Part shown: one piece after another, positions 1 through 64,000 of the stretch
Layout: the number at the start of each line of letters is the position of its first letter
How positions within the stretch are numbered: position 1 is the stretch's first letter
Source: Aphelenchoides besseyi
Lineage: Eukaryota > Nematoda > Chromadorea > Rhabditida > Aphelenchoididae
Assembly: GCA_024699855.1 (NCBI GenBank)
Contig: JAMPIQ010000001.1
Location: 15,314,001 to 15,378,000, forward strand
Direction of reading: 5' to 3'
Length of the DNA: 64,000 nucleotides
Position numbers and translations under genes: made by a program
Notes under the pieces: model-generated
The model's database searches: none
Told to the model about the DNA's origin: nothing
The model's input: only the letters and a program-made list of their open reading frames with translations

Positions 1-3000
1 AACCTTTCCATTTTGTGACAGAATCGAAAACATCCGAGCAACACCGTTGGATTGAAAGATTTGACGAGTCAACGGCAAGAACTGAGCGATCTGCGTTGTG
101 AACTGAGTTGTTTTCGTTGTCGTCCAATTTGAGCAGATGTCAAGTTGAGCAATGCGACCGTTGAATGAGCTCAAATAAGGACTCAAGTCTCTCAGCGGAA
201 CAATACTACAAAGCCAGATTTAAAGAGCTAAAAAGTAGCAACATACTTGTCGACGCTCTTTAAATTCTGTTGCAGTTCGTTCAGCCATTGACATAACGTT
301 TGCGCCAACTTGATCAACGGCCATCCACTTTCTTTCAATTCTTTGAGATCCGTGAATATTCGCGCTCGGATTCTTCTATCGAATGAGTCTTTGGCATCAA
401 TCTCCATCTCATCGTCTTTCGATTTCAAATTCAAATCCACAAATTTCGAGATTAGTTCGCGTACGAACGTCGGGCATTTCAACTCCGCTGGGTTGCTGTT
501 CGGTGATGCAGAAGACAACAAATTGAAAGTTTCGCTAAAAAGAAACATCAAAAAAAGAATCGCAAAACACACGTACGAATGAATCTGTTCGGCTAGAGAA
601 ACCAATTCAGAATACAGAAAATGACTCCATTCTATGGGCATTTTGTCCAGTTCGTTCAGAATTGTGTTCATTGCCTTCACATCGCCAGTAATTGTCGTTG
701 CTCCACCACTTGCGTCTCGATGTCGATTCGCCAATTCGATCGTCGATTTGATACACAAATGTGGTGGTTGTTCGGTTCCGTCAGTGTGGATTGTCGGATG
801 ATGAGCAGCTTGTAATCCACGAGCTCCCATCGATTTGTCCGAATGATCAACGTAATCGAACTTTTGCGGATCCAAAAACGCTCGTCGACTAGAACTCCCC
901 AATTTTCCCATAATTCGAAGTGCAGACATCGCACACAATTGATCTTGAGTGTAAAGTGCTCGCCATAGCCCTTTCATCAAATCGGCTCGAACCGGAGACA
1001 TATGATCGTAGAAATAGTCGGGTTGAAGATTGTCAACGCACAGCTCTAAAGTTCGAAGACCTTAAAGGACAGGTTTGTTTTACCACACTGAATCGTTCAG
1101 TTTACCTTGTTGAACAAATGGCGGTATTCCATGTAACGCACAGACCAGTGGATCCATGAGTAAGGGCAAATAAGGTAAAAGTGATGATAATCGAACGGGT
1201 ACAGTCAAATACAACTCAACGAAAAGCTCGTGAATTGGCTGCTTATGTGAACCGTTTTGGAAACGATTGAGTTGTTGTAGAATGGAAGGTAGCAACGGCA
1301 AAAACTGTTGATACAAGTGATCGTGGGAGCCGGTGCCAATTGAACGAAACAACGCTCTAAGCAAATGAAAGTAGGGAGGTGGTTCCCGCGAACGGAGAGC
1401 CAATTGAGTTGATTTGGCAACAATTTGATGAAGAAAAGGCTACGAACGAATTGGTATAGATTCTCAACTTTTCAACTAACCATAAGCATTTGTTCATGTT
1501 CCGAGTTCTTTTGTTGTGCCTCAGCTCCTGCACCACGTTGTGCGTTGGCCAATTGACCGGAACGTGAAACGGCGGCGAAAATTTGTTTGAAAATTCTCAA
1601 GTAGACTTGAGTTATGTCATGATTGGAGACCATATCGGGCATAGTCCGTAGCATATGTCGCATGAGAATGCTTCCGGCAACTGTTGAGGTTTTTCGTTTC
1701 TCGTCCAGGAATTGATTGGAAACCGCGTGGATCGTTGGATTAGCAATCAGACGGTCGATAAAGAATCCGACTTGCTCGGAAAAAATTCGTTTGAAGATTG
1801 AAAGTTCAACGTCGATGAACTGAAACAGCAAAGCTAATTGAATTCAAGCTAAGAAAACCATACGATACTAGCAAACATCTCCATTATCTCCACTTCGTCT
1901 TTCTGCATGAACTTCATCTGATTTGCACTTTGAGCGTGTTGAGCAACCAAACGAAAAACATCAAAAGACCGAAGAACATAAACAAACAGATTGGAATACA
2001 GACGCCTTTCATCGTCCATTGATGAGTCTAAATTGAAAGATGTGGACGAGTAAATTTAAAGGGACGTACTTTCTGTTAGATGACATTTTCCCAAATGATA
2101 GCAAATGACTTTTGATGCTTGAACGATGATTCGAATAATCGATCTGCATTCTTTCATGTCCATCGGCGGTCTTTGCCGTGTCGATTGAACAGCAAATGAC
2201 TCGGAATCACGAAGATTCTCAGTAGTTGATTGAGTTGTAGCGGTAGATTGAGCTAATTGGTTGGTATGAGCTTCACGTTTCGTTTTTTCAATAGCATTCA
2301 GTAATTGCGGTAGATAGTACTTGGCGATGATCTCTGCTTTCTTAGTCAATGCTCTCAACGCAGACATCAACACATCTCGTGCCTAAACAATTGGTCAGAC
2401 TTTACTGAAAACATTCAAGCTTACCGGTTCTTTTTTCTCGTTCTCGGTATTAACCAATGGCTCACACAAGTTCATTGTCAATTTGGCGTACATGGTTTGA
2501 TGAGTCGGGAAAAGTTGACTGTCGTGTATGCAACGAATGCAAAGCTTGTAAACACTAAAAGAGAATTGTTCAGCAATTTTAACTTGTCGACATACTGAAG
2601 AAGCATATCATAAGTCAGATTTATTCGCAAGTGGTGAAGCAAATCAACGAGTTGTGAGTAGAGGAAATTCCTCAAACTATCTTGACTTGTCAAGGTTTCG
2701 CCCAACAAAAAACGATCGGAAGTAATTCGTGGAATGATTTTGACGAAGTGCGGTCGTAGATGTTCATATTGAAGAAAGATTTTGATTGCGATCATAAACT
2801 CTCTGCGTGATGTAGTGACTTGCGGATTCAATAGTTCGAAAAGATTGTTAATCGAATCGACCATAACGCTCAAATTCTCTTCGTAAATTGGCAGTTGCTA
2901 GATACGAAAGATCACAGTGAACAGTGAAGGGAAACCTACGGTCAGTTGCGGATATTTGCTCATGTAAGCCATGAAGTTCAAAGACCGAATTTGCGAGACA

Positions 3001-3104
3001 TGGAGCTCGTTGGTCAACGACAGATCGAAATTTGTTGCTCGTTTTGCTACAATCGAAATGTATCTGATCAAAATGGGCATCATTTCGTGCAGTTTTGTGG
3101 TCAT
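1..3104 (-). CDS. trr-1: TRRAP/Tra1-like PIKK-family scaffold protein, partial
   Basis: TRRAP is the giant HEAT-repeat adaptor of SAGA and NuA4/TIP60 histone acetyltransferase complexes in the nucleus; it binds activators. About eight exons are readable on the minus strand. The best stretches are 1080-1403 (LLRALFRSIGTGSHDHLYQQ and PVRLSSLLPYLPLLMDPLV), 228-1001 (ADLMKGLWRAL...SALRIMGKLG) and 2594-2897 (FLLGETLTSQDSLRNFLYSQ, LVDLLHHLR). All match the N-terminal third of TRRAP in order. The C-terminal FAT and pseudokinase part lies beyond base 1. The first TRRAP-like codons are at 3104 (ATG) or in frame from 3152. This point aligns with roughly residue 210-220 of the human protein, so the usual N-terminus is missing here. 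Introns are 40-60 bp. Identity is confident; the start is not. Confidence 0.88.
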
Positions 3105-3134
3105 TTTGTTCGAGTGAATTAATAAGGGACTTAC

Positions 3135-3560
3135 TGTTCCACTCCATTTCATCCAACAAGCGCAAACAACAACTCTGTTGATGCGGAAAATGCATGAACA
3201 TCTTCTGAACTTTCTAAGATAAAACCGCCGATTAAAAGAAACAACTCACTTGCCACTGGTTTCTGGAACCAGTGAGCCCTTCGGAAAGACATCCAATAGA
3301 GCCTTGTAGATGTCGAGGTCCTTGTGCAAACCGAACTCTTTCATCTGCTTCATTGCCGAGTTAATGAACTCAACGTGACCGCGTTCATTTCTCGCTCTCC
3401 TTTTGAACAGCTCTGAAAACAAGTCAAAACAATGACAAAAAAAGGAGACTCACCATTAGCTTCCAAGAACATTTGTTTGTTTCGATTCTCCTTCGGAATC
3501 GATCGGAAGTGATCGTCGATGTGAATCGAACCGACTTCCCGATTCGGATTGGCCGAAATG
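3135..3560 (-). pseudogene. ECSIT: ECSIT-like 5' gene fragment
   Basis: ECSIT is a mitochondrial complex I assembly factor and Toll-pathway intermediate. Three exons read as ECSIT: 3454 to about 3560 (HIDDHFRSIPKENRNKQMFL), 3250-3412 (ERGHVEFINSAMKQMKEFGL, then DIYKALLDVFPKGSLVPE) and 3135-3213 (KVQKMFMHFPHQQSCC..LLDEME). The junction of the second and third exons is out of phase with canonical GT-AG sites (two bases left over, while the next exon needs none). No start codon in good context is visible upstream. The gene stops at a GTAAGT only 30 bp from the TRRAP-frame ATG, and no later ECSIT exons occur in the window. It lies head to head with the L18a-ubiquitin gene. Probably a broken or rearranged copy; a split gene or misassembly is possible. 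Confidence 0.65.
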
Positions 3561-3689
3561 CTCGAAGCAAAACGTCACAAGACCAAACGTGATTTGGTGA
3601 TCAGATCTAAAGGTCCAAATTAATGGAAGCAATCAAAAGAACTTATTCAGCATCTCAATCGACAATCATACGCGATTTTAACGGAAACC

Positions 3690-3884
3690 AAAATTGCCGT
3701 TTGAATCGCGCGTTTTGATCGACACGACTTTCGAACGGAAAGTCGATCGTTTTCTTAGGTCGTCTGTTAGGTCACGGCGATCTTCAGATTCGTCATTTTC
3801 GCGACTTTTACTTTTCCATTTTGTTTTGCTGTGCTTCCCGATTTATTATTGAGCTTATTTGCTTTCAGTTTTTATCCAAGGAAA
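3690..3884 (+). promoter_or_regulatory. Promoter region of the L18a-ubiquitin gene (source of later copies)
   Basis: This stretch lies between the ECSIT fragment and the L18a ATG. It contains a block (about 3728-3825) beginning CTTTCGAACGGAAAGTCGAT and continuing through GTCGTCTGTTAGGTCACGGC and CAGATTCGTCATTTTCGC. The same block recurs inverted at about 43085-43180 and in part, direct, at about 44733-44810. A pyrimidine-rich GCTTTCAG just before the ATG (3861-3868) would suit trans-splicing or a 5' UTR intron. Confidence 0.5.
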
Positions 3885-4953
3885 ATGCCGATTAAAGCGT
3901 CTGGAGAAGCGGTGAGTATCCTCGATACTGTTTCGCAAACTCCAAAAACCATGAAACTTTTCGACCAAATTTCTTGTTCTCATCTTCGCCATTTCAGTTG
4001 AAGAAATTCGTCTTTGCAAAATCGCGTTACTGGTACTTCGCTTCGCAACTTCGTCGGGTGAAGAAAACACACAGAAAGATGATCTCATGCAAAAAGGTTT
4101 GTTCACGTGCGTTCGATTGTTCTATTTCGTTCTTTAGGTCTTCGGGAAAACGCGATGGATCAAGAACTTCGGAATTTGGCTCCGATACGATTCACACACC
4201 GGGCATCACAACATGTACCGTGAATATCGCAATGTTACAATGGCTGGAGCGGTTACTCAAGCCTACCGTGATATGGGTGCTCGTCATCGGGCACAAGCGG
4301 ATCGCATCCAAATCATCAAAGTCCAACGTATTGAAGCTGGTGAGTCCATTAAAAGATTCCTTGTTTTGATTCCTTGTCTTTCAGCAGATACGAAACGCGC
4401 TGGTGTCAAAAAATTCCATGACGCAAAGATCAAGTTCCCGTTGCCTCATCGTGGGAACAGTATGCAGATCTTCGTCAAAACACTCACTGGCAAAACGATT
4501 ACTCTCGATGTCGAGGCCACTGAAACAATCGAAAATGTCAAGGCCAAGATCCAAAAGAAGGAGGGAATTCCACCGGAGCAACAAAGTTTGATCTTTGAAG
4601 GTAAGTTAAAAATTTTTGTTCCTTAAACAGCAGAAATTTCAGGACAACCGCTCGAGAATGGACGGAATCTCAGCCAATACAATGTTCAAGCAAAAACGAC
4701 TCTGCATTTGCTTCAACGGCTCAGGGGAGGCGTCCTTGTTGAGGAAGACGAAAACAATCGAGCCATTCAAATTTACGATGAAAACATCATGGTGCGCGGC
4801 CTAAAAGCGCTCAAAACATGGATGTCGAAAAACGCAAACCAATTTGCGATCATTTTCTTCGCAAATTTGTCCGCTCGTATGATTGAGAAGCAGATTTATC
4901 CTTCCAATAATCATTGCGCTGTTAGCAATGGTACTGGAACAGCATTGCCGTGA
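3885..4953 (+). CDS. RPL18A: Ribosomal protein L18a (eL20) fused to ubiquitin and a hydrophobic C-terminal tail
   Basis: Exons: 3885-3911, 3998-4096, 4138-4339, 4385-4600, 4643-4953, all in phase with GT-AG introns. The N-terminal part is eL20, a core 60S protein ([50 protein letters not shown]). The usual last ~20 residues of eL20 are replaced by GNS and then a full 76-residue ubiquitin from [15 protein letters not shown] to LQRLRGG. Ubiquitin has Lys 6, 11, 27, 29 and 33, but position 48 is Gln and position 63 is Ala. Leu8, Ile44 and His68 are kept; Val70 is Leu. After LRGG comes a ~75-residue tail: acidic VLVEEDENN, a basic helix and hydrophobic FAIIFFANL. Known ribosomal fusions place ubiquitin first, so this order is reversed. 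Deubiquitinase cleavage after LRGG would free the tail and leave L18a-ubiquitin joined (inference). A polyadenylation signal AATAAA is at 4981. Confidence 0.9.
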
Positions 4954-4968
4954 TGAGCTAATTTATTT

Positions 4969-6408
4969 TTAAACTAATGGAAATAAAAGTTTTACATCGA
5001 AGAATTTGAATAGAAAAGCTTTGCGATTTTCGTACGGGAGTTCAATGCTTTCTTGCAGGACCCGTTGGTTCAAGTCGCGGTTTTTGTTCCGCAAAATGAC
5101 GCTCTTCGGCTTGCAGAACATGTTCGACAACTGCATAATTTGAGGTGAAAACGTTGCACTGAAGAAAAGTGTTTGTCTGTTTTCAACCTAAAGACAACTA
5201 GCGCATTATACAGCTTCAACAGAGAGTACTTACGGATGGAAGAGTGACCATTCTTTGAACTTCAGGCATAAACGACGACTTGAGAAGTTCATCGGCTTCG
5301 TCGAGAACCAAAAACTTCAACTTATCGTATTTGAACTGAAATGACAAACACAATAATAGAAGAAACGATCGAAATGGTACTTACGAATTGCGCTTTACGG
5401 TCATCCGAACTCATGAAGTCAATCAGCCGCCCCGGTGTTCCAACCAAAATGTCGCGGCCTTTCTGGTAAATGGATTCTCTGTCACATCGAAACCGTCCAT
5501 GATCAATGGCATAGCGTATTTTTGGAAGTTGCGCGGGAACGAGTAGTTCGAACGTCGAATGTTGTTCATAATGATCTCGTCAAACTCGGCTTCTTCCCAT
5601 TTTCTGAAAACAAACTCGTATTTCCAAAGCTAGAAGTTGTCCACTTACTCAATGACAGTCGGAGGCTCGGGACCATTTTCGACGGTTTGTCCATCCAACG
5701 AGTAGAAGACTTTGGTTCGTTTGTGCTTCTCGTCTTCTTTGAAAATTTCATCGACACTGCGTTTCACAGGAATGTGAGATGGACGAGCTAAAAAATTGAA
5801 CTAATTTTGAGGTTTCTACGATTCAAACTTACAAATTCGATCCATTTCGCCACCAAAGTTGTAACCACCCGGACGGCTTCCATTGTCATTGTAGCCTCTT
5901 CGACCGCCACGAAACGGTGGACCGTTGTCGTAATCGTTGGATGATCCTCGACCTTCACGATAGGAATTGCCGCCGCCGACGTTTGAACGAGCATTGTAGT
6001 CGTTGGATTGTGGACGATAATCGAAACCTAAGAACATCAAATGAACAATTGGAACAACAAATCTCTGACTTACCTCCTGGACCGCCATGAGAAGGTGGAC
6101 CGTCGTTGTAGCGATTGTCGTAATCGTTGGATGATCCTCGACCACCACGATAGGAATTGCCGCCACCATCATTCGCAGGACTATTGTAGTCGTTGGATTG
6201 TGAACGCTGATCGAAAGCTGAAACAAGAGTGGATTACTGATTGAATTAAGGGATCTTTGATTTACTGTCTCCTCGTCCGCCTCCTCCTCGGCCTGCGCCG
6301 CGAAAAGTCCCTCCACTGGAGTCTTCTGTAGAAACAATGTTCAACGTCAAATGTTGCAAACAAGCACTCACCGTTCTGCATGCCACCACGACCACCACGG
6401 AACGCCAT
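4969..6408 (-). pseudogene. DDX3/Vasa-like DEAD-box RNA helicase, internally deleted and C-terminally truncated
   Basis: Exons (descending): 6372-6408, 6266-6325, 6074-6217, 5833-6027, 5649-5787, 5385-5603, 5234-5335, 4969-5187. The N-terminus is RGG/Gly/Asn-rich, with two exons that look like tandem duplicates (both contain QSNDYN and GRGSSNDYDN). Then the Q-motif region reads EKWEEAEFDEIIMNNIRRSN ... QKYAMPLIMDGFDV. Directly after this, near 5480-5500, the frame changes and the sequence resumes at GRDILVGTPGRL, so motif I (AxxGxGKT) and motif Ia, over 100 residues, are absent. The straight frame stops at 5423-5425. DEAD (LVLDEADELL) and SAT (FFSATF) motifs follow in later exons. The reading frame then runs into the 3' end of the L18a-ubiquitin gene and stops at 4969, so the whole helicase C domain is missing. 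It cannot bind ATP normally. Family confident; non-functional inferred. Confidence 0.8.
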
Positions 6409-6901
6409 TTGAGTCGATGGATTACCGAAACGAGTACTTTGATTAATATCGATAAATGCAACGCAAAAACCAAAAGACAAGGATTTACACAACAGTCAAG
6501 TGTTACAAGTATAGGAAGAACGGACAAGGAAGTTTAAGAGGCCGAGAACATTGATCGAGCGTTCGAAAGAAGTCACAGATGCACGGATTGTCGCGAAATC
6601 AAAATGAAGAATCGAATTGCAGGAAGAATTCAAAAGACAAACGAATCTCTCGAGACGTCTTTAGCGACAAACATCGATTTGAAATGGTCAGATCGATAGC
6701 GAAATCGTCGAAAGTGCGAATCGACTTTTGGCCTAAAAGATTCGCTTTCGCAACCGACACCAAAACAATCGTCGTTTTGCAGATTGCGTTGTTTATCACA
6801 GACCTATCGCGCTGCCATTTCGACTCGACGGTGTGTTCAACCTCCGACTCAGTTCTCTTTGGCGCGTCTTAAGGAAACAACAAACGAATGGTGCGCTACG
6901 A
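6409..6901. other. Divergent intergenic region
   Basis: About 490 bp between the helicase remnant (-) and the Pol5-like gene (+). Open frames exist on both strands, but none shows family features or splice logic. It presumably holds both promoters; no TATA-like or repeated element was recognised. Confidence 0.4.
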
Positions 6902-8493
6902 ATGGCGATTTGCCTTTTCTTTAAACGATGCGAAGGAGTGAGTTTCAGCCAAATGTTTTCAATTGCTCTTTAGATTTCAACTCAATACGAAGACTACGTT
7001 CTTGACCGTCTGATTCGAGGACTGGCGACTGGAAAGACGGCTTGTCGCTTCGGCTTCTCGACCGCACTTGGCGGATTTCTCCAAACGTATCCCGACACGT
7101 TGGACGTCGACGAGTTTCTGAAGTTGGTCGAGGAAAAGTTGCCGTTGAATTTGCAGAAATCGGTTGGTCCTTCTTTCTTTAACTCTTCTTATTTCGTTTA
7201 GGAAAACGTTGCCAATGGCATTGGACAACATTTGGCCTTTCTCTCGGCCTACGAATCTGCGGCTTTCGATTCGCAATTGAGAAAACTGGTAATTCGGCAT
7301 GTCGCTTTGTTATCTGATTCTCCGTTCTTGTCATTGGCGGTTGTCAACGCGATTTCCGATGCGGCTAAACGGCTCGACGCTTCGGAGTTTCAAAAAACAA
7401 ATTCTGCCGCAGATTCGTTCGTTAATTGAACAGCCCCTTTCGACAATCACTCTTCACGGATTGATTCTGCTCATCGATTTAGCTCCAGTGTTTCCGGTTC
7501 GTTTGATTCTGTCTAGTTCTGAATCGTCTTCTTTTAAAAGCTTTTATGTTCGGTCAACTCGGCAGTGTCTTCTGGAGGCCTCGAGATCAAGGACAAAGAT
7601 CACGAATCGATCATATCGTTGTTGAAGGCAAGCGAATTGTCATGTACGGTTATTATGGTTTGTAGAGCGCTGATCCCTCACATCGGCATGCGATTTGCGT
7701 CAAAATTCTCCGGTTGGGTGCCGACAATCACAAGTTCACGACGCTGCTCAGCGGCATCGTTAACAAATACGTTTGGGAGGGAGACGAAGCGAAATCGTGT
7801 GCTCGCTATTTCGATCTGATGGCAAATTTGTTTGCCGAAACAAAGTTTGGAAACGATCAGGTAACAGATAACTCGTATTCTTCTGTTCGATTGTTTAGGT
7901 TCTGCAATTGTTTGACACAAAGTTCGTGGTTTCTTGTCGCAAATACGCTCATCGTTCCGATCCGTCTTTTCGTGGAATGGACGCTGAATTGCTGAAGCGA
8001 TTGATGAGGCGAAGAAGCGAATTGAAAGCCAAGAGTTTGAGTCTAATGATCTATACAACTTCCTGGAGATGATCGATGGAGTTGAAGGCGGTGATTTCGA
8101 CACTCGAGTTGCTCTGCCGTTTCGTTTCACCGAATTTCTGATTTCCAAATTGAACAGCGACGATTACATTCGATTTGCTCAAAGAGTGAGTTTGCGTGTT
8201 CGGATTCACGAACTCTTCCCTAGGCATTCCGCCAAGATCACTGGTCGTATAAACGGTTGGTGGTGGATTTCGCTCAACGACCTTCCGGTGTCAAGAAATC
8301 GGTGCTGTCGAGTTTGGAGAAGAAGGACGAAAAGACATTCACTGTTGCTTGTGGATTGTTGGAACAAATCTTCAAAGTTCATTACAAGTTCAATCGTTTC
8401 GCTGAAGTGGAATTGAAGGCCACAGATGCGGAGATGTTGTTGGAGTTGTGTCCAGCTAAAAAGTCGACCAAAAACAAGAAATCGGATAAGTGA
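6902..8493 (+). CDS. Pol5/MYBBP1A-like nucleolar protein, short and frameshifted
   Basis: The start MAICLFFKRCEG (6902) splices in phase to an exon at 6975 reading YEDYVLDRLIRGLATGKTAC then RFGFSTALGGFL, the hallmark of the DNA polymerase V/MYBBP1A family (nucleolar rRNA-synthesis factors with alpha-helical repeats). Later parts read NHKFTTLLSGIVNKYVWEGD, KCARYFDLMANLF-type sequence and a lysine-rich end (CPAKKSTKNKKSDK). Two frame breaks occur: one in an A-run near 7392-7400 (removing one A restores FQKQILPQIRSLIEQ) and one near 7990-7996. One intron (about 7628-7668) appears to use a GC donor (AAG|GCAAGC). The product would be about 460 residues, far below the family's usual >1000. Either a decayed copy or sequencing errors in a divergent short homologue. 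AATAAA follows at about 8593. Confidence 0.5.
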
Positions 8494-9653
8494 GTTCGCA
8501 AACTTATGCAAATTCTCCTCTCGTATAAAAGGAGAGGTCTTTTACACTCTGAAGGTGCTGTTTCGTCGAATAGAAATCCTGTTGCCTTTCTCAATAAACC
8601 AAATCTTCTATGCGCCGTAAACAAACCATTTACGACAAAAATCAACAACCTGCAATTTTCGTTTGGATCTCGTTGCGCTTACTTTAACTTAAACTAAAAC
8701 ATGGAAAGATCGAGCCCACCGCACTCTGATCCAATCCTGTCTTCTTGCCATTGTTGTTGATGACTATCACAAAATAAAAGTGGAGGAAAAATTTGGATTG
8801 GTTGGAATATAGGTCTGAAGTTGAAAAGAACAGAAAGTTCGATGATCGCAAATGTTCTACAAAATTTATATTGATAATTCGGGTTGTCAGTGAAGGAAAC
8901 AGAAACAACTCTTACCTACTGCTACCTTCTAGTAATTGCGTTGATACAACACTTCGATTCACAGTCAAGAGCTTAGAAAGGAGAACAGTATAAGTAACTG
9001 TGGAACTAATGCACTCAGACGTTCGATCACTGATACGAAGATGATTAACCAGAATGCTCGTTTAATCTTTTGATTCCGTCCGGAAGGATGCCGTAGGGTA
9101 AAATCTTACGTAACGCAAATTTCCAATTTCGATTTGTTTCATCATTTCGAATTCTCGTTCTCGTCTTCTCGTTATCAGCAGCGAAATCCAATTAGTCATT
9201 TTGAGTGCGAGGGCAAATGCGAAAGTTCGTTCGATTTCCAGTTTTCGTCTGCTCGTCGCTCACGTCGATTGCGTATCAACGGGATCGATCTTGGCGGCTA
9301 AACAAACGATCGAACGACCAACGGAAAGTGTTTTTGGCCATTCGGCTCGATTTTAGTTCACAGCTTCACTTATAACTACCGACCTATTCGTTCGAACGAC
9401 AGTAACCGTACGGTTTGCTCTGATGCACAAAACAAACTACTCACTTAAAGTAGTCGGGATTACGACAAAACCGGTCACTTTTGCTTCTGCGCGCATCATT
9501 GGCGATTGCGCGGCGTGTTTTACGTTCCAATTGCCATCAGAAGATGCCCCTAAGGGGATTTGAGTCGAGAGTGAAAACAAGACGACGCAATCGGCGCATC
9601 ACATTCGTTTTTGTTTTCGATTTTTTCTCATTTTGCTCTTCGCCTCGATCGTA
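8494..9653. other. Intergenic region, no gene seen
   Basis: About 1.16 kb between two plus-strand genes. The first 120 bp hold the polyadenylation signal of the upstream gene. The rest has short open frames only and no recognisable coding, RNA or repeat feature. Confidence 0.4.
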
Positions 9654-11082
9654 ATGAGGTTACTGATTTTGTTCGTTACGTTGACATTTGGCACGGTGCT
9701 CGCTGTGCCCTCTCGTCCATTCAATACCCCGCACGAAAACCGCACGTTGATCGTGATGGTCGCTCCATCAATTTGGTCGGTTTGACTGCTCAATCGAATT
9801 CCTTATACTAGTGTTTTAGGGACGAACACTACAGAGAAGACTTCTTCGACATCATCAACTTTCAATTGGATTTGGCGAAAACAATTCACGGTAAGTATTA
9901 GAATTCAATTTGCAGTCCATTTTCGTTCAGAACACGAGAACGTCGTTATGATTGCCGACAAACACACGATGCCATTTTTGGATGGACGAGTGAAATCAAT
10001 GAGTGAGAAACGACTGCCTTACGATTCACTTATTGAAACCAATTTCTACGATCCGAACGTTCACGACTACGCTCCGATGGGTGCAAAGAGTTTTGTCAAA
10101 TTTGTCTATCGGTAATCGACGGGCATTCGTTTTGATTACTCGGCTCTTTAGAACTTCCGAATACGCGGATTTAAATGCCAAACAAGTGGACGATGGAATG
10201 AACGATTTTCTCATGGAGAATCATATTCGAGTTGACAAACGAGAACCCGAAATGGCGCTCTCGGCTCGTGACATCGTGGATAACGGAATCAACAAGGCGA
10301 TAATCTCGAAAGTAAGTTCGATTGGTTTCTTTTACAATGCAGATTGAACGGAAGTTGAATGTTTAATTTGTTCTTTTCAGTCAGTAATCAGATTGAACGA
10401 CGGGAAAGTTCCCGATTGGGCGGTGATGGCAAAGCTGCTGAACGCGTTCAAAAAAGTTATTTTTTGCTTATCGTTTTTCAGATCCTCGGTATTCTTACAA
10501 CCACTCGGATTTTCAGGTCGTTGCGATCTCACATCCCGAAAGACATCAATCTTCGCGCTTCGACGATCTTTTGGCTTTCATTGACGAGGACGTAAGAACA
10601 AGCGTCGGATTTCGAATTCATTTTCGGTCTTCAGATTCTCGCTGTTTCTGCACTGAACGAAAAAGAACGTGCAACAGTTGAATCGGAGTTGTTTCTGAAG
10701 TTCAGATCGGAAGTGATGCTCGTCGATTTACCGGCCAGCGGGACGTTGCGTGAGGGAACATGTGGGATCTACACGGCCGCGTTAATAACAAACAAGTGGG
10801 TTCCAGTTAAATGGTCAGTCGAATTCAAAGTTTAGATTCGTTTATCTGCCCGTATACGGAAGTGATCCCAACAATTGGGCTTATGGTTTCTCGACAATGT
10901 TGGACAAAATGGTGTTGCACATGATCGAAGCCAACACAAGAAAGAAAGTGGTACCAATCAGTGTGCCACGAGCTTTCTGTCGAAGGGGTTTGTCCTTGAA
11001 GTCGATAGCGTGGACGGTGAGAGGCCATTCGGCAGATCAAATCATAAGCATTCCAAGACGTCGATTTGCGGCGTTTACTTAA
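9654..11082 (+). CDS. Secreted agmatine-deiminase/PAD_porph-fold protein lacking catalytic residues
   Basis: Starts MRLLILFVTLTFGTVLAVPS, a clear signal peptide. The body follows the agmatine deiminase (guanidino-modifying) pattern: MVAPSIW-DEHYREDFFDI, VVMIADKHTMPFLDGRV, a 'DIWxRDxxPx'-like NVHDYAPMG, RFDDLLAFIDEDILAV, YTAALITNKFVYLPVYGSDP and a C-terminal KKVVPISV segment. Where active enzymes have DGHxD, this one reads SSRFDDLLAF. Where they carry the nucleophile in GGGxIHCxTxQ, it reads GLSLKSIAWTVRG, with Trp in place of Cys. So a pseudoenzyme is inferred. About eight exons; most junctions are in phase (for example TG|gtcggt at about 9774). The junction near 10450 needs one more A in an A-run, a frameshift or sequence error. 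AATAAA follows at about 11113. Fold assignment is by pattern only. Confidence 0.5.
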
Positions 11083-11707
11083 AATTTGTTTTTTGTTGTA
11101 CAGATTTGTAAATAATAAAGAATTGAGTTTACTTCATTGTTCATATGTTCACTTTCAAGCGTTGTCTTTCCTCTGGTTGTCTTCGGAATCCAATAAATCC
11201 GAAACAAATTTGCAACTTCTGTTTTCGAATCAACTTGTCAATCAACGATCCGACTTTTCACATTAACGATGCGGGTGGTCGAATAGAGAGAACGCAACAA
11301 ATGGGGCCAAAGCGAGCGGTTAACTTGCGCGATGTTTTCAAACGTTCGATTTGCATAAAAAACGCTCGCAATCAATCCAACGGCATGTTCCAACGCGCTC
11401 GGCGGTTGTCTCAAGACCACACGCTCACTGTTGACAAATGACTTGCTCTTTCTTCGACCGCTTTCCTCGTAAATTTGGTCCGAATTCCGCCGCTTCTGTT
11501 GATTGAGTACTCAATTTGCGTCTGTCCAATTGACCGTAGAAGCGAGAATCTACGGTCGTGTCGACAACACGAAGAAATGGCTTCGCTCAAATTTGACGCC
11601 CTTGAAATTGACATCTCCGATTGGTGGAGAGAACAACAGTAAGCGCTGTTACATGGGGAATCGGTAAAAGCGACCAAATTTATTGACATCCAAACGCAAG
11701 AGATCTT
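11083..11707. other. Convergent 3' intergenic region
   Basis: About 620 bp between the 3' ends of the deiminase-like gene (+) and mab-3 (-). Only short frames with no family features; nothing else recognised. Confidence 0.4.
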
Positions 11708-12648
11708 TCAGTTTTGTTTTGCACCAGCGGCCATAAGAAGAAGTTGACGAAGAAAGTCGGCTGAGACGGGAATCACGTCAGACGGCCGTTGATTCATGAG
11801 CAGCCAGTCGGTGGCAAAAGAAGTGAACGAAACAATCGGCGGTGGTGGAAGCGGAGTGAAAAGTTGCGGTTGAACTGCGGGAACAAGCTGCGAACTAAAA
11901 GAATTGATCAGTTAGTTAAGAAGACCACTCAACTTACCATTCTGCTTCTTCAGGAGTCAGATTTAAGTCCAAAGATCGTCGAACTTTTTCCTCCGTTTCA
12001 TCGACCAATTGCTGCGCCTTCCGAGCTTTCTGTTGATCCCGACGCAATTTAATTTGTTTGGCCATCAGTTGACGTCGTTTCTCCACCAATTTGCACTAAA
12101 ACTATTCTGTAAATGAAATGAAGTGTTCGACGTCTCACATAATGACAATCACAGTTCAGAAACGGGCAGTTCGATTGCTTATGGCCGCGCAACGATTGTT
12201 TCTCGCCATGAGCGGAACATCGAGCTGAAACCCGAGAATTTGAATCTGAAGTTTAAGTAGCAATCCCACCGCATTTTGGATCCCGAACTTTGTGCCCGGA
12301 CGTGCTCTTTTGGTTGTTCGAATCTCGACGTCGTGGATTCAGTTCATTGTTCAATTGGCGTCGCTGTTCGACCATCAAACATAGTTGGCATGAACAGTTG
12401 GCATAACTGAATGACATCGATGTTGTAGCTACCGATCAAGAGGGAAACATACCGACAATGTGGTTTGTGGCCTTTGCGCGGGTATTCCAATCGATGATTC
12501 AAACAACGTTGACAAAGATAGCGCTTTTGTTGGTCATCAGACGACGAAACCGACGGAGCAGCGGGAGTAAACGCAATCACGTCGATATCCGAGTCGGAAT
12601 CTGAAATCGTTTTGTACTCGAAGCTTCTCGCCAACTCGACTCACCCAT
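11708..12648 (-). CDS. mab-3: MAB-3-like transcription factor with two DM domains
   Basis: Doublesex/MAB-3 (DMRT) regulators control male-specific development by minor-groove binding. Exons (descending): 12645-12648 (ATGG), 12453-12600, 12270-12406, 12139-12224, about 11940-12096, 11708-11899; all phases fit. First DM domain: CQRCLNHRLEYPRKGHKPHC, then RYANCSCQLCLMVEQRRQLN. Second DM domain: DPKCARCSAHG, SLRGHKQSNCPFLNCDCHYC, KLVEKRRQLMAKQIKLRRDQ. Both keep the zinc-binding Cys/His set. Two DM domains in tandem with this spacing are the signature of nematode MAB-3. The C-terminal exon is Pro-rich (LFTPLPPPPIV). Residues before the first DM domain are acidic and short. Nothing looks broken. 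This gene is the best marker that the window is nematode. Confidence 0.93.
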
Positions 12649-13544
12649 TCGGTTAAGCGGTAAAAACGTAATGAACTTCCTCAAAGCACGTTCTCACTTT
12701 CAATCTCCGCCCTTTTAAAGACCACACAACGCGCTCCGAATGGCAACTTATTTCGAGCACGCGATCCCGAACAAAAAGTCTGAGGTGCCGTGTTTCGAAA
12801 TGGACGACCGAAATTGCGGTGTTCTCCTACAAAAAATACGACCGCCACGCCCTTTGAAGACCGTCTTCGGATCCCAACGGTTTTCACGGTACGAAAGACG
12901 GCAACTAACAACTCGAAGGGCAGATGTTCAATCGACGCGTGTGGTCGTCATGATTAACGAGTTCGGATAGACACAAGCAAGAAGTTTTAATCGAACCCAT
13001 GAAACGTGGAAATTAATAAAATTGCAAAGGTCGGAAAACAGAAAGACAGCTGGAAGGGGCGAACGATTTTCGTTTGTTTTGCTCCGCCACTTGGGTGGTC
13101 CGTTTTCTCTGCACGCTCGACGTCCGCAGTCGTTTTTTCTTTATGACATTTGCGCACAATGTTTCGGTTCAGCGTCGACACGCCGCGTTCTCTCTAGTTG
13201 CATGATACTCGAGATGTTTTTTCGAACAATTGATTACTGAGCGAACGTCTCGACGCGACGAACAGACGTACGCCGAGCCCTTCCAACATGATCGGAACCG
13301 ACAAAACGTTCGGGAAAAGTTGCGAAAAAGAATCCAATTGACGTGAATTGACAGCTGTTTCTACTTTCGACTTGTTGTGTACAGTAAGTTTCGACTGCGT
13401 GTTCTCTCGAAGCTTAATATCGACGAACTCACAAGGCGACCACCCACGTTGATAAGAAAAAACGTCTGTCTTTTCATTCTGCGAAGTCGATTGCAACAAA
13501 ATCGTCGTGTGTGGTCGTTTTGATAACAAACGGTTTTTTATTTT
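12649..13544. other. Upstream region of mab-3
   Basis: About 900 bp between the mab-3 start and the 3' end of the next minus-strand gene. It probably carries mab-3 regulatory sequence. No RNA gene, repeat or convincing exon was found on either strand. Confidence 0.35.
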
Positions 13545-14136
13545 TCAAGATTTCATCGATAAAATTCGCTTCTTCAAATCGACCAGTCGATCTTTGGTGT
13601 CGAGTTGAAGACCGTCGATGTTGTGAAGGACACGAGAACGAGCATCCAAAAAGCTTTCCAATTCAAGGTTTATATCAGTGCGTAGAATCAGACAAATAGA
13701 ATTTGCCTCAACAACAAAACGATTCGCAGTCAATAAACGCGAAAGGTTCGGATCGTTGACGTGCGATTGGTCGATCGAACTTCGAACGCAATGCATTAGG
13801 CTTTTGATTTCTTCGTTCAACTCCACGATCAACGGCCAAACAGCGTCCCAAAATGGAAACGATTAGCCGGACATTGGAAACGAACTCACTTGGTAACTTT
13901 GAAGCAACAAACGTGCACTTTGATGTGTTTCGACGGATTCCGTTTGAGCGAAGATCTTTTGCACGCTTTCGAATGTCGATTTCAACTGAAAATCACGATA
14001 AATGAACGGAAAGCGAAGAGACCTGTCGATGAAGACGATCACAAAGAACCGAGAAAACATCGTTGGCTTCATCGTCCGAATAGTCGGGAGCAAATTCGGT
14101 CGGAGGTCTCTGACGTAGCGAAGGAATTGCTGACAT
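13545..14136 (-). CDS. Unrecognised small helical (coiled-coil) protein
   Basis: Three exons read in phase: from ATG 14136 (MSAIPSLRQRPPTEFAPDYS, acidic SDDEAND next), a middle exon around 13890-13988 (LKSTFESVQKIFAQTESVET) and a last exon to 13545 (ESFLDARSRVLHNIDGLQLD, KDRLVDLKKRIL). The product is about 165 residues, almost all helical with heptad-like leucines, and has no signal peptide or membrane segment. It could be a subunit of a tethering, SNARE-associated or cytoskeletal complex, but I do not recognise the family. In-frame codons continue upstream to 14301, so the start is a choice. A polyadenylation signal lies just past the stop. It shares a 455-bp divergent promoter region with OST48. 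Confidence 0.5.
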
Positions 14137-14591
14137 TCTTCGGACTGACAAACCGAAATCAACGCAAAAGAGATATCCGATCGAACTCTTGTTGACGACG
14201 CCCGAATTTGCGTGTCGACGTGAAATCGGCGCTCTTTTCTTCTTCACAAGAATCCTGTCCGGTTTCCAGCTTCTACGGGACTTTGATCGAAAATTAATCA
14301 CAAAAAATTTGCTAGACAGATCTGTCCGTACAAGTTTCTGACTTCAATTCACCATCAACATTGTTCATAAGTTTCATTGCACCTTTAAACTCATAAACCA
14401 AAAGAAACAGAAATAGCTTTGGGAAAGATCAGCAACTCGACTGGAAATCGATGAACTGAACGTTTTGTTCACCCTACGGTTTGGCGTCTGACGGTTTTTG
14501 GTTGTCAACGTGGCCGCGCTGCTGACGACTTTCTGCCGAATCAGCACTGAACACAGTTATTGGAGTTTAATCCATAGTCCTTTTCAGTGAG
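14137..14591. other. Bidirectional promoter region
   Basis: 455 bp between the coiled-coil gene (-) and OST48 (+). No exon with supported splice sites. CTTTTCAG immediately before the OST48 ATG (14580-14587) would suit a trans-splice acceptor. Confidence 0.4.
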
Positions 14592-16132
14592 ATGAGATCC
14601 TTGTTTCTGCTCTTCGTGATCACGCAGTTAACAGTCGCCGCTCAGAATCGAATTCTTCTGCTCGTCGATAATTCGAATATCGAGAAAACCCACTCGTTGT
14701 TTTTGAAGTCGTTGCGCGATCGTAACTATCAGCTCACAGTCAAATCGGCCGATGATTCGACTTTGACGTTGAGTAAATTTGGAGAGTTTCTCTACGACCA
14801 TGTAATTATCTTTGCTCCAAAAGTCGAGGGTAAGTGATTTTTTCGAGATTCTTTAGTGACTGGTTTTCAGAATTTGGGGGTTCCATCAGTCCTGAGGAGT
14901 TAGGACGTTTCGTCGACGAGGGTGGGAACGTTTTGGTGGCTGCGGACTCATCTATTGGTGAAGCAATTCGTGACTTTGCTACAGAGGTTGGCTTTGAGTT
15001 CGGAAGCGATGGAACGGCCGTCATCGATCATCACAATTTCGATTCGCGTTTGGACGACGGCAAACACACGACGATCGTTGTGCCGTCAAGTCAATTAACA
15101 AGTGCCGAGTTGATTGTTGGTAAGAAGTCGACGATCGGTCCAATTTTGTATCAAGGAGTTGCGTTGTCATTCAACGACGAAAACCCTCTGCGACTCACAA
15201 TCGTCAACGCCGGAACAACCGCTTACGCTTTTAAACCAACCAGTCCGATTGATGAGGTTAGAACAGAATTTGAACTTTGATTTACGAGTTAATTTTCAGT
15301 ATCCACAAGCAATTGGCAAGTCAACAACGCTCATTGGAGCTCTTCAAGCTCGAAACAACGCTCGTGTTGTTCTTTGCGGATCATTGAAATTCTTCTCGGA
15401 CGAATTCATCAACCATCAAGTCCAAACAGCTACCGGGTAAGCAGTCAGTCGAGAAAATGAAGTAAATCAAGTTTTCAGAACTTCGAAGAGCGGCAACGGT
15501 GAATTGGCGACCGCAATCAGCAAGTGGGTTCTCAAAGAAACGGGTGTTCTTCGAGTGAGTGGAGTTAAACATCACAAGAAAGGACAAACTGTGCCGCCTC
15601 GTGAGTACACGATCACCGATGATGTTCACTACGAAATTGGAATCGAGGAGTTGAAAGACGGCAAATGGATTCCATTCAACGGCAAAGACGTTCAATTGGA
15701 ATTCGTTCGAATTGATCCGTTCGTGCGAACAACTTTGAAGAACAGTAGTAAGTCTTAAATTAGACAGAGAATTCTGATTTCTGTTGTTTAGATGGCAAAT
15801 TTACTGCCGACTTCCGAATTCCCGATGTCTACGGAGTTTTCAAGTTTCTAGTCGATTATCATCGGATCGGTTACACTCATCTCTTCGACGTTCAACAAGT
15901 GAGTTGACTCCTCAGAAATCAACTCCAATCGCTTTTTCAGGTTTCTGTTCGGCCATTCGAACATACTCAATACGAACGTTTCGTTCACTCGGCCTATCCC
16001 TACTATGTCTCTTCGTTCTCGATGATGATCGGCGTTCTGTTGTTCGCTTTCGTTTTTCTTTACCACAAAGAGTCGACATCGACGGCTCCGGCAACCTCGG
16101 CGTCGACGGCGCAAACTAAGAAGTCAAAGTGA
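14592..16132 (+). CDS. DDOST: Oligosaccharyltransferase 48 kDa subunit (OST48/DDOST)
   Basis: Subunit of the ER complex that transfers the dolichol-linked glycan to Asn in nascent chains. [20 protein letters not shown] is a signal peptide. [20 protein letters not shown] and [18 protein letters not shown] match the OST48 N-terminus; [36 protein letters not shown] and [20 protein letters not shown] follow. The C-terminus carries one membrane span ([20 protein letters not shown]) and a short cytosolic Thr/Ala/Lys tail. About 430 residues, the normal length; six exons, all in phase. The next gene starts 92 bp downstream with no AATAAA between, so the pair looks operonic. Confidence 0.93.
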
Positions 16133-16223
16133 AAGTGCCCTTAGCGTCTCAAAGTGTGTTGATTATTATTGTTTTTGTTTTTAATTTATAGTAAAAGTCG
16201 ACTTGAAGTTTGCTGTCGGGGTT

Positions 16224-16448
16224 ATGGACGAGCCGTTAGTATCAAGCCAAGTGCTGTCGGATTGATTAGATAACGAACAACAGAATTTGCGCGTTTTGTT
16301 CAAATCGCTCAAATATCGTAGAGGACCATTAGAATTCACTTACAACCATCGAATAATTCCGTTCGCACTTTTCGTTGGTCCGGCCATCTGGTGGTCGAAG
16401 AAACCGGAAACGAAGATTATTCTGATATCTATTTTAGTAACCAAATGA
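16224..16448 (+). CDS. Tiny single-pass membrane protein in an operon-like position
   Basis: Two exons, 16224-16238 (MDEPL) and 16284-16448, joined by a 45-bp GT-AG intron in phase. The product is about 60 residues: a basic first part (LFKSLKYRRGP), then TYNHRIIPFALFVGPAIWW as a membrane span, SKKPETK and a hydrophobic end. Size, charge pattern and WW-basic motif resemble small accessory subunits of mitochondrial or ER membrane complexes, but I do not recognise it. It sits 92 bp after OST48 and 200 bp before SAMHD1 on the same strand, as in nematode operons. Confidence 0.55.
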
Positions 16449-16647
16449 TTGTGTGTCAAAGCCGTCAGTGAGTGGTGAAATGTTTGCATTTAGAATCAAA
16501 TTTTTCAATCGGTCACTTTAAAACGAATGCGCCTGTTGATTTCGCGATTTCGCGTCGAAGTTCGCGGTCGTGGGCACTCCGTTGAGATCTCAATTGTGGT
16601 GCTTTTTTCAGTTTTTTTTCGTTTTCAGCTGCTCACTCATTGAAACG

Positions 16648-18679
16648 ATGGTAAAAGATTGGTTGGAGGTGATTACACGTAAACCGAAGGTATGTTCCAA
16701 GAGCTCAGATCAACTTCACAGTCTTTTAAGCGAACTATTGTCGATAAAATTCACGATACAATCTCGTTGTTCGAACCGTTGAATGCTGTCATCGATACGC
16801 GACAATTTCAGCGGCTTCGTGAATTGACTCAAACCGGAGCTGCCAAATGCGTTTTCCCATGTGCTGATCATCGAAGATTCGAGCACAGTCTTGGGTGTGT
16901 TTTCCTGTCGACTGACTGATCGATTGTCCGTTTCAGGGTTTACCACTTGTCGTTGCGATGGGTGTTGGAGTTGCGCAAATCCGAATCGGTTTTTACTTAT
17001 ATTCATACCTTAATTTTATAGTTTCATTTTCAGCCTTCAGAAATCGAATCGAAGATTACTGGCGCCGACGTTCTTTGCGTGGCATTGGCTGGTCTCATTC
17101 ACGATCTTGGTTCGTTAGATTTGGTTGTTCATTTTAGTTGCTTTCTACAGGACATGGACCTTTTTCGCATACATACGATGGGGTCTTTTTGGAGAAAATG
17201 AACACAAACGAACAGTATAAGGTCAGCAATCGATGTCATTCTATGACTCGTAAATGTTTTAGCACGAAAAGGGATCGGAGATGATGTTCGAATATCTCTT
17301 GGCTGAGTACCCGCAAGTCAAAGAGAAACTTATGCAGTATATGACTGAAGAAGATTTGAAGTTTGTTTATGAGATCATCGACCCGCCAAAACCTTTGGTA
17401 TGTGTTGATGAAATGTCTATGACTTTTTGTTTTCAGATTCAGAATGATAAATGGATGCCTAAATATCGACCCAAAGAGAAAGCATTTTTGTTCGACATCG
17501 TTTCAAATCCATGTTGCGGATTGGATGTTGATAAACTTGATTACTTTCTTAGAGATTCGAAAGCGGCGAATGTTGGTATTTCGTTCGAGAAGGTTGGTTT
17601 TAAATCGACGGTTTTCACTAATTTCAAATTACAGACGGCATTAGATCGAATCTGCAATAACATGCGGGTTTGTTACTCGGAGGCCCGAAAGCACAAAGGA
17701 ATTGCATTCGATGAAAAGGTCAGCGACTCGATTGAAATGCGGGTTTCTGTGTTTGGTACAATTGGAACGATTCTTTCTATCAAACACTCAACTGTGAAGT
17801 ATTGGGATTGAGGTTTGTATTTCAGGTCTACATCGAATTAGAGTCGACTTTTACGTGTCGCATTGAACTTCACGCGAAAATCTACCAACACAAAACGACA
17901 TTGGCCTTTCAACATTTGTAAGTGAGGACTTCAAACTGCAAAGACCAGTGATTTCTTTAGGCTTGTTGAAGTTCTTCGTGCTGCTGATCCGTACATCAAG
18001 TTTTACGCTAAAAACGGTAAATGTTATCGAATGAGCACGGCTTTCAAGGACATGTCTGCTTTTTGCCAATTGGACGACCGTGTATTGTACGAAGTGAGTG
18101 ACTCGGTGATTGATCAATGGATTTCCTGTTCAGATTGAACGCAGCGGATTGCCGGAAATGAAGGAAGCGCAACGTCTTTATAAAAATTGGCTTGAGCGTA
18201 AACAACCGCGACTCATCGGAAAGTGGAAGTTCAGAACCGAAGAGAATTACAAGAAAGAAGCAGCCAAAGTCAGCGAGTTCTTGGTTGAAAAGGGCATCTG
18301 TCAAAACGATATTATCTTCCAACAAACTTCCCTTCATCGAGGCTTAGGACTTACAATGCATCCACTTCACAAGGTGGATCTCTACAATTCGAAGCGTCAA
18401 AATCCAGTAACAAAGCAGATGCCTGATGTTAAGGTAATTTTATGATTAAGACTGATCATCGATGTTTGTTTCATATCCAGTCGAGTGCCGGATATTCAGA
18501 GATCTATGTTTATCTTACGAATCCGAAAGACTTTGAAGATGAAAGTTACAACTTCTTGGGCGATTCACTTGACAAGTTTATTGCAACAGAAGTGAGCAAC
18601 TAGCATATTCTTGGCTTTAATTAGTTTGCAGATTGAAAACCAAATCGAAACAAGTGGACCAAATAACAACAACAAATAA
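16648..18679 (+). CDS. SAMHD1: SAMHD1-like dNTP triphosphohydrolase
   Basis: HD-domain enzyme that hydrolyses dNTPs to nucleoside and triphosphate, controlling dNTP pools. Exons join in phase from MVKDWLEVITRKPK. Key motifs: IDTRQFQRLRELTQTG (allosteric/substrate site), DHRRFEHSLG (first metal His), LCVALAGLIHDLGHGPFSHT (HD pair and following His) and CCGLDVDKLDYFLRDS (metal Asp). All catalytic metal ligands are present. The body continues through SEMMFEYLLAEYPQVK and KAFLFDIVSNPCCG to a C-lobe with LHRGLGLTMHPLHKVDLYNS. The product is about 530 residues. The SAM domain of vertebrate SAMHD1 is absent: only ~14 residues precede the core. Third member of the OST48 operon-like group. Confidence 0.92.
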
Positions 18680-19336
18680 GTGCAATGAACCAATTTTTTC
18701 TTCAAATTTTTTGCTTTAGCGCCTTTTAAGTAATAAATGACTGAACACATTTACGTTAAATTTGCTTATCGAAACTTAAAAGAACTGCTTGCTCCTGAAG
18801 TTGATGAGCATTGGGAATGAGAGGGGCATACCAAAAGATTAGTTCGATTCTCATTCCAGTAGGTATTTTTAAAAGCTTGTCAAAGTCATGGAGTTTCCTA
18901 ACAAACCAAAAGGTTAATTGAATAATGTGCAATGAAATTGTTGTGCTGATAGCATTGTAAACATCGAGCGAGAACTTGAAGCATTTCCGAAGAAATCGAT
19001 CAAATGTCTTTGCATTTAGCCACTTTCCAATCATTTCAGTGGATCAACGACTATCGATTTTGTTTCAAAAACAATCAAAAGCGAATTTACAACGAAGACT
19101 AAAAACATTTGATTTGTTTACCTTTAACTCACCAACAAATCGCAAGCAACTACATCGAAGCGGAGGTTTAGAGGGCGAAGAAAAAGAAATTGAGTTCGAA
19201 ACCGCCAGAAATGACCGCGAGTTCATTTTCAAACAAGCTGCCGAAGTGCTCGCAGTTTTGATTGGCGCAGTCGGGGGAAACAACGCCAAAAATATTCGCG
19301 CTGCTTAAATCGGTCAGTTCAGTTGAATTGGAAGTA
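18680..19336. other. Intergenic region
   Basis: About 650 bp after SAMHD1. AATAAATG at about 18732 may be its polyadenylation signal. Open frames on both strands lack family features. It may contain the 5' UTR of the next gene. Confidence 0.35.
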
Positions 19337-20373
19337 ATGGATCCGTTGCCGTGCAAATGCGATTGTTGCTCTGCGAATTCCCATGAGATTGTAAGTGAAA
19401 TTGCATTGCTTCCAGTTTATTTGCTTCTCAGGAGAACCTCAAAAATCGATTAGAGATTTTGGAGCTAAAACTCAAAACTAAAGGTGAGCAAAATTGATGC
19501 AGACGTCGAGAAGTTATGTTGTTTTTATGTCCAAATGTTTGCTTTCATAAATTATTTTTGTTGGATTTTAGATGTAGTGTTGCCTTCAACTCCGAAAGTC
19601 GAAGCAGAGCCGTTGAAACAGTCGACTCCGCTCTTCCAACCCGACGAGCCTACAGCGCAGATGAAAAGTTTGAGTTTGGAAGACGAAACAAAAGAAAACA
19701 GCGGGCTGCAAGGTTTGAATGTAACTCTAGCACCAAAAAGTAATTGACAACAATTTTGCATTTGTATTGACTCGGATTTTTAGCTTCGATGACACCAGAC
19801 GAGAAGTTGGCGAAATTGGAGTTTCTGAAACGCCAAGTGGCGTTTCAACCGCAAAGTAAAAGCCAAACATGTGATAGAACTTATCAGTTTGTTTCAGTGA
19901 ACCCTTTTGCCAACAACACGCCAATGAATGTCAGCAATGAAGTTCTCAACCAACGAATATGGTCGATGCAGCAAACTAATCAGTCAGCAAATTTGTTAAC
20001 GGTTAAAAAACCACAAACTCGAGATTATTCGGAATTGAGTTCTGATACTTCCACTTCTACTGCTTCGCCGCCGCCGAATAAAAACTTTCGACCATCAGCG
20101 CTAAAGTATGTGCTTCGTCAGTTGGTATTTAAGTCTTTTAGTTGGCATCTACCGACAAGATCCAAAACTGAGCCTCGAAATCCGCGTGATCATCCGCGCA
20201 GTTATTCCTATATCTCAACGCCCTTATCATGGGGGACACGTCCCTCTAAATCCGTCGATCAAATGGTCTATAAGATTCTACGTCATCCGGATCATTATAT
20301 CGAAGAGCTCCGAGTGGTCCTGGACGAACCTAAATTCTTCCACCTTTTCGTCAATCGATCTTTTTCTAAGTGA
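19337..20373 (+). CDS. Unrecognised protein with N-terminal Cys cluster, coiled coil and NPF motif
   Basis: Starts MDPLPCKCDCCSANSHEI, then a short coiled coil (ENLKNRLEILELKLK) on a separate exon, then low-complexity Ser/Pro/Glu sequence with NPFANNTPMNV, an NPF motif of the kind EH domains bind. The last part is basic and helical (SVDQMVYKILRHPDHYIEEL, RVVLDEPKFFHLFVNRSFSK) and ends at 20373. I prefer this frame for the last exon because AATAAA follows at about 20397; another frame stays open to 20494. Five or six exons, about 270 residues. No family recognised; the NPF motif would suggest endocytic trafficking, but that is inference. Confidence 0.45.
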
Positions 20374-20523
20374 TTTTGTACATTTAAGGTCTCATCCAAT
20401 AAACGTATGCACACAAGAACCCTTCAAATTAATCGACAGCGAAATAATTGGAGTAAATAGCAAACTTCAGTCGGTTATTGCAAATCAGCAATAGACTTAA
20501 AGTCATTTTACGACCTTTCAACG

Positions 20524-21118
20524 ATGCTTCCGATTTCAATGAAACGTAAAGACACTCAAAAATTTGTGGATCAACTCAAGAAGATCAGAAAGATTTTCGC
20601 CTTCCAAAACGTTCACTACTCACAGTTCCGGGAGGTTTAAGGTCGACGGTAAGATATAACGTCAAGAACCTGTTTATTTGTGGTTTTACAGTGCAAACAA
20701 AAGGCTAAACTGGAAAGTCGCAGTTGCGTAAAAGGAACAAGAAATGGAAGAACAAAAGAATAAGAATGAAGAAAGAACTGCCGCCGTGAAAAAGAAGGTT
20801 GACGACAAGAAGAAAGTCATCAAAGTTCGTAATAAACGTGTCAGAAGTCGAAGGATCAATCGCGAAACGTTGATGCGTGCAAATGCAGAACTCGCAGCTG
20901 AACGTAAATCTGAAGATTGGAAGCCGAAACACGCTCGATCGCTCTCGTACAGTCGAATTGTTTCCTCACATCGACACAACATCATCGTGCGTCAGTTTCG
21001 ATTAGTCATGCCAAAAAGTTGTAAGTTTATTTCTTTTGATTATTGTATTTCGATTGTTTAGGCGTTTGGCTTTGAGACGTCAGATTATGAATACGATTCA
21101 AAATCAAGAAGTTACTAA
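20524..21118 (+). CDS. Unrecognised Lys/Arg-rich protein
   Basis: A first exon from MLPISMKRKDTQKFVDQLKK (20524) may join EQEMEEQKNKNEERTAAVKK at about 20735 in phase, though the acceptor (GTAAAAG) is weak. The well-supported part is 20744-20986, with VRNKRVRSRRINRETLMRAN and ERKSEDWKPKHARSLSYSR. It splices with a GTGCGT donor to 21062-21118 (AFGFETSDYEYDSKSRSY, stop). About 130 residues, highly basic then acidic-aromatic at the end, suggesting a nucleic-acid-associated protein. Starts 150 bp after the previous gene on the same strand, so it could be an operon partner. AATAAA is at about 21221. Confidence 0.35.
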
Positions 21119-21330
21119 CGATCAGTCAGTGATCTTGGGCACCTTCTATCGTAACGCATTCTCAATTGGACTTCCAACATTAAAGAGCCAATCGAATCGA
21201 CGCAACGTCGTTTTTTACATAAATAAACGGATCGCGATTTTCCGAGTCGAAGACGTTTTCTGAATTTCAAACTTTTCTTCAATTTCCCATTTTGTTTGTC
21301 GACTTCAACTCATTCGTTTCCTTCCAAATA

Positions 21331-21420
21331 ATACGATTTCAGTCTATTCGATTGTCCACAGTTATTTGCGTATTATGTTAGTTGCTCAGGTAATCTTTAT
21401 TACAAACTTTCAATTACAAC
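21331..21420. repeat. Direct repeat, copy 1 of 2
   Basis: About 90 bp beginning ATACGATTTCAGTCTATTCG and containing TATTATGTTAGTTGCTCAGG, repeated at 23239-23328 with roughly 80-90% identity by eye. This copy overlaps the 3' end of the secreted Cys-rich gene. Confidence 0.7.
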
Positions 21421-22182
21421 TATAAGAGTCCGTTAGATGTCCAAATCGTTCGAAAGCATCGTTCACGAATTGAAATATAATTAAATCGGCTACACTGCTT
21501 GGCCATAAATTGTATTGCGGATTGTTGAGCGAATTCAACTCCTGTAAATGCAAATAAATCGATTTTATGTGAACTTACGTTATGGACACAAGTCCTCCGA
21601 CTTGGACATTTCGCGACAAGCTACCGGAACGTTCGCAAATCCATAAGAATCTGATACCGCTTGATGTCGAAACTGTTTTAATGAATCACACACAGGACGC
21701 ATAAATGTGTGTGCATCGAAGTCCTGAATTACCTGCTCATAGGTTTTTTTCATGCAGTGGAAAATGTTTGGTAATAGCCTAAAACGTCCAACACATAAAT
21801 TTCATAAAAATGAGCAATACTTACCGGCACTTCTCAACCATGTCGATTTCTTCTCCTGCCAGTTTGTTCCATGTCACAACATTTCCTGGAAGGCATTTGT
21901 GTCGGTGCGCCATGAACATGAACCTGAAGCCTTTGACGTCTCTGCCGTATCGTTTGTACTCGACGGTCGGGATTTTGCACATAGTAATGTACAGGTCGAC
22001 ATTTGATTGCGATCTCAATTATGAATTAGATAAATAAGGAAGCATTTAACTGACAATTGGGTTTCATTGGCGTATAAGTTAACATAGTCCGTAATCTGAT
22101 CGATTGTCCATACGAAGGCTTGCTTTTCGCACGTGCCGTATACGAATTGGACAAGTCCTAAGTAAATCAAAGCCGTCATCAT
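21410..22182 (-). CDS. Secreted Cys-rich protein, possibly T20D4.11-like (DUF19)
   Basis: Starts MMTALIYLGLVQFVYGTCEK, a signal peptide. Four exons read in phase: the first ends YANETQL; the second has YITMCKIPTVEYKRYGRDVK, RHKCLPGNVVTWNKLAGEEI and MVEKC; the third FHCMKKTYEQVIQDFDAHTF, VCDSLKQF and VACREMSKSEDLCP; the last ELNSLNNPQYNLWPSSV to SYSCN. The spacing of about eight cysteines around amphipathic helices with one aromatic-rich helix resembles the nematode T20D4.11-like domain. Function of that family is unknown. The product is about 200 residues and likely extracellular. Family assignment is tentative, but the exon chain and signal peptide support a real gene. Confidence 0.5.
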
Positions 22183-22281
22183 GGCGCAGAAATACGTGAA
22201 ATGACGGTAGAGTTCGAAATTTTGATCAATTTTGCAGGAAGAAAGCTGATTAATCACACGTTCCAAAAGAACAAATTTCCG

Positions 22282-22604
22282 CTATTTCACGATGATTAAC
22301 AATCGCTTCAGCGTAATGTTAGTGATTAACCTCCAAGCCGTTGGAACGACCAAATTTTGAACTTGAAGCCAAAACTTTAAATCCTCATAATCGTCTCGTT
22401 GCAAAAAGTAAATGCCGTACTTTGTCCCGATTTCTTCTGTGAATTAGCAAAATGCATTTCAATGACAAGATTGCAAAATACATGCATCACCGGTAGTCGC
22501 TGTGTTGGGGCTTTAACGGCGAATAAGCGTATAATCGGCCTCCTTTGTTCCGCTTGTCTGTCCTTATTAACAGAAGGATCAAATAATCGTTCGCATATTT
22601 GCAT
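22282..22604 (-). other. Possible small or decayed gene
   Basis: Two stretches look coding, but their phases conflict. One is an ATG exon starting MQICERLFDPSVNKDRQAEQ. The other reads KYGIYFLQRDDYEDLKFWLQ, VQNLVVPTAWRLI and stops at 22282. The GTGATG donor and TTCACAG acceptor join them out of the second frame. No family recognised; may be a pseudogene of a neighbouring membrane or secreted protein. Confidence 0.2.
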
Positions 22605-23238
22605 CTTTTCCTACTAATTCTAAAACTCCGATTTACTAACCGTTCTAATGTGTTCAAAACTCAATCAAACAACTTTACTCTTCAGAAACTGCTTCATTCG
22701 CATTTCTTCAATCAGATTCAACAGACGTCAACTTTTAGTTTTCAACGTTTCTTGACTCATTCAAACTCTCGTGAGTTTCGTTTCTCGACCATTCATAAGC
22801 ATCACGGTCACTTATTACAACTGCAAGCTAACTCTCAAGTCTTCCCAAGTTAAAGCTCACACATTTTCATGTCGAAGCAGAAACTCAAAACAAATATCTT
22901 TGCTCGCTTTTCAACAAAAACACAATTACATGTCTTCTCGTTATCATTTACCTTTTGCTATTGGTACGAACACGTAAATTAGGTAACGATTGACGAAGAT
23001 TCCAAAACTCAATCCAACTAAAATTCCGATTAGAATCGTAACTTTTGGTCGAGTAGCATAAAAACAATAACAATAATCTATTAATTGCTGGATACGATAA
23101 AATTTCATTAAAATAACTTATTTAGCTAAAGATAAATTCCAAGACAATCGACCATTTAGCGTATTTGAGATGATACGAATTTCAGCAAAGCGACGCTTAT
23201 TTGAACTCCAACATTACCGCTTTGCTTTCCGAAGTATG

Positions 23239-23328
23239 ATACGATTTCAGTCTATTCGATTATCCACAGTTATGTGTGTATTATGTTAGTTGCTCAGGTA
23301 CTTTTTAATACACACATTCAATTACAAT
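23239..23328. repeat. Direct repeat, copy 2 of 2
   Basis: Second copy of the element at 21331-21420, again with the ATACGATTTCAG start and the GTTAGTTGCTCAGGTA core. It lies in otherwise gene-poor, AT-rich DNA, so a segment around a gene 3' end was probably duplicated and the rest decayed. Confidence 0.7.
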
Positions 23329-23660
23329 CATCCTATCACTACTTATTTTACCAACATCTAACTATTCTTAACTCAAATAGAGTTTCATTCAATCACTTTT
23401 TTACGTATACTCTCGTTACAACTCTTCAGACATCCCAACGGTCACACGCTTTCACTTGATTTTGCTTCTCGACTCACGCTAACACCTACAACACAACCTT
23501 TCGACTTTTCATTCTCTCGAAAACATCACAATCTTCCATTACAACTACGAATCAATCCTTTATGTCAAAGCTCATAACTTAGCAATTCAAAACTAAAGCT
23601 CCATTGTCAACTTTTTAACAAACACAGAATCCGTGACCTTCGCATTTCGTGCAACGAAAG

Positions 23661-24208
23661 ATGAGGCTCCTGTGTGTAAAGCACTACTGGTCATATTTGC
23701 CGGAAAATATTACCTTCAAACCAACGAAAATTAGTCGAATCGATCCACGTGTCTTTGAAAGTACGTTCCGAAAGTCCAATTGGAACAGTAAGTTTCGTGG
23801 AATTCTTGAACAAAAAATAACGATGAATAAACTCAAAGAATACAAGAATCTGATGATTTCACAGAAAATCGCCTATCAATCTTCTTAGAAACGAGTAGTT
23901 GCTATGAGTTGAATACACGTGCAGAAACATCCAAAGCGAATGAAAAATTCATTTAGAGCGAAGATCCTTCCGCTGTGTACAGTCCAGTATCCTTATTATG
24001 GGCAGTAATCATGGTAGTCCTACTTCTATCCGAGTTATATCGATACCGTAACAACCTAAATGAGTCAGATATTAGAAAGAGATTTCTACATGGTCTAATA
24101 CTTTTAATCGTCCTAATTGCCGTATTTGCAATTAGTTTGTTGAGTTCAACAAAAAATAAGGCTTTTAAGACATTTCAATCTCATTCGAATTTAAAAAAAG
24201 TCTTTTAG
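23661..24208 (+). CDS. Tentative small protein with two membrane spans
   Basis: An exon at 23957-24208 follows a TTTAG acceptor and encodes SEDPSAVYSPVSLLWAVIMV with two hydrophobic spans (LLWAVIMVVLLLSEL and GLILLIVLIAVFAISLL) and a short Lys-rich tail. An upstream open stretch from ATG 23661 (MRLLCVKHYWSYLPENITF, then TKISRIDPRVFESTFRKS) looks coding, but the GTAAGT donor after it does not bring the second exon into this frame. No family recognised. Could be two genes, or one with an unseen exon. Confidence 0.25.
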
Positions 24209-25571
24209 AACGAATACAAATCCTGGTTTTCTGTTGTGTTGGCGATTTTTTGCTATTCCTTTCGACTCGAATCTCGTTATTTCTAAACAACGTAAGTTTA
24301 TGCAACGTTATCTATTTAACAGAATTTGGAAACGATTGTATCGAATACCGTAGCGATGTGGACTAGTGGAGCAACATGTAGCAGTCAACCCATTCCTGTA
24401 GTCATTGGTAAAATCTCCTATTGTTTGACTTTTTAATAAAAGGTTGTAGTGCGTTCGATTTATTTCCAGATACTTGCGTACCGAGTTTACGCCAACTAAC
24501 GCTTTCATGGCATATCAGAGCTTAATGACGAAAGTGATCGAATTGAAGGAAGTGAATCGATCTATTCAACGGGTTTGCAATCGTTTCGATCCACCGTTTC
24601 GCGAGCTCTTTGGTGACAAAACGTTATCCGACTGTTGAAGAAACCAATAAACGCTAACACGTCGACTTCCGTTGGGATCGTTGATTTGCGATCCAAGTGA
24701 ACGATCTGCCCGTTGACTACAGTAAAAACAACAAAGTTCAGTCGACTGTCAACTCGTGTGCGGTTCTTTTTGAGTGCGTTTTGTTTTGCAACAGAAGAGC
24801 GAATGGTGATTAATAAACGCAATTAAAAGAAATTTATGTTCTTTTTTTGGTTTCCGAAATTTTTTTTACACCGCGCGCTCGTAAAACCAAGTGAACAGAA
24901 AGTTTCTCGTCTTTCCGTTGCGACGTCCGATTTCCGTCGAATCGAATTTTGTTCCGTTTTTCTTCCCGAATTCACTCATGCAAAAACGTCTGGACCTCAT
25001 TGTTGTCACTTCTTGTCGTCTGCACTTTCCCATTGCCACCTGTTGCGCGCATCACGTCCGAGTTGCGCGACCCAACTTTTCCTCGACGTCTTCTGATGCT
25101 AACGAGAGGCGATGAGTTCGAAACCCCTCCGCAAAAAGAATAATCAGTGATTGATCGGATGCGTATCGTCACGACTTTTGATTTTCGAAGTCACGTGCTC
25201 CATTCGTGACTCCAAATCGTGCGTCTCGACACAGCCCCAATAGTCTTCGGAATTGCGTGATGTCAAGGTCCAACGTTAAGCAATAAAAAATTTCGTCGTC
25301 TTCGAACAGTTCGGTCGATTATCGTTCGAAAGAAACCCGGTGATTCAACGCGTCCATTGAATCAGAATGTCAATTCGCGACGATCGTCTCGTGAACTTTC
25401 GCTCTTGCTGTTTCGTTCCGCGTTCGTCGAAAACAAAATCGAGATGTCGAAAAGCGCCGATCTCGGAAGGCCCCTCGATCGTTCGGGCCGCAAAGTCACG
25501 TTCGAACATCGACGTCCGCTCGTCTCGTGCGTCTAATTTCCACGCTTTCAGGTTCATTTGCCTTCCGAAAA
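24209..25571. other. Gene-poor upstream region of the CLC gene
   Basis: About 1.36 kb. Open frames near 24830-25140 and 25345-25560 overlap on several frames without family features. One frame (from ATG at about 25444, MSKSADLGRPLDRSGRKVTF) could be a further alternative 5' exon of the downstream channel, but this is weak. Confidence 0.3.
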
Positions 25572-28500
25572 ATGTCACATCGTGCCATCGGAACCGAGTA
25601 TCTGAAGCCGCCACCACACGCGCTGAACGCACTTCCGCAACAACGTTGCTATCGATCGCCGAAAAGCCGATCGAAACGCGTACTGTAAGTTCTTGTACTT
25701 CACCCAATCACTTTCCGATCGTCTTGTTTTCGAAGTAGGTGCGCTCGTAAAAGATCGTTCGGCGCACAAACCTTCGAACAAAATTTATGCGCGAATGGAA
25801 ATTGTCTTTGATCTTTTGTCAACAATTCGCGCTCTTTGGCGCTTCGAATCTCGTGATCGAACGCAATTAAAAGCGTCGAGAATTGCCATGCGCGCGAAGA
25901 CAACTTGTTGCAAACGTCGATCGTTCCAAGTAGACAGACGCGATAAATTTCGAGACGCCAAAACCTCTCGTCTAAATTCATTGCAACCGAACGGGAATCT
26001 GAAGGTTTTTGTGCAACAATGCAAATGAACAGAACAAACGGGGAAGTCAATCGATGCTCGTCGGTGGTTGTCATCGACGGTTCGGATGCCTTAGCGAAGA
26101 GTTGAAAACGATCTTTCCAACAAGCAAACTTATGTTAATCCTCGCTCTTTTAACTTCACTCGTTGAACTTTTTTCTGACTTCAAATCCAAAAACGACGGG
26201 AATGAGAAAGCGGGTGCTAAAATTGAGGTCTGAAGTTCTGTTGCATCATATTCTTGAATTTGTTACAGGAAAAATGGTAGTCAACACGACAAACTACTCA
26301 CTGGAGATTCGGAGGATGAGACGGGACTTTACAACGAGAGTTTTCCGGACTTTTTGCGGCGTTCGTTTTCGAACTCACTTATCGTAATCGATTCGAACTC
26401 TTCAGGTCACTGGTACAATTTGGTTCATTTTTTCGTTGAAGATTGGTTCTTATCGGCAATGTTGGGCTTCATAACCGCCGTTCTGTCGATTTCCGTCGAT
26501 GTTTCCTACGAATATTTGAATCATTGTGAGCGATTGGTGTGTTCGATTGATTTCGTGGGTTTCAGATCGGGCACATCTCTACGATCACGCTGCTCAATAC
26601 GATGAGATCGTGGGCTTCACGGTTTGGATTGCCTATCTTGTTGGTTTTGTTTTCATTTCGGCGTTAATCTGTCGTTATCTTTCAATACAAGCCGTTGGAT
26701 CAGGAGTATGTTCGACCAACGATTATTCTCGCTTATTGTTGTTTAGATTCCGGAATTGAAAGTCATAATGCATGGATTTATGCTCAATAACTATTTGACA
26801 TTTCGAACATTGGTTGCCAAAGTTTTCGCGTTGACTTTTGCTCTTGGAAGCGGTATGTCGAGTTCATATAGTGGATAACTCAATTGTTGTTTTCAGGTCT
26901 TATGGTTGGTAAAGAAGGACCGTTCGTGCATATGAGCGCGATTGTTGCAACGCTATTGACCAAGTTGTCTAGAGGGTGGCAAAATTCGGCGTTTTTCTCG
27001 AATGAAGGAAAAGAAAATCAAATTCTGTCATCAGGTTGTGCTGTGGCAAGTGATTTTCGTGGTACTATTGATTGCATGACTGATCTTAGGGTATTGCATG
27101 TACGTTCAGTGCTCCAGCTGGTGCCGTTCTTTACGGCATTGAGTCCACACACAAATATTTCGCTGTGAAAAGTTATTGGCGTTCGTTCTTTGCCACTACT
27201 TGTAGTGCTTTGATTTTCCGTATGGCCAACGCGTTTATTATTCCGCCACACATTGGTAAGTACGTTCTCATCAGCTTGGTTGACAGGTTTTGTAGCCGGA
27301 ACCATTACTGCATACTATCAGACATCGTTTCCAAACGAAGTTTTTGTCATCGAAGAGATACCCGTTTTTGTGCTGATTGGGTATGATAAGTGACTTTTGG
27401 AGGTTATTGATGAGTGTTTAGATTACTAAGTGGTTTCTTTGGTGCTCTTTTCATTCTTTTGCATCGTCGAATTGCTTTCTATCAGAAGAGAAATCGACTC
27501 TTCAAAGCGATTTTTGGTCGTGGGTAAGAAGGTAGATTGAAACATTAGGTAATCGATTGTGTTTAGTGGCTTGTCATTTACGGTCTTCATGGCGTTTATT
27601 GTTGGACTGGTCACTTATCCCAATGGATTCGGCAAATATGTTGCCGGCAAATACACTTTTCGCGAAACACTTCCCGATCTGATGAGCAACTGCACAATGT
27701 TGACGTACAACATTTCGAATAGTGGCTGTTCGCAAAGTGTGATAATGAGATGGACGGCCGATGGTGAAAGTTCGATTTTCCCAACGCTTTTTGGTTATTT
27801 CACAATGAATGTAAAATGATAGTTTGTGTGCAGAAGCTAACTAGGCAGTTTTTAAGTACATTCTTGTTGCTATTTGCATCACGCTTGCTATTCCGTCCGG
27901 TATTTTCGTTCCGTCATTCGTTATGGGAGCTTGTGGAGGACGAATGATTGGCGAGTTTATGGTCATGATGTTTCCCGACGGTATGCGTGGAGTTGATGGC
28001 CCTGAGATCTTTCCGGGTTTGTATGCTGTAGTCGGTAAGCAACAACAACCACTCACCAATCATACAAACGTTTCATTTCAGGAGCTGCTGCTTATACCGG
28101 TTAGTTGAATTGAACTGATCGGTTATTTGGAAATTTTCAGGAGCAATTACTCACTCGCTGTCGATTGCTGTGATTGTTTGTGAGACAACCGGTCAATTGT
28201 GTGCTTTACTTCCCGTCTTGGTAACTTGGAAGTCGAATTTCGATCACAAAACGCTTTTTAGATTGCTCTAATGGTCGCCAATGCCGTTTCGTCTTTTCTG
28301 CAGCCATCAATCTACGAGAGTATCATTGAGATTAAGAACTATCCTCATTTAGCTGAACTGCCGCCTTCTCGTATCAGGTGAGGCAACTGGAACGAATCAA
28401 TGTTACGTTTGTTTAGTGTCCATAAACTGAAAGTTGAACAATTCATGGTCACCGATGTGGTTTACATTACGAAACAAACCACGTACAAGGCGCTACGCGA

Positions 28501-29534
28501 ACTTCTTATTTCAACTCCGCATTTACGTTCGTATCCTCTGGTAACTGACGATGGTGAGCTGAAACGTTGTTCTCTTTCTAACTATTCATGTTGTAGAAGA
28601 GCGATTACTACTGGGATCTGTAGCTCGAAAATACCTCAACTACTTAGTGACTATACATTTGGGAGGTGGGGATTTGGGCATCAAAGGACGCAGTCGAAGT
28701 GTCTATGGATCGGAAATCTTCGGTTCACGTCGCGGAAGCAGCAACAAGATGGAGCAGACAATCTCCGGGAATACGCTTTTGTCGAGCTCTCCTTTGCATA
28801 ACGAACCTCATGGTTAGTTCATTGATCGATTGTTTGTTATTGTTTCTGATTTCCAGCTCCGGTTCCATGGCTTTTGCCGAAACGAGCAACTTTGCATGCT
28901 TCCGAGGGAATGACCACTGCACTTTCGGTAACTGTTTAGTCACAATTTAAGATTGAAAACCAATTTAGAACAATTCTCTGCTCATGAATCGAGCAAAGAA
29001 ACTTGAAACACCGTTAGATTTGAATGAATTGGCCGTTGACTCTGCTCCTTTTCAATTGGTTCTGGGAACTTCGTTATACAAAGTTCACACTCTTTTCTCA
29101 CTACTTGGACTCAATCACGCTTATGTTACACATCGTGGGCGGTTGGTTGGCGTTGTTGCATTGAGAGAAGTGAGTTGTATCGGAATTACAATTGGACTTC
29201 AAATTTTCAGCTGCGATTTGCAATGCATGACATTTACTCTCGTGGCGCAGTTCCCTGTCCATCGTCTTCCACCCACAATTTACATCACGGTCAAACGGGA
29301 CCGATTCAAAGCGGCGATTCGACGAACAGCGACGAAATTCAAACGCCAACCGATCCGTTGACTCCGTTGGAAGTGTTGGGCGGTAAAACGAAGAGTACGG
29401 TCGTGAATGAAATCGAAGATCAAGAAAAACCGTCGCCGGCCGTCAGTTTGGATTCCGAAATCGGCATCTCCATTCACATCGACACAACCGCACTTCCGAA
29501 CTCCGAAACTGAAGACGAGAAAACACCGAATTGA
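25572..29534 (+). CDS. clh: CLC-family chloride channel (ClC-1/2 type) with CBS domains
   Basis: Voltage-gated chloride channel of the plasma membrane. Selectivity motifs are all present: GSGIPELKVIMHG, GKEGPFVHM with the gating Glu, and SGIFVPSFVMGACGGR. SYWRSFFATTCSALIFRMA fits the channel rather than the exchanger subgroup. The membrane part is followed by a CBS domain starting VHKLKVEQFMVTDVVYITKQ and a second one around LNELAVDSAPFQLV...LNHAYVTHRGRLVGVVALRE. A Ser/Thr/Glu-rich cytosolic tail ends at 29534. Two first exons fit in phase to the common exon at 26269 (KNGSQHDKLLTGDSEDETG): 25572-25684 (MSHRAIGTEYLKPPPHALNA) and ATG 26202 (MRKRVLKLR). About 17 exons. Homodimer expected. No disabling change seen. 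Confidence 0.9.
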
Positions 29535-29980
29535 GAAGTTACAGTTTCCATGTTGATCTGCAGTTTTAACATTTCCGTCATGTACATAACCAGTGACCAG
29601 TTATATTTATTCTCGACATCTACAGGTTAATAACATTAATAAGGTTCAATCAATTATACACGTGTATTTCGTTTAATAAACTTGTTCCTATTCAACCATA
29701 AGGCCAGCGACATTCGAATTTTGATGACGAACAAGAACGAACATTTTCACAGGCCATCAATTTTGAAGACGAGTAATTTACAGGAGTCATCTGAATTTCT
29801 AATTCGCTTCTGCAATTCCTGCCTTTATGACCCAGAGATTCATGTGATCATACGGACAGAGAAATTGACTTTAATTTTACGACCACAAAAACCGTTCTGT
29901 TTAATCCGAAAAACAAAAACCGAACGTTCGTTTGAGTCACTTGTCTTACGAATTCTAATGCGTTACGGTCGGTAGATTTG

Positions 29981-32900
29981 ATGGCAAAAACGAATAGCAC
30001 GGTTTTTGCGTTCTGCATCTTGATTCCAATCACTTTTTCTGCGCCTTTTGTTTTCAAACCAACGAAACTATTGACCTCATTGGCACATCCTCAAGACCCT
30101 CAACATCGTGATCTGTTCCACTTAAAATGCGTCGATTTGGACCTTTTTTGTTTCGCTCGTGCTGCCAAAGGTCAGTGTACAGAATCCCAATCGAGTGCTC
30201 GAATTGTCTGCCGTTACACGTGCAGAGACTGCGAACCGGAGGTAAACAGAACAATAAGTTGATTTCGAGAGTTGTGGCTTTTGCAGAAACCATGCGAGAA
30301 TCACCATTGCATGTGTAGCGATTTGGCTCGTATTGGAATGTGTAACACCAAAAGCTTGAACGATTTAAAGTTCATGCAGATGTATTGTCCATTTTCTTGT
30401 AATCTCTGTGGCAGCTCTTCGACGATAGAAGATTTGACGAGCACTCCATTCGACACAACGCAATCGACTCGAACAAGGTACTAAAAGACAAACCTTTTAT
30501 ATACGTTACTTTTCAGTTCTTCGTTTTTTCCAACAAGTCAATCGAGCACAAGGTAATCAACGCCAAAAAGTTCTTCATGGCTGCTTTAGCTCTACGCTTA
30601 AAACTTCAACCGAAGAATCAACGACTCTCTCAATTAAGACTACACAGTCGATAAGATCAAGGTAAATGAAGCATGGAAAAGTTTCTTTAAATTCTTTTAG
30701 TACTTCAACGCTTTCTACTTCTGAAACGTCGTCACTTCAAACAACAAGGTAATAAGTTTTAATATCATTGTAAAATGTAGTGTCAGCACTTTAACACCTG
30801 AAACTTCGTCCATTACTGTTGAGTCTACTACTTCTTCTATTGAAACCACACAGTCAACGCGGAAAACCTCAACGTCAACAATAAGGTTTGTGCAACAATC
30901 TAAACTTTTTACAAGTCATGTTTACTAGTAGTTCGACCATTCAAAGCAGTTCAACAACTGAAGAATCGACTACAAGTCCGCATGAAACTACTCAATCAGC
31001 GAGAAGCAACAGTACTATGTAAGTAAATTTGACTAATTCAAATCTTTGTGCTAATTTCTAGACTACTAACAAGCACTGCCAAAACGTAAACTGCATTGGT
31101 GTTTGAATTTGAACTTAAATTTCAGTAAAAGCACGCAAACGGCTAGAACCAGCACCGAAGAACCAACAAGCAGTCCAATAGACACGACGCAGTCCATTCG
31201 AACTTCAACGTTAACACAGAGGTTTGCTATTATGTTCTGAATTTCTACAGAATAGTTTTTAGTACTCCAACAGTTCAAAGCTCAACAACCGAAGAATCGA
31301 CAACAAGTCCGTTGGATACTACGCAATCAATCCGCACTTCTACATCAAGGTACTAAGATAAAAGATATCCGACCAATTATCGAGTTTAGTTCCACCAGTA
31401 TGAAATCAACGACTACTGTGCCAGCAAGCACGCAATCAACACAAAAATCGTCGAGGTAACCAATCCGAGTCTTTTCAAGTAATGATGTTCATTTCAGCTC
31501 GTCGACGACTTCTACAAAAATGTAAGTTTAAGAGTTGTAAACAATTTAATTTCAATTCAAAGACCAACTTCAACAAAAACTGAAGAAACAACAAGCACTC
31601 CCAGCGAAAAGACTCAATCGCTCAGAAGCAGCACGAGGTGAGTTTATTATGGATTAATTCGATCATAACTTTTCAGTCCTTCAACTACTACCGTTCAAAC
31701 GTAAATTATACATTGGATACAAAATATATCGTAATTTACAGGTCAACTGTAGAATCGACGAGTATTTCCATAGATACAACGCAATCGACTAGAACTTCAA
31801 CACCAACACAGAGGTTGGTAGAAAAATCTTTGGCTTTCAATAAACTATGTTTTTAAGCACATCAACTATACCAGTCAGTTCAACATCTGAAGAACAGACA
31901 ACAAGTCCAGATGAAACTACTCAATCGATAAGGAATAGCAGCAAAGTGTGAGTAGTTGTGTATAATTCAAGTGTCCAAGTCAATCTTTAGGTTATCAACA
32001 AGTACCGCTAAAACGTAGGTTATAAGCTCGTTTCATAAACAAATCTCTATGTTAGGTCAACCAGTTCTGAACAATCGAGGAGCAGTTCAATTGACACCAC
32101 GCAATCAACGCAAAGTTCATCCACATTGAAAAAGTATTCCAAACTTGTAATGTTAATTTATGAAATATTTGATCAGTTCGAAAATCACATCAAGATCCGA
32201 AGAGCCGACCTCCACTGCTATTGAAAGTACTCAGTCAATAAGAAGCAGGTAAGTGGGTTACTGTATTCTATTTTTCCACTTTTACTTGTAGCTCTTCAAC
32301 AAGCACAATCGGAGTGTAAATGAAACTGTTTCGAAGATCAATTTAAATCGTTTTTTAGATTTTCTACGACTCTAGAACCAACAACCACTCAGTCAGAAAC
32401 TACGCAATCAAATCGATCCACGTCGATCTCAACGATCTTCACGTAAACCGACTTTGATAATCAAATTGTCAGTTCGTTTAGCCCAACACATAATCCAAGT
32501 ACTACGGTTGAGTTTCTGAGTTCATCAGTCGAAACCACAGCATATATTCAAACTACAAAAACGTAAATTTTTGTATCTATTTGCAAACAAAACAATCACT
32601 TCAGAACTCCAAGTACAACGTCTTTTGTGTCTCCAACTGACGAAACAACTACACAGCAGACTGAAACGACGCAAAGTATTCGCACAACATCACAACAACC
32701 ATCTATGTATGAATGAATCGATTACGCTTTTTCCCAAGTCAATTGTTTAGATCATCGCACAGCACAACAAAAAGAGTAAACATTTCAATGTCTAAAGTTC
32801 CAACAACTTCTGAATATTCGACGGTCACTTCACGTTCAACGATCCAAAGTACAAGTTCTAAAACAACTACTAGCTTCGAAGAGACAACAAGCCCCGGTTA

Positions 32901-33904
32901 TTCGACTGCTTTACAACGATCGACTACTGAACGAAGGTATAGGAATATATTTTATATTTAGAAAGTTTTTAGCACTAGTGGCTTCTCATCTACACCAACT
33001 CCAAGGTATGAATTAATTTCATATAAACGTAAAATAGTTTTAGTACCAAAATCTCAAGCACAATGCAGTTTGTTACAGTGGAGCCGGAAGAAACAACGTC
33101 AACCGATTACTCGACCGCCTCCATGCGTAGCATTCAATTCACTTCTAGCACAAAGTACACAAACTGTTATTTTCTAACTATTTTTGTTTCAGTCTGCGAG
33201 TAAAAACGAGCAAACGTCAAAACTCGACAACAACCTCTGGAGAAGAATCTGCGACTAGTGACTACTCAACTGCAAGCACCCAAAGTAGCATATTCGCTTC
33301 GTCAACATATTCAATAACACCGAGTAGTGGCGACAATTCGACTTCTGCTTCTATTAAAACTTCTCAACAATCAACAACAACTCATCAAAATTTAACTGAA
33401 GAACCAACAGAAAGTACTACTGAATCGACAGCTACACAACGATCAACAACTTCTAGAAGCGAAACAGAAAGTACTTTAAAATCTACAGTCGCCAGTCGAT
33501 TAACGACTCTATTCGAAGAAACCAGTGAAACTCCAGAAACGACGGGAACAGCAAGACCAGTTCACGAAGAATCCTCGAGTACCGCTGAATCCACAGCAGG
33601 AAGCAGAAAGACCACACCTGCAGAAGAAACAGGTGGATTACCAGAAACTACCGGGACAACTCGATCTGCAAGACACGAAGAGCCATCAAGCACCTCCGAA
33701 TCAACCGCTGGTTCTCGATCTACAACACAAAATCTAAAAACGGAAGCAACAGAGTCAACAGCAACTTTACGTTTGAATACAACTAAATCCAACATCCAAG
33801 AATCCTCGACCAAATCGCCATCAACAGCAGCAGTTCAGTATACGTTGGACAATCGGAAGTCTGAAGCCGAGCGCAATACAACGAAATTCAAGTTAACAAA
33901 CTGA
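29981..33904 (+). CDS. Secreted ShKT-mucin protein built from many Thr/Ser micro-exons
   Basis: Starts MAKTNSTVFAFCILIPITFS, a signal peptide. Two ShKT domains follow, each with six cysteines: CVDLDLFCFARAAKGQC...CRYTCRDC and CENHHCMCSDLARIGMC...CPFSCNLC. Then comes a very long Thr/Ser/Gln-rich region encoded by roughly twenty short exons split by 40-60 bp introns. Each exon tends to encode a variant of 'STTEESTTSPxETTQSIRTS' and most introns fall at the same phase, so the exons arose by tandem duplication. A last large exon (about 33193-33904) holds longer imperfect repeats rich in Thr, Ser, Glu and Pro. Mucin-type O-glycosylation is expected. ShKT-mucins in nematodes are surface-coat or cuticle/gut lumen proteins; here the function is inferred. 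Exact exon boundaries in the repeat zone are uncertain. Confidence 0.8.
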
Positions 33905-36156
33905 TTTGTGGTGTTAAATTAATAAATGATAGAAGACAATAATCGACTTGTTGTTTTTGCAGCGAATGAAATTTGAAGGTCGTTGCTTTTAAGGTCACGT
34001 AAAAAATTGCGAAGATGCCGAAGTTGCTTAATCTCACCATTAGACTGTTTAGTTTTATCGCAACAAAGATCAACGAATCGCCATTTTCGAATTCTTACAA
34101 TAGAAGTTGGGTCTCAGTAGATTGTTTTCAGTTAACTGCACATTTTCGATGCTTCAAGATGTCAAACTTGTTTTTCCCGGCGTTGAAGCAAACAAGAACT
34201 TTTTCTGTTTGTACTTTCCACTCATCCAGAACCCCAAGAATCAAACTCGATCTTTGCAGTGATATGATTTCTGTCATCTCATGTTTTCGTATGTTTCTTT
34301 GGTTTATCCAACGAAACGTCATTCTTTTCGTACAATTTGGATTCACTTCCTTTTTCGTTGAACTCAATCCGATCGTTCGGACTTGCCAATCGCCGCAAAG
34401 CTTCTTATCGCTGTTCGTATTTTTATGTTACAATCGTTCCCACGAGTTGTTTACACCCGCAAAACATCAAACATGTTGCGTAACGCTAATTCCTCGAAGA
34501 ATGACTGTGGGGTTTAGCTTTTTTTATCATTTGCTGATTCAGCGCCATACCTGAGGTTTATATTCGGTGAGATTCGAGCTATTTTCCTTTTTGTCCGCCA
34601 GTCAATCGCCGGGTTATGAAAACACAACTGTTGATGCGCTTGCGGTCCTCGACTGTTCTCCACCCCACTTCAGTGCCCAATGGAGCTTGAAGTCGAGGAT
34701 TGTAAACTTGTCGTCGTTCTGATTGATTAAACTCCAAACCCTCTTCGTTACGTCATTTCGCTCATCAGCCAAAAATACGCGCGCAGATCAATCGACCTTC
34801 CAAGAAAATACAATAGGGTTATGAGAAGAAGAGTCGTTTGCTTAGTCGGTCGATGATTTCAGAGCGATCGGGTATCCCGTGGTGGGGGTGCGCGTGTTTT
34901 CTATTGTGTTGTTTGTGGATTATTGAAGGCTGTCGTGAGTAATGTCTTCCGGACGCAAAATTTTGTTGCGAACGATTCACGTGCAAAAAAAGAATCCGGC
35001 GGAAATGCGATCACACAATCGAAGAAGAGAGATGGTGAGAGTTACGTGAAAGAAGTCACGACCTCACCGGAAAGGGTTTTTGATCAACCGCCGCCGCAAA
35101 CATCGCCATAGGAAGTAAAAGTCGTTTGTTTTGTTTCAAACGACTTTCGATCGTAGTTCAACGCTTTTGTTCCATTCGTTGTTCTCTTGTTGGAAGCAGT
35201 TGGAAGTCGAAGTTCATCATCTCGATCTTTGTCTTCTCGTTCACTTCGCGGGTGTCCGTTTAGTACAACCGTTTTTGTTTTTCGAGTAAACTCAAATTCC
35301 GAAGATCATAAAACGTTTATGATTTCGGCAATAAAAGTACCTTCTTCTCTCGACTCATTTCATTTGCCGAAAACCCTTCTGTTACTCTCGTCTTCACTAT
35401 TCCGTGTGATTGGCTTTCAGTTTGTACGGGAAGTGAACTCACAGATCATGTCGAGTTCTTGTTGTCAAGTGGGAACGTTCGTTTTTGTAATTTTTCGAAA
35501 TTCATAATGTCGAGCGAGAACTCGTTTCGGTTTGGGAATCTCTTTCTTTGCAAACTTTTAATTGTCGACACAATTTCAACAGACCAAAAAAATTCCTGCA
35601 TTTTTTCCATTTACACTTCGAATCGCTTATCAAAACTGAACTCCGCCCCGATTGAACGTCTTTGAAACCCTCACGGAAAACTGGCCGCCCCATTTCGCCT
35701 TTAACAGCCGGTAATCAGGACGACCTTCTACGGAGTTCAACAGAACTTTTGACGACAGTCGGACGGCTCAACACTCCCGAGCTGAATGCCCGCAGGCTTC
35801 TCGTGCTCCACTTCGACAAGACGGTTTACCGCGCGCTCATCACTAATTGACCTCTTTGCTCGGGACTCAATTACCGTCACGAAAGGAATTGGAGCACGCG
35901 AAAAAACGTGAAACGATTTGCTCAGCTTCTTTTTTGAAACTTTTCTTTTCGAGTGCAATCAATTGAAATTTTGTACGAAAATTGATACAACCCACTTGTG
36001 GTATTCTTTCTCGAAAATTGTGTTTTTGCTTCAGTTTACAAGAATTTGATCGAGTGGACCAGAAAAAAGGGTCAATGTCGTTTTGCTCGAACTTCACGCT
36101 CGTCGTCGTGATCACATTCATTAGTTGATTTCAGTTGAGAACTGCAGCCAGCTGCG
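33905..36156. other. Long intergenic region upstream of the peroxidase
   Basis: About 2.25 kb. The first bases hold AATAAATG for the mucin gene. A 179-codon plus-strand frame (34015-34554) is Phe/Ser-rich without family features and is probably chance. A short frame from ATG at about 34942 (MSSGRKILLRTIHVQKKNPA) could be a 5' exon but has no supported partner. Confidence 0.35.
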
Positions 36157-39100
36157 ATGTTACTGAGGTCCGGCGTCGTTGGCCTGTTCGGCATCACGAT
36201 CGTTCAATTTCTTTCTGTTCAACAAGCAGGTAGATGAGTGCACAAGGATCCTTGTAATCGTGGTTCTTTCAGTGTCCCAGACGCCAAATTTTCTCAGACC
36301 ACCGAAAACAGAGAACTTCAAATGTTTGTCCAATGGCTGCTGTGATCAACACGAGTGGTGTCGATTCTGGGCGAGTATTGGCGGTCAGTTTGATTATCGA
36401 GTAGAAGTGTGCAGTTTGACTCAAATTGAGATTTTGAACTCAAAACCTTGAGAAGCTTTCCGTAAACAAAAATCGATGTTTTTGTGCATTGCAAGTCGAA
36501 CTGCTCTCAGAAGAAAGGACCTAATTCAATAGTGCCCAATTGCAGAGTGCAGAGTAAACCGCGACTGGATGGACAGCAACTGTCAATTGGCGTGTAGGTC
36601 GTCCAATTTTAGACTTATAATCAATCTTCTTTTCAGGTAACACCTGTCCAGTGCCATTGCGTAAGTTTTCGAATTGGGAAATTGGTCACAAGTGGTTTAG
36701 TTTAAATTAGTCGCCAATTAACTCTTTTCGCTTTACACTTCTTCCCCGACATTAAACCGAAACGACATTCCGGAAAAGGAATTGTCGAGATTTTGAAAGA
36801 CAATCACGCGCTTCTCAGTGGCTTATTGGGTTGTTTATGTTTCCGTCTGTTAGAGTTTAAATTCGCGAGGAAACAAGAGGCAAACCGGAGGGTGACGAGT
36901 TTTCGTCATCGTAAACTTTCGACGACAACAAAATTTTACCGCCTCCGCATGTTCGATTGTTTTCGATGCATCGACTCCCACAGATGTCGCGTGATGTAGA
37001 TCGGAAAACGAAAGCAAATCCAACAGTCGCATCGTCCGACTTTCACTTGAAAACCCAGTTCGTCGACAGGAATGACCGTGACCTTACAGTGATCTCGAGT
37101 TTGCTGTGAAACGTTTTCGATCGGTATTGAACGTCCAATTAATTTGGAATTACAAAAATAACAAACGGGCGTTTTCCTCGTCGTTCCAAAAACCCTTTCG
37201 ATTTCTGCCGCCAATTCGCTTCCCAGTTGTCGTTAATCAAACAGGTTTATTGTCATAAAACTCTTCAGTTCTGACGTGCGAACTTGTTAAACGAGGTGAA
37301 GGAGTCGAGGAGTTTAAATTTATGATTGACCTATCGGTTGACGTTTTAAACTCCGGAGAAAGGGAATCCGGAATGGGTTCGCATTTTGAATGAAGCGCGT
37401 AAATGGGAAACGCACATTGACAGTGTAAAATCGTTTGTTCGCAACCGTCGGGTTGTGTGATTCGAATCAAACGACTTGAACAGCAAAATTGAAATGTAAA
37501 TTTTCAGCCACACAAAATCAACCGCCACAAGATGACTCTCGATCGACATCCGCTGCTCCTCAGACTTCGGCTGCTTCGTCGTTTCCTGGCGGCTCCATTG
37601 CTGCGGTTGGAAGTTGTGGTGCTGTGGCGCAGAATCAAAGTCATGCAATCGAACTGCTCAGCAGCTCGGGACTCCTCAATCCAATCGAAGATTCGGGATC
37701 CAGAGTCATGCTTTCATTGGACGACATTACTCGTTCTGTTTCTACTGGCTGTGTTCCACAAGTGAGTTGATATCATCGAAAAACTTTCGAATACCATTCT
37801 TCAGTTGTCAAATGCTGATTGTTCTGTTGGGTTATGTTATCATTTGGCGTATCGAACAATGGATGGTGCTTGCAATAATCTGCGTAATCCGATGGCTGGT
37901 GCCTCATTCCGGCCATACCAAAGGTTTGTCTCTTACTCCAAGGGTATTTCTTTCCTCTCGAACAAAAAGAAATGGTCGAGTGAACGTTTTAGCACAAAAT
38001 TTTGGTAAGGTTAATAAGTAATAAGCCTGCAGTACCTTTTGTATCTAATAATTCACGGTAATAAGCTTTTGGTAATAAAACTGAATCAGTAATAAGCGTA
38101 TGGTATTAATAAGCGAGTCGAATGCTTTTTGATTGAAATTGAAAACTAACTTCTTTTTCTGTCTTCTCGTGTGAATTTGATTGTGCTTAACGCTTGCTTC
38201 TTATTTTCAAGATTGATGCCACCGGAATACGACGATGGAATCGGCGAACCAGTTTGTAAGTCTCGGTCCAATGTATCGCTTAATTTGACGATCTTTTAGC
38301 ATCAATCCGTTCCACCCGACCATCGGTTCGTGAAGTCTCCAGAATCCTTCTATCGTCCGCTCAAATCGTTCAACACGAAAGCTTCAACAGTATGCTAATG
38401 CAATGGGGGTAGGCAGATTGCTCGATTTGAAAGTAATACATGATTTTAGCCAATTCATCTCCCACGACGTCGCGAGAACAACTTTGGTAGGTCACTTACC
38501 GCACATTTGACATTTACATCCATTTTGTTGACTAAAACAATTTGAGGCTATAACGAACATTTAATCTTCTGGTATTTAGCAACCCTCTGCAAATTGTCCA
38601 ACTTGCGAACCGGTGAAAGGGAAATGTATTCCCGTTAAGATCATTGATTCTGATCCAAACGCATCGTAAAATACTCGTCCATGTTCCCCTCTATCTCTGG
38701 CTTTTTAGATTCAAATCAAAACAATGTTTGAAGATTTCGCGATCTGCTCCCGTCTGTGGCTCGGGCACAAGTTCACCGCGACAACAACTGAACGAGAACA
38801 CCGCTTATGTTGATGGCTCTCAGATCTACGGATCATCGAGCAAAGACCTACACAAATTCCGTGATGGTCGAACCGGAATGCTTAAAATTTCGTTCTTCAA
38901 CAACATGCGGGTGTTGCCATTCGACGAAACCACTTGTCGAAGCGAAACAGACTGTAAAGCGTCGTTTGTTGCCGGAGATATTCGAGCAAATCTGTTCATC
39001 GGATTATCATCTCTACACATTCTCTTTGCTCGTGAACATAATCGGTAAGAATGCCAACTCCAAATAATTGAAACGGTTTTGTTAAGTATCGCTCAGCAAC

Positions 39101-40189
39101 TTCAACAAATGAATCCGAACTGGTCAGGAGTTAGTTTATCGCTATGTTGTCGCGTCTAACTTTAATTTCATAGGATCGATTGTTCCAAGAAGCTCGAAAA
39201 ATTGTCGGTGCTGAGATTCAAGCTATTTTGTACAATCAGTACTTACCAAAGATTCTCGGTTCTGCTGTTGATCGTTTGATCGGAACATACAAAGGCTACG
39301 ATCCGACTGTTGACGCGACAATCTCCAACGTTTTCACAACTTCTGCTTATCGTTTTGGTCACGGAATGATTATGGAAAATTATCCACGTATTGGCGAGAG
39401 CGGTCAACCAATTCCTCACGGTCCTTATACGTTTAGTGAAGGCGTCTTCAAGTCAAACAAAGTGCTTTTCGAAGGTGGCGTCGATCCGATTATGCGTGGT
39501 TTGTGGTCAACGGCTGTCAAAAGACCACACCGAATGACACCGGCAATCACAGAATCAATGTTTGGAACGTAAGTTTTATCGTACTCAACAGGCAACTTAA
39601 TCACAAATTGTAGGACGGATCTCGGATCAGTTAACATTATGCGTGGACGCGAACATGGAATCCCGTCATATAACAAATGGCGTAAATTTTGCGGTATGCC
39701 ACATGCCCAATCGTTTGACGAATTGAAGGAACAAATTCTCGATTCGAGCATCCGAAATGCTTTGGCCAACAATTTTGCATCACCTGGTAAGCTCAATAAA
39801 TTTTGGCATTTTCATTAAATTGAAACTTCAGACGATGTTGATTTGTACGTTGGTGCGATGGTCGAGGATCCGGTGATTGGCGGCTTGGTTGGATCGACTT
39901 TGGCGTGTATCATTGGCGAGCAATTCAAACGAACTCGTGATGGAGATCGGTAAAAATGACATGGCAAACTTGAGTAATCGAATCGAACTTTAGATTCTAT
40001 TACGAAAATCCGGGCATCTTTACACCTGCACAAGTTGTCGAACTCAAAAAGGCATCGCTATCTCGTATTTTATGTGATAATGGAGACGCAATTCGAGAAG
40101 TTCCACCTGATGCATTCGTGATGCCGAAACGTGGTCTCGTACCGTGCAGTCAAGTAGCCGCCATTGACCTATCCAAATGGAAAGAATAA
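36157..40189 (+). CDS. mlt-7: ShKT plus animal haem peroxidase (MLT-7/SKPO-like)
   Basis: Secreted haem peroxidase likely to cross-link cuticle collagens or act in surface defence. [20 protein letters not shown] is a signal peptide. An N-terminal ShKT domain spans two exons ([39 protein letters not shown]). After a large intron (about 36661-37507) the peroxidase begins: [23 protein letters not shown], distal His in [31 protein letters not shown], proximal His in [18 protein letters not shown], then [20 protein letters not shown] and the C-terminal [19 protein letters not shown]. About 14 exons, normal length. The combination of one ShKT domain with a full peroxidase is the MLT-7/SKPO architecture of nematodes; MLT-7 is required for moulting. 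No damage seen. Confidence 0.9.
37995..38115. repeat. Intronic short tandem-like GGTAATAAGC repeats
   Basis: An intron of the peroxidase contains at least five copies of a GTAATAAGC-like unit spaced 8-30 bp apart between about 38008 and 38115. Origin unknown; low-complexity expansion is the simplest view. Confidence 0.5.
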
Positions 40190-40976
40190 TCAAACTTATT
40201 TGCCATTCCCTTTGTTCTTTCTTGTTCTCTTCACAAATCCAATCTGCCATTTGAACTCATGAAAACAAACCAACAGAACGCATTTTCTTCAACGTCATAA
40301 CTTATACTCCTAAGTTTGTTTGAAACATTTCAAGTGAAAGAGTGAACGTTTACATTTACATTCGAGTGTTAAACGTTTTATCTTTTCACTCTTTTCATTT
40401 TTCCACATGTCAAAGACTACGGGTTTTCATTTTAATAAACAAACTGATTTCTTAAGATGAACTAGGGGTGATCAACTACTGATAACGAATCGTTTATTGA
40501 AATGAGTACAAAGCCCTGGTTCTAAGCAGCAGCTCGAACCCTTTTATCCTAATCGCCGGTGGACGGGTTCGAGCTTCTGCTTAGCCGCGACAAAGAGTAG
40601 AAGTGGATAGGTCGCGGTCACAAGAACAATCAAGAAACGAATGGTAATTCTTGATTGTCAAACTACCAAGCTTTCTGTGCCGTCAAAAGCTTTACGAGTT
40701 TCAAGCTCATTGATGCATGTCGCGACCAACGCGATGTTCTCGAAAAATCTCCAATTTTGGACCACACATGGAGAAAAATAAAATATTAATGTGATGGGTT
40801 TTGAATGTTTGCAGAATACCCGATTTGGCATCCATGAAACTCTTCACATCAACAACCTATGTGTGGTTCATCGTTTCGTTCGGATATCCCTTTTCCAACC
40901 GTTCTCCGCCCAATCCACATCTATACACATCCAGTTTTGACTGTATATAATCTCATGCAAAATCAGTGATAAACAG
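40190..40976. other. Intergenic region with a compact hairpin
   Basis: About 790 bp after the peroxidase. AATAAAC at about 40434 is a polyadenylation-like signal. The only structured element seen is the hairpin at 40522-40584, listed separately. Confidence 0.4.
40522..40584. ncRNA. Pre-miRNA-sized hairpin
   Basis: CTAAGCAGCAGCTCGAACC at 40522 pairs with the inverse near 40565-40584 over about 20 bp with one mismatch. The loop is 23 nt. Size and near-perfect stem suit a small-RNA precursor or a miniature inverted repeat. There is no family match that I recognise. Confidence 0.3.
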
Positions 40977-41315
40977 GTTCAAGTTCTGACAAAACTGTCC
41001 CAACAACGATGATATCGAAACTTACAAGTACGCACTCTCTCGACCCTACGGATTGACCGGTCCAATCAATTACTATCGTGCGGCTGCACCTTACATGCAC
41101 GATTCTTATCACCAAAGCGAACTCATCGGTTTGATTCAATCGAAAACGTTGATCATTTGGGGTGAACTGGACACCACATAGACTTTGCCGGTGCTCATGC
41201 ATCTCTACGCTTTTGCGCTGATGCCCAATTAAAACTGACTCCCACAGCATCGCATTTCGTTCAAGAAGACGAACCCGAGAAAGTGAACGCCTACATCGAA
41301 GAATTCATTGCTTAA
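40977..41315 (+). pseudogene. C-terminal fragment of an epoxide hydrolase (alpha/beta hydrolase)
   Basis: The frame reads NDDIETYKYALSRPYGLTGP, INYYRAAAPYM, then LIIWGELDTT. This matches the C-terminal half of soluble epoxide-hydrolase-like enzymes, including the 'LIIWGExD' strand that carries the acid residue. An in-frame TAG follows at about 41178, then a shift of frame before ASHFVQEDEPEKVNAYIEEF, which holds the catalytic His region and ends at 41315. No upstream nucleophile exon is present. A decayed single-exon remnant. Confidence 0.7.
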
Positions 41316-41584
41316 GTGGACCGTCGATCCTCGATAATACCGCAGCAAAAGCAGCATTGTAATTCTTTGTCGTTCACTCATCTAACTTATCGTATATTAA
41401 CGTAGTTTGCTGTGTATTTCTTTTCGAATCTTGGTCTTGTTTTCATTGTCTGCCAAATCGTTTGTTTTTACTGCTGTAAACATGAAACGAATTTCTCGTT
41501 GATAATAAAAGATACCATGAACAACTTCTATTTGAATTCAACATTCCAGTGGTTTCGGTTCTGTTGTTTTCAACGAATTTCTGA

Positions 41585-41628
41585 AGATTGTCTGCTTGTG
41601 ATCTCTAGTCGCTTTTGGAATAAAACAT
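41585..41628. repeat. Direct repeat flanking the ubiquitin-tail region, copy 1
   Basis: A 44-bp block starting AGATTGTCTGCTTGTGATCT, repeated at 44511-44554 with two or three differences. Confidence 0.7.
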
Positions 41629-42039
41629 GCTATCGGTAATACAACTTACGTGGAATGTTGTTATGGTCGGTGGGAATGCCGTGCACATAACTTGTGTAAT
41701 CAGTTGATGGAAGAGCTGAAATTTGCCGTCCTTTTCGATGACAGTAATCTCTTCGTACCGCTTAGTTCGTGAGTAAGTGGAAGAGACTGAAGGCACATTG
41801 ATCGTTGCTCTCGTCTAAATTGCCACCTTATTTCTTGGTAGTTCATCTTACTAACCGAAGCCGATTTTGTAGTTGCGAGAACAAAGTTTCTCCAAAAGCT
41901 CGGTCTAAAACAACATACCTGAAATCCGTCAACAAGAACCGGAGGAAATCGCTTACTTTCGCAATACATGGCCATCATATTTTGAATTTCTCGGATTCTG
42001 CAGGAATCTTTTTGTTCTCAAAAACATCATTCCACCTGA

Positions 42040-42384
42040 AACCACGTCCAAAAGTTATGTTCAGTGCGATCAAACTGACCACTTCATGTTCTTCTAACTC
42101 CGGCCGTAGCCGTAATCCACACGCGTGACATTCGCTTTCTTCGTTCTATTTGAAGTGATTGAACAGCGGAATCACAAAGTCCTAAAAACGGTCTCTTGAA
42201 TTGAACGTTTCGAACTCACGACTTCATGTCCGGCATCAACTAAAATGTCCGCTAAACGTCCTTTAAAACCAATGTGAGAGTGTCCCAAATCCGTAGATAT
42301 GAACAGAAAACGTTCAGTAGAAACAGCCGGCAACAAGACAAGCGGAACAATCGCAGGACAAAACAACATCATACGCGATGCCAT
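42040..42384 (-). pseudogene. N-terminal fragment of a UDP-glycosyltransferase
   Basis: From ATG 42384: MASRMMLFCPAIVPLVLLPA is a signal peptide, then STERFLFISTDLGHSHIGFK and GRLADILVDAGHEV. This is the typical N-terminus of nematode UGTs (donor-sugar conjugation enzymes of the ER lumen). The next exon reads DFVIPLFNHFK and hits TAG; a one-base shift in the adjoining A-run recovers RTKKANVTRVDYGYG, which fits UGT. Possible further scraps lie at 41640-41990. The sugar-binding C-terminal domain is absent. Broken gene. Confidence 0.6.
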
Positions 42385-43006
42385 AACCTTCGACTTGATC
42401 GTCTTTTTATAGCGACCGTCTCGACTCTACTCGTTTTACATGTAGTTTGTAGTGTAGTCCCTGGAGCTAATTGATTCGAATGATCGTACAACTTCTGTTG
42501 TGACGCAAACAAAGAAGTTCGTGTGACTAGTTGCACTAAACGTGTGGATTGTGTTTTTTCGAAGTGGTTGATAAGCGAGTTCAGTTGCTATCACCTTTGT
42601 GACTTGAACATGCCAACTGCGATATCAAACGTCTCGAGTGATTACAAATCTCGAAATGGTCGATTGTTTCTTCACGATCTTCAGTGGTTGCTTTCAGATG
42701 AACTCTCAAATCGATCGTAACATGAAGTTGAACGAAATGCCAAGATTTCTGGAAACCGGCACTGTTGTCCGATGGTCAACACTTACGGCTCGAGCATGTG
42801 GTTTTGAGCTTTGGATTTCTTGCGTTTGAACTCGTTGGAATAGATTCTGAGCCAACGAGTGAGTTTTTTCAATTGTCGAGTTACAACGAGCTCTCGGAAA
42901 AGGTTTTCCTTGTTTCCAATCACGTGTTTATTGAGATTGAAAGTTCAACGAAAACCAAAATTGCCGTTTGAATCGCGAATTGCGAAAAAAGTTTCGAAAA
43001 ACTCAC

Positions 43007-43180
43007 CGCTTCTCCAGACGGTTTGAGCGGCATTTTCGTTGGATACAACCTGAAAGCCAATAAACTAACAAAACTAAATTGAGAGCACGGAAAAAATAAA
43101 AATTGCGAAAATGACGAATCTGAAGATCGCCGTTCACCTAACAGACGGCCTAAAAAACGATCGACTTTTCGTTCGGAAAT
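43007..43180 (-). repeat. Inverted copy of the L18a-ubiquitin promoter and first exon
   Basis: On the minus strand, ATG at 43033 begins MPLKPSGEA, ending at 43007 with the same GTGAGT donor as the original first exon (MPIKASGEA, 3885-3911). Upstream on the minus strand (to about 43180), sequence containing CAGATTCGTCATTTTCGC and GTCTGTTAGGT matches the original promoter at 3735-3825. Just beyond the donor, plus-strand bases 42945-42970 again match 3685-3712 in direct orientation. So pieces of the L18a locus lie here head to head. No later L18a exons follow on this strand. Confidence 0.75.
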
Positions 43181-43317
43181 CGTTTCGGCATTGTGCATCA
43201 GAAGGTGCGGAAAAAGGTTTGTTCATGTTCCGATTGTTCTGGGGTCTGTTTCAATAAACCCGTTTTTTCGGAATCGGGAACCGTCAAAATCTGAAAGTGT
43301 TCCAGCGAAAATTTCAG

Positions 43318-43622
43318 GTAAGCAACTCGCGGAAAAACGTATTCTAGCCGATTATAATATCGCCCAGGAGTCAACATTACGGACCTCGCAATATAACGAA
43401 CAAAGAAATTCGGTCCTCTTTCTAGGCGGAAGGATGATCGCAGATCGCGATGGGAATCTTCGGGCAGTCGAGGCTTGTGCTCCGAGCCGTTTCATGTACG
43501 GTTTAAACGCCACGATGAAGTGTATCGGTAAGAGTTTGATACAATTTTGTATCATCTTTACCGCGGACCTTTTGGCAAGAGTCGTTGAGAACAGATACCT
43601 AGACAAAACGCAACCAAAGTAA
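43318..43622 (+). CDS. Ubiquitin-tail paralogue B (second half of ubiquitin plus tail)
   Basis: After a TTTCAG acceptor at the same position as the last exon of the L18a-ubiquitin gene: GKQLAEKRILADYNIAQEST, matching ubiquitin residues 47-66. Then an extra stretch (RTSQYNEQRNSVLF) and LGGRMIADRDGN in place of LRLRGG. The tail follows: FMYGLNATMKCIGKS, hydrophobic LIQFCIIFTADLLARV, end DKTQPK. The frame is also open upstream to 43191. Upstream bases 43205-43245 resemble the L18a exon 2/intron 2 boundary (GGTTTGTTCATG). The exon for the first half of ubiquitin is not present. Could be expressed, or a remnant. Confidence 0.55.
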
Positions 43623-43702
43623 TTGCTTGTTTTAAGATGTCGTAATCGAGTGTTTGGCTAATTTTCATTTTTTTGTTGTTGTTAAGCAACAGAATCTTTC
43701 AG

Positions 43703-43986
43703 GTGAACAACTTGAGGAAAACCATACGTTGACTGAGTACAATGTCCAAAATCATTCCACAATCCATTTGCTTGGTCGACTACGCGGAGGAATTCTTAAG
43801 GAGGAGGACGAACAAAGTCGCGTGAATGAACCGATTGAATACAGTAGACGAGGTGCTAGATTCGTCATGAATTGGTTCAGAGAAAATTTTACCAGTAAGC
43901 TGGTGATTGTTCTTGGAAACTCGACGGTTCAGATTTTAGTTTCGATTGCTAATTCCTTTAAAACACCTGAGAATCCCCTTACATAA
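43703..43986 (+). CDS. Ubiquitin-tail paralogue C
   Basis: After a CTTTCAG acceptor: GEQLEENHTLTEYNVQNHST, then IHLLGRLRGGILKEEDEQ. This is the second half of ubiquitin with an intact LRGG, Glu at position 48 and Asn at 63. The tail is YSRRGARFVMNWFRENFTS, hydrophobic KLVIVLGNSTVQILVSIANS, stop at 43986. No first-half exon lies between copies B and C, only about 80 bp of AT-rich sequence. Of the four array members this one keeps the best cleavage-competent C-terminus. Confidence 0.6.
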
Positions 43987-44159
43987 TTGGCAATGATGAT
44001 GGTGAAGGGGAGAAAGTGGAGTTGACGATCGGAAGCAAGGTGTTAAACTTATAGATTGGAGTATGGAGAGTACGTATTTAACATTTGTTTTGCAAGATAC
44101 GAACTTTTACTCAGTAAATTTGACTTGAAATTAACACCGAAATCTGTTTTTCTGATCAA

Positions 44160-44400
44160 ACCATATCGAAAGTTGAGCCGATTGCGTGGCGGCATGATCG
44201 CGGTTGATGAAGAGAACGGCGCAGTTGTAGTAAACCGTCCGCCGTTTATGAGGCGTGCATATCAAAAAGTTAAAGATTGGACAATTCAGCACTTCTCAAA
44301 CCTTCTAGTCATTGTATTTGCAAATCTTATTGTTAATCTTATCACTTTCTTTTGTAACTACTTCTATACAAACCACACGCAACCACCAAACTCCCCATGA
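44160..44400 (+). CDS. Ubiquitin-tail paralogue D
   Basis: The ubiquitin part is reduced to KPYRKLSRLRGGMIAVDEEN; sequence before it is open to 44056 but unlike ubiquitin. The tail is the best preserved: PPFMRRAYQKVKDWTIQHF, then SNLLVIVFANLIVNLITFF and CNYFYTNHTQPPNSP. The hydrophobic run exceeds 20 residues, long enough for a C-terminal membrane anchor. LRGG is intact. Confidence 0.55.
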
Positions 44401-44510
44401 TTACTGATTGCAGGTTTACTGAAATACGGATATTGTTGTGAGTCGAATTAATTACTTGTGTACCTACGTTGCAACAAACCGATGAAACCAGCACAATAGT
44501 AAAGGGTATG

Positions 44511-44554
44511 AGATTGTCTGCTTGTGATCTCTAGTCGATTTTGGAACAAAACAT
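44511..44554. repeat. Direct repeat flanking the ubiquitin-tail region, copy 2
   Basis: Second copy of the 44-bp block at 41585-41628. It lies between paralogues D and E. Confidence 0.7.
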
Positions 44555-44732
44555 GTACGCTATGGAGTTTGTAGGTACCAATCTGTCGGATTCAAAGGTT
44601 TATTCGTTAATTAACTAATCGATTTCAATAACAAACTTTGGTATTGAAGAAATAAATTAAAATGCGGATGACCAGAAAGAAATCGTATTTACAAAAATCA
44701 TATTCGATAAAAACTAATCTTCCCGTTGAACA

Positions 44733-44830
44733 ACTTTCGAACGGAAAGTCGATCGTTGGTGTAGGTCGTATGTTAGATCAACGGAGCTCTTCGAAGTCGA
44801 CTTTTCCTTCTCGTGATCTTTATGTCCGCG
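44733..44830 (+). promoter_or_regulatory. Partial direct copy of the L18a-ubiquitin promoter
   Basis: CTTTCGAACGGAAAGTCGAT, followed by GTAGGTCGTATGTTAGATCA, aligns with 3728-3775 and continues more weakly to TCGACTTTTCCTTCTCG. It sits about 120 bp upstream of paralogue E, so that copy may have its own inherited promoter. Confidence 0.6.
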
Positions 44831-44956
44831 CTTTTTACGTGCTTTTCGAGTTATTTTATTGATTGTCTTTGTTTCCAGATGTGCCCACTCTACAACATGC
44901 AAAACTTCGCACCGAACCACGTTGTCTGCTGTTCTTTTTTAAACCGAAGTTATCAG

Positions 44957-45255
44957 GTACGCAATTAAAAAATGGGCGAAACCTCGTCGACTACAACATT
45001 CAAAATAAGTCCACCGTCCAATTGGTTCCTCGGATTCGCGGAGAGATAATGGCTCCCAGCGAAGAGCAACGAGCGGTCGTTGATCCGGCGCTGCGGCTTA
45101 TGCGGCGTGCAGCTCAAGAAGTGACGAATTGGGCCACAAACCATTTTTCTACCTTTATGGTAATATTTTTAGCCAACCTTATGGCGGGCTTTGTGAATTT
45201 TTTGATCAGCTACATTTTCAAGCAATTGACGCAACCACATAAACCGCATGATTGA
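44957..45255 (+). CDS. Ubiquitin-tail paralogue E with IRGE instead of LRGG
   Basis: After a TTATCAG acceptor: GTQLKNGRNLVDYNIQNKST, then VQLVPRIRGEIMAPSEEQ. The di-glycine is lost (Arg-Gly-Glu), so deubiquitinase cleavage at this site is not expected. The tail reads RLMRRAAQEVTNWATNHFST, FMVIFLANLMAGFVNFLISY and ends KQLTQPHKPHD: a basic amphipathic helix plus a membrane-length hydrophobic segment. The reading frame is open upstream to 44863, and a partial L18a promoter lies just before. AATAAA follows at 45290. Confidence 0.6.
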
Positions 45256-45379
45256 ACTGCCTAACTGATGTAATCACTCAGTGCTAAAATAAACACTTTA
45301 TTTGAAGAGAAGGCAGCTTTGCAACAAAACAGCAAATGACATTCAATTAAAAGGATTAATTTCTGTCTTATTTACTAGT

Positions 45380-45905
45380 CTTTCGCCGTCAGCCACAAAC
45401 GACGATACTTCAACGCCGTCATCCTTCCGACGCTACTCTACGCTTCGGAAACCTGGGCAGCCACTGCGGGAACCTACGAGCGAATTGCCAAAACACAACG
45501 AACAATGGAACGAAGAATGTTGGGCCTACGTCTCCGCGACAAAAAAACCCTCTGCGTGGATACGGTCAGTCACATTACTCACCGATGCCGTTACAGCCGC
45601 TCGGCGACGCAAGTGGAAATTCGCTGGACGTGTTCTCGGCAGCCAAACCCAAGCACCGCAAGCTCGATGGTCTCACGCGCTTACAATATGGCAACCACCA
45701 ACCACGCGACGCTTCGGTGATGGCCGACCCCGAATTAGATGGGAGGACGAGATACGAAAGCACCTTGGGCGCCCCCGCGTAACCGATCCAGCTACATGGT
45801 CAGCGGCAGCAAACAACCAACGCCGATGGCAACAACTCGGCAATACTTTCGAACTACCAGGACCAGCCCGACGACGAACATGACGTTGACAGCCACCAAC
45901 GCAGA
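45380..45905 (+). mobile_element. Non-LTR retrotransposon 3' fragment (reverse transcriptase C-terminal region)
   Basis: RRYFNAVILPTLLYASETWA, then YERIAKTQRTMERRMLGLRL in one frame; then, after a one-base shift, AARRRK WKFAGRVLG, FGDGRPRIRWEDEIRKHLG and NNQRRWQQLGNTF. This order (YGSETW-like, Q+R..R.+LG+, GRP..RW.D++) is typical of the end of LINE-type polymerases of the RTE/Jockey-like groups. No endonuclease or palm domain is present. AATAAAAATTGAATTG at the end may be its 3' tail. A dead 5'-truncated copy next to the ubiquitin-tail array. Confidence 0.75.
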
Positions 45906-46065
45906 ACCTCTCTTTCATTTGGCTGCGAGATTGGAATAAAAATTGAATTGAAAAATTGAAATTACTAGTCTTTAGGACTGCATAAAGATCGACATGTTTA
46001 TTGTAATGAGAAATTGGCACAATATTCGAATGACAAAAAGTTAGTTAGGAGCAGTAATCGGATAT

Positions 46066-47616
46066 TCAAAATTTGCTTAACTCCGCACTAATCGACGCGG
46101 CTACTTTGTTGAAGTCGCGATCGACGAGCTTCAAGTACTGAGTCGTTTTCACGGTCTGGAACTCGAAATGTGCCGGTGAGATGTCGGCCAAAAGATTCGC
46201 CATTTCCGTGAAATCATCTGAAGAAGAGAAATGAGAGTGAAGAGAAGATGGAGACTTACGTCTCAACAGACTGGGGATCGATTTCTTCAGCTCCTTGAAC
46301 AAGTGAGTCAGAGAGCGAGAGTCGTTCTTCAGGTATTCGTGTTGAAGGACAGGAAAGACCCTTTTTTCCAGATGCTCCAGTAGCTCGCGACGTCGCTGTG
46401 CTTGAGGGTCGATTTTCGCTTGTTCCTCTTTCAACTTCAATTCCTTTTCCTTGATCTGAAGAGCATGAAGCAATAAGCTATAAGTTAAAGAAAACTCACG
46501 CGTTCGAATTGCAATCTCTGTCGTGACTTCGGTGTCGCCGGTACGATGCTCTTTGGTGGCGATTTGATTGGCGCCGCTTGAGCTGCTCGAGCGTCTTGTG
46601 CGGCTTGGGCCGCCATAGCTCGTGGTCCCAACGGTTTCTTGGGCGGCGGAGTTTGCTCTTTCGGTGGATCGGTCAACAAAAACTCATGGATTGACCGCTG
46701 CACCAATTTCTTGGGCTGCTTCGGAATCTCAGCTTCCGGAACTTCATACTCGTTTGGATCGAAGTCCACGTAGTAGTCCTCGGATGTCCATTCGACTGCA
46801 AAAGAAAGACAAAGTCGGAAACCTTGACGTGAACTTACTGCCTAATTGCTCGACGTAATCCGCGTGTTTCTGGCGAATGAAATCGAAAATCAGAAACTTG
46901 AAGATCGCATTCCTCAGTTTCTGTCTCTCCACATCGAGTCGTGGACCAGCGGCCGAAGTGGCAACTCTGAAATACACGAATTGAGTCACTTCGTGGTTCA
47001 TTTCACCTCATTAGCGGTTTGACTGGCGACTTGGTCGGTGACTTGGGAATGTAATCCAAATTCTCCGGTTTTCTTTGGCCCTTCACTGGCGAAATCAGTT
47101 TGGTCGGGGAGCTCATGTAAGGAGCAGTCGGCTCGCAAGTCGGAGTCAACACCACGTAACCGTTCAAGTCTAAAGGGCCGAGCAGTGAACTCAACAAGAA
47201 CGACCACTTACCTTCAGTCAAGTTGGCTCGTAGACTCATAATCCACTGGGCAGCCGCAGCTTTTCGTGTGGTTTTTCCTTCCGTCCATTTGACGCTATAC
47301 GAAGTGGGATACAGAAATAGAATCTGACCAAAGAGTTTCATGTCGAATTTCCCAGCTGCCCTAAAGCACAGGGTTAAACGATCGACCGTCCAGCACTCAC
47401 GTTTTTCTCATCAGCTTCTCGATCTCGGCCACCGTCTTGAAGTTCCCTCTCCGGCCGTTGGTCGCCATCACCTGAAACGACTCTGTGATCTCGAGCTCTG
47501 CATCATAAACTCACCAGTTCCAACGATTCGAACTGCCGGAAAAGTGACTCGAACTTCAACGGCAAATTCGCATTCTCTTTCTTCTTGACTTCGGGAATCA
47601 AACTCGTGGACTTCAT
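46066..47616 (-). CDS. cdt-1: DNA replication licensing factor CDT1
   Basis: CDT1 loads MCM2-7 on ORC/CDC6-marked origins and is checked by geminin and CRL4. Chosen start MKSTSLIPEVKKKENANLPL (47616) leads into LKFESLFRQFESLEL, the first helix of the geminin-binding winged-helix domain. RGNFKTVAEIEKLMRKT, FDMKLFGQILFLYPTSYSVK and GYVVLTPTCEP complete it. A Pro/Ser linker with KSPTKSPVKPL (CDK-like sites) follows, then KLRNAIFKFLIFDFIRQKHA, an Ala-rich low-complexity part and the C-terminal MCM-binding winged helix (RRRELLEHLEKRVFPVLQHE, TEMANLLADISPAHFEF). Ends at 46066. About eight exons in phase. Reading frames extend further upstream without a better start; a PIP-type degron was not seen in the N-terminus I can read. 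Confidence 0.85.
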
Positions 47617-49435
47617 TTCGCAAACAGAAGATCGATCGAAATCAGAAGCTTTCGACCACGAAAACAGACGCCGCCACGAGAATTCGAAGCTCGAAATCTG
47701 CCGCCCAAAATGTTCGGCGACACGAACAGAAATCGATTCGCGTTCTCTTCGTTCTCGCCACTCGCGTACACGTTGAGAACTGGATGCCAAGTTCTCTGTG
47801 TTGACAGAAAATTTTGCACTACAACCTCTTTTCCATCGAACAAACTTTTCGAAAAATAAACTTTGCTTTTAAACTATCTTCTCATTGAACGTTAAAACTT
47901 ATTCGTTATAAATAATACTTGCGCTGATTGTTCGTTGTAAAAACGAGGAATTGTGTAAAGACAAACACGACAAACAATCTATGAGCAATAAATCAACTGC
48001 AGGTTATTGAAGACGGTTAACATATTAGTGTTCCTTCGGAGCCTTAGAAGCCACTTTCCGTGGGTTTAGGACCGCGAACGTGTGGTCAAGTGGGTTAGGA
48101 ATTTGAAAGTGAAGTCGATGATTTACGATGAAAGTAGTCTGATATTCGATGTGAAGTAAACGTTAGCTGAGACTTCATTTTAGCATCCACAGGATAATAA
48201 CCAGTCAAACAAGCTCTTTGTATGGAGCCTACGAGTTGCATATTCTGAGCAAACTAGGTGCACGAGTTTTCACGTCAAATGAATCAATAAGACGGATGTA
48301 TCTAGGAACAAAAAACAAAGATCGCTCGGTTTACGGCTTTTATTTCTATTATTTTGTGATATCTTCACAACCCTTTAAGTTATCATTTGGATTATTTGTC
48401 TTCTTCCTTCCCGACAATCAACGATCTTAACTGAAGATCTGTTTATTGCAGAAAAGGAGTGTAATGTTAGACAATTGCAACAATGGTAATTTGAGTGTGA
48501 CTTATTGAGATAAGATTGAGCTTACAAGTTTAATGATCGTGCGTAGAGACGTCACGTTGTTAAATACTTTGAGTGGTCCAAATGAAGAAGTCTATTGGAT
48601 CTCATAATCATCGAACAATCTTTACAGTAAACTAGAAGGGTTTCGGTGTTTGAAGAAATTTGTTTATCATAACTTTGTGTTTTTCGTGATTGAGATTGGC
48701 CACAGAGTTTGCTTAACTGAACTTTGATCAGCCAATCGACGATACAACAGCATTTAAGAATTTGATCTGAAGTCAACAGTTCCGTAGCTGTTGACGTCTT
48801 GGTAGATGTGATTGTTCTTTTAAGAGACGCCATCCATCTCTTTGTTCAAATTCAAACTTGGGCATCACCCGAGGAAAAATCCAAAGATCAAGAAATCATT
48901 CGCTGGTCGTAAATGATATCGTAATCTATTGTCTACCGAGAGATTTCCACCCCCTTTCCGCTGGCTAATGCATATTTGACTGCGGGTACCGCCTTCTGCA
49001 GCTTGCATGGTCTCATTCGAGTAGCATATAAACCGTGGAAATGAGTCCAAACAGTCACTTCATCCTCTCATTCCTCCACATCCCATTCCTCTGCTCTTCT
49101 CTCGGCTGGTCAATCAGCGCGCTAATCCTCGTTTACTGTTCACTTCTCAACTAGTAACCGGGATCAGCGCGTGGAATGACCAAACGTTTCAATCGAAGAG
49201 CAGATTCAGATTTCTAGTCCAACTACTCGAATCGTTTGACCGTTCCGTTGTCATTTTGGATTAACTCTTAGTTTTGTGTGAGTAATCGGAGATGACAACG
49301 GTAACGGAATAACGATTATGACTTCTTATTTCTTTTGTCCGTCTGTCATCGAATACAGATTTAGTGATAGAAAGAATTCCGAGAAAATACGGACTTACGT
49401 TTTCACGAATCTTTCAAATTAGTGAGCTTTAAAGT
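47617..49435. other. Gene-poor region upstream of CDT1
   Basis: About 1.8 kb. The first 230 bp stay open in two frames and may be 5' sequence of CDT1. Beyond that, short frames with no family features on either strand, and no tRNA-like or repeat element recognised. Part may be 5' exon or promoter of the next membrane-protein gene. Confidence 0.35.
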
Positions 49436-50090
49436 CTGAAGAGTTCAAATCTCATGCCATTTATCATCAATATGACGATGAAGTTTGTTTCTGTTGTATT
49501 CCAATCTTGGTAAGTGAACTAAGACAATCAAACGAATTTTTGTTTCAGATGGGAGTCAAACTCATTGTCTACTTTATTGTCAGTAATACACTTGTATCTT
49601 TGGTAAAAAACTTGTACATTGTCGCTCAGACAACAGTAGATTTCAAGTTTGATTTTCTTTATTTCAATGTTTCAGCCTTTAGGACCTCGAGAGTTTTCAA
49701 TGAAATGGAGGCTACATTTGTGATACGGAAAGACCTATATGTATATTGAGTTCAGCACGAATCTTCTGACCATTCTCTTGTGCGCCATTATACTTTACGG
49801 TCTTAATATCAAAGATCATCGACACTTTATTGCGCTTTCTGTTTACAGTGAGTTGAATTCTAACTTCTTTTAGGCAGTTAAAATTTTCTGTGAAATGTTT
49901 TAGATCGGAGTTTGGTGTTTTAAGGCTCAATCTTATTCAAAGTGACAATAACGATATTCCTAAAAACTGACGGATTCTAGCCGTCATAGTTATTTCATCG
50001 TTGAGTTTATTTGCGGTTGTTCGTTGTGAATTTCAAATCTACTTCCGTTGGATTATCGCACAAGCCAGTCGATTCATCAAACGATTGTGA
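49436..50090 (+). CDS. Tentative small multi-pass membrane protein
   Basis: Pieces: an exon ending DDEVCFCCIPIL, then MGVKLIVYFIVSNTLVSLVK, then YMYIEFSTNLLTILLCAIIL plus YGLNIKDHRHFIALSVY, and finally VIVISSLSLFAVVRCEFQIY, FRWIIAQASRFIKRL, stop at 50090. These give four hydrophobic spans separated by short loops, with a Cys-rich start. This matches the general look of small four-span nematode membrane proteins. Splice phases between the third and fourth pieces are ambiguous, and the start codon is not located. Function unknown. Confidence 0.4.
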
Positions 50091-50353
50091 TTTTTTTGAA
50101 TAACCGAATTGTTTTGACCCACAATTTTTGTTTGATAACCATAAATGATCTCAACTGTTAATTTTCTTGAGCGTTATAACACCCAAATGTTCGTTTATGC
50201 TTTAAAGGAGCTTGAATTTTACGTCAACAGTCTCACTAATTAACTCAAATTGAGCGTCAATTAAACATTAGAGTCTAACAAGCTTACATTTCACTGATAA
50301 GCACCTACCCATCCGAAGCGTTTTCCCGGTCTCTCTAACTCATTAGCGGCAAA

Positions 50354-51240
50354 ATGACGGTTCCGCGAAAAGAAACCGCGATTCCCGATTCGCTTGACGG
50401 TCAATCGGCTGCGGGCAATTCGGTGGAGAGTTTGCCACGCGGCTCGAAAAACCGCGTGTGGATCAGCATCTTGAAGGCTTCGACCGTTCTACTTTTCCTG
50501 TGTGCTCTTTGTGGTGCATTCGTCTATGCCATTAACAACAGCGGTCAGAACGAGAAGCAAAAGAAACAACGGAATTTCAATTCCAGCGATCCGTTCACAC
50601 CGTTGAAAGACCAGTACTCAGTGAACGGAAACTACGTTTTCAAGTTTCTCACGCCACTGCACGTTGAATTGGTTTACACACACGAATCGTTTTGGTATCA
50701 AGATGACGACAAAGCGGAGATCGTGTTCAAAATGGACAACTCGACGGTAATTTGGATCTTTGCGAACACAACTTTTTGGGCGCAAATCGACTCAGCGGGA
50801 CAGCCGGTGGTAAGTTTTGATTTGTTTTCTGATTCCAATTTCGACGTTCAGAAGTGTGAAGAGGATCCCACGGTCGGGTACGCGAGCTTCTTCGTGGAGT
50901 TGAGTTTGTCGGAGATGTACAACCGGCACAGCGAAATGCGTAAAATCAAAGGCGACACGGAGGTCTTTCTGTTCGAAGGTTATCCGACCAAATGGAAGCA
51001 CCAAAACGTTCAGCCATTCTTGGTTCAAGCATACGCAGCTAAAGACGACGGTAAGTGCGATCAGCGATGAGGAACCGAAAGCTTTCAGGACGTCTGATGG
51101 GCTTTCAATCGCACTACGATGCGGATATCAACGGCGGCTGGTCGTTGTTGGGTTACAATTTCGACGACATGAAAGCAAGCAAACCGCCCAAACATTTGTA
51201 TTCGAGTTTGCCGTCAATGTGTCAGCCCGAAGGCAAATAA
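50354..51240 (+). CDS. Type II membrane protein of unknown family
   Basis: Three exons in phase: 50354-50811, about 50852-51050, about 51089-51240. MTVPRKETAIPDSLDGQS begins a ~40-residue basic/Ser-rich cytosolic part; WISILKASTVLLFLCALCG (then AFVYAI) is the signal anchor. The ectodomain of about 200 residues has several Asn-X-Ser/Thr sites (NNSG, DNSTV, ANTTF) and aromatic-rich beta-like segments (ESFWYQDDDKAEIVFKMDN, PTKWKHQNVQPFLVQAYAAK). It ends SSLPSMCQPEGK. There are only two ectodomain cysteines. No family recognised; length, start and splice sites are well supported. Confidence 0.65.
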
Positions 51241-51283
51241 ACTTGGATTTTATTCGAAATTTGGCACGAAATTACAAAAACCT

Positions 51284-54181
51284 TCAAAGTAAATCGATTT
51301 TCGGTCTTTTGGCCGTCGGCTGATCGCTGAGCTGGAAATCTTCGTCCTCGTGCGGACTCGTACTGCTGGTCGTGTGACTGCCATCGACGGTCGGCGATCC
51401 GGTGATCTAAAGCGACGATTAGACAAATCGTCGACTACGAACTTACAGTCAACGGCAACCCTCCGACTTGTCTTCGATACTTGCGATAGCAGTCCATACA
51501 ACGCGGTTCGTCCAAGCCGACAGCAGTAACCAGAAACTCTTGATAGCGCTGAAGAGTGGAGTCAAAGGATTTCAAGTCGAAATCACTTACTTCACACGAT
51601 TTGCAGAACTTTCGATCGGAATCCGAATTCCGACTTCCGCTTCGCGTTTCTTCTTCGTGTTGAAAAGATGCGGCAATTGAGCCGAATGTGAATTTTGGTT
51701 GAGAAGTCGTGGATGAAGACGAGGAGAACAACGTGCTTTTGACGTTCAGACGCTTCTTCTGATTCGCGCAAACCCGTTCCAATTCGAACTCACGTTTCTT
51801 GCGTTCCTGTTGCGCCGACGTTTCGATCAAACTTTCCGCGACGAAAGCGTTTCGACGCGTTTCGGACAAACTGAAAACAAACGAGGAATCAGAATCGAGA
51901 GGGAATTGGCACCGACTTTTCGATCAACTTTCGCAAATTCTGTTTCTCCAACTGCACGTGTGTTTGCCACAGATCGGAGCCGATTTTCTCGTCGCAAATC
52001 GGACACGTGATTCGTCCATCGGCGTCGAGTTGCAGTTCTGAAAAGGAAATTCCCCTCAAACTCATCAATTCTCGTCCTTTTCGGCGTCCGACTCGCAACA
52101 AAAATCTGCGTTTTTGGGTTCGTTAGTTAACTCAAAGTGCCGCTTTGATTGATTTCGTTGCGTGTGCGCGCAACAGACGCAAATTAATGAGCTGAAGCGT
52201 CGAAAGACGCAACAAGAAAACCTGCGAAGTACCGTACGAGATTAATTAATTAAGCGGAAATTTGCGTCCTTCGGCAAAAAGCGCGCGGTAAAAAATCGTG
52301 AGCGGCGTTTTCTTTTGAGGTCGAGAATTTTTTCTCAAACGTCCGTTTTTGTTGCGATTTGCATTTCCATTGAGTTGGAATGGGAAATCGCGGAACAAAG
52401 ACGAACGAACAACGCGGATCTCGATTTTTACGATCCCCAACAAAAACAATCGCATTTCGAAAGTGTATTTCTGTTCGTTTAATGGCTGTGAAAAGCGGCC
52501 AAAAAAAATCTGCGCAGTTTTACGTCTGCGAAAATGTTTCTTCTTTTTTTCTTTGGAAGGCTCGTGCCTCTCGCAAAAACATCAATCCGCTTCTTTGGGA
52601 TTCATCACACCTCAACGACGTTTGTTTTCCAAAAACAATTCCCGTCCCTCTCTCTCTTCTTCCTACTCATCATCTCAACTGATCAACGATGTCGGTGCTT
52701 TCGAACAACATCGAATCATGATTTCGCTTTACAGTAATTTCCCATCTTCTTGCAAACTACTCTCGGATGGCAAAAAACGAATTTCGCGCCCGACCACTCC
52801 ATCGGGAACAATAAACAGTCCGCTATATGAATTTTTCTTGGCAATTGTTTACTTCCTCTCTTGGCGGGAAGATCAAAAGCCCCCTTTCTTTTCGCCTCAA
52901 TTGGTCCCTCTCGTCTTTGTAACGAAATTGGATCATGAATAAGGCGCAAACAAACCGCATTTACAGTCGCGCGCATGCAAATCAAGAGGTAAACATCTCA
53001 GCACACAATTTGAGCGTCGTGTTGTTACCGTAGAACTGTCCGACGGAAGCGGCTAATTAACGCCCAATTGGGAATTGAGGTCATCAAATTCGAAAAATAC
53101 GTTTCCGGTCCGTCCGTTACATCCACCGTATGGTTTTCGAAAATGTAATTTGAATGTTGCGCTTCAATGGACCGTTGGGTTTGTTTGGGCGTCGAAGAAG
53201 TTGCGATTCCCTCATAACTGCCGATGCGTGACGCGCGTCGAACGCAAATCCACGTTGGTCAGCAAAAATGCTTCTCAAAAAAAAGAAACGATTTCCGGTT
53301 CGCTTGCAAATGCGCGGAATTTTTGTTGTCATTTTGAAAACAAATTGAAACGTCGTTTCGCGCGTTTCCTCGTAATTTGCGGTGCGAAATGAGAAACAAA
53401 TAAAAAATTTTTAGGACCAGGAAAACGCAATTTTGCGCGCTTTTGTTTCCCACTTGTCATCGAAATTGAGACCGTAGACTGTCCACAATTTACGATCCAA
53501 CGTTGTAAATCGTGAGAGAACACAAATTTGACTTTAAAATCCCCCCGACCGTATGCGTGGCGGATGTGTCGAGAGGTGGCGGTAAGTGGGAAAAAGGAAG
53601 TGGTGAAGAGGAAGACGAATTGATCGGCAAAACAAAAAAAGAGAATTGCGAGAATAACCGAGAGCCACGTAATCCGCTAAATTGAGCGGACAAGTGCACT
53701 GAAACGGAAATGAGTAATCGAGAGAAGAAGAAGAAGACCGGAAAGGCGAGTAATCAAATCGATCTTTTTTTTGTTTGGCCGAAGAAAAATCGTTTTGCCA
53801 AATCGCTTTTGATCGACCGCGCGATCTTGTTTATTTTCTCCGCGCAAACGAACCCAATTAGACGCAGCTGGCAATCAGTCCAAGCGATCGTAAAACTCAC
53901 TTTTGGCGACCGTTGGACTAACGGAATTCAACGGCGTTTCGTTGGGCGAGTTGGCGGCCTGTTGTTGCTGTTGTTGCTGCTTCATGAACTGTTGGACGAA
54001 CATCCACGGCATGTTGGAGAGTTGGCCGAGGAATGGCGGCGGGAAAACGGTCGTCGAGTTGCTCGACGGCGATGCCGCGGAATTCAACTGAAGAAATTGA
54101 GAGTGAAAATCAGTCGATTCGACTCACTTGAAAACGTGGGAATCCGTTGAGTAGAAACGGCGAAGCGGGAGCGGTTGCCAT
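51284..54181 (-). CDS. Nuclear zinc-finger protein, possibly RNF220-related but without a RING
   Basis: Exons include 54128-54181 (MATAPASPFLLNGFPRFQ), 53901-54087 (a poly-Gln stretch after MPWMFVQQFMK), then, across a 1.86-kb intron with a strong CCTTTTCAG acceptor and matching phase, an exon from 52037 downwards. That exon reads KLQLDADGRITCPICDEKIG, then DLWQTHVQLEKQNLRKL: one C2HC finger. Next comes RKKREFELERVCANQKKRLN, similar to the RNF220-type 'RVRxNRxxRLNAR' helix, then DRKFCKSC...RCMDCYRKYRRQ, a second CxxC/CxxC pair. The tail ends AKRPKIDLL, a likely nuclear localisation signal. About 300 residues. RNF220 proteins are E3 ligases with a C-terminal RING; none is seen here. The family call is tentative; the exon chain is good. 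Confidence 0.5.
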
Positions 54182-55404
54182 TTGAATTCTTCGCTGCGCA
54201 AACAGACACCTGAAAAGACTTCGATCAGAAATTCGCCCAAAAATTCGCAATAAAAACAGACACGTGCATCTCGGTCCTCTTACCGTAGGAGCGAACTGAC
54301 GGCTTGCGGTGTGTCTTCTTCGTCTCTCGACTTACTAAAACGCGGAGCCGACGCTCACGATTGACTAACTGCGAGCGAGGAGTAGGGTGGAGCGGAGAAG
54401 AAGTGGGCGGGATTCGCGAAGCGGATTCGCCGTGTCGGAAATGATGTTCGAAAAACGTTTAACGATCATTTTTGACAACACGCGAAATGATTATAAGCAA
54501 AGCCAATAAAAGTTTCGTACGCAAAAAAGTTGAGAGGACGCTTTTCGAGCGTGGTCGTGCGTTTCGATCCCAAAAAAAATTAAAAACTCGTCTGCGCACA
54601 TTTCGGTTGATTGGGTTGTTAAAGTGAGTTTCGAAGAACTGACATCCGATTGTCATCTTTTCCGTCTAAACAAACACGAAGGACGATCGGGAGAAACGAT
54701 TAGCTTTTGTGTAACTTAATGGCCACCCAAGCGATTCGGATTCTCCCGCGGCGGTAAATCGGAGAACATTCTTCGTTTTTGAGAGCGGGCGAATGAACAG
54801 CAAGAAGACGGTAGTTAAACGCGCCAAACCAATGATTTTGTTCGGAATTGCAGTGCTTGAGAATCGCAAACAGAAGAAGCGAAAGGTCGTGACTTTTGTT
54901 AATTTTTTGGAAACAAATGCGCCAAACTTTCGAACGCGCAAAACGTTCGCGCAAAAGTTCATGAAGCGCGGCGGCACTCGAAAAGAAGGGGGAACTGGCG
55001 CTTCTTCTTTTTCTTTGGCAACACGCCGTGAAAACCCAAAAACAAATGAGTTGAAGCAAAAGGAATCTGCACGCTGGTCATTCCAACGGTCAAAAGTGTT
55101 TCAGCGCGCAACACAATGAATGAGCAGTTGAACTGGAGAAGAATGAAGGGATGACTAGTCAGTTCGACATTTCGAAGCGAAAAGATCACTTCCAATTGTT
55201 CCAGATTTCTGTTCTGATTCCCGACTCACCTGTACGTCTCTCAATTAAAACCGCAAAGTCTCCCGCTGAACTCAGGATCGTCCAACAAAAAGACTCTTCT
55301 TCAGCCGATGAATCAACACGAAAGTTTTTGAAAGCGTGGCAGCGAAAAACGGCGACGTTGATTCATGACCTTTCCGTCACCCGTTTCTTCCATTCATATG
55401 CAAA
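54182..55404. other. Upstream region of the zinc-finger gene
   Basis: About 1.2 kb between two minus-strand genes. Frames on both strands around 54660-55120 are long but lack family features or splice logic. Probably promoter sequence for the zinc-finger gene. Confidence 0.35.
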
Positions 55405-58058
55405 TTAAAAGTTTGATTTATTTTTTCCGAGAGTAAAGTGGATTCCCGACTGTTCGCCATCCGATTCACTCGTGGATGTGGATGAACGATCTTGGTCGAC
55501 GCTCAGCGATCTCGGCAAACTACCGGCTAATGTGACTACCTGAAAACAAAGACGACCTCTTGCCGTGTTTTGCCCTTCAAACCTACTGAGTCTTCAGCCC
55601 TTTGCAACTGACGGTCCAACGGTCCTGCGTCGCTGTTAAGAACGTTTCTCATTTGTGTCGCTTTTTCCAAAATCGCCGTCACGTTCGCGTGTTTGAAGAA
55701 CTTTGAGTCGTCCAACGGTGTTCTTCCCCATCTAAATTGGAGAGTTTAAGTGAAGCTTTCAAGTGCTACTCACCGATCCAACGGATTCACTTCCACTCTA
55801 GCGACATTCAACAAAAACTTCACAATCTCTGTGTTTCCTTCTGAAGCAGCAACATGCAATGGTGTTCGTTGGTCGTAGTCGGTCAGATTCAAATCGACTC
55901 CTCGCATGAAAATGCGTCTGATGGCGTTCAAATCGTTCGATCGAGCAGCGAAAAGCATTGAAATGATCTCGTCTTTCTCTGATTCTCCGATTCGTTTTCG
56001 CGGATCGATTTTGTTTTGCTCCAAATTTGCCAGATTGTCGTAGTTATGCAACGCAAATCGGGCGATTAGCTCTCTACAAAACTCCACTCCACGAATCGAA
56101 TTGTTGAGTTCATCCAATGGTGGCGAATACAAACAGACCCCCATCAGATTGGGAATGACTACCAACATCGCTCCTAAACGATAGTCAAAAGTCAAAAGCA
56201 AAAAAACGAACCGGAGATCGACGACTTGGCCGGAAGTCCAACCTAAGAGGTCATTCAACTACTGCACCTTTAGACTTGCGTTACAAGAAATATGCACCTA
56301 AAGTCATTAACGAAACTGGTTTCATTTATAAGCAATCGTATTAACATCAGAGTACACATATTCCTTGGGCAGCAAGTCTAAACGTGATGTTGCTTTCACG
56401 AACATGAAAAGCGAACTGGCCACTAAAATCCCGATTTCTTCGTGAATGACATCAAAACTCACGAATAGTCGTATAAACCACAACTGTGCATCAGGGACAA
56501 AACATCTCTGCACGAACGGCTTTCGATTATTCGCTTGTCAGTTATCGGACAGATTCCTGATAAGCGTAATCGATCAACAAAAGTCTTCAGATTTTACCTC
56601 CATTAGCTAAAGTAGCAGCTAAAACCGCAGCCGATTCGGTTGTTGTCTCTAAAGACATGAGTTGAAAGTAAAAGTCCATAAGGTCGCCCAAATTTCTCAT
56701 CGACGGTGGAAAACATTTGTATTCGTTGAGATAGTAAGCTAAAGCGAAGTTCCGATCCGAATTTTCACGTTCCGAAAGAAAAACCGCATTGTTGAAACCG
56801 ACGTACTCGCCACCGGCTATTTGTCGGTAGATGTTTAAGACCTAGAAAAAAATGGTTCAAGATAAACTGAGAACAACTACCGAGTCAAATCGATCGGCCA
56901 AATTCAATTCGCTTTTAAGAAGTGAGGCAATGACTATTGCACCAGCACTAATAAGTGGGTTATGCGGAATACTGAAAGTGATCAATAGAAGATCTTCAAC
57001 TTCTTAGCCTACTTCTTACTATCCAAACAAATTTCGTTGAACAAGCGACCAGACGGCTCTTGACCCACGTATCTGAAGAAGCGAACTGATCTTCTGATTT
57101 GATTATTTTCAAACTTGTGAACAAAATCAGCACCCAAATCCGAAGCACAAATAGCGTAGTTGAAAGCTTTGGATAAACTTTGAATACAAAACGGTTTCTT
57201 CGCGTCACCAAATGACGTTCGCTGTCCGTCCACAGTGCAAATAGCGACACCCCAGATGTTGGGATCTATTCTTGCCAGTTGAGGTATCGTAGTTGCAACG
57301 GATCCATTGTTGTGTGATTTGCACTTAAACAAAGTTTGTTTCTTTTTGATAATATGGAGGTTACCGTTTCGTAGATTTCTTTTATTGTCTTGCAAAACTG
57401 AGTCCAAGATGGAATAATCAACTGGTTACGTAATGTGCGTGAAATCAAGTTCAAGGATTCGGAAACACACCTGAAAAGATCGAGTACTCAACGGAAAGGT
57501 CGTCTCACCGACAGAAGTCCTTTTTGCTTAAACGCCAATGTTTGGGATCTTTTGCTTCGTTTGCTCGCTCTTCAGACTTTTTTTCGATTGCTAAAATAAT
57601 GTCCATCATTGGTTTTAATCGTGGATCGGAGTCTTGGATTCCGTAGCTTTTGAGAACCTAAATCACGAAGTAAACTCGTTCGGAACTTTCACTCACCGCA
57701 ATCAGCTTCCCAATTGCTCCTTGTTCTTTGTTCGGAAGTTTGAACAACTCGAAGATCACTTCTTCGGCCGTCTTCTCGGACCTCGTGAACTCGTTCGAAA
57801 GACCATCGACTGTGTTTTGAAGCATTTGACTGACCGAGTCTTTGCATCCCAAAATATCTTTGTAGCGGTTCACTACAAACAGTCGATGAAGAGGATAAAG
57901 TGCAAAGAAAACTCACTTGTCGCCGTTGAGTGAACGGATTTCATTTTTGGCGGAAGAAAATTGAAAAGCGAAATCAGTCGGGTGATGTGATCGTTTACAG
58001 CAAACGCTCGACGGGTCGTTGCGTTTTGACTGATGATAAGTGCGCGAAAAATTTTCAT
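55405..58058 (-). CDS. GLS: Mitochondrial glutaminase with ankyrin repeats
   Basis: Converts glutamine to glutamate and ammonia. Start MKIFRALIISQNATTRRAFA (58058) looks like a mitochondrial presequence; in-frame codons reach 58115. Then SEKTAEEVIFELFKLPNKEQ with GAIGKLIAVLKS, the N-terminal helical domain; IPQLARIDPNIWGVAICTVD; catalytic S-x-x-K in [102 protein letters not shown]. Two ankyrin units follow (DQRTPLHVAASEGNTEIVKF) and a Ser-rich tail. The residue aligned with the glutamate-binding Asn of 'VNAGA' is Ser here (ISAGA); other ligands are kept. About 14 exons, normal length. Confidence 0.9.
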
Positions 58059-58372
58059 TAAAACAAATTGGTTTCTAGGGTTCTTTACGTCATTGAAGAC
58101 AGAAGTGAGTAACAACTTTTGAATTGCTCTTTACCTCCAGTTTATATTGTTAGTTACGGTCCAAGACCGGAGAGATCATTTCTATTTAGCCAATGAAGTT
58201 TAGTCAAATGACAGTCACTTTTAGTAATGTTGGAGATGGGTCGTGAAATGAGTGCGAAGTCAAAAGAGAGAACGATGAGTGGACAGTTTCTTCAAAGAGT
58301 TTGCATAATTGAACTTCGCTGAAATCAATTGCCAATGAAGATCAATGAATTGGATTTCGGTTGGTCCTCGTG

Positions 58373-59391
58373 ATGTTTGGTAGTTGGAAAAAGATTGTCA
58401 GTCTGCTGGCGATTGCCTTTGAATTTTCGATTCTTATCGACATGTTAATGGCTGATGTGTAAGTGTCCAACATCTTAGCTTAAACTCGTCTTCAGCTCGA
58501 TTTTGAAAGACTTCGACCAGCTACTTGCACTTCCGAGTAGGGAGATCAAGTTCACTGGTTTCTGGGGTCATAAGAAGGCGTAAGTCAGCACAACAATTGG
58601 TTGGCATTTATGTCATTTTAGAAAAATTAATATGAGCGTTGGTGAGTGCAAACTGATAATCGCCATCGCCAATGTAAACAACGCCTTTACACCTCAAATC
58701 GTCAACATCAACGGTCTATTTCTTCGAAGTTTTTTCGTTACAAAGGCTTTTACAGGAAACGATATTCAACCTTGTGATATCGACTTATCTCTTAAGTTCA
58801 AAGACGGTAAAGTCAAAGGTAACGCTGTTAGTTGTGCAGCGACTTGTGATCCAAAGTTTGCGTCTTCGACGGATAGAAGCGAAGAATTAATCAAGGTCAA
58901 AATCACTCAACTTCCAAAGGGTTGCAACATCACAGCTGTAGGTCAAAAAGCGCTTATTTTACCTGTTTGTTACATTAAGAATGCAGCAAGAATAAGTCCA
59001 GGAAATCCAAAGAAAACCAATTGGACGATTCCCATTGTTATTGCCGCTGTGTCAGTTCGGGATCACAAACAACATTTCAGTGTGTACTTTCAGATCGCTT
59101 ACTGTTTTGCTGCTTTCGAGCATTGCCAGTTCATTGCTTCACAAATATTGGTGGAAGAAGAGACATGAACGGAAAGCTGATGACGCCAATCCTGCTGGAC
59201 CAACGATTACAAGTCAAGAAGTGACCAGAGATGCAAAACCGGTGCCTGTGGTTGTGAAGAATGAAAATGTTGATAAATTGAAAGGAAACACAAAACCGTC
59301 AGCTGAACTCGTTGTTCAAACCGTCAAACCAACGCAAGTAGCTGCAACTCAACAACCAACTGCCGTGAAAAACCCACCGCCAAAGCGTTAA
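58373..59391 (+). CDS. Single-pass type I membrane protein, unknown family
   Basis: MFGSWKKIVSLLAIAFEFSI is a signal peptide. Exons join in phase through SREIKFTGFWGHKKAKINMS, GECKLIIAIANVNNAFTPQI, DIQPCDIDLSLKFKDGKVKG and NAVSCAATCDPKFASS. A span WTIPIVIAAVSLTVLLLSSI then leads to a basic stop-transfer (HKYWWKKRHERK) and a ~90-residue Pro/Val/Lys/Thr-rich cytosolic tail ending PPPKR. The ectodomain has about six cysteines and reads like a beta-sandwich, possibly Ig- or CUB-like, but I do not recognise it. It is divergent from glutaminase with a 315-bp gap. The gene at 60586 has the same overall plan. Confidence 0.6.
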
Positions 59392-60098
59392 ATGTAAATG
59401 CTCGTTTAAATTCGCGTTGTGATTCGGCACAAATAAATAGGAGAACCTCCAATTAGTTACAGCAACGACTTTCTCAACAACAGTGTCTCTGTTATAACCA
59501 ATTTTTTAAAGTAACCAACACAAACTCCAACAAATTTATCTTCAATATCCAGTGGGATGTTTTCAAGACGGTAAGCTCCTGACAATCTCAATTAGATAGG
59601 TATAATAAACAAATGTTTTGCTGTATTTCCCACATAAAAGAATCAAATTGATAAGCAGAAAAACGAACTTTTATTGACCAATCTATGAAACTGACAATTC
59701 AACTAAACTTCAATGTAATGTGCTTTGCCAATCCGATTTGCTTGCCGCCAACATTGTAGATCTAAAAACAAGTTTGTAGATCTATGATACGTTTTACTAA
59801 ACAAACCTGACAATCTGACCTTATGAACGGGTCTCTAACAAGGAGAGGTCCTGAGTGGTCGCCCCCAGTTTTCGCTGAATTATCTATCAGTCTACGCGCA
59901 ATTTTACACTGATTTTGAATATCGTGCTCATTTTCGCCTAATCGCAGAATTGGCTGAGTTATTGGCCAAAAACCGAAGACACTAAAATTGCTAAAATCGT
60001 AGTATCGATTGTACTGATTATCATGATGGAGTCCGTTTACTTTTATCTCACTTCATTATGGAGATATTGGCCGGTTTACTTGGCCAAAATTCACTCGG
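59392..60098. other. Intergenic region
   Basis: About 700 bp. AATAAATAG at about 59431 is the polyadenylation signal of the upstream gene. The rest is AT-rich with no recognised exon; it leads into the fold-back element. Confidence 0.4.
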
Positions 60099-60455
60099 AG
60101 TTATGGTCCGCTGGTCTTTCGTTGTGAGTGTGAGCTGCAATAGTCGAGTGAGTAAGTGATGCGCTTGCGAACTCTTTTGGAGGTTGCGAGTTCAATTCTC
60201 TCTGTTATCGAATGCAAGTTGCTGTCTTGTATCCGCAAAGCAAAAAGGAAAAGAGTGAATAGTAGGTGACTACGAGGCATTCAATCGACTTTTTCTCAAC
60301 TTTTGGAGTCGTTTTGGTACAACGCAGCACTTGAAAGAGACAATCGAAGGAATTGAACTCGCAACCTCCAAAAGAGTTTGCAAGCCCATCACTTACTCAC
60401 TCGACTATTGCATCTCATACTTCCAAAGGAAGACCAGCGGACCATAACTTGTTTT
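60099..60455. mobile_element. Fold-back element with tRNA-like arms (inverted SINE pair or MITE)
   Basis: Two ~105-bp arms, about 60099-60205 and 60348-60453, are inverted copies at roughly 85-90% identity, separated by about 140 bp. Each arm runs from GTTATGGTCCGCTGGTCTT through AATAGTCGAGTGAGTAAGTG to GAGGTTGCGAGTTCAATTC. The last segment fits the pol III B box (GWTCRANNC) exactly, and the middle one resembles an A box. This looks like a tRNA-derived SINE inserted twice head to head, or a MITE formed from one. It is not a functional tRNA gene: no closed acceptor stem. Confidence 0.65.
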
Positions 60456-60585
60456 CAGTTAAATTTGTGTTCTCATTGAATGCTTTCGAATCGAAATGTG
60501 TTTATTGGTAAAATTGCAAAGTGACGTACATAAAATAGTCAGGTGAGAATACGAACATCCAATAGTTAGTTACCAGCATCGAGCT

Positions 60586-61158
60586 ATGAAAGCTACAGTA
60601 ATTTCTTGCTTGTTTGTCTGTTTCGTGAGTCTCAGATACTTGTAGAAACAACGTTCACGGTTGCGCTAACGAACGTTCAACCCGGCCTTCGTGCCGAAGA
60701 AAGCCGGGAAACGTTAAAAACTGGAATTTGGTTTGGAGCTTGCCGTTTCATTCCAAAACAAACCGCACGATATTCAACTGCGCAAATGAACTCAACGGCT
60801 ACGAGTTGAAAGTCGATATTTACGGTTCACAACTTCCCTCGACGTTTTTGCTGCGTGTTTTGAACCCACTGGATAGTTGCATGTCGATTCTTAAGAAGAG
60901 GATTATTCATTTGTCGTATTTCGGTTGTTTCTTATTACTTATCTACAAGAAAATACCAGCCGTTACCTGAATGACTCAACTTTTCATGAGAATGCTACGT
61001 TATGAAATTAGGCAAAAATCACCATCTTACATTTGATTGTGTTCCTGCTGCTTCTTTTGTTGGCTCTTCAAGACATTGTCATTAAGTGTTGTCGTGACAA
61101 TTGCGACACTTCTTCGAAGAGGTTTCCCAAATTCTCAGCCTCAAACTTGGGTTTATAA
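60586..61158 (+). CDS. Tentative single-pass membrane protein
   Basis: MKATVISCLFVCFVSLRYL reads as a signal peptide but stops in its frame; a second frame gives VETTFTVALTNVQPGLRAEE and GIWFGACRF, a third NRTIFNCANELNGYELKVDI and STFLLRVLNPLDSCMSIL. The last exon (after an ATTAG acceptor) reads AKITILHLIVFLLLLLLALQ, a membrane span, then a short basic tail ending SASNLGL. The plan (signal, small ectodomain, span, tail) mirrors the gene at 58373. Frame changes need unseen short introns, sequence errors, or mean the gene is decayed. Confidence 0.35.
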
Positions 61159-61716
61159 ACCTTTTATTTAGAATAGGCGCGGGACATTACAAACACGAAT
61201 ACAAAAAATGAGTCAGAGAAAAAGAGGAGAGTAAAAAATGAGTTAACGAGAAAGGGTGGAAAAGGAATGGCAAATAGCCTCCGATCGTTGTTTAAATACG
61301 AAGTATCGTGATTACGCTATCGGCTAGACTGGGAGGAGAAATGACTTAAAGTCGAATGGATAGCAGGTGTGATGTTGTTTTGATAGTTAGATGGCCGCCT
61401 TACGCCGGCGGTTCACAACAAAGAGGCATTCAAATATGGACGCCAGATCGTCTGGGAAAAAAACGTAAGAAAGGTCGCAACACTTTACAACTCAAAGAAC
61501 GATCAACTCGGCAATTGGCGATTTCAAAATTTCATAACTCGACAATTAACAATTCTCGACAGTGTTCCTTGTTTTTATTCATTTGTTTTCTTCTGTTGTG
61601 TTTCTTAGTTTTGGTTTTTTACCTAAACTTCTTCTTGTTTCAACTCGTGGAAAACGGCGAGATTATTGTTTCGTCAACTGTTTAATAAACATTGTTTACT
61701 AGCAGATACGTCCAAG
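61159..61716. other. Intergenic region with one unexplained open frame
   Basis: A frame from ATG 61356 (MDSRCDVVLIVRWPPYAGGS) stays open for 109 codons, with a basic middle (DRLGKKRKKGRN) and a hydrophobic Phe/Leu-rich end (LFICFLLLCFLVLVFYLNF). No family, splice or signal evidence supports it, so it is recorded but not called as a gene. Confidence 0.25.
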
Positions 61717-62073
61717 ATGACAAATTCAAATAACAACGCGGTCTTCTGTGTATGTGATTTACCTTTCTATCCGCTTTCGATTTTCAGTCGGAATCTAAAC
61801 GCTCGAGACAAATGGTCAGAACGAAGCGTGTTAATATCGAAATGATTTTTCTTGATTGGCATTTGAAAGGATCCTTTTGCCTGCAACACCTCAGCTAACA
61901 AGAAGATTAGAACGAAGTTTGTCAACTTTATCTTCAAACGATTACAGTAATCGACTTGTTGACTTCATTGGTTCGTTGTCAGTTCTTATTCGGTCAGTTT
62001 GTTTGTTCAAAAGAAGTGGCTTTGAACATCTCGTTTATCGACAGAACGACGATTTACGCAATTTCTACTGCTT
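61717..62073 (+). CDS. Tentative small spliced gene
   Basis: ATG 61717 begins MTNSNNNAVFC, then splices to SESKRSRQM. The next stretch is open in two frames: LPATPQLTRRLERSLSTLSS with NDYSNRLVDFI, or DPFACNTSANKKIRTKFV. The first continues after a good intron to EVALNISFIDRTTIYAISTA and stop. Phases favour the second frame at one junction and the first at another, so the model is unresolved. No family recognised. Confidence 0.2.
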
Positions 62074-62805
62074 GAGGTCATTAATGCAGATCATGAGTTC
62101 AGATGAATTGTTTTTCAGAAGTCAATGTTTCATTACACTGAATTGATGAGTGAAAGATTCGTTTAATTAGAACTCGGCTCACATTGCAGATCAAATTTTT
62201 GTTGGGAAACGTTCTTTGTAATCGATGATGCCACATGACGTTTGCTTGTTGATTTGAATGACCAGAACACTTTAACGTTGTAAAGAAAACATCGCCTCTC
62301 AACCAAGATGGCAACACATCTGCGATGAAGAAATCGCTTTTTGCAAGAACAATTTTTGTTGTTGCGAATCGACAGCAGCAGGTGCAGGAATTCAGTTCTT
62401 ATAAACAATCATTAGGGTCGTAAGCACACCGGGCAGAATCGGGCGTTACCCTGAAACTTTTTCCCTGATGTGGCATTGCGTCTGAATAAATTGTTCGCCT
62501 TAAAAAACAAATAAATTTGACAAAAATAGTCCAATTTGCATAAAGAACGAAATGTTAAAGAGCTTTCGGGCTATCGAATGATACCAAACACTCATCATGA
62601 CATTCTGTTTTTGGTCGTTTTTTCGATCATTTTCTCGGTCCCTCTTTGCGGTGGTCAACTTTAAGTCGTTGTAAAAAAGATTGCGTTCGGTGAATTTTTA
62701 ATTTTTTTCGGTGAAATTGTTTGTTATGACATGCCGTATCTATGTTGCAAATTTCGTGTCGATAATATCCATATGAACGATTTTTTATCCATTTTTCTAT
62801 TACAG

Positions 62806-62929
62806 ACATGCAATCAAACGATCAAGCCCGAGCTGCCGTTCAATCCCGAATACAAAAACGCCAACAAGAAGTGGAACGACGACGTCACCATGTCGAAATG
62901 ATGAACGAGAAAGGCCGACTTCTTTCGTG
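62806..62929 (+). other. Possible last exon, open in two frames
   Basis: After a TATTACAG acceptor, two frames are open and both look protein-like: MQSNDQARAAVQSRIQKRQQ to NEKGRLLS (stop 62927), or TCNQTIKPELPFNPEYKNAN then KKWNDDVTMSK (stop 62899). No upstream exon was identified. The LTR-like unit follows directly. Confidence 0.25.
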
Positions 62930-62939
62930 AATTCTCTTT

Positions 62940-63330
62940 TTCTTCTAATTCGAATGTTTTTTGTATTCTGTACCCTCGATCTTTTGGTTTTGAATTTTAA
63001 CTTCTGTCGCGACTGCAAGGGCGCGAGTCGCCAGAACCAACCCTGGCGACTCCGCCCCCTCCTGCAGTGGCGATATAAAACGGCGGTCACTCCGTTTTTA
63101 CTCACTTTTTCTTAGGCCTATTTTTGTAGTTGTTCTTTTTTCTTCGCCCCGTTCTCCTCCGACCCCGTTTATGTTTTAATCGTCCTAATAAATTGATTCT
63201 AACACTTCATTGTTCCCATGATTCTCCCCTCCATTCCCACCATTTCGCCCATAAGTCTTGTTTCTCTTCACGATATCCATCTATTGTAATTTGTAATACT
63301 TTGCTTACAATCAAATAAACAGCGCTCATA
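62940..63330 (+). mobile_element. LTR-like promoter-polyadenylation unit (possible solo LTR)
   Basis: A GC-rich block (CTCCGCCCCCTCCTGCAGTG) is followed by GATATAAAACGG at about 63071, a TATA-box match, and 115 bp later by CCTAATAAATTG, a polyadenylation signal. This compact order is what a retrotransposon LTR carries, and base composition differs from its surroundings. Ends, terminal TG/CA and target duplication could not be fixed, and no second copy lies in the window. Confidence 0.3.
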
Positions 63331-63617
63331 AAGATTCGAAATATCCACAGCGTCTCGCCGAAACACTAATGGACGCGTCAATGGGAGGACTACACGAAAA
63401 GATCGCCGGAAAAACTGTGCGAAAAGCTAACGCGCGCTTTAGCTGGCGTTGCCCGGCTGCGTAAGAGGCCGCGGAAGAATTGCGCTCGTGTTGTTGCAAA
63501 GCACGTATTTGGGTGTCGAATCACATCCAAATGCCATTTTGCTTTTCGTTGTTTGTGTGAAAAGGTTGAGATTCGTGACGCTTACCATTGAAATGTCTCA
63601 ATCATTTTGAGTTTCAG

Positions 63618-63943
63618 ACAATTATGGGGCTCACAACTACAATTTATGATGTTAATATGACGGCAAACGATTATTCTGAAATTACGACACAACCATTGAA
63701 CGGCTTGAATAATGTTACCGCTTTTTGTTTTTCTACGGTGTATGGCGACAACTACAGTACCAACTTTATCTGGACTGTAGGAATTGGACAGTTTGGTGAA
63801 TATTCTACGCTGAAGTTACGGATGACAAGGCGGTTAGAATGTACAGGCGAATCCTACGTTTTCATAGAAGATAAGGTTACAATTGAATAACACGACGATT
63901 TTATTTTTAGATTACTGTACTCGTACTTTTAGTCCAAATCTAG
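63618..63943 (+). CDS. Small N-glycosylated secreted or membrane protein, possibly partial
   Basis: Exon 63618 to about 63878 follows a GTTTCAG acceptor: IMGLTTTIYDVNMTANDYSE, PLNGLNNVTAFCFSTVYGDN, YSTNFIWTVGIGQFGEYSTL, RRLECTGESYVFIEDK. It splices in phase to 63911-63943 (ITVLVLLVQI, stop). Several Asn-X-Ser/Thr sites, two cysteines and a hydrophobic end suggest an extracellular domain with a short tail. Upstream exons may exist. No family recognised. Confidence 0.35.
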
Positions 63944-64000
63944 CATTTTTCAAATTTTCGCAAAGCATACGTAAGAGTGGATACAGATCGAACATCCGCT

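Follow-up and report, generated by a model that had tools for sequence, protein, structure and literature searches.

In a 64,000-nucleotide stretch of contig JAMPIQ010000001.1 of the plant-parasitic nematode Aphelenchoides besseyi, here called the window, four short ubiquitin-like sequences (copies B–E) lie in a row at 43318..45255. The initial annotation took them for a tandem array of tail-anchored ubiquitin-like proteins, and the question is whether they are genes, parts of genes or the remains of genes. The answer begins with gene A of the same window: B–E are indeed copies of its last exon, which encodes ubiquitin residues 48–76 and a tail, with E-values far beyond chance.

Gene A and its family

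3885..4953, strand +: gene A, a complete shortened L18a–ubiquitin–tail gene whose spliced model is the annotated protein P0001
3885-3911, 3998-4096, 4138-4339, 4385-4600, 4643-4953: exons of gene A

Splicing at GT-AG signals gives a product of 284 residues, or one residue less through a CAGCAG acceptor. The longer form is identical at every residue to P0001, deposited as ‘60S ribosomal protein L18a [Aphelenchoides besseyi]’, and an AATAAA is located 28 nt 3' of the stop codon. Pfam recognises L18a at residues 62–105 and ubiquitin at 138–209, and has no match in the last 75 residues. P0001 is in fact a chimera in which a shortened L18a is followed by ubiquitin and then by a helical tail, a structure that its database name conceals.

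The genome searched comprises 47.4 Mb in 31 contigs (C1 18.1, C2 17.8 and C3 10.0 Mb). A search with L18a found six places: five are fusions and one, at C1:15856034, is the parental gene. With E, A, F and I as genome-wide queries and a tail profile run on fetched loci, at least 17 tail copies were located, 16 of them on contig C1; copy counts are lower bounds because the searches score the best candidates only. The loci outside the window are as follows.

14951k: copy L038, a weak match (E 0.011)
C1:15212k: copy L009
C1:15226k: copy L010
C1:15242k: copy G
C1:15415.1-15416.7 kb: a second last-exon array, copy I and three further copies in a row
C1:15672k: copy F
C1:15706k: copy K
C1:15711k: copy H
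C3:7192k: copy J

Only A and F (2 of the 17 tail copies) yield complete gene models in which the splice signals are intact; F, at C1:15.672 Mb, splices cleanly to a product of 271 residues. The exon-1 donor is altered in G, exons 1–2 of J were not seen, and H has a promoter and a tail, its frame lacking any L18a or ubiquitin part. Ubiquitin half and tail are out of frame with each other in I, K, L009, L010 and L038, and two of the three copies adjoining I keep just the beginning of the tail in frame. No whole L18a sequence is present in A, F or G: compared with the parental gene, all three are missing the C-terminus and some 27 residues of exon 2.

Ubiquitin is almost frozen in evolution. A differs from the canonical sequence at 19 of 76 positions and F at 18 of 76, and these two alone have the full ubiquitin fold with an extension after Gly-Gly. 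Lysine 48 is replaced in 7 of the 10 readable copies (A, C, E, F, G, L009 and L013) and retained in B, I and J. The Gly-Gly junction reads RLRGG in A, C, D and F, LQGG in G, ICGG in J and LCGG in I; it has diverged to RIRGE in E and to FLGG, behind an insertion, in B.

Two features of copy J were noted in passing. A minisatellite of repeated ERVG/ERVD units (L012:2104-2230) forms its linker between ubiquitin and the tail helix, and Helitron genes lie directly upstream (L036:1-9999 and L012:3-725, C3:7180000-7194000; Helitron_like_N E 7e-56, PIF1 E 4e-27). Helitron capture was considered as the source of dispersal and set aside: the C3 Helitron appears to have landed within intron 2 of J, where one end of the element seems to lie, instead of capturing the copy.

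Anatomy of the array

The array was dissected by local blastn with 12 sequences, comprising the parental gene and other family loci, and the limits of exon 1 were read directly from the DNA.

42944..42977, strand +: opening segment of the family promoter; its 34 nt are 94-97% identical to those of A, G, F, H, L009 and L013
42980..43187, strand -: remaining promoter and L18a exon 1 (43007-43033), inverted in place
43211..43240, strand +: remnant of L18a intron 2, 85% identity to A over 33 columns, E 2e-4
43318..43622, strand +: copy B, last exon; ubiquitin half degenerate; tail end DKTQPK
43703..43986, strand +: copy C, last exon; ubiquitin 48-76, K48E, RLRGG intact; tail diverged and lacking ANL
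about 44173..44400, strand +: copy D; LSRLRGG is all that remains of ubiquitin; membrane-length hydrophobic segment
44194-44400, strand +: 68-codon ORF of D, with Met directly after Gly-Gly
44511-44733: segment between D and E, 93% identity to another family locus
44730..44862, strand +: family promoter and 5' UTR, collinear with E, sharing 73-75% identity with three other copies across 133-140 nt
44888..44925, strand +: vestige of L18a exon 2, 38 nt at 79% identity with parental L18a, E 5e-4
44957..45255, strand +: copy E, last exon; ubiquitin half with K48T and RIRGE; long tail helix
45049-45255, strand +: tail-only ORF of E, 68 codons, with Met one codon past the Gly-Gly position
45288..45293, strand +: AATAAA, likely the poly-A signal of E, 32 nt 3' of its stop

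The inversion and the want of L18a exon 3 and of the exon with the first half of ubiquitin had been overlooked by the initial annotation, as had the copies elsewhere in the genome. The inverted segment at 42980-43187 is 73–82% identical, on the opposite strand, to seven other loci including the parental gene. The exon 2 remnant before E derives from the segment that is missing in A, F and G. L18a exon 3 and exon 4, the latter carrying the first half of ubiquitin, have no match in the array by local blastn at E <= 1e-3, and the genome ubiquitin search entered the array only for the second half in C. An alternative in which the array's last exons are spliced to a common front within it is rejected, exon 4 not being found there. 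The acceptor cag/G is common to A, B, C and E and absent in D. No AATAAA-like word was found within 150 nt of B, C or D, nor of G or J. Upstream of the ORF of E, ATGs in other frames precede the start, and a short upstream frame terminates at a TAA that overlaps the ATG of the 68-codon ORF.

A simple tandem duplication is contradicted by the relationships of the copies. B is closest to F (60% amino acid identity across the tail) and K (68%), some 315 and 349 kb away, and clusters with both in the tree (ultrafast bootstrap 98); D and E group weakly (FastTree support 0.73). In the genome-wide protein search with E as query, D (2.6e-11), C (4.4e-11) and A (1.8e-10) were recovered and B was not in the list; B matches A at 7.1e-5 and F at 8.8e-17.

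The surroundings are heterogeneous. Positions 41249-42976 are a patchwork of segments with 86–98% identity to other places on C1. A partial animal haem peroxidase gene lies at 39174-39572 (Pfam E 4e-31), and a frame at 45379-45720, in which Pfam has no match, resembles the terminal part of a non-LTR reverse transcriptase. An Rfam scan of the window found no family reaching its gathering score.

Conservation and selection

The initial annotation held that the tail was better conserved than ubiquitin itself, so that selection would act on the tail. The reverse was found: among the seven copies holding both parts, the ubiquitin half surpasses the tail in similarity in 20 of 21 pairs, the exception being B versus F, which also contradicts selection on the tail instead of ubiquitin. 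The observation that D keeps little of ubiquitin was correct. The three-part tail was borne out in its acidic linker, basic stretch and hydrophobic core, in whose alignment a single I and a single A are almost unchanged; the TQP ending is present in B, D and E, and C lacks both the ANL core and TQP. Conservation of the tail, as aligned, is one of pattern more than of letters.

Past constraint on the tail is nevertheless detectable. By the Nei–Gojobori method, the D and E tails have pS 0.73 and pN 0.35 (omega about 0.19, with differences of 0.37/0.30/0.64 at the three codon positions), B and F have 0.53 and 0.23 (omega 0.30), A and H 0.21 and 0.05 (omega 0.20), and F and K 0.20 and 0.14; since synonymous distances are mostly near or at saturation, these omegas are rough and speak of past, not present, constraint. 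When the same differences were spread over sites at random (2000 shuffles; 21 pairs of the 55 possible), tail amino acid identity exceeded expectation at a fraction below 0.05 in 17 pairs; it did not in C/A (0.15), C/F (0.06), F/K (0.20) and E/J (0.43). All four array tails are open over 63–69 codons at nucleotide divergences of 0.28–0.63, for which the chance of remaining stop-free if neutral is 0.019–0.185 across the 14 tested tail pairs with an array copy. Speaking against constraint, the 92% tail identity of A and H does not exceed that of their 3' flank (94%). Taken together, the comparisons support the view that most tails evolved under past purifying constraint at the protein level, as the initial annotation had expected, though not above that on ubiquitin.

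The genes are also mosaic in age. Pairwise comparison of A, F, G and the parental gene gives dS of 0.12–0.21 for the L18a front; its exons are 85–100% identical and introns 1–3 are 74–100% identical, with introns 2 and 3 identical in A and G. Among A, F, G and J, dS in ubiquitin is 0.73–1.98 in the first half and from 0.5 to saturated in the second, and tail dS, outside the close pairs A/H and F/K, is above 0.9 or saturated. Young or homogenised fronts thus stand before old ubiquitin–tail parts. Such a young front joined to an old back resembles uneven gene conversion within one gene.

Structure of the tail

The claim of membrane-length segments in D and E was upheld. Over 19 residues on the Kyte–Doolittle scale, D (2.25) and E (2.07) are clearly membrane-like, values reached by 5 and 13 of 1000 shuffles, respectively. 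F (1.86), G (1.79), K (1.67), B (1.62) and C (1.55) are borderline, with 172 of 1000 shuffles as hydrophobic as G itself, and J (1.36), H (1.13), I (1.01) and A (0.87) fall below membrane level. Hydropathy thus predicts no membrane segment for A, H or I, and the tail of the complete gene A is too charged and short for a membrane span. A single C-terminal span with none before it, as in a tail anchor, was found by hydropathy in D and E only, and only these two look clearly membrane-spanning on such predictions. None of the eleven tails A–K has a cysteine at position -4, as a CaaX motif would require.

AlphaFold2 models are consistent with a helical tail. For A, from a thin alignment, the ubiquitin blocks reached pLDDT 71–95 and the tail was modelled as helices at 228–244 and 246–266 (blocks 84–92), with L18a poorly modelled and low overall scores (mean 67.5, pTM 0.36). 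The exon of E was modelled as one helix at 43–91, with blocks of 74–95 over most of it, again at low overall scores (mean 68.9, pTM 0.34). Of the proposal of tail-anchored ubiquitin-like proteins, there stand a helical tail after ubiquitin and a span of membrane length in D and E (borderline in B, F and G). That B–E themselves are such proteins is not supported: no first ubiquitin half was found for any of them, D has only LSRLRGG of ubiquitin and the ubiquitin half of E ends in RGE.

Searches beyond the family

Protein and profile searches with the tail found no relatives outside A. besseyi, at a sensitivity that is limited: the tail diverges fast, and a word-based search could therefore miss relatives. 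The tail of A, searched against 5.8 billion proteins, gave 15 candidates, among which P0001 itself was the sole match at E <= 10. A profile of 11 last exons matched at least 28 proteins at E <= 1 (7995 candidates scored, with a length window applied); from their coverage (19–37%) and their Pfam columns the 28 were judged as a group to match by the ubiquitin half. A search across the L18a/ubiquitin junction gave 1787 matches, of which the best 120 were swamped by polyubiquitin. Pfam found ubiquitin in five of eight last exons and nothing in three, and on ten tails alone yielded a single match, attributed to chance, in one member (E 0.14). The best PDB profile match, to gp120 (E 0.044), was likewise taken as chance. 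Among the literature matches listed, no title or abstract opening concerned such a fusion or family, which leaves its absence from print unproven.

Other divergent ubiquitin families

A second family, in which ubiquitin is followed by a coiled coil and a hydrophobic exon, occupies C1:16.30-16.41 Mb.

C1:16299500-16305000: locus L039
C1:16371000-16373000: locus L034
C1:16406500-16415000: locus L027

Its ubiquitin is near-canonical, with RGG in two of the three copies read, and six tail copies were aligned, some of which have no ubiquitin match upstream. The copy at 16371k looks intact; at 16.30 Mb, coiled-coil and tail pieces are present where the genome ubiquitin search lists no match. It resembles the first family in having ubiquitin with RGG, a helical extension and a hydrophobic end with AN, and differs in having no L18a and another exon structure. 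An offset of 14 from W to AN is common to five of the six first-family tails that have a W and three of three in the second; despite this, the hhalign probability is 1.1%, and a common origin of the tails is not claimed.

A third family, at C1:14.87-15.72 Mb (e.g. L014:1563-2045), has 12 matches with ubiquitin-like frames of 154–175 residues, a Pfam ubiquitin E of about 1e-8 in the two scanned and the ending GLRRRRVAND in 8 of 10 read. Its frames adjoin a gene that resembles a UDP-glycosyltransferase, in whose exon in the window Pfam found no match. All three families lie almost wholly within C1:14.8-16.5 Mb, where there are many segmental duplications with inversions. A. besseyi has several families with strongly diverged ubiquitin, a tendency to lose K48 and new C-terminal helices.

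Origin and fate of the array

The family is real and unusual; the array was over-interpreted by the initial annotation. We lean towards reading the array as decaying, partly re-purposed last exons of a ubiquitin-extension family that is restricted, within the reach of the searches, to A. besseyi. A duplicated L18a (eL20) gene would have lost its end and become joined to a ubiquitin unit with a helical tail. In the complete members A and F, the housekeeping L18a promoter would drive a single protein, which deubiquitinating enzymes might cut after the retained RLRGG, releasing a tail of about 60–75 residues and an L18a–ubiquitin piece that mostly lacks K48. The amphipathic-to-hydrophobic helix of the released tail could then associate with membrane, loosely in A and spanning it in the D/E type. 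Segmental duplication and rearrangement in this duplication-rich region would have built B–E and severed the last exons from their front. The first two, B and C, are probably dying. D and E, judging by their frames, may still be translated as 68-residue tail-only membrane proteins that begin with Met at or just past the cleavage site, although their constraint may predate the loss of the front, in which case both could be recent pseudogenes. The near-saturated pS of D and E and the ATGs upstream of the ORF of E also count against this reading.

That all four copies are plain pseudogene debris, their open frames a residue of earlier constraint, is quite possible, if somewhat doubtful. The missing front exons, the inverted promoter and the want of an AATAAA-like word within 150 nt of B, C and D (as of G and J) would fit debris, and other copies have decayed visibly: two of the four tails of the second array are partly in frame and one more has a frame-shifted ubiquitin half, as K, L009, L010 and L038 have their two parts in different frames. 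Debris accounts less readily for four tails that stay open at such divergence, for the promoter and poly-A signal retained by E, or for the equal length of the D and E ORFs. Those same open frames, with the membrane-length tails of D and E and their predicted helix, had suggested four working tail-anchored ubiquitin-like genes; the lack of a first ubiquitin half and of exons 3 and 4 throughout, and of ubiquitin from D, largely refutes that view, which we hold to be very improbable.

The array might instead be a store of silent last-exon cassettes, converted into expressed fronts so that one promoter–L18a front serves many tails. Fronts that are alike beside tails that are old and diverse, a break near the L18a/ubiquitin joint and the existence of two last-exon arrays would fit. 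A recent donor should be near-identical to the tail of a complete gene, and the best pair, B and F, reaches 60%; the same pattern would follow from front duplication and ordinary conversion by the parental L18a gene, and a cassette store seems improbable.

The re-purposing of last exons, our preferred reading, admits a broader and rather unlikely form, in which ubiquitin acts as a nursery for membrane proteins: a tail would first be an extension freed by deubiquitinases and later an independent short gene whose start Met occupies the former cleavage site, and D and E would be examples. This is based on the parallel in the second family, where tail pieces occur without detected ubiquitin. If the tails are released and reside in membranes, they would make visible a route to the birth of new membrane proteins.

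Comparison with known systems

UBL40 and S27a are fusions of ubiquitin with a ribosomal protein. The A. besseyi fusion is like them in this respect, but the order is reversed: the ribosomal protein comes first, ubiquitin is in the middle and an unrelated tail is last.

A C-terminal CaaX prenylation motif defines the MUB/UBL3 proteins. These are described as membrane-anchored ubiquitin-fold proteins (PMC4996978, PMC11242132). The likeness, on that description, lies in a membrane-anchored ubiquitin fold; MUBs are prenylated, whereas the A. besseyi tails, which have no Cys at -4, would anchor by a helix.

An N-terminal secretion signal is the defining feature of the secreted ubiquitin extension effectors of cyst nematodes. 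Such proteins, of the Hs-UBI1 class, are reportedly secreted by cyst nematodes, as Tytgat et al. are said to have found in 2004. In two further papers, a ubiquitin extension protein homologue is named among candidate effectors of A. besseyi, and Hs-UBI1 is placed in Heterodera schachtii (PMC3956754, PMC4802876). In that class so described, as in the present family, a nematode ubiquitin is extended past Gly-Gly by a lineage-specific C-terminal sequence. In contrast to it, the A. besseyi fusion carries its ubiquitin behind a piece of L18a, and its N-terminus (the first 25 residues in A), judged by eye, shows no signal-like stretch; nor, on the same reading, do the ORFs that start MIAVDEEN and MAPSEEQR. 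Compared with the class as so described, its ubiquitin is strongly diverged and its extension is long, helical and partly membrane-like.
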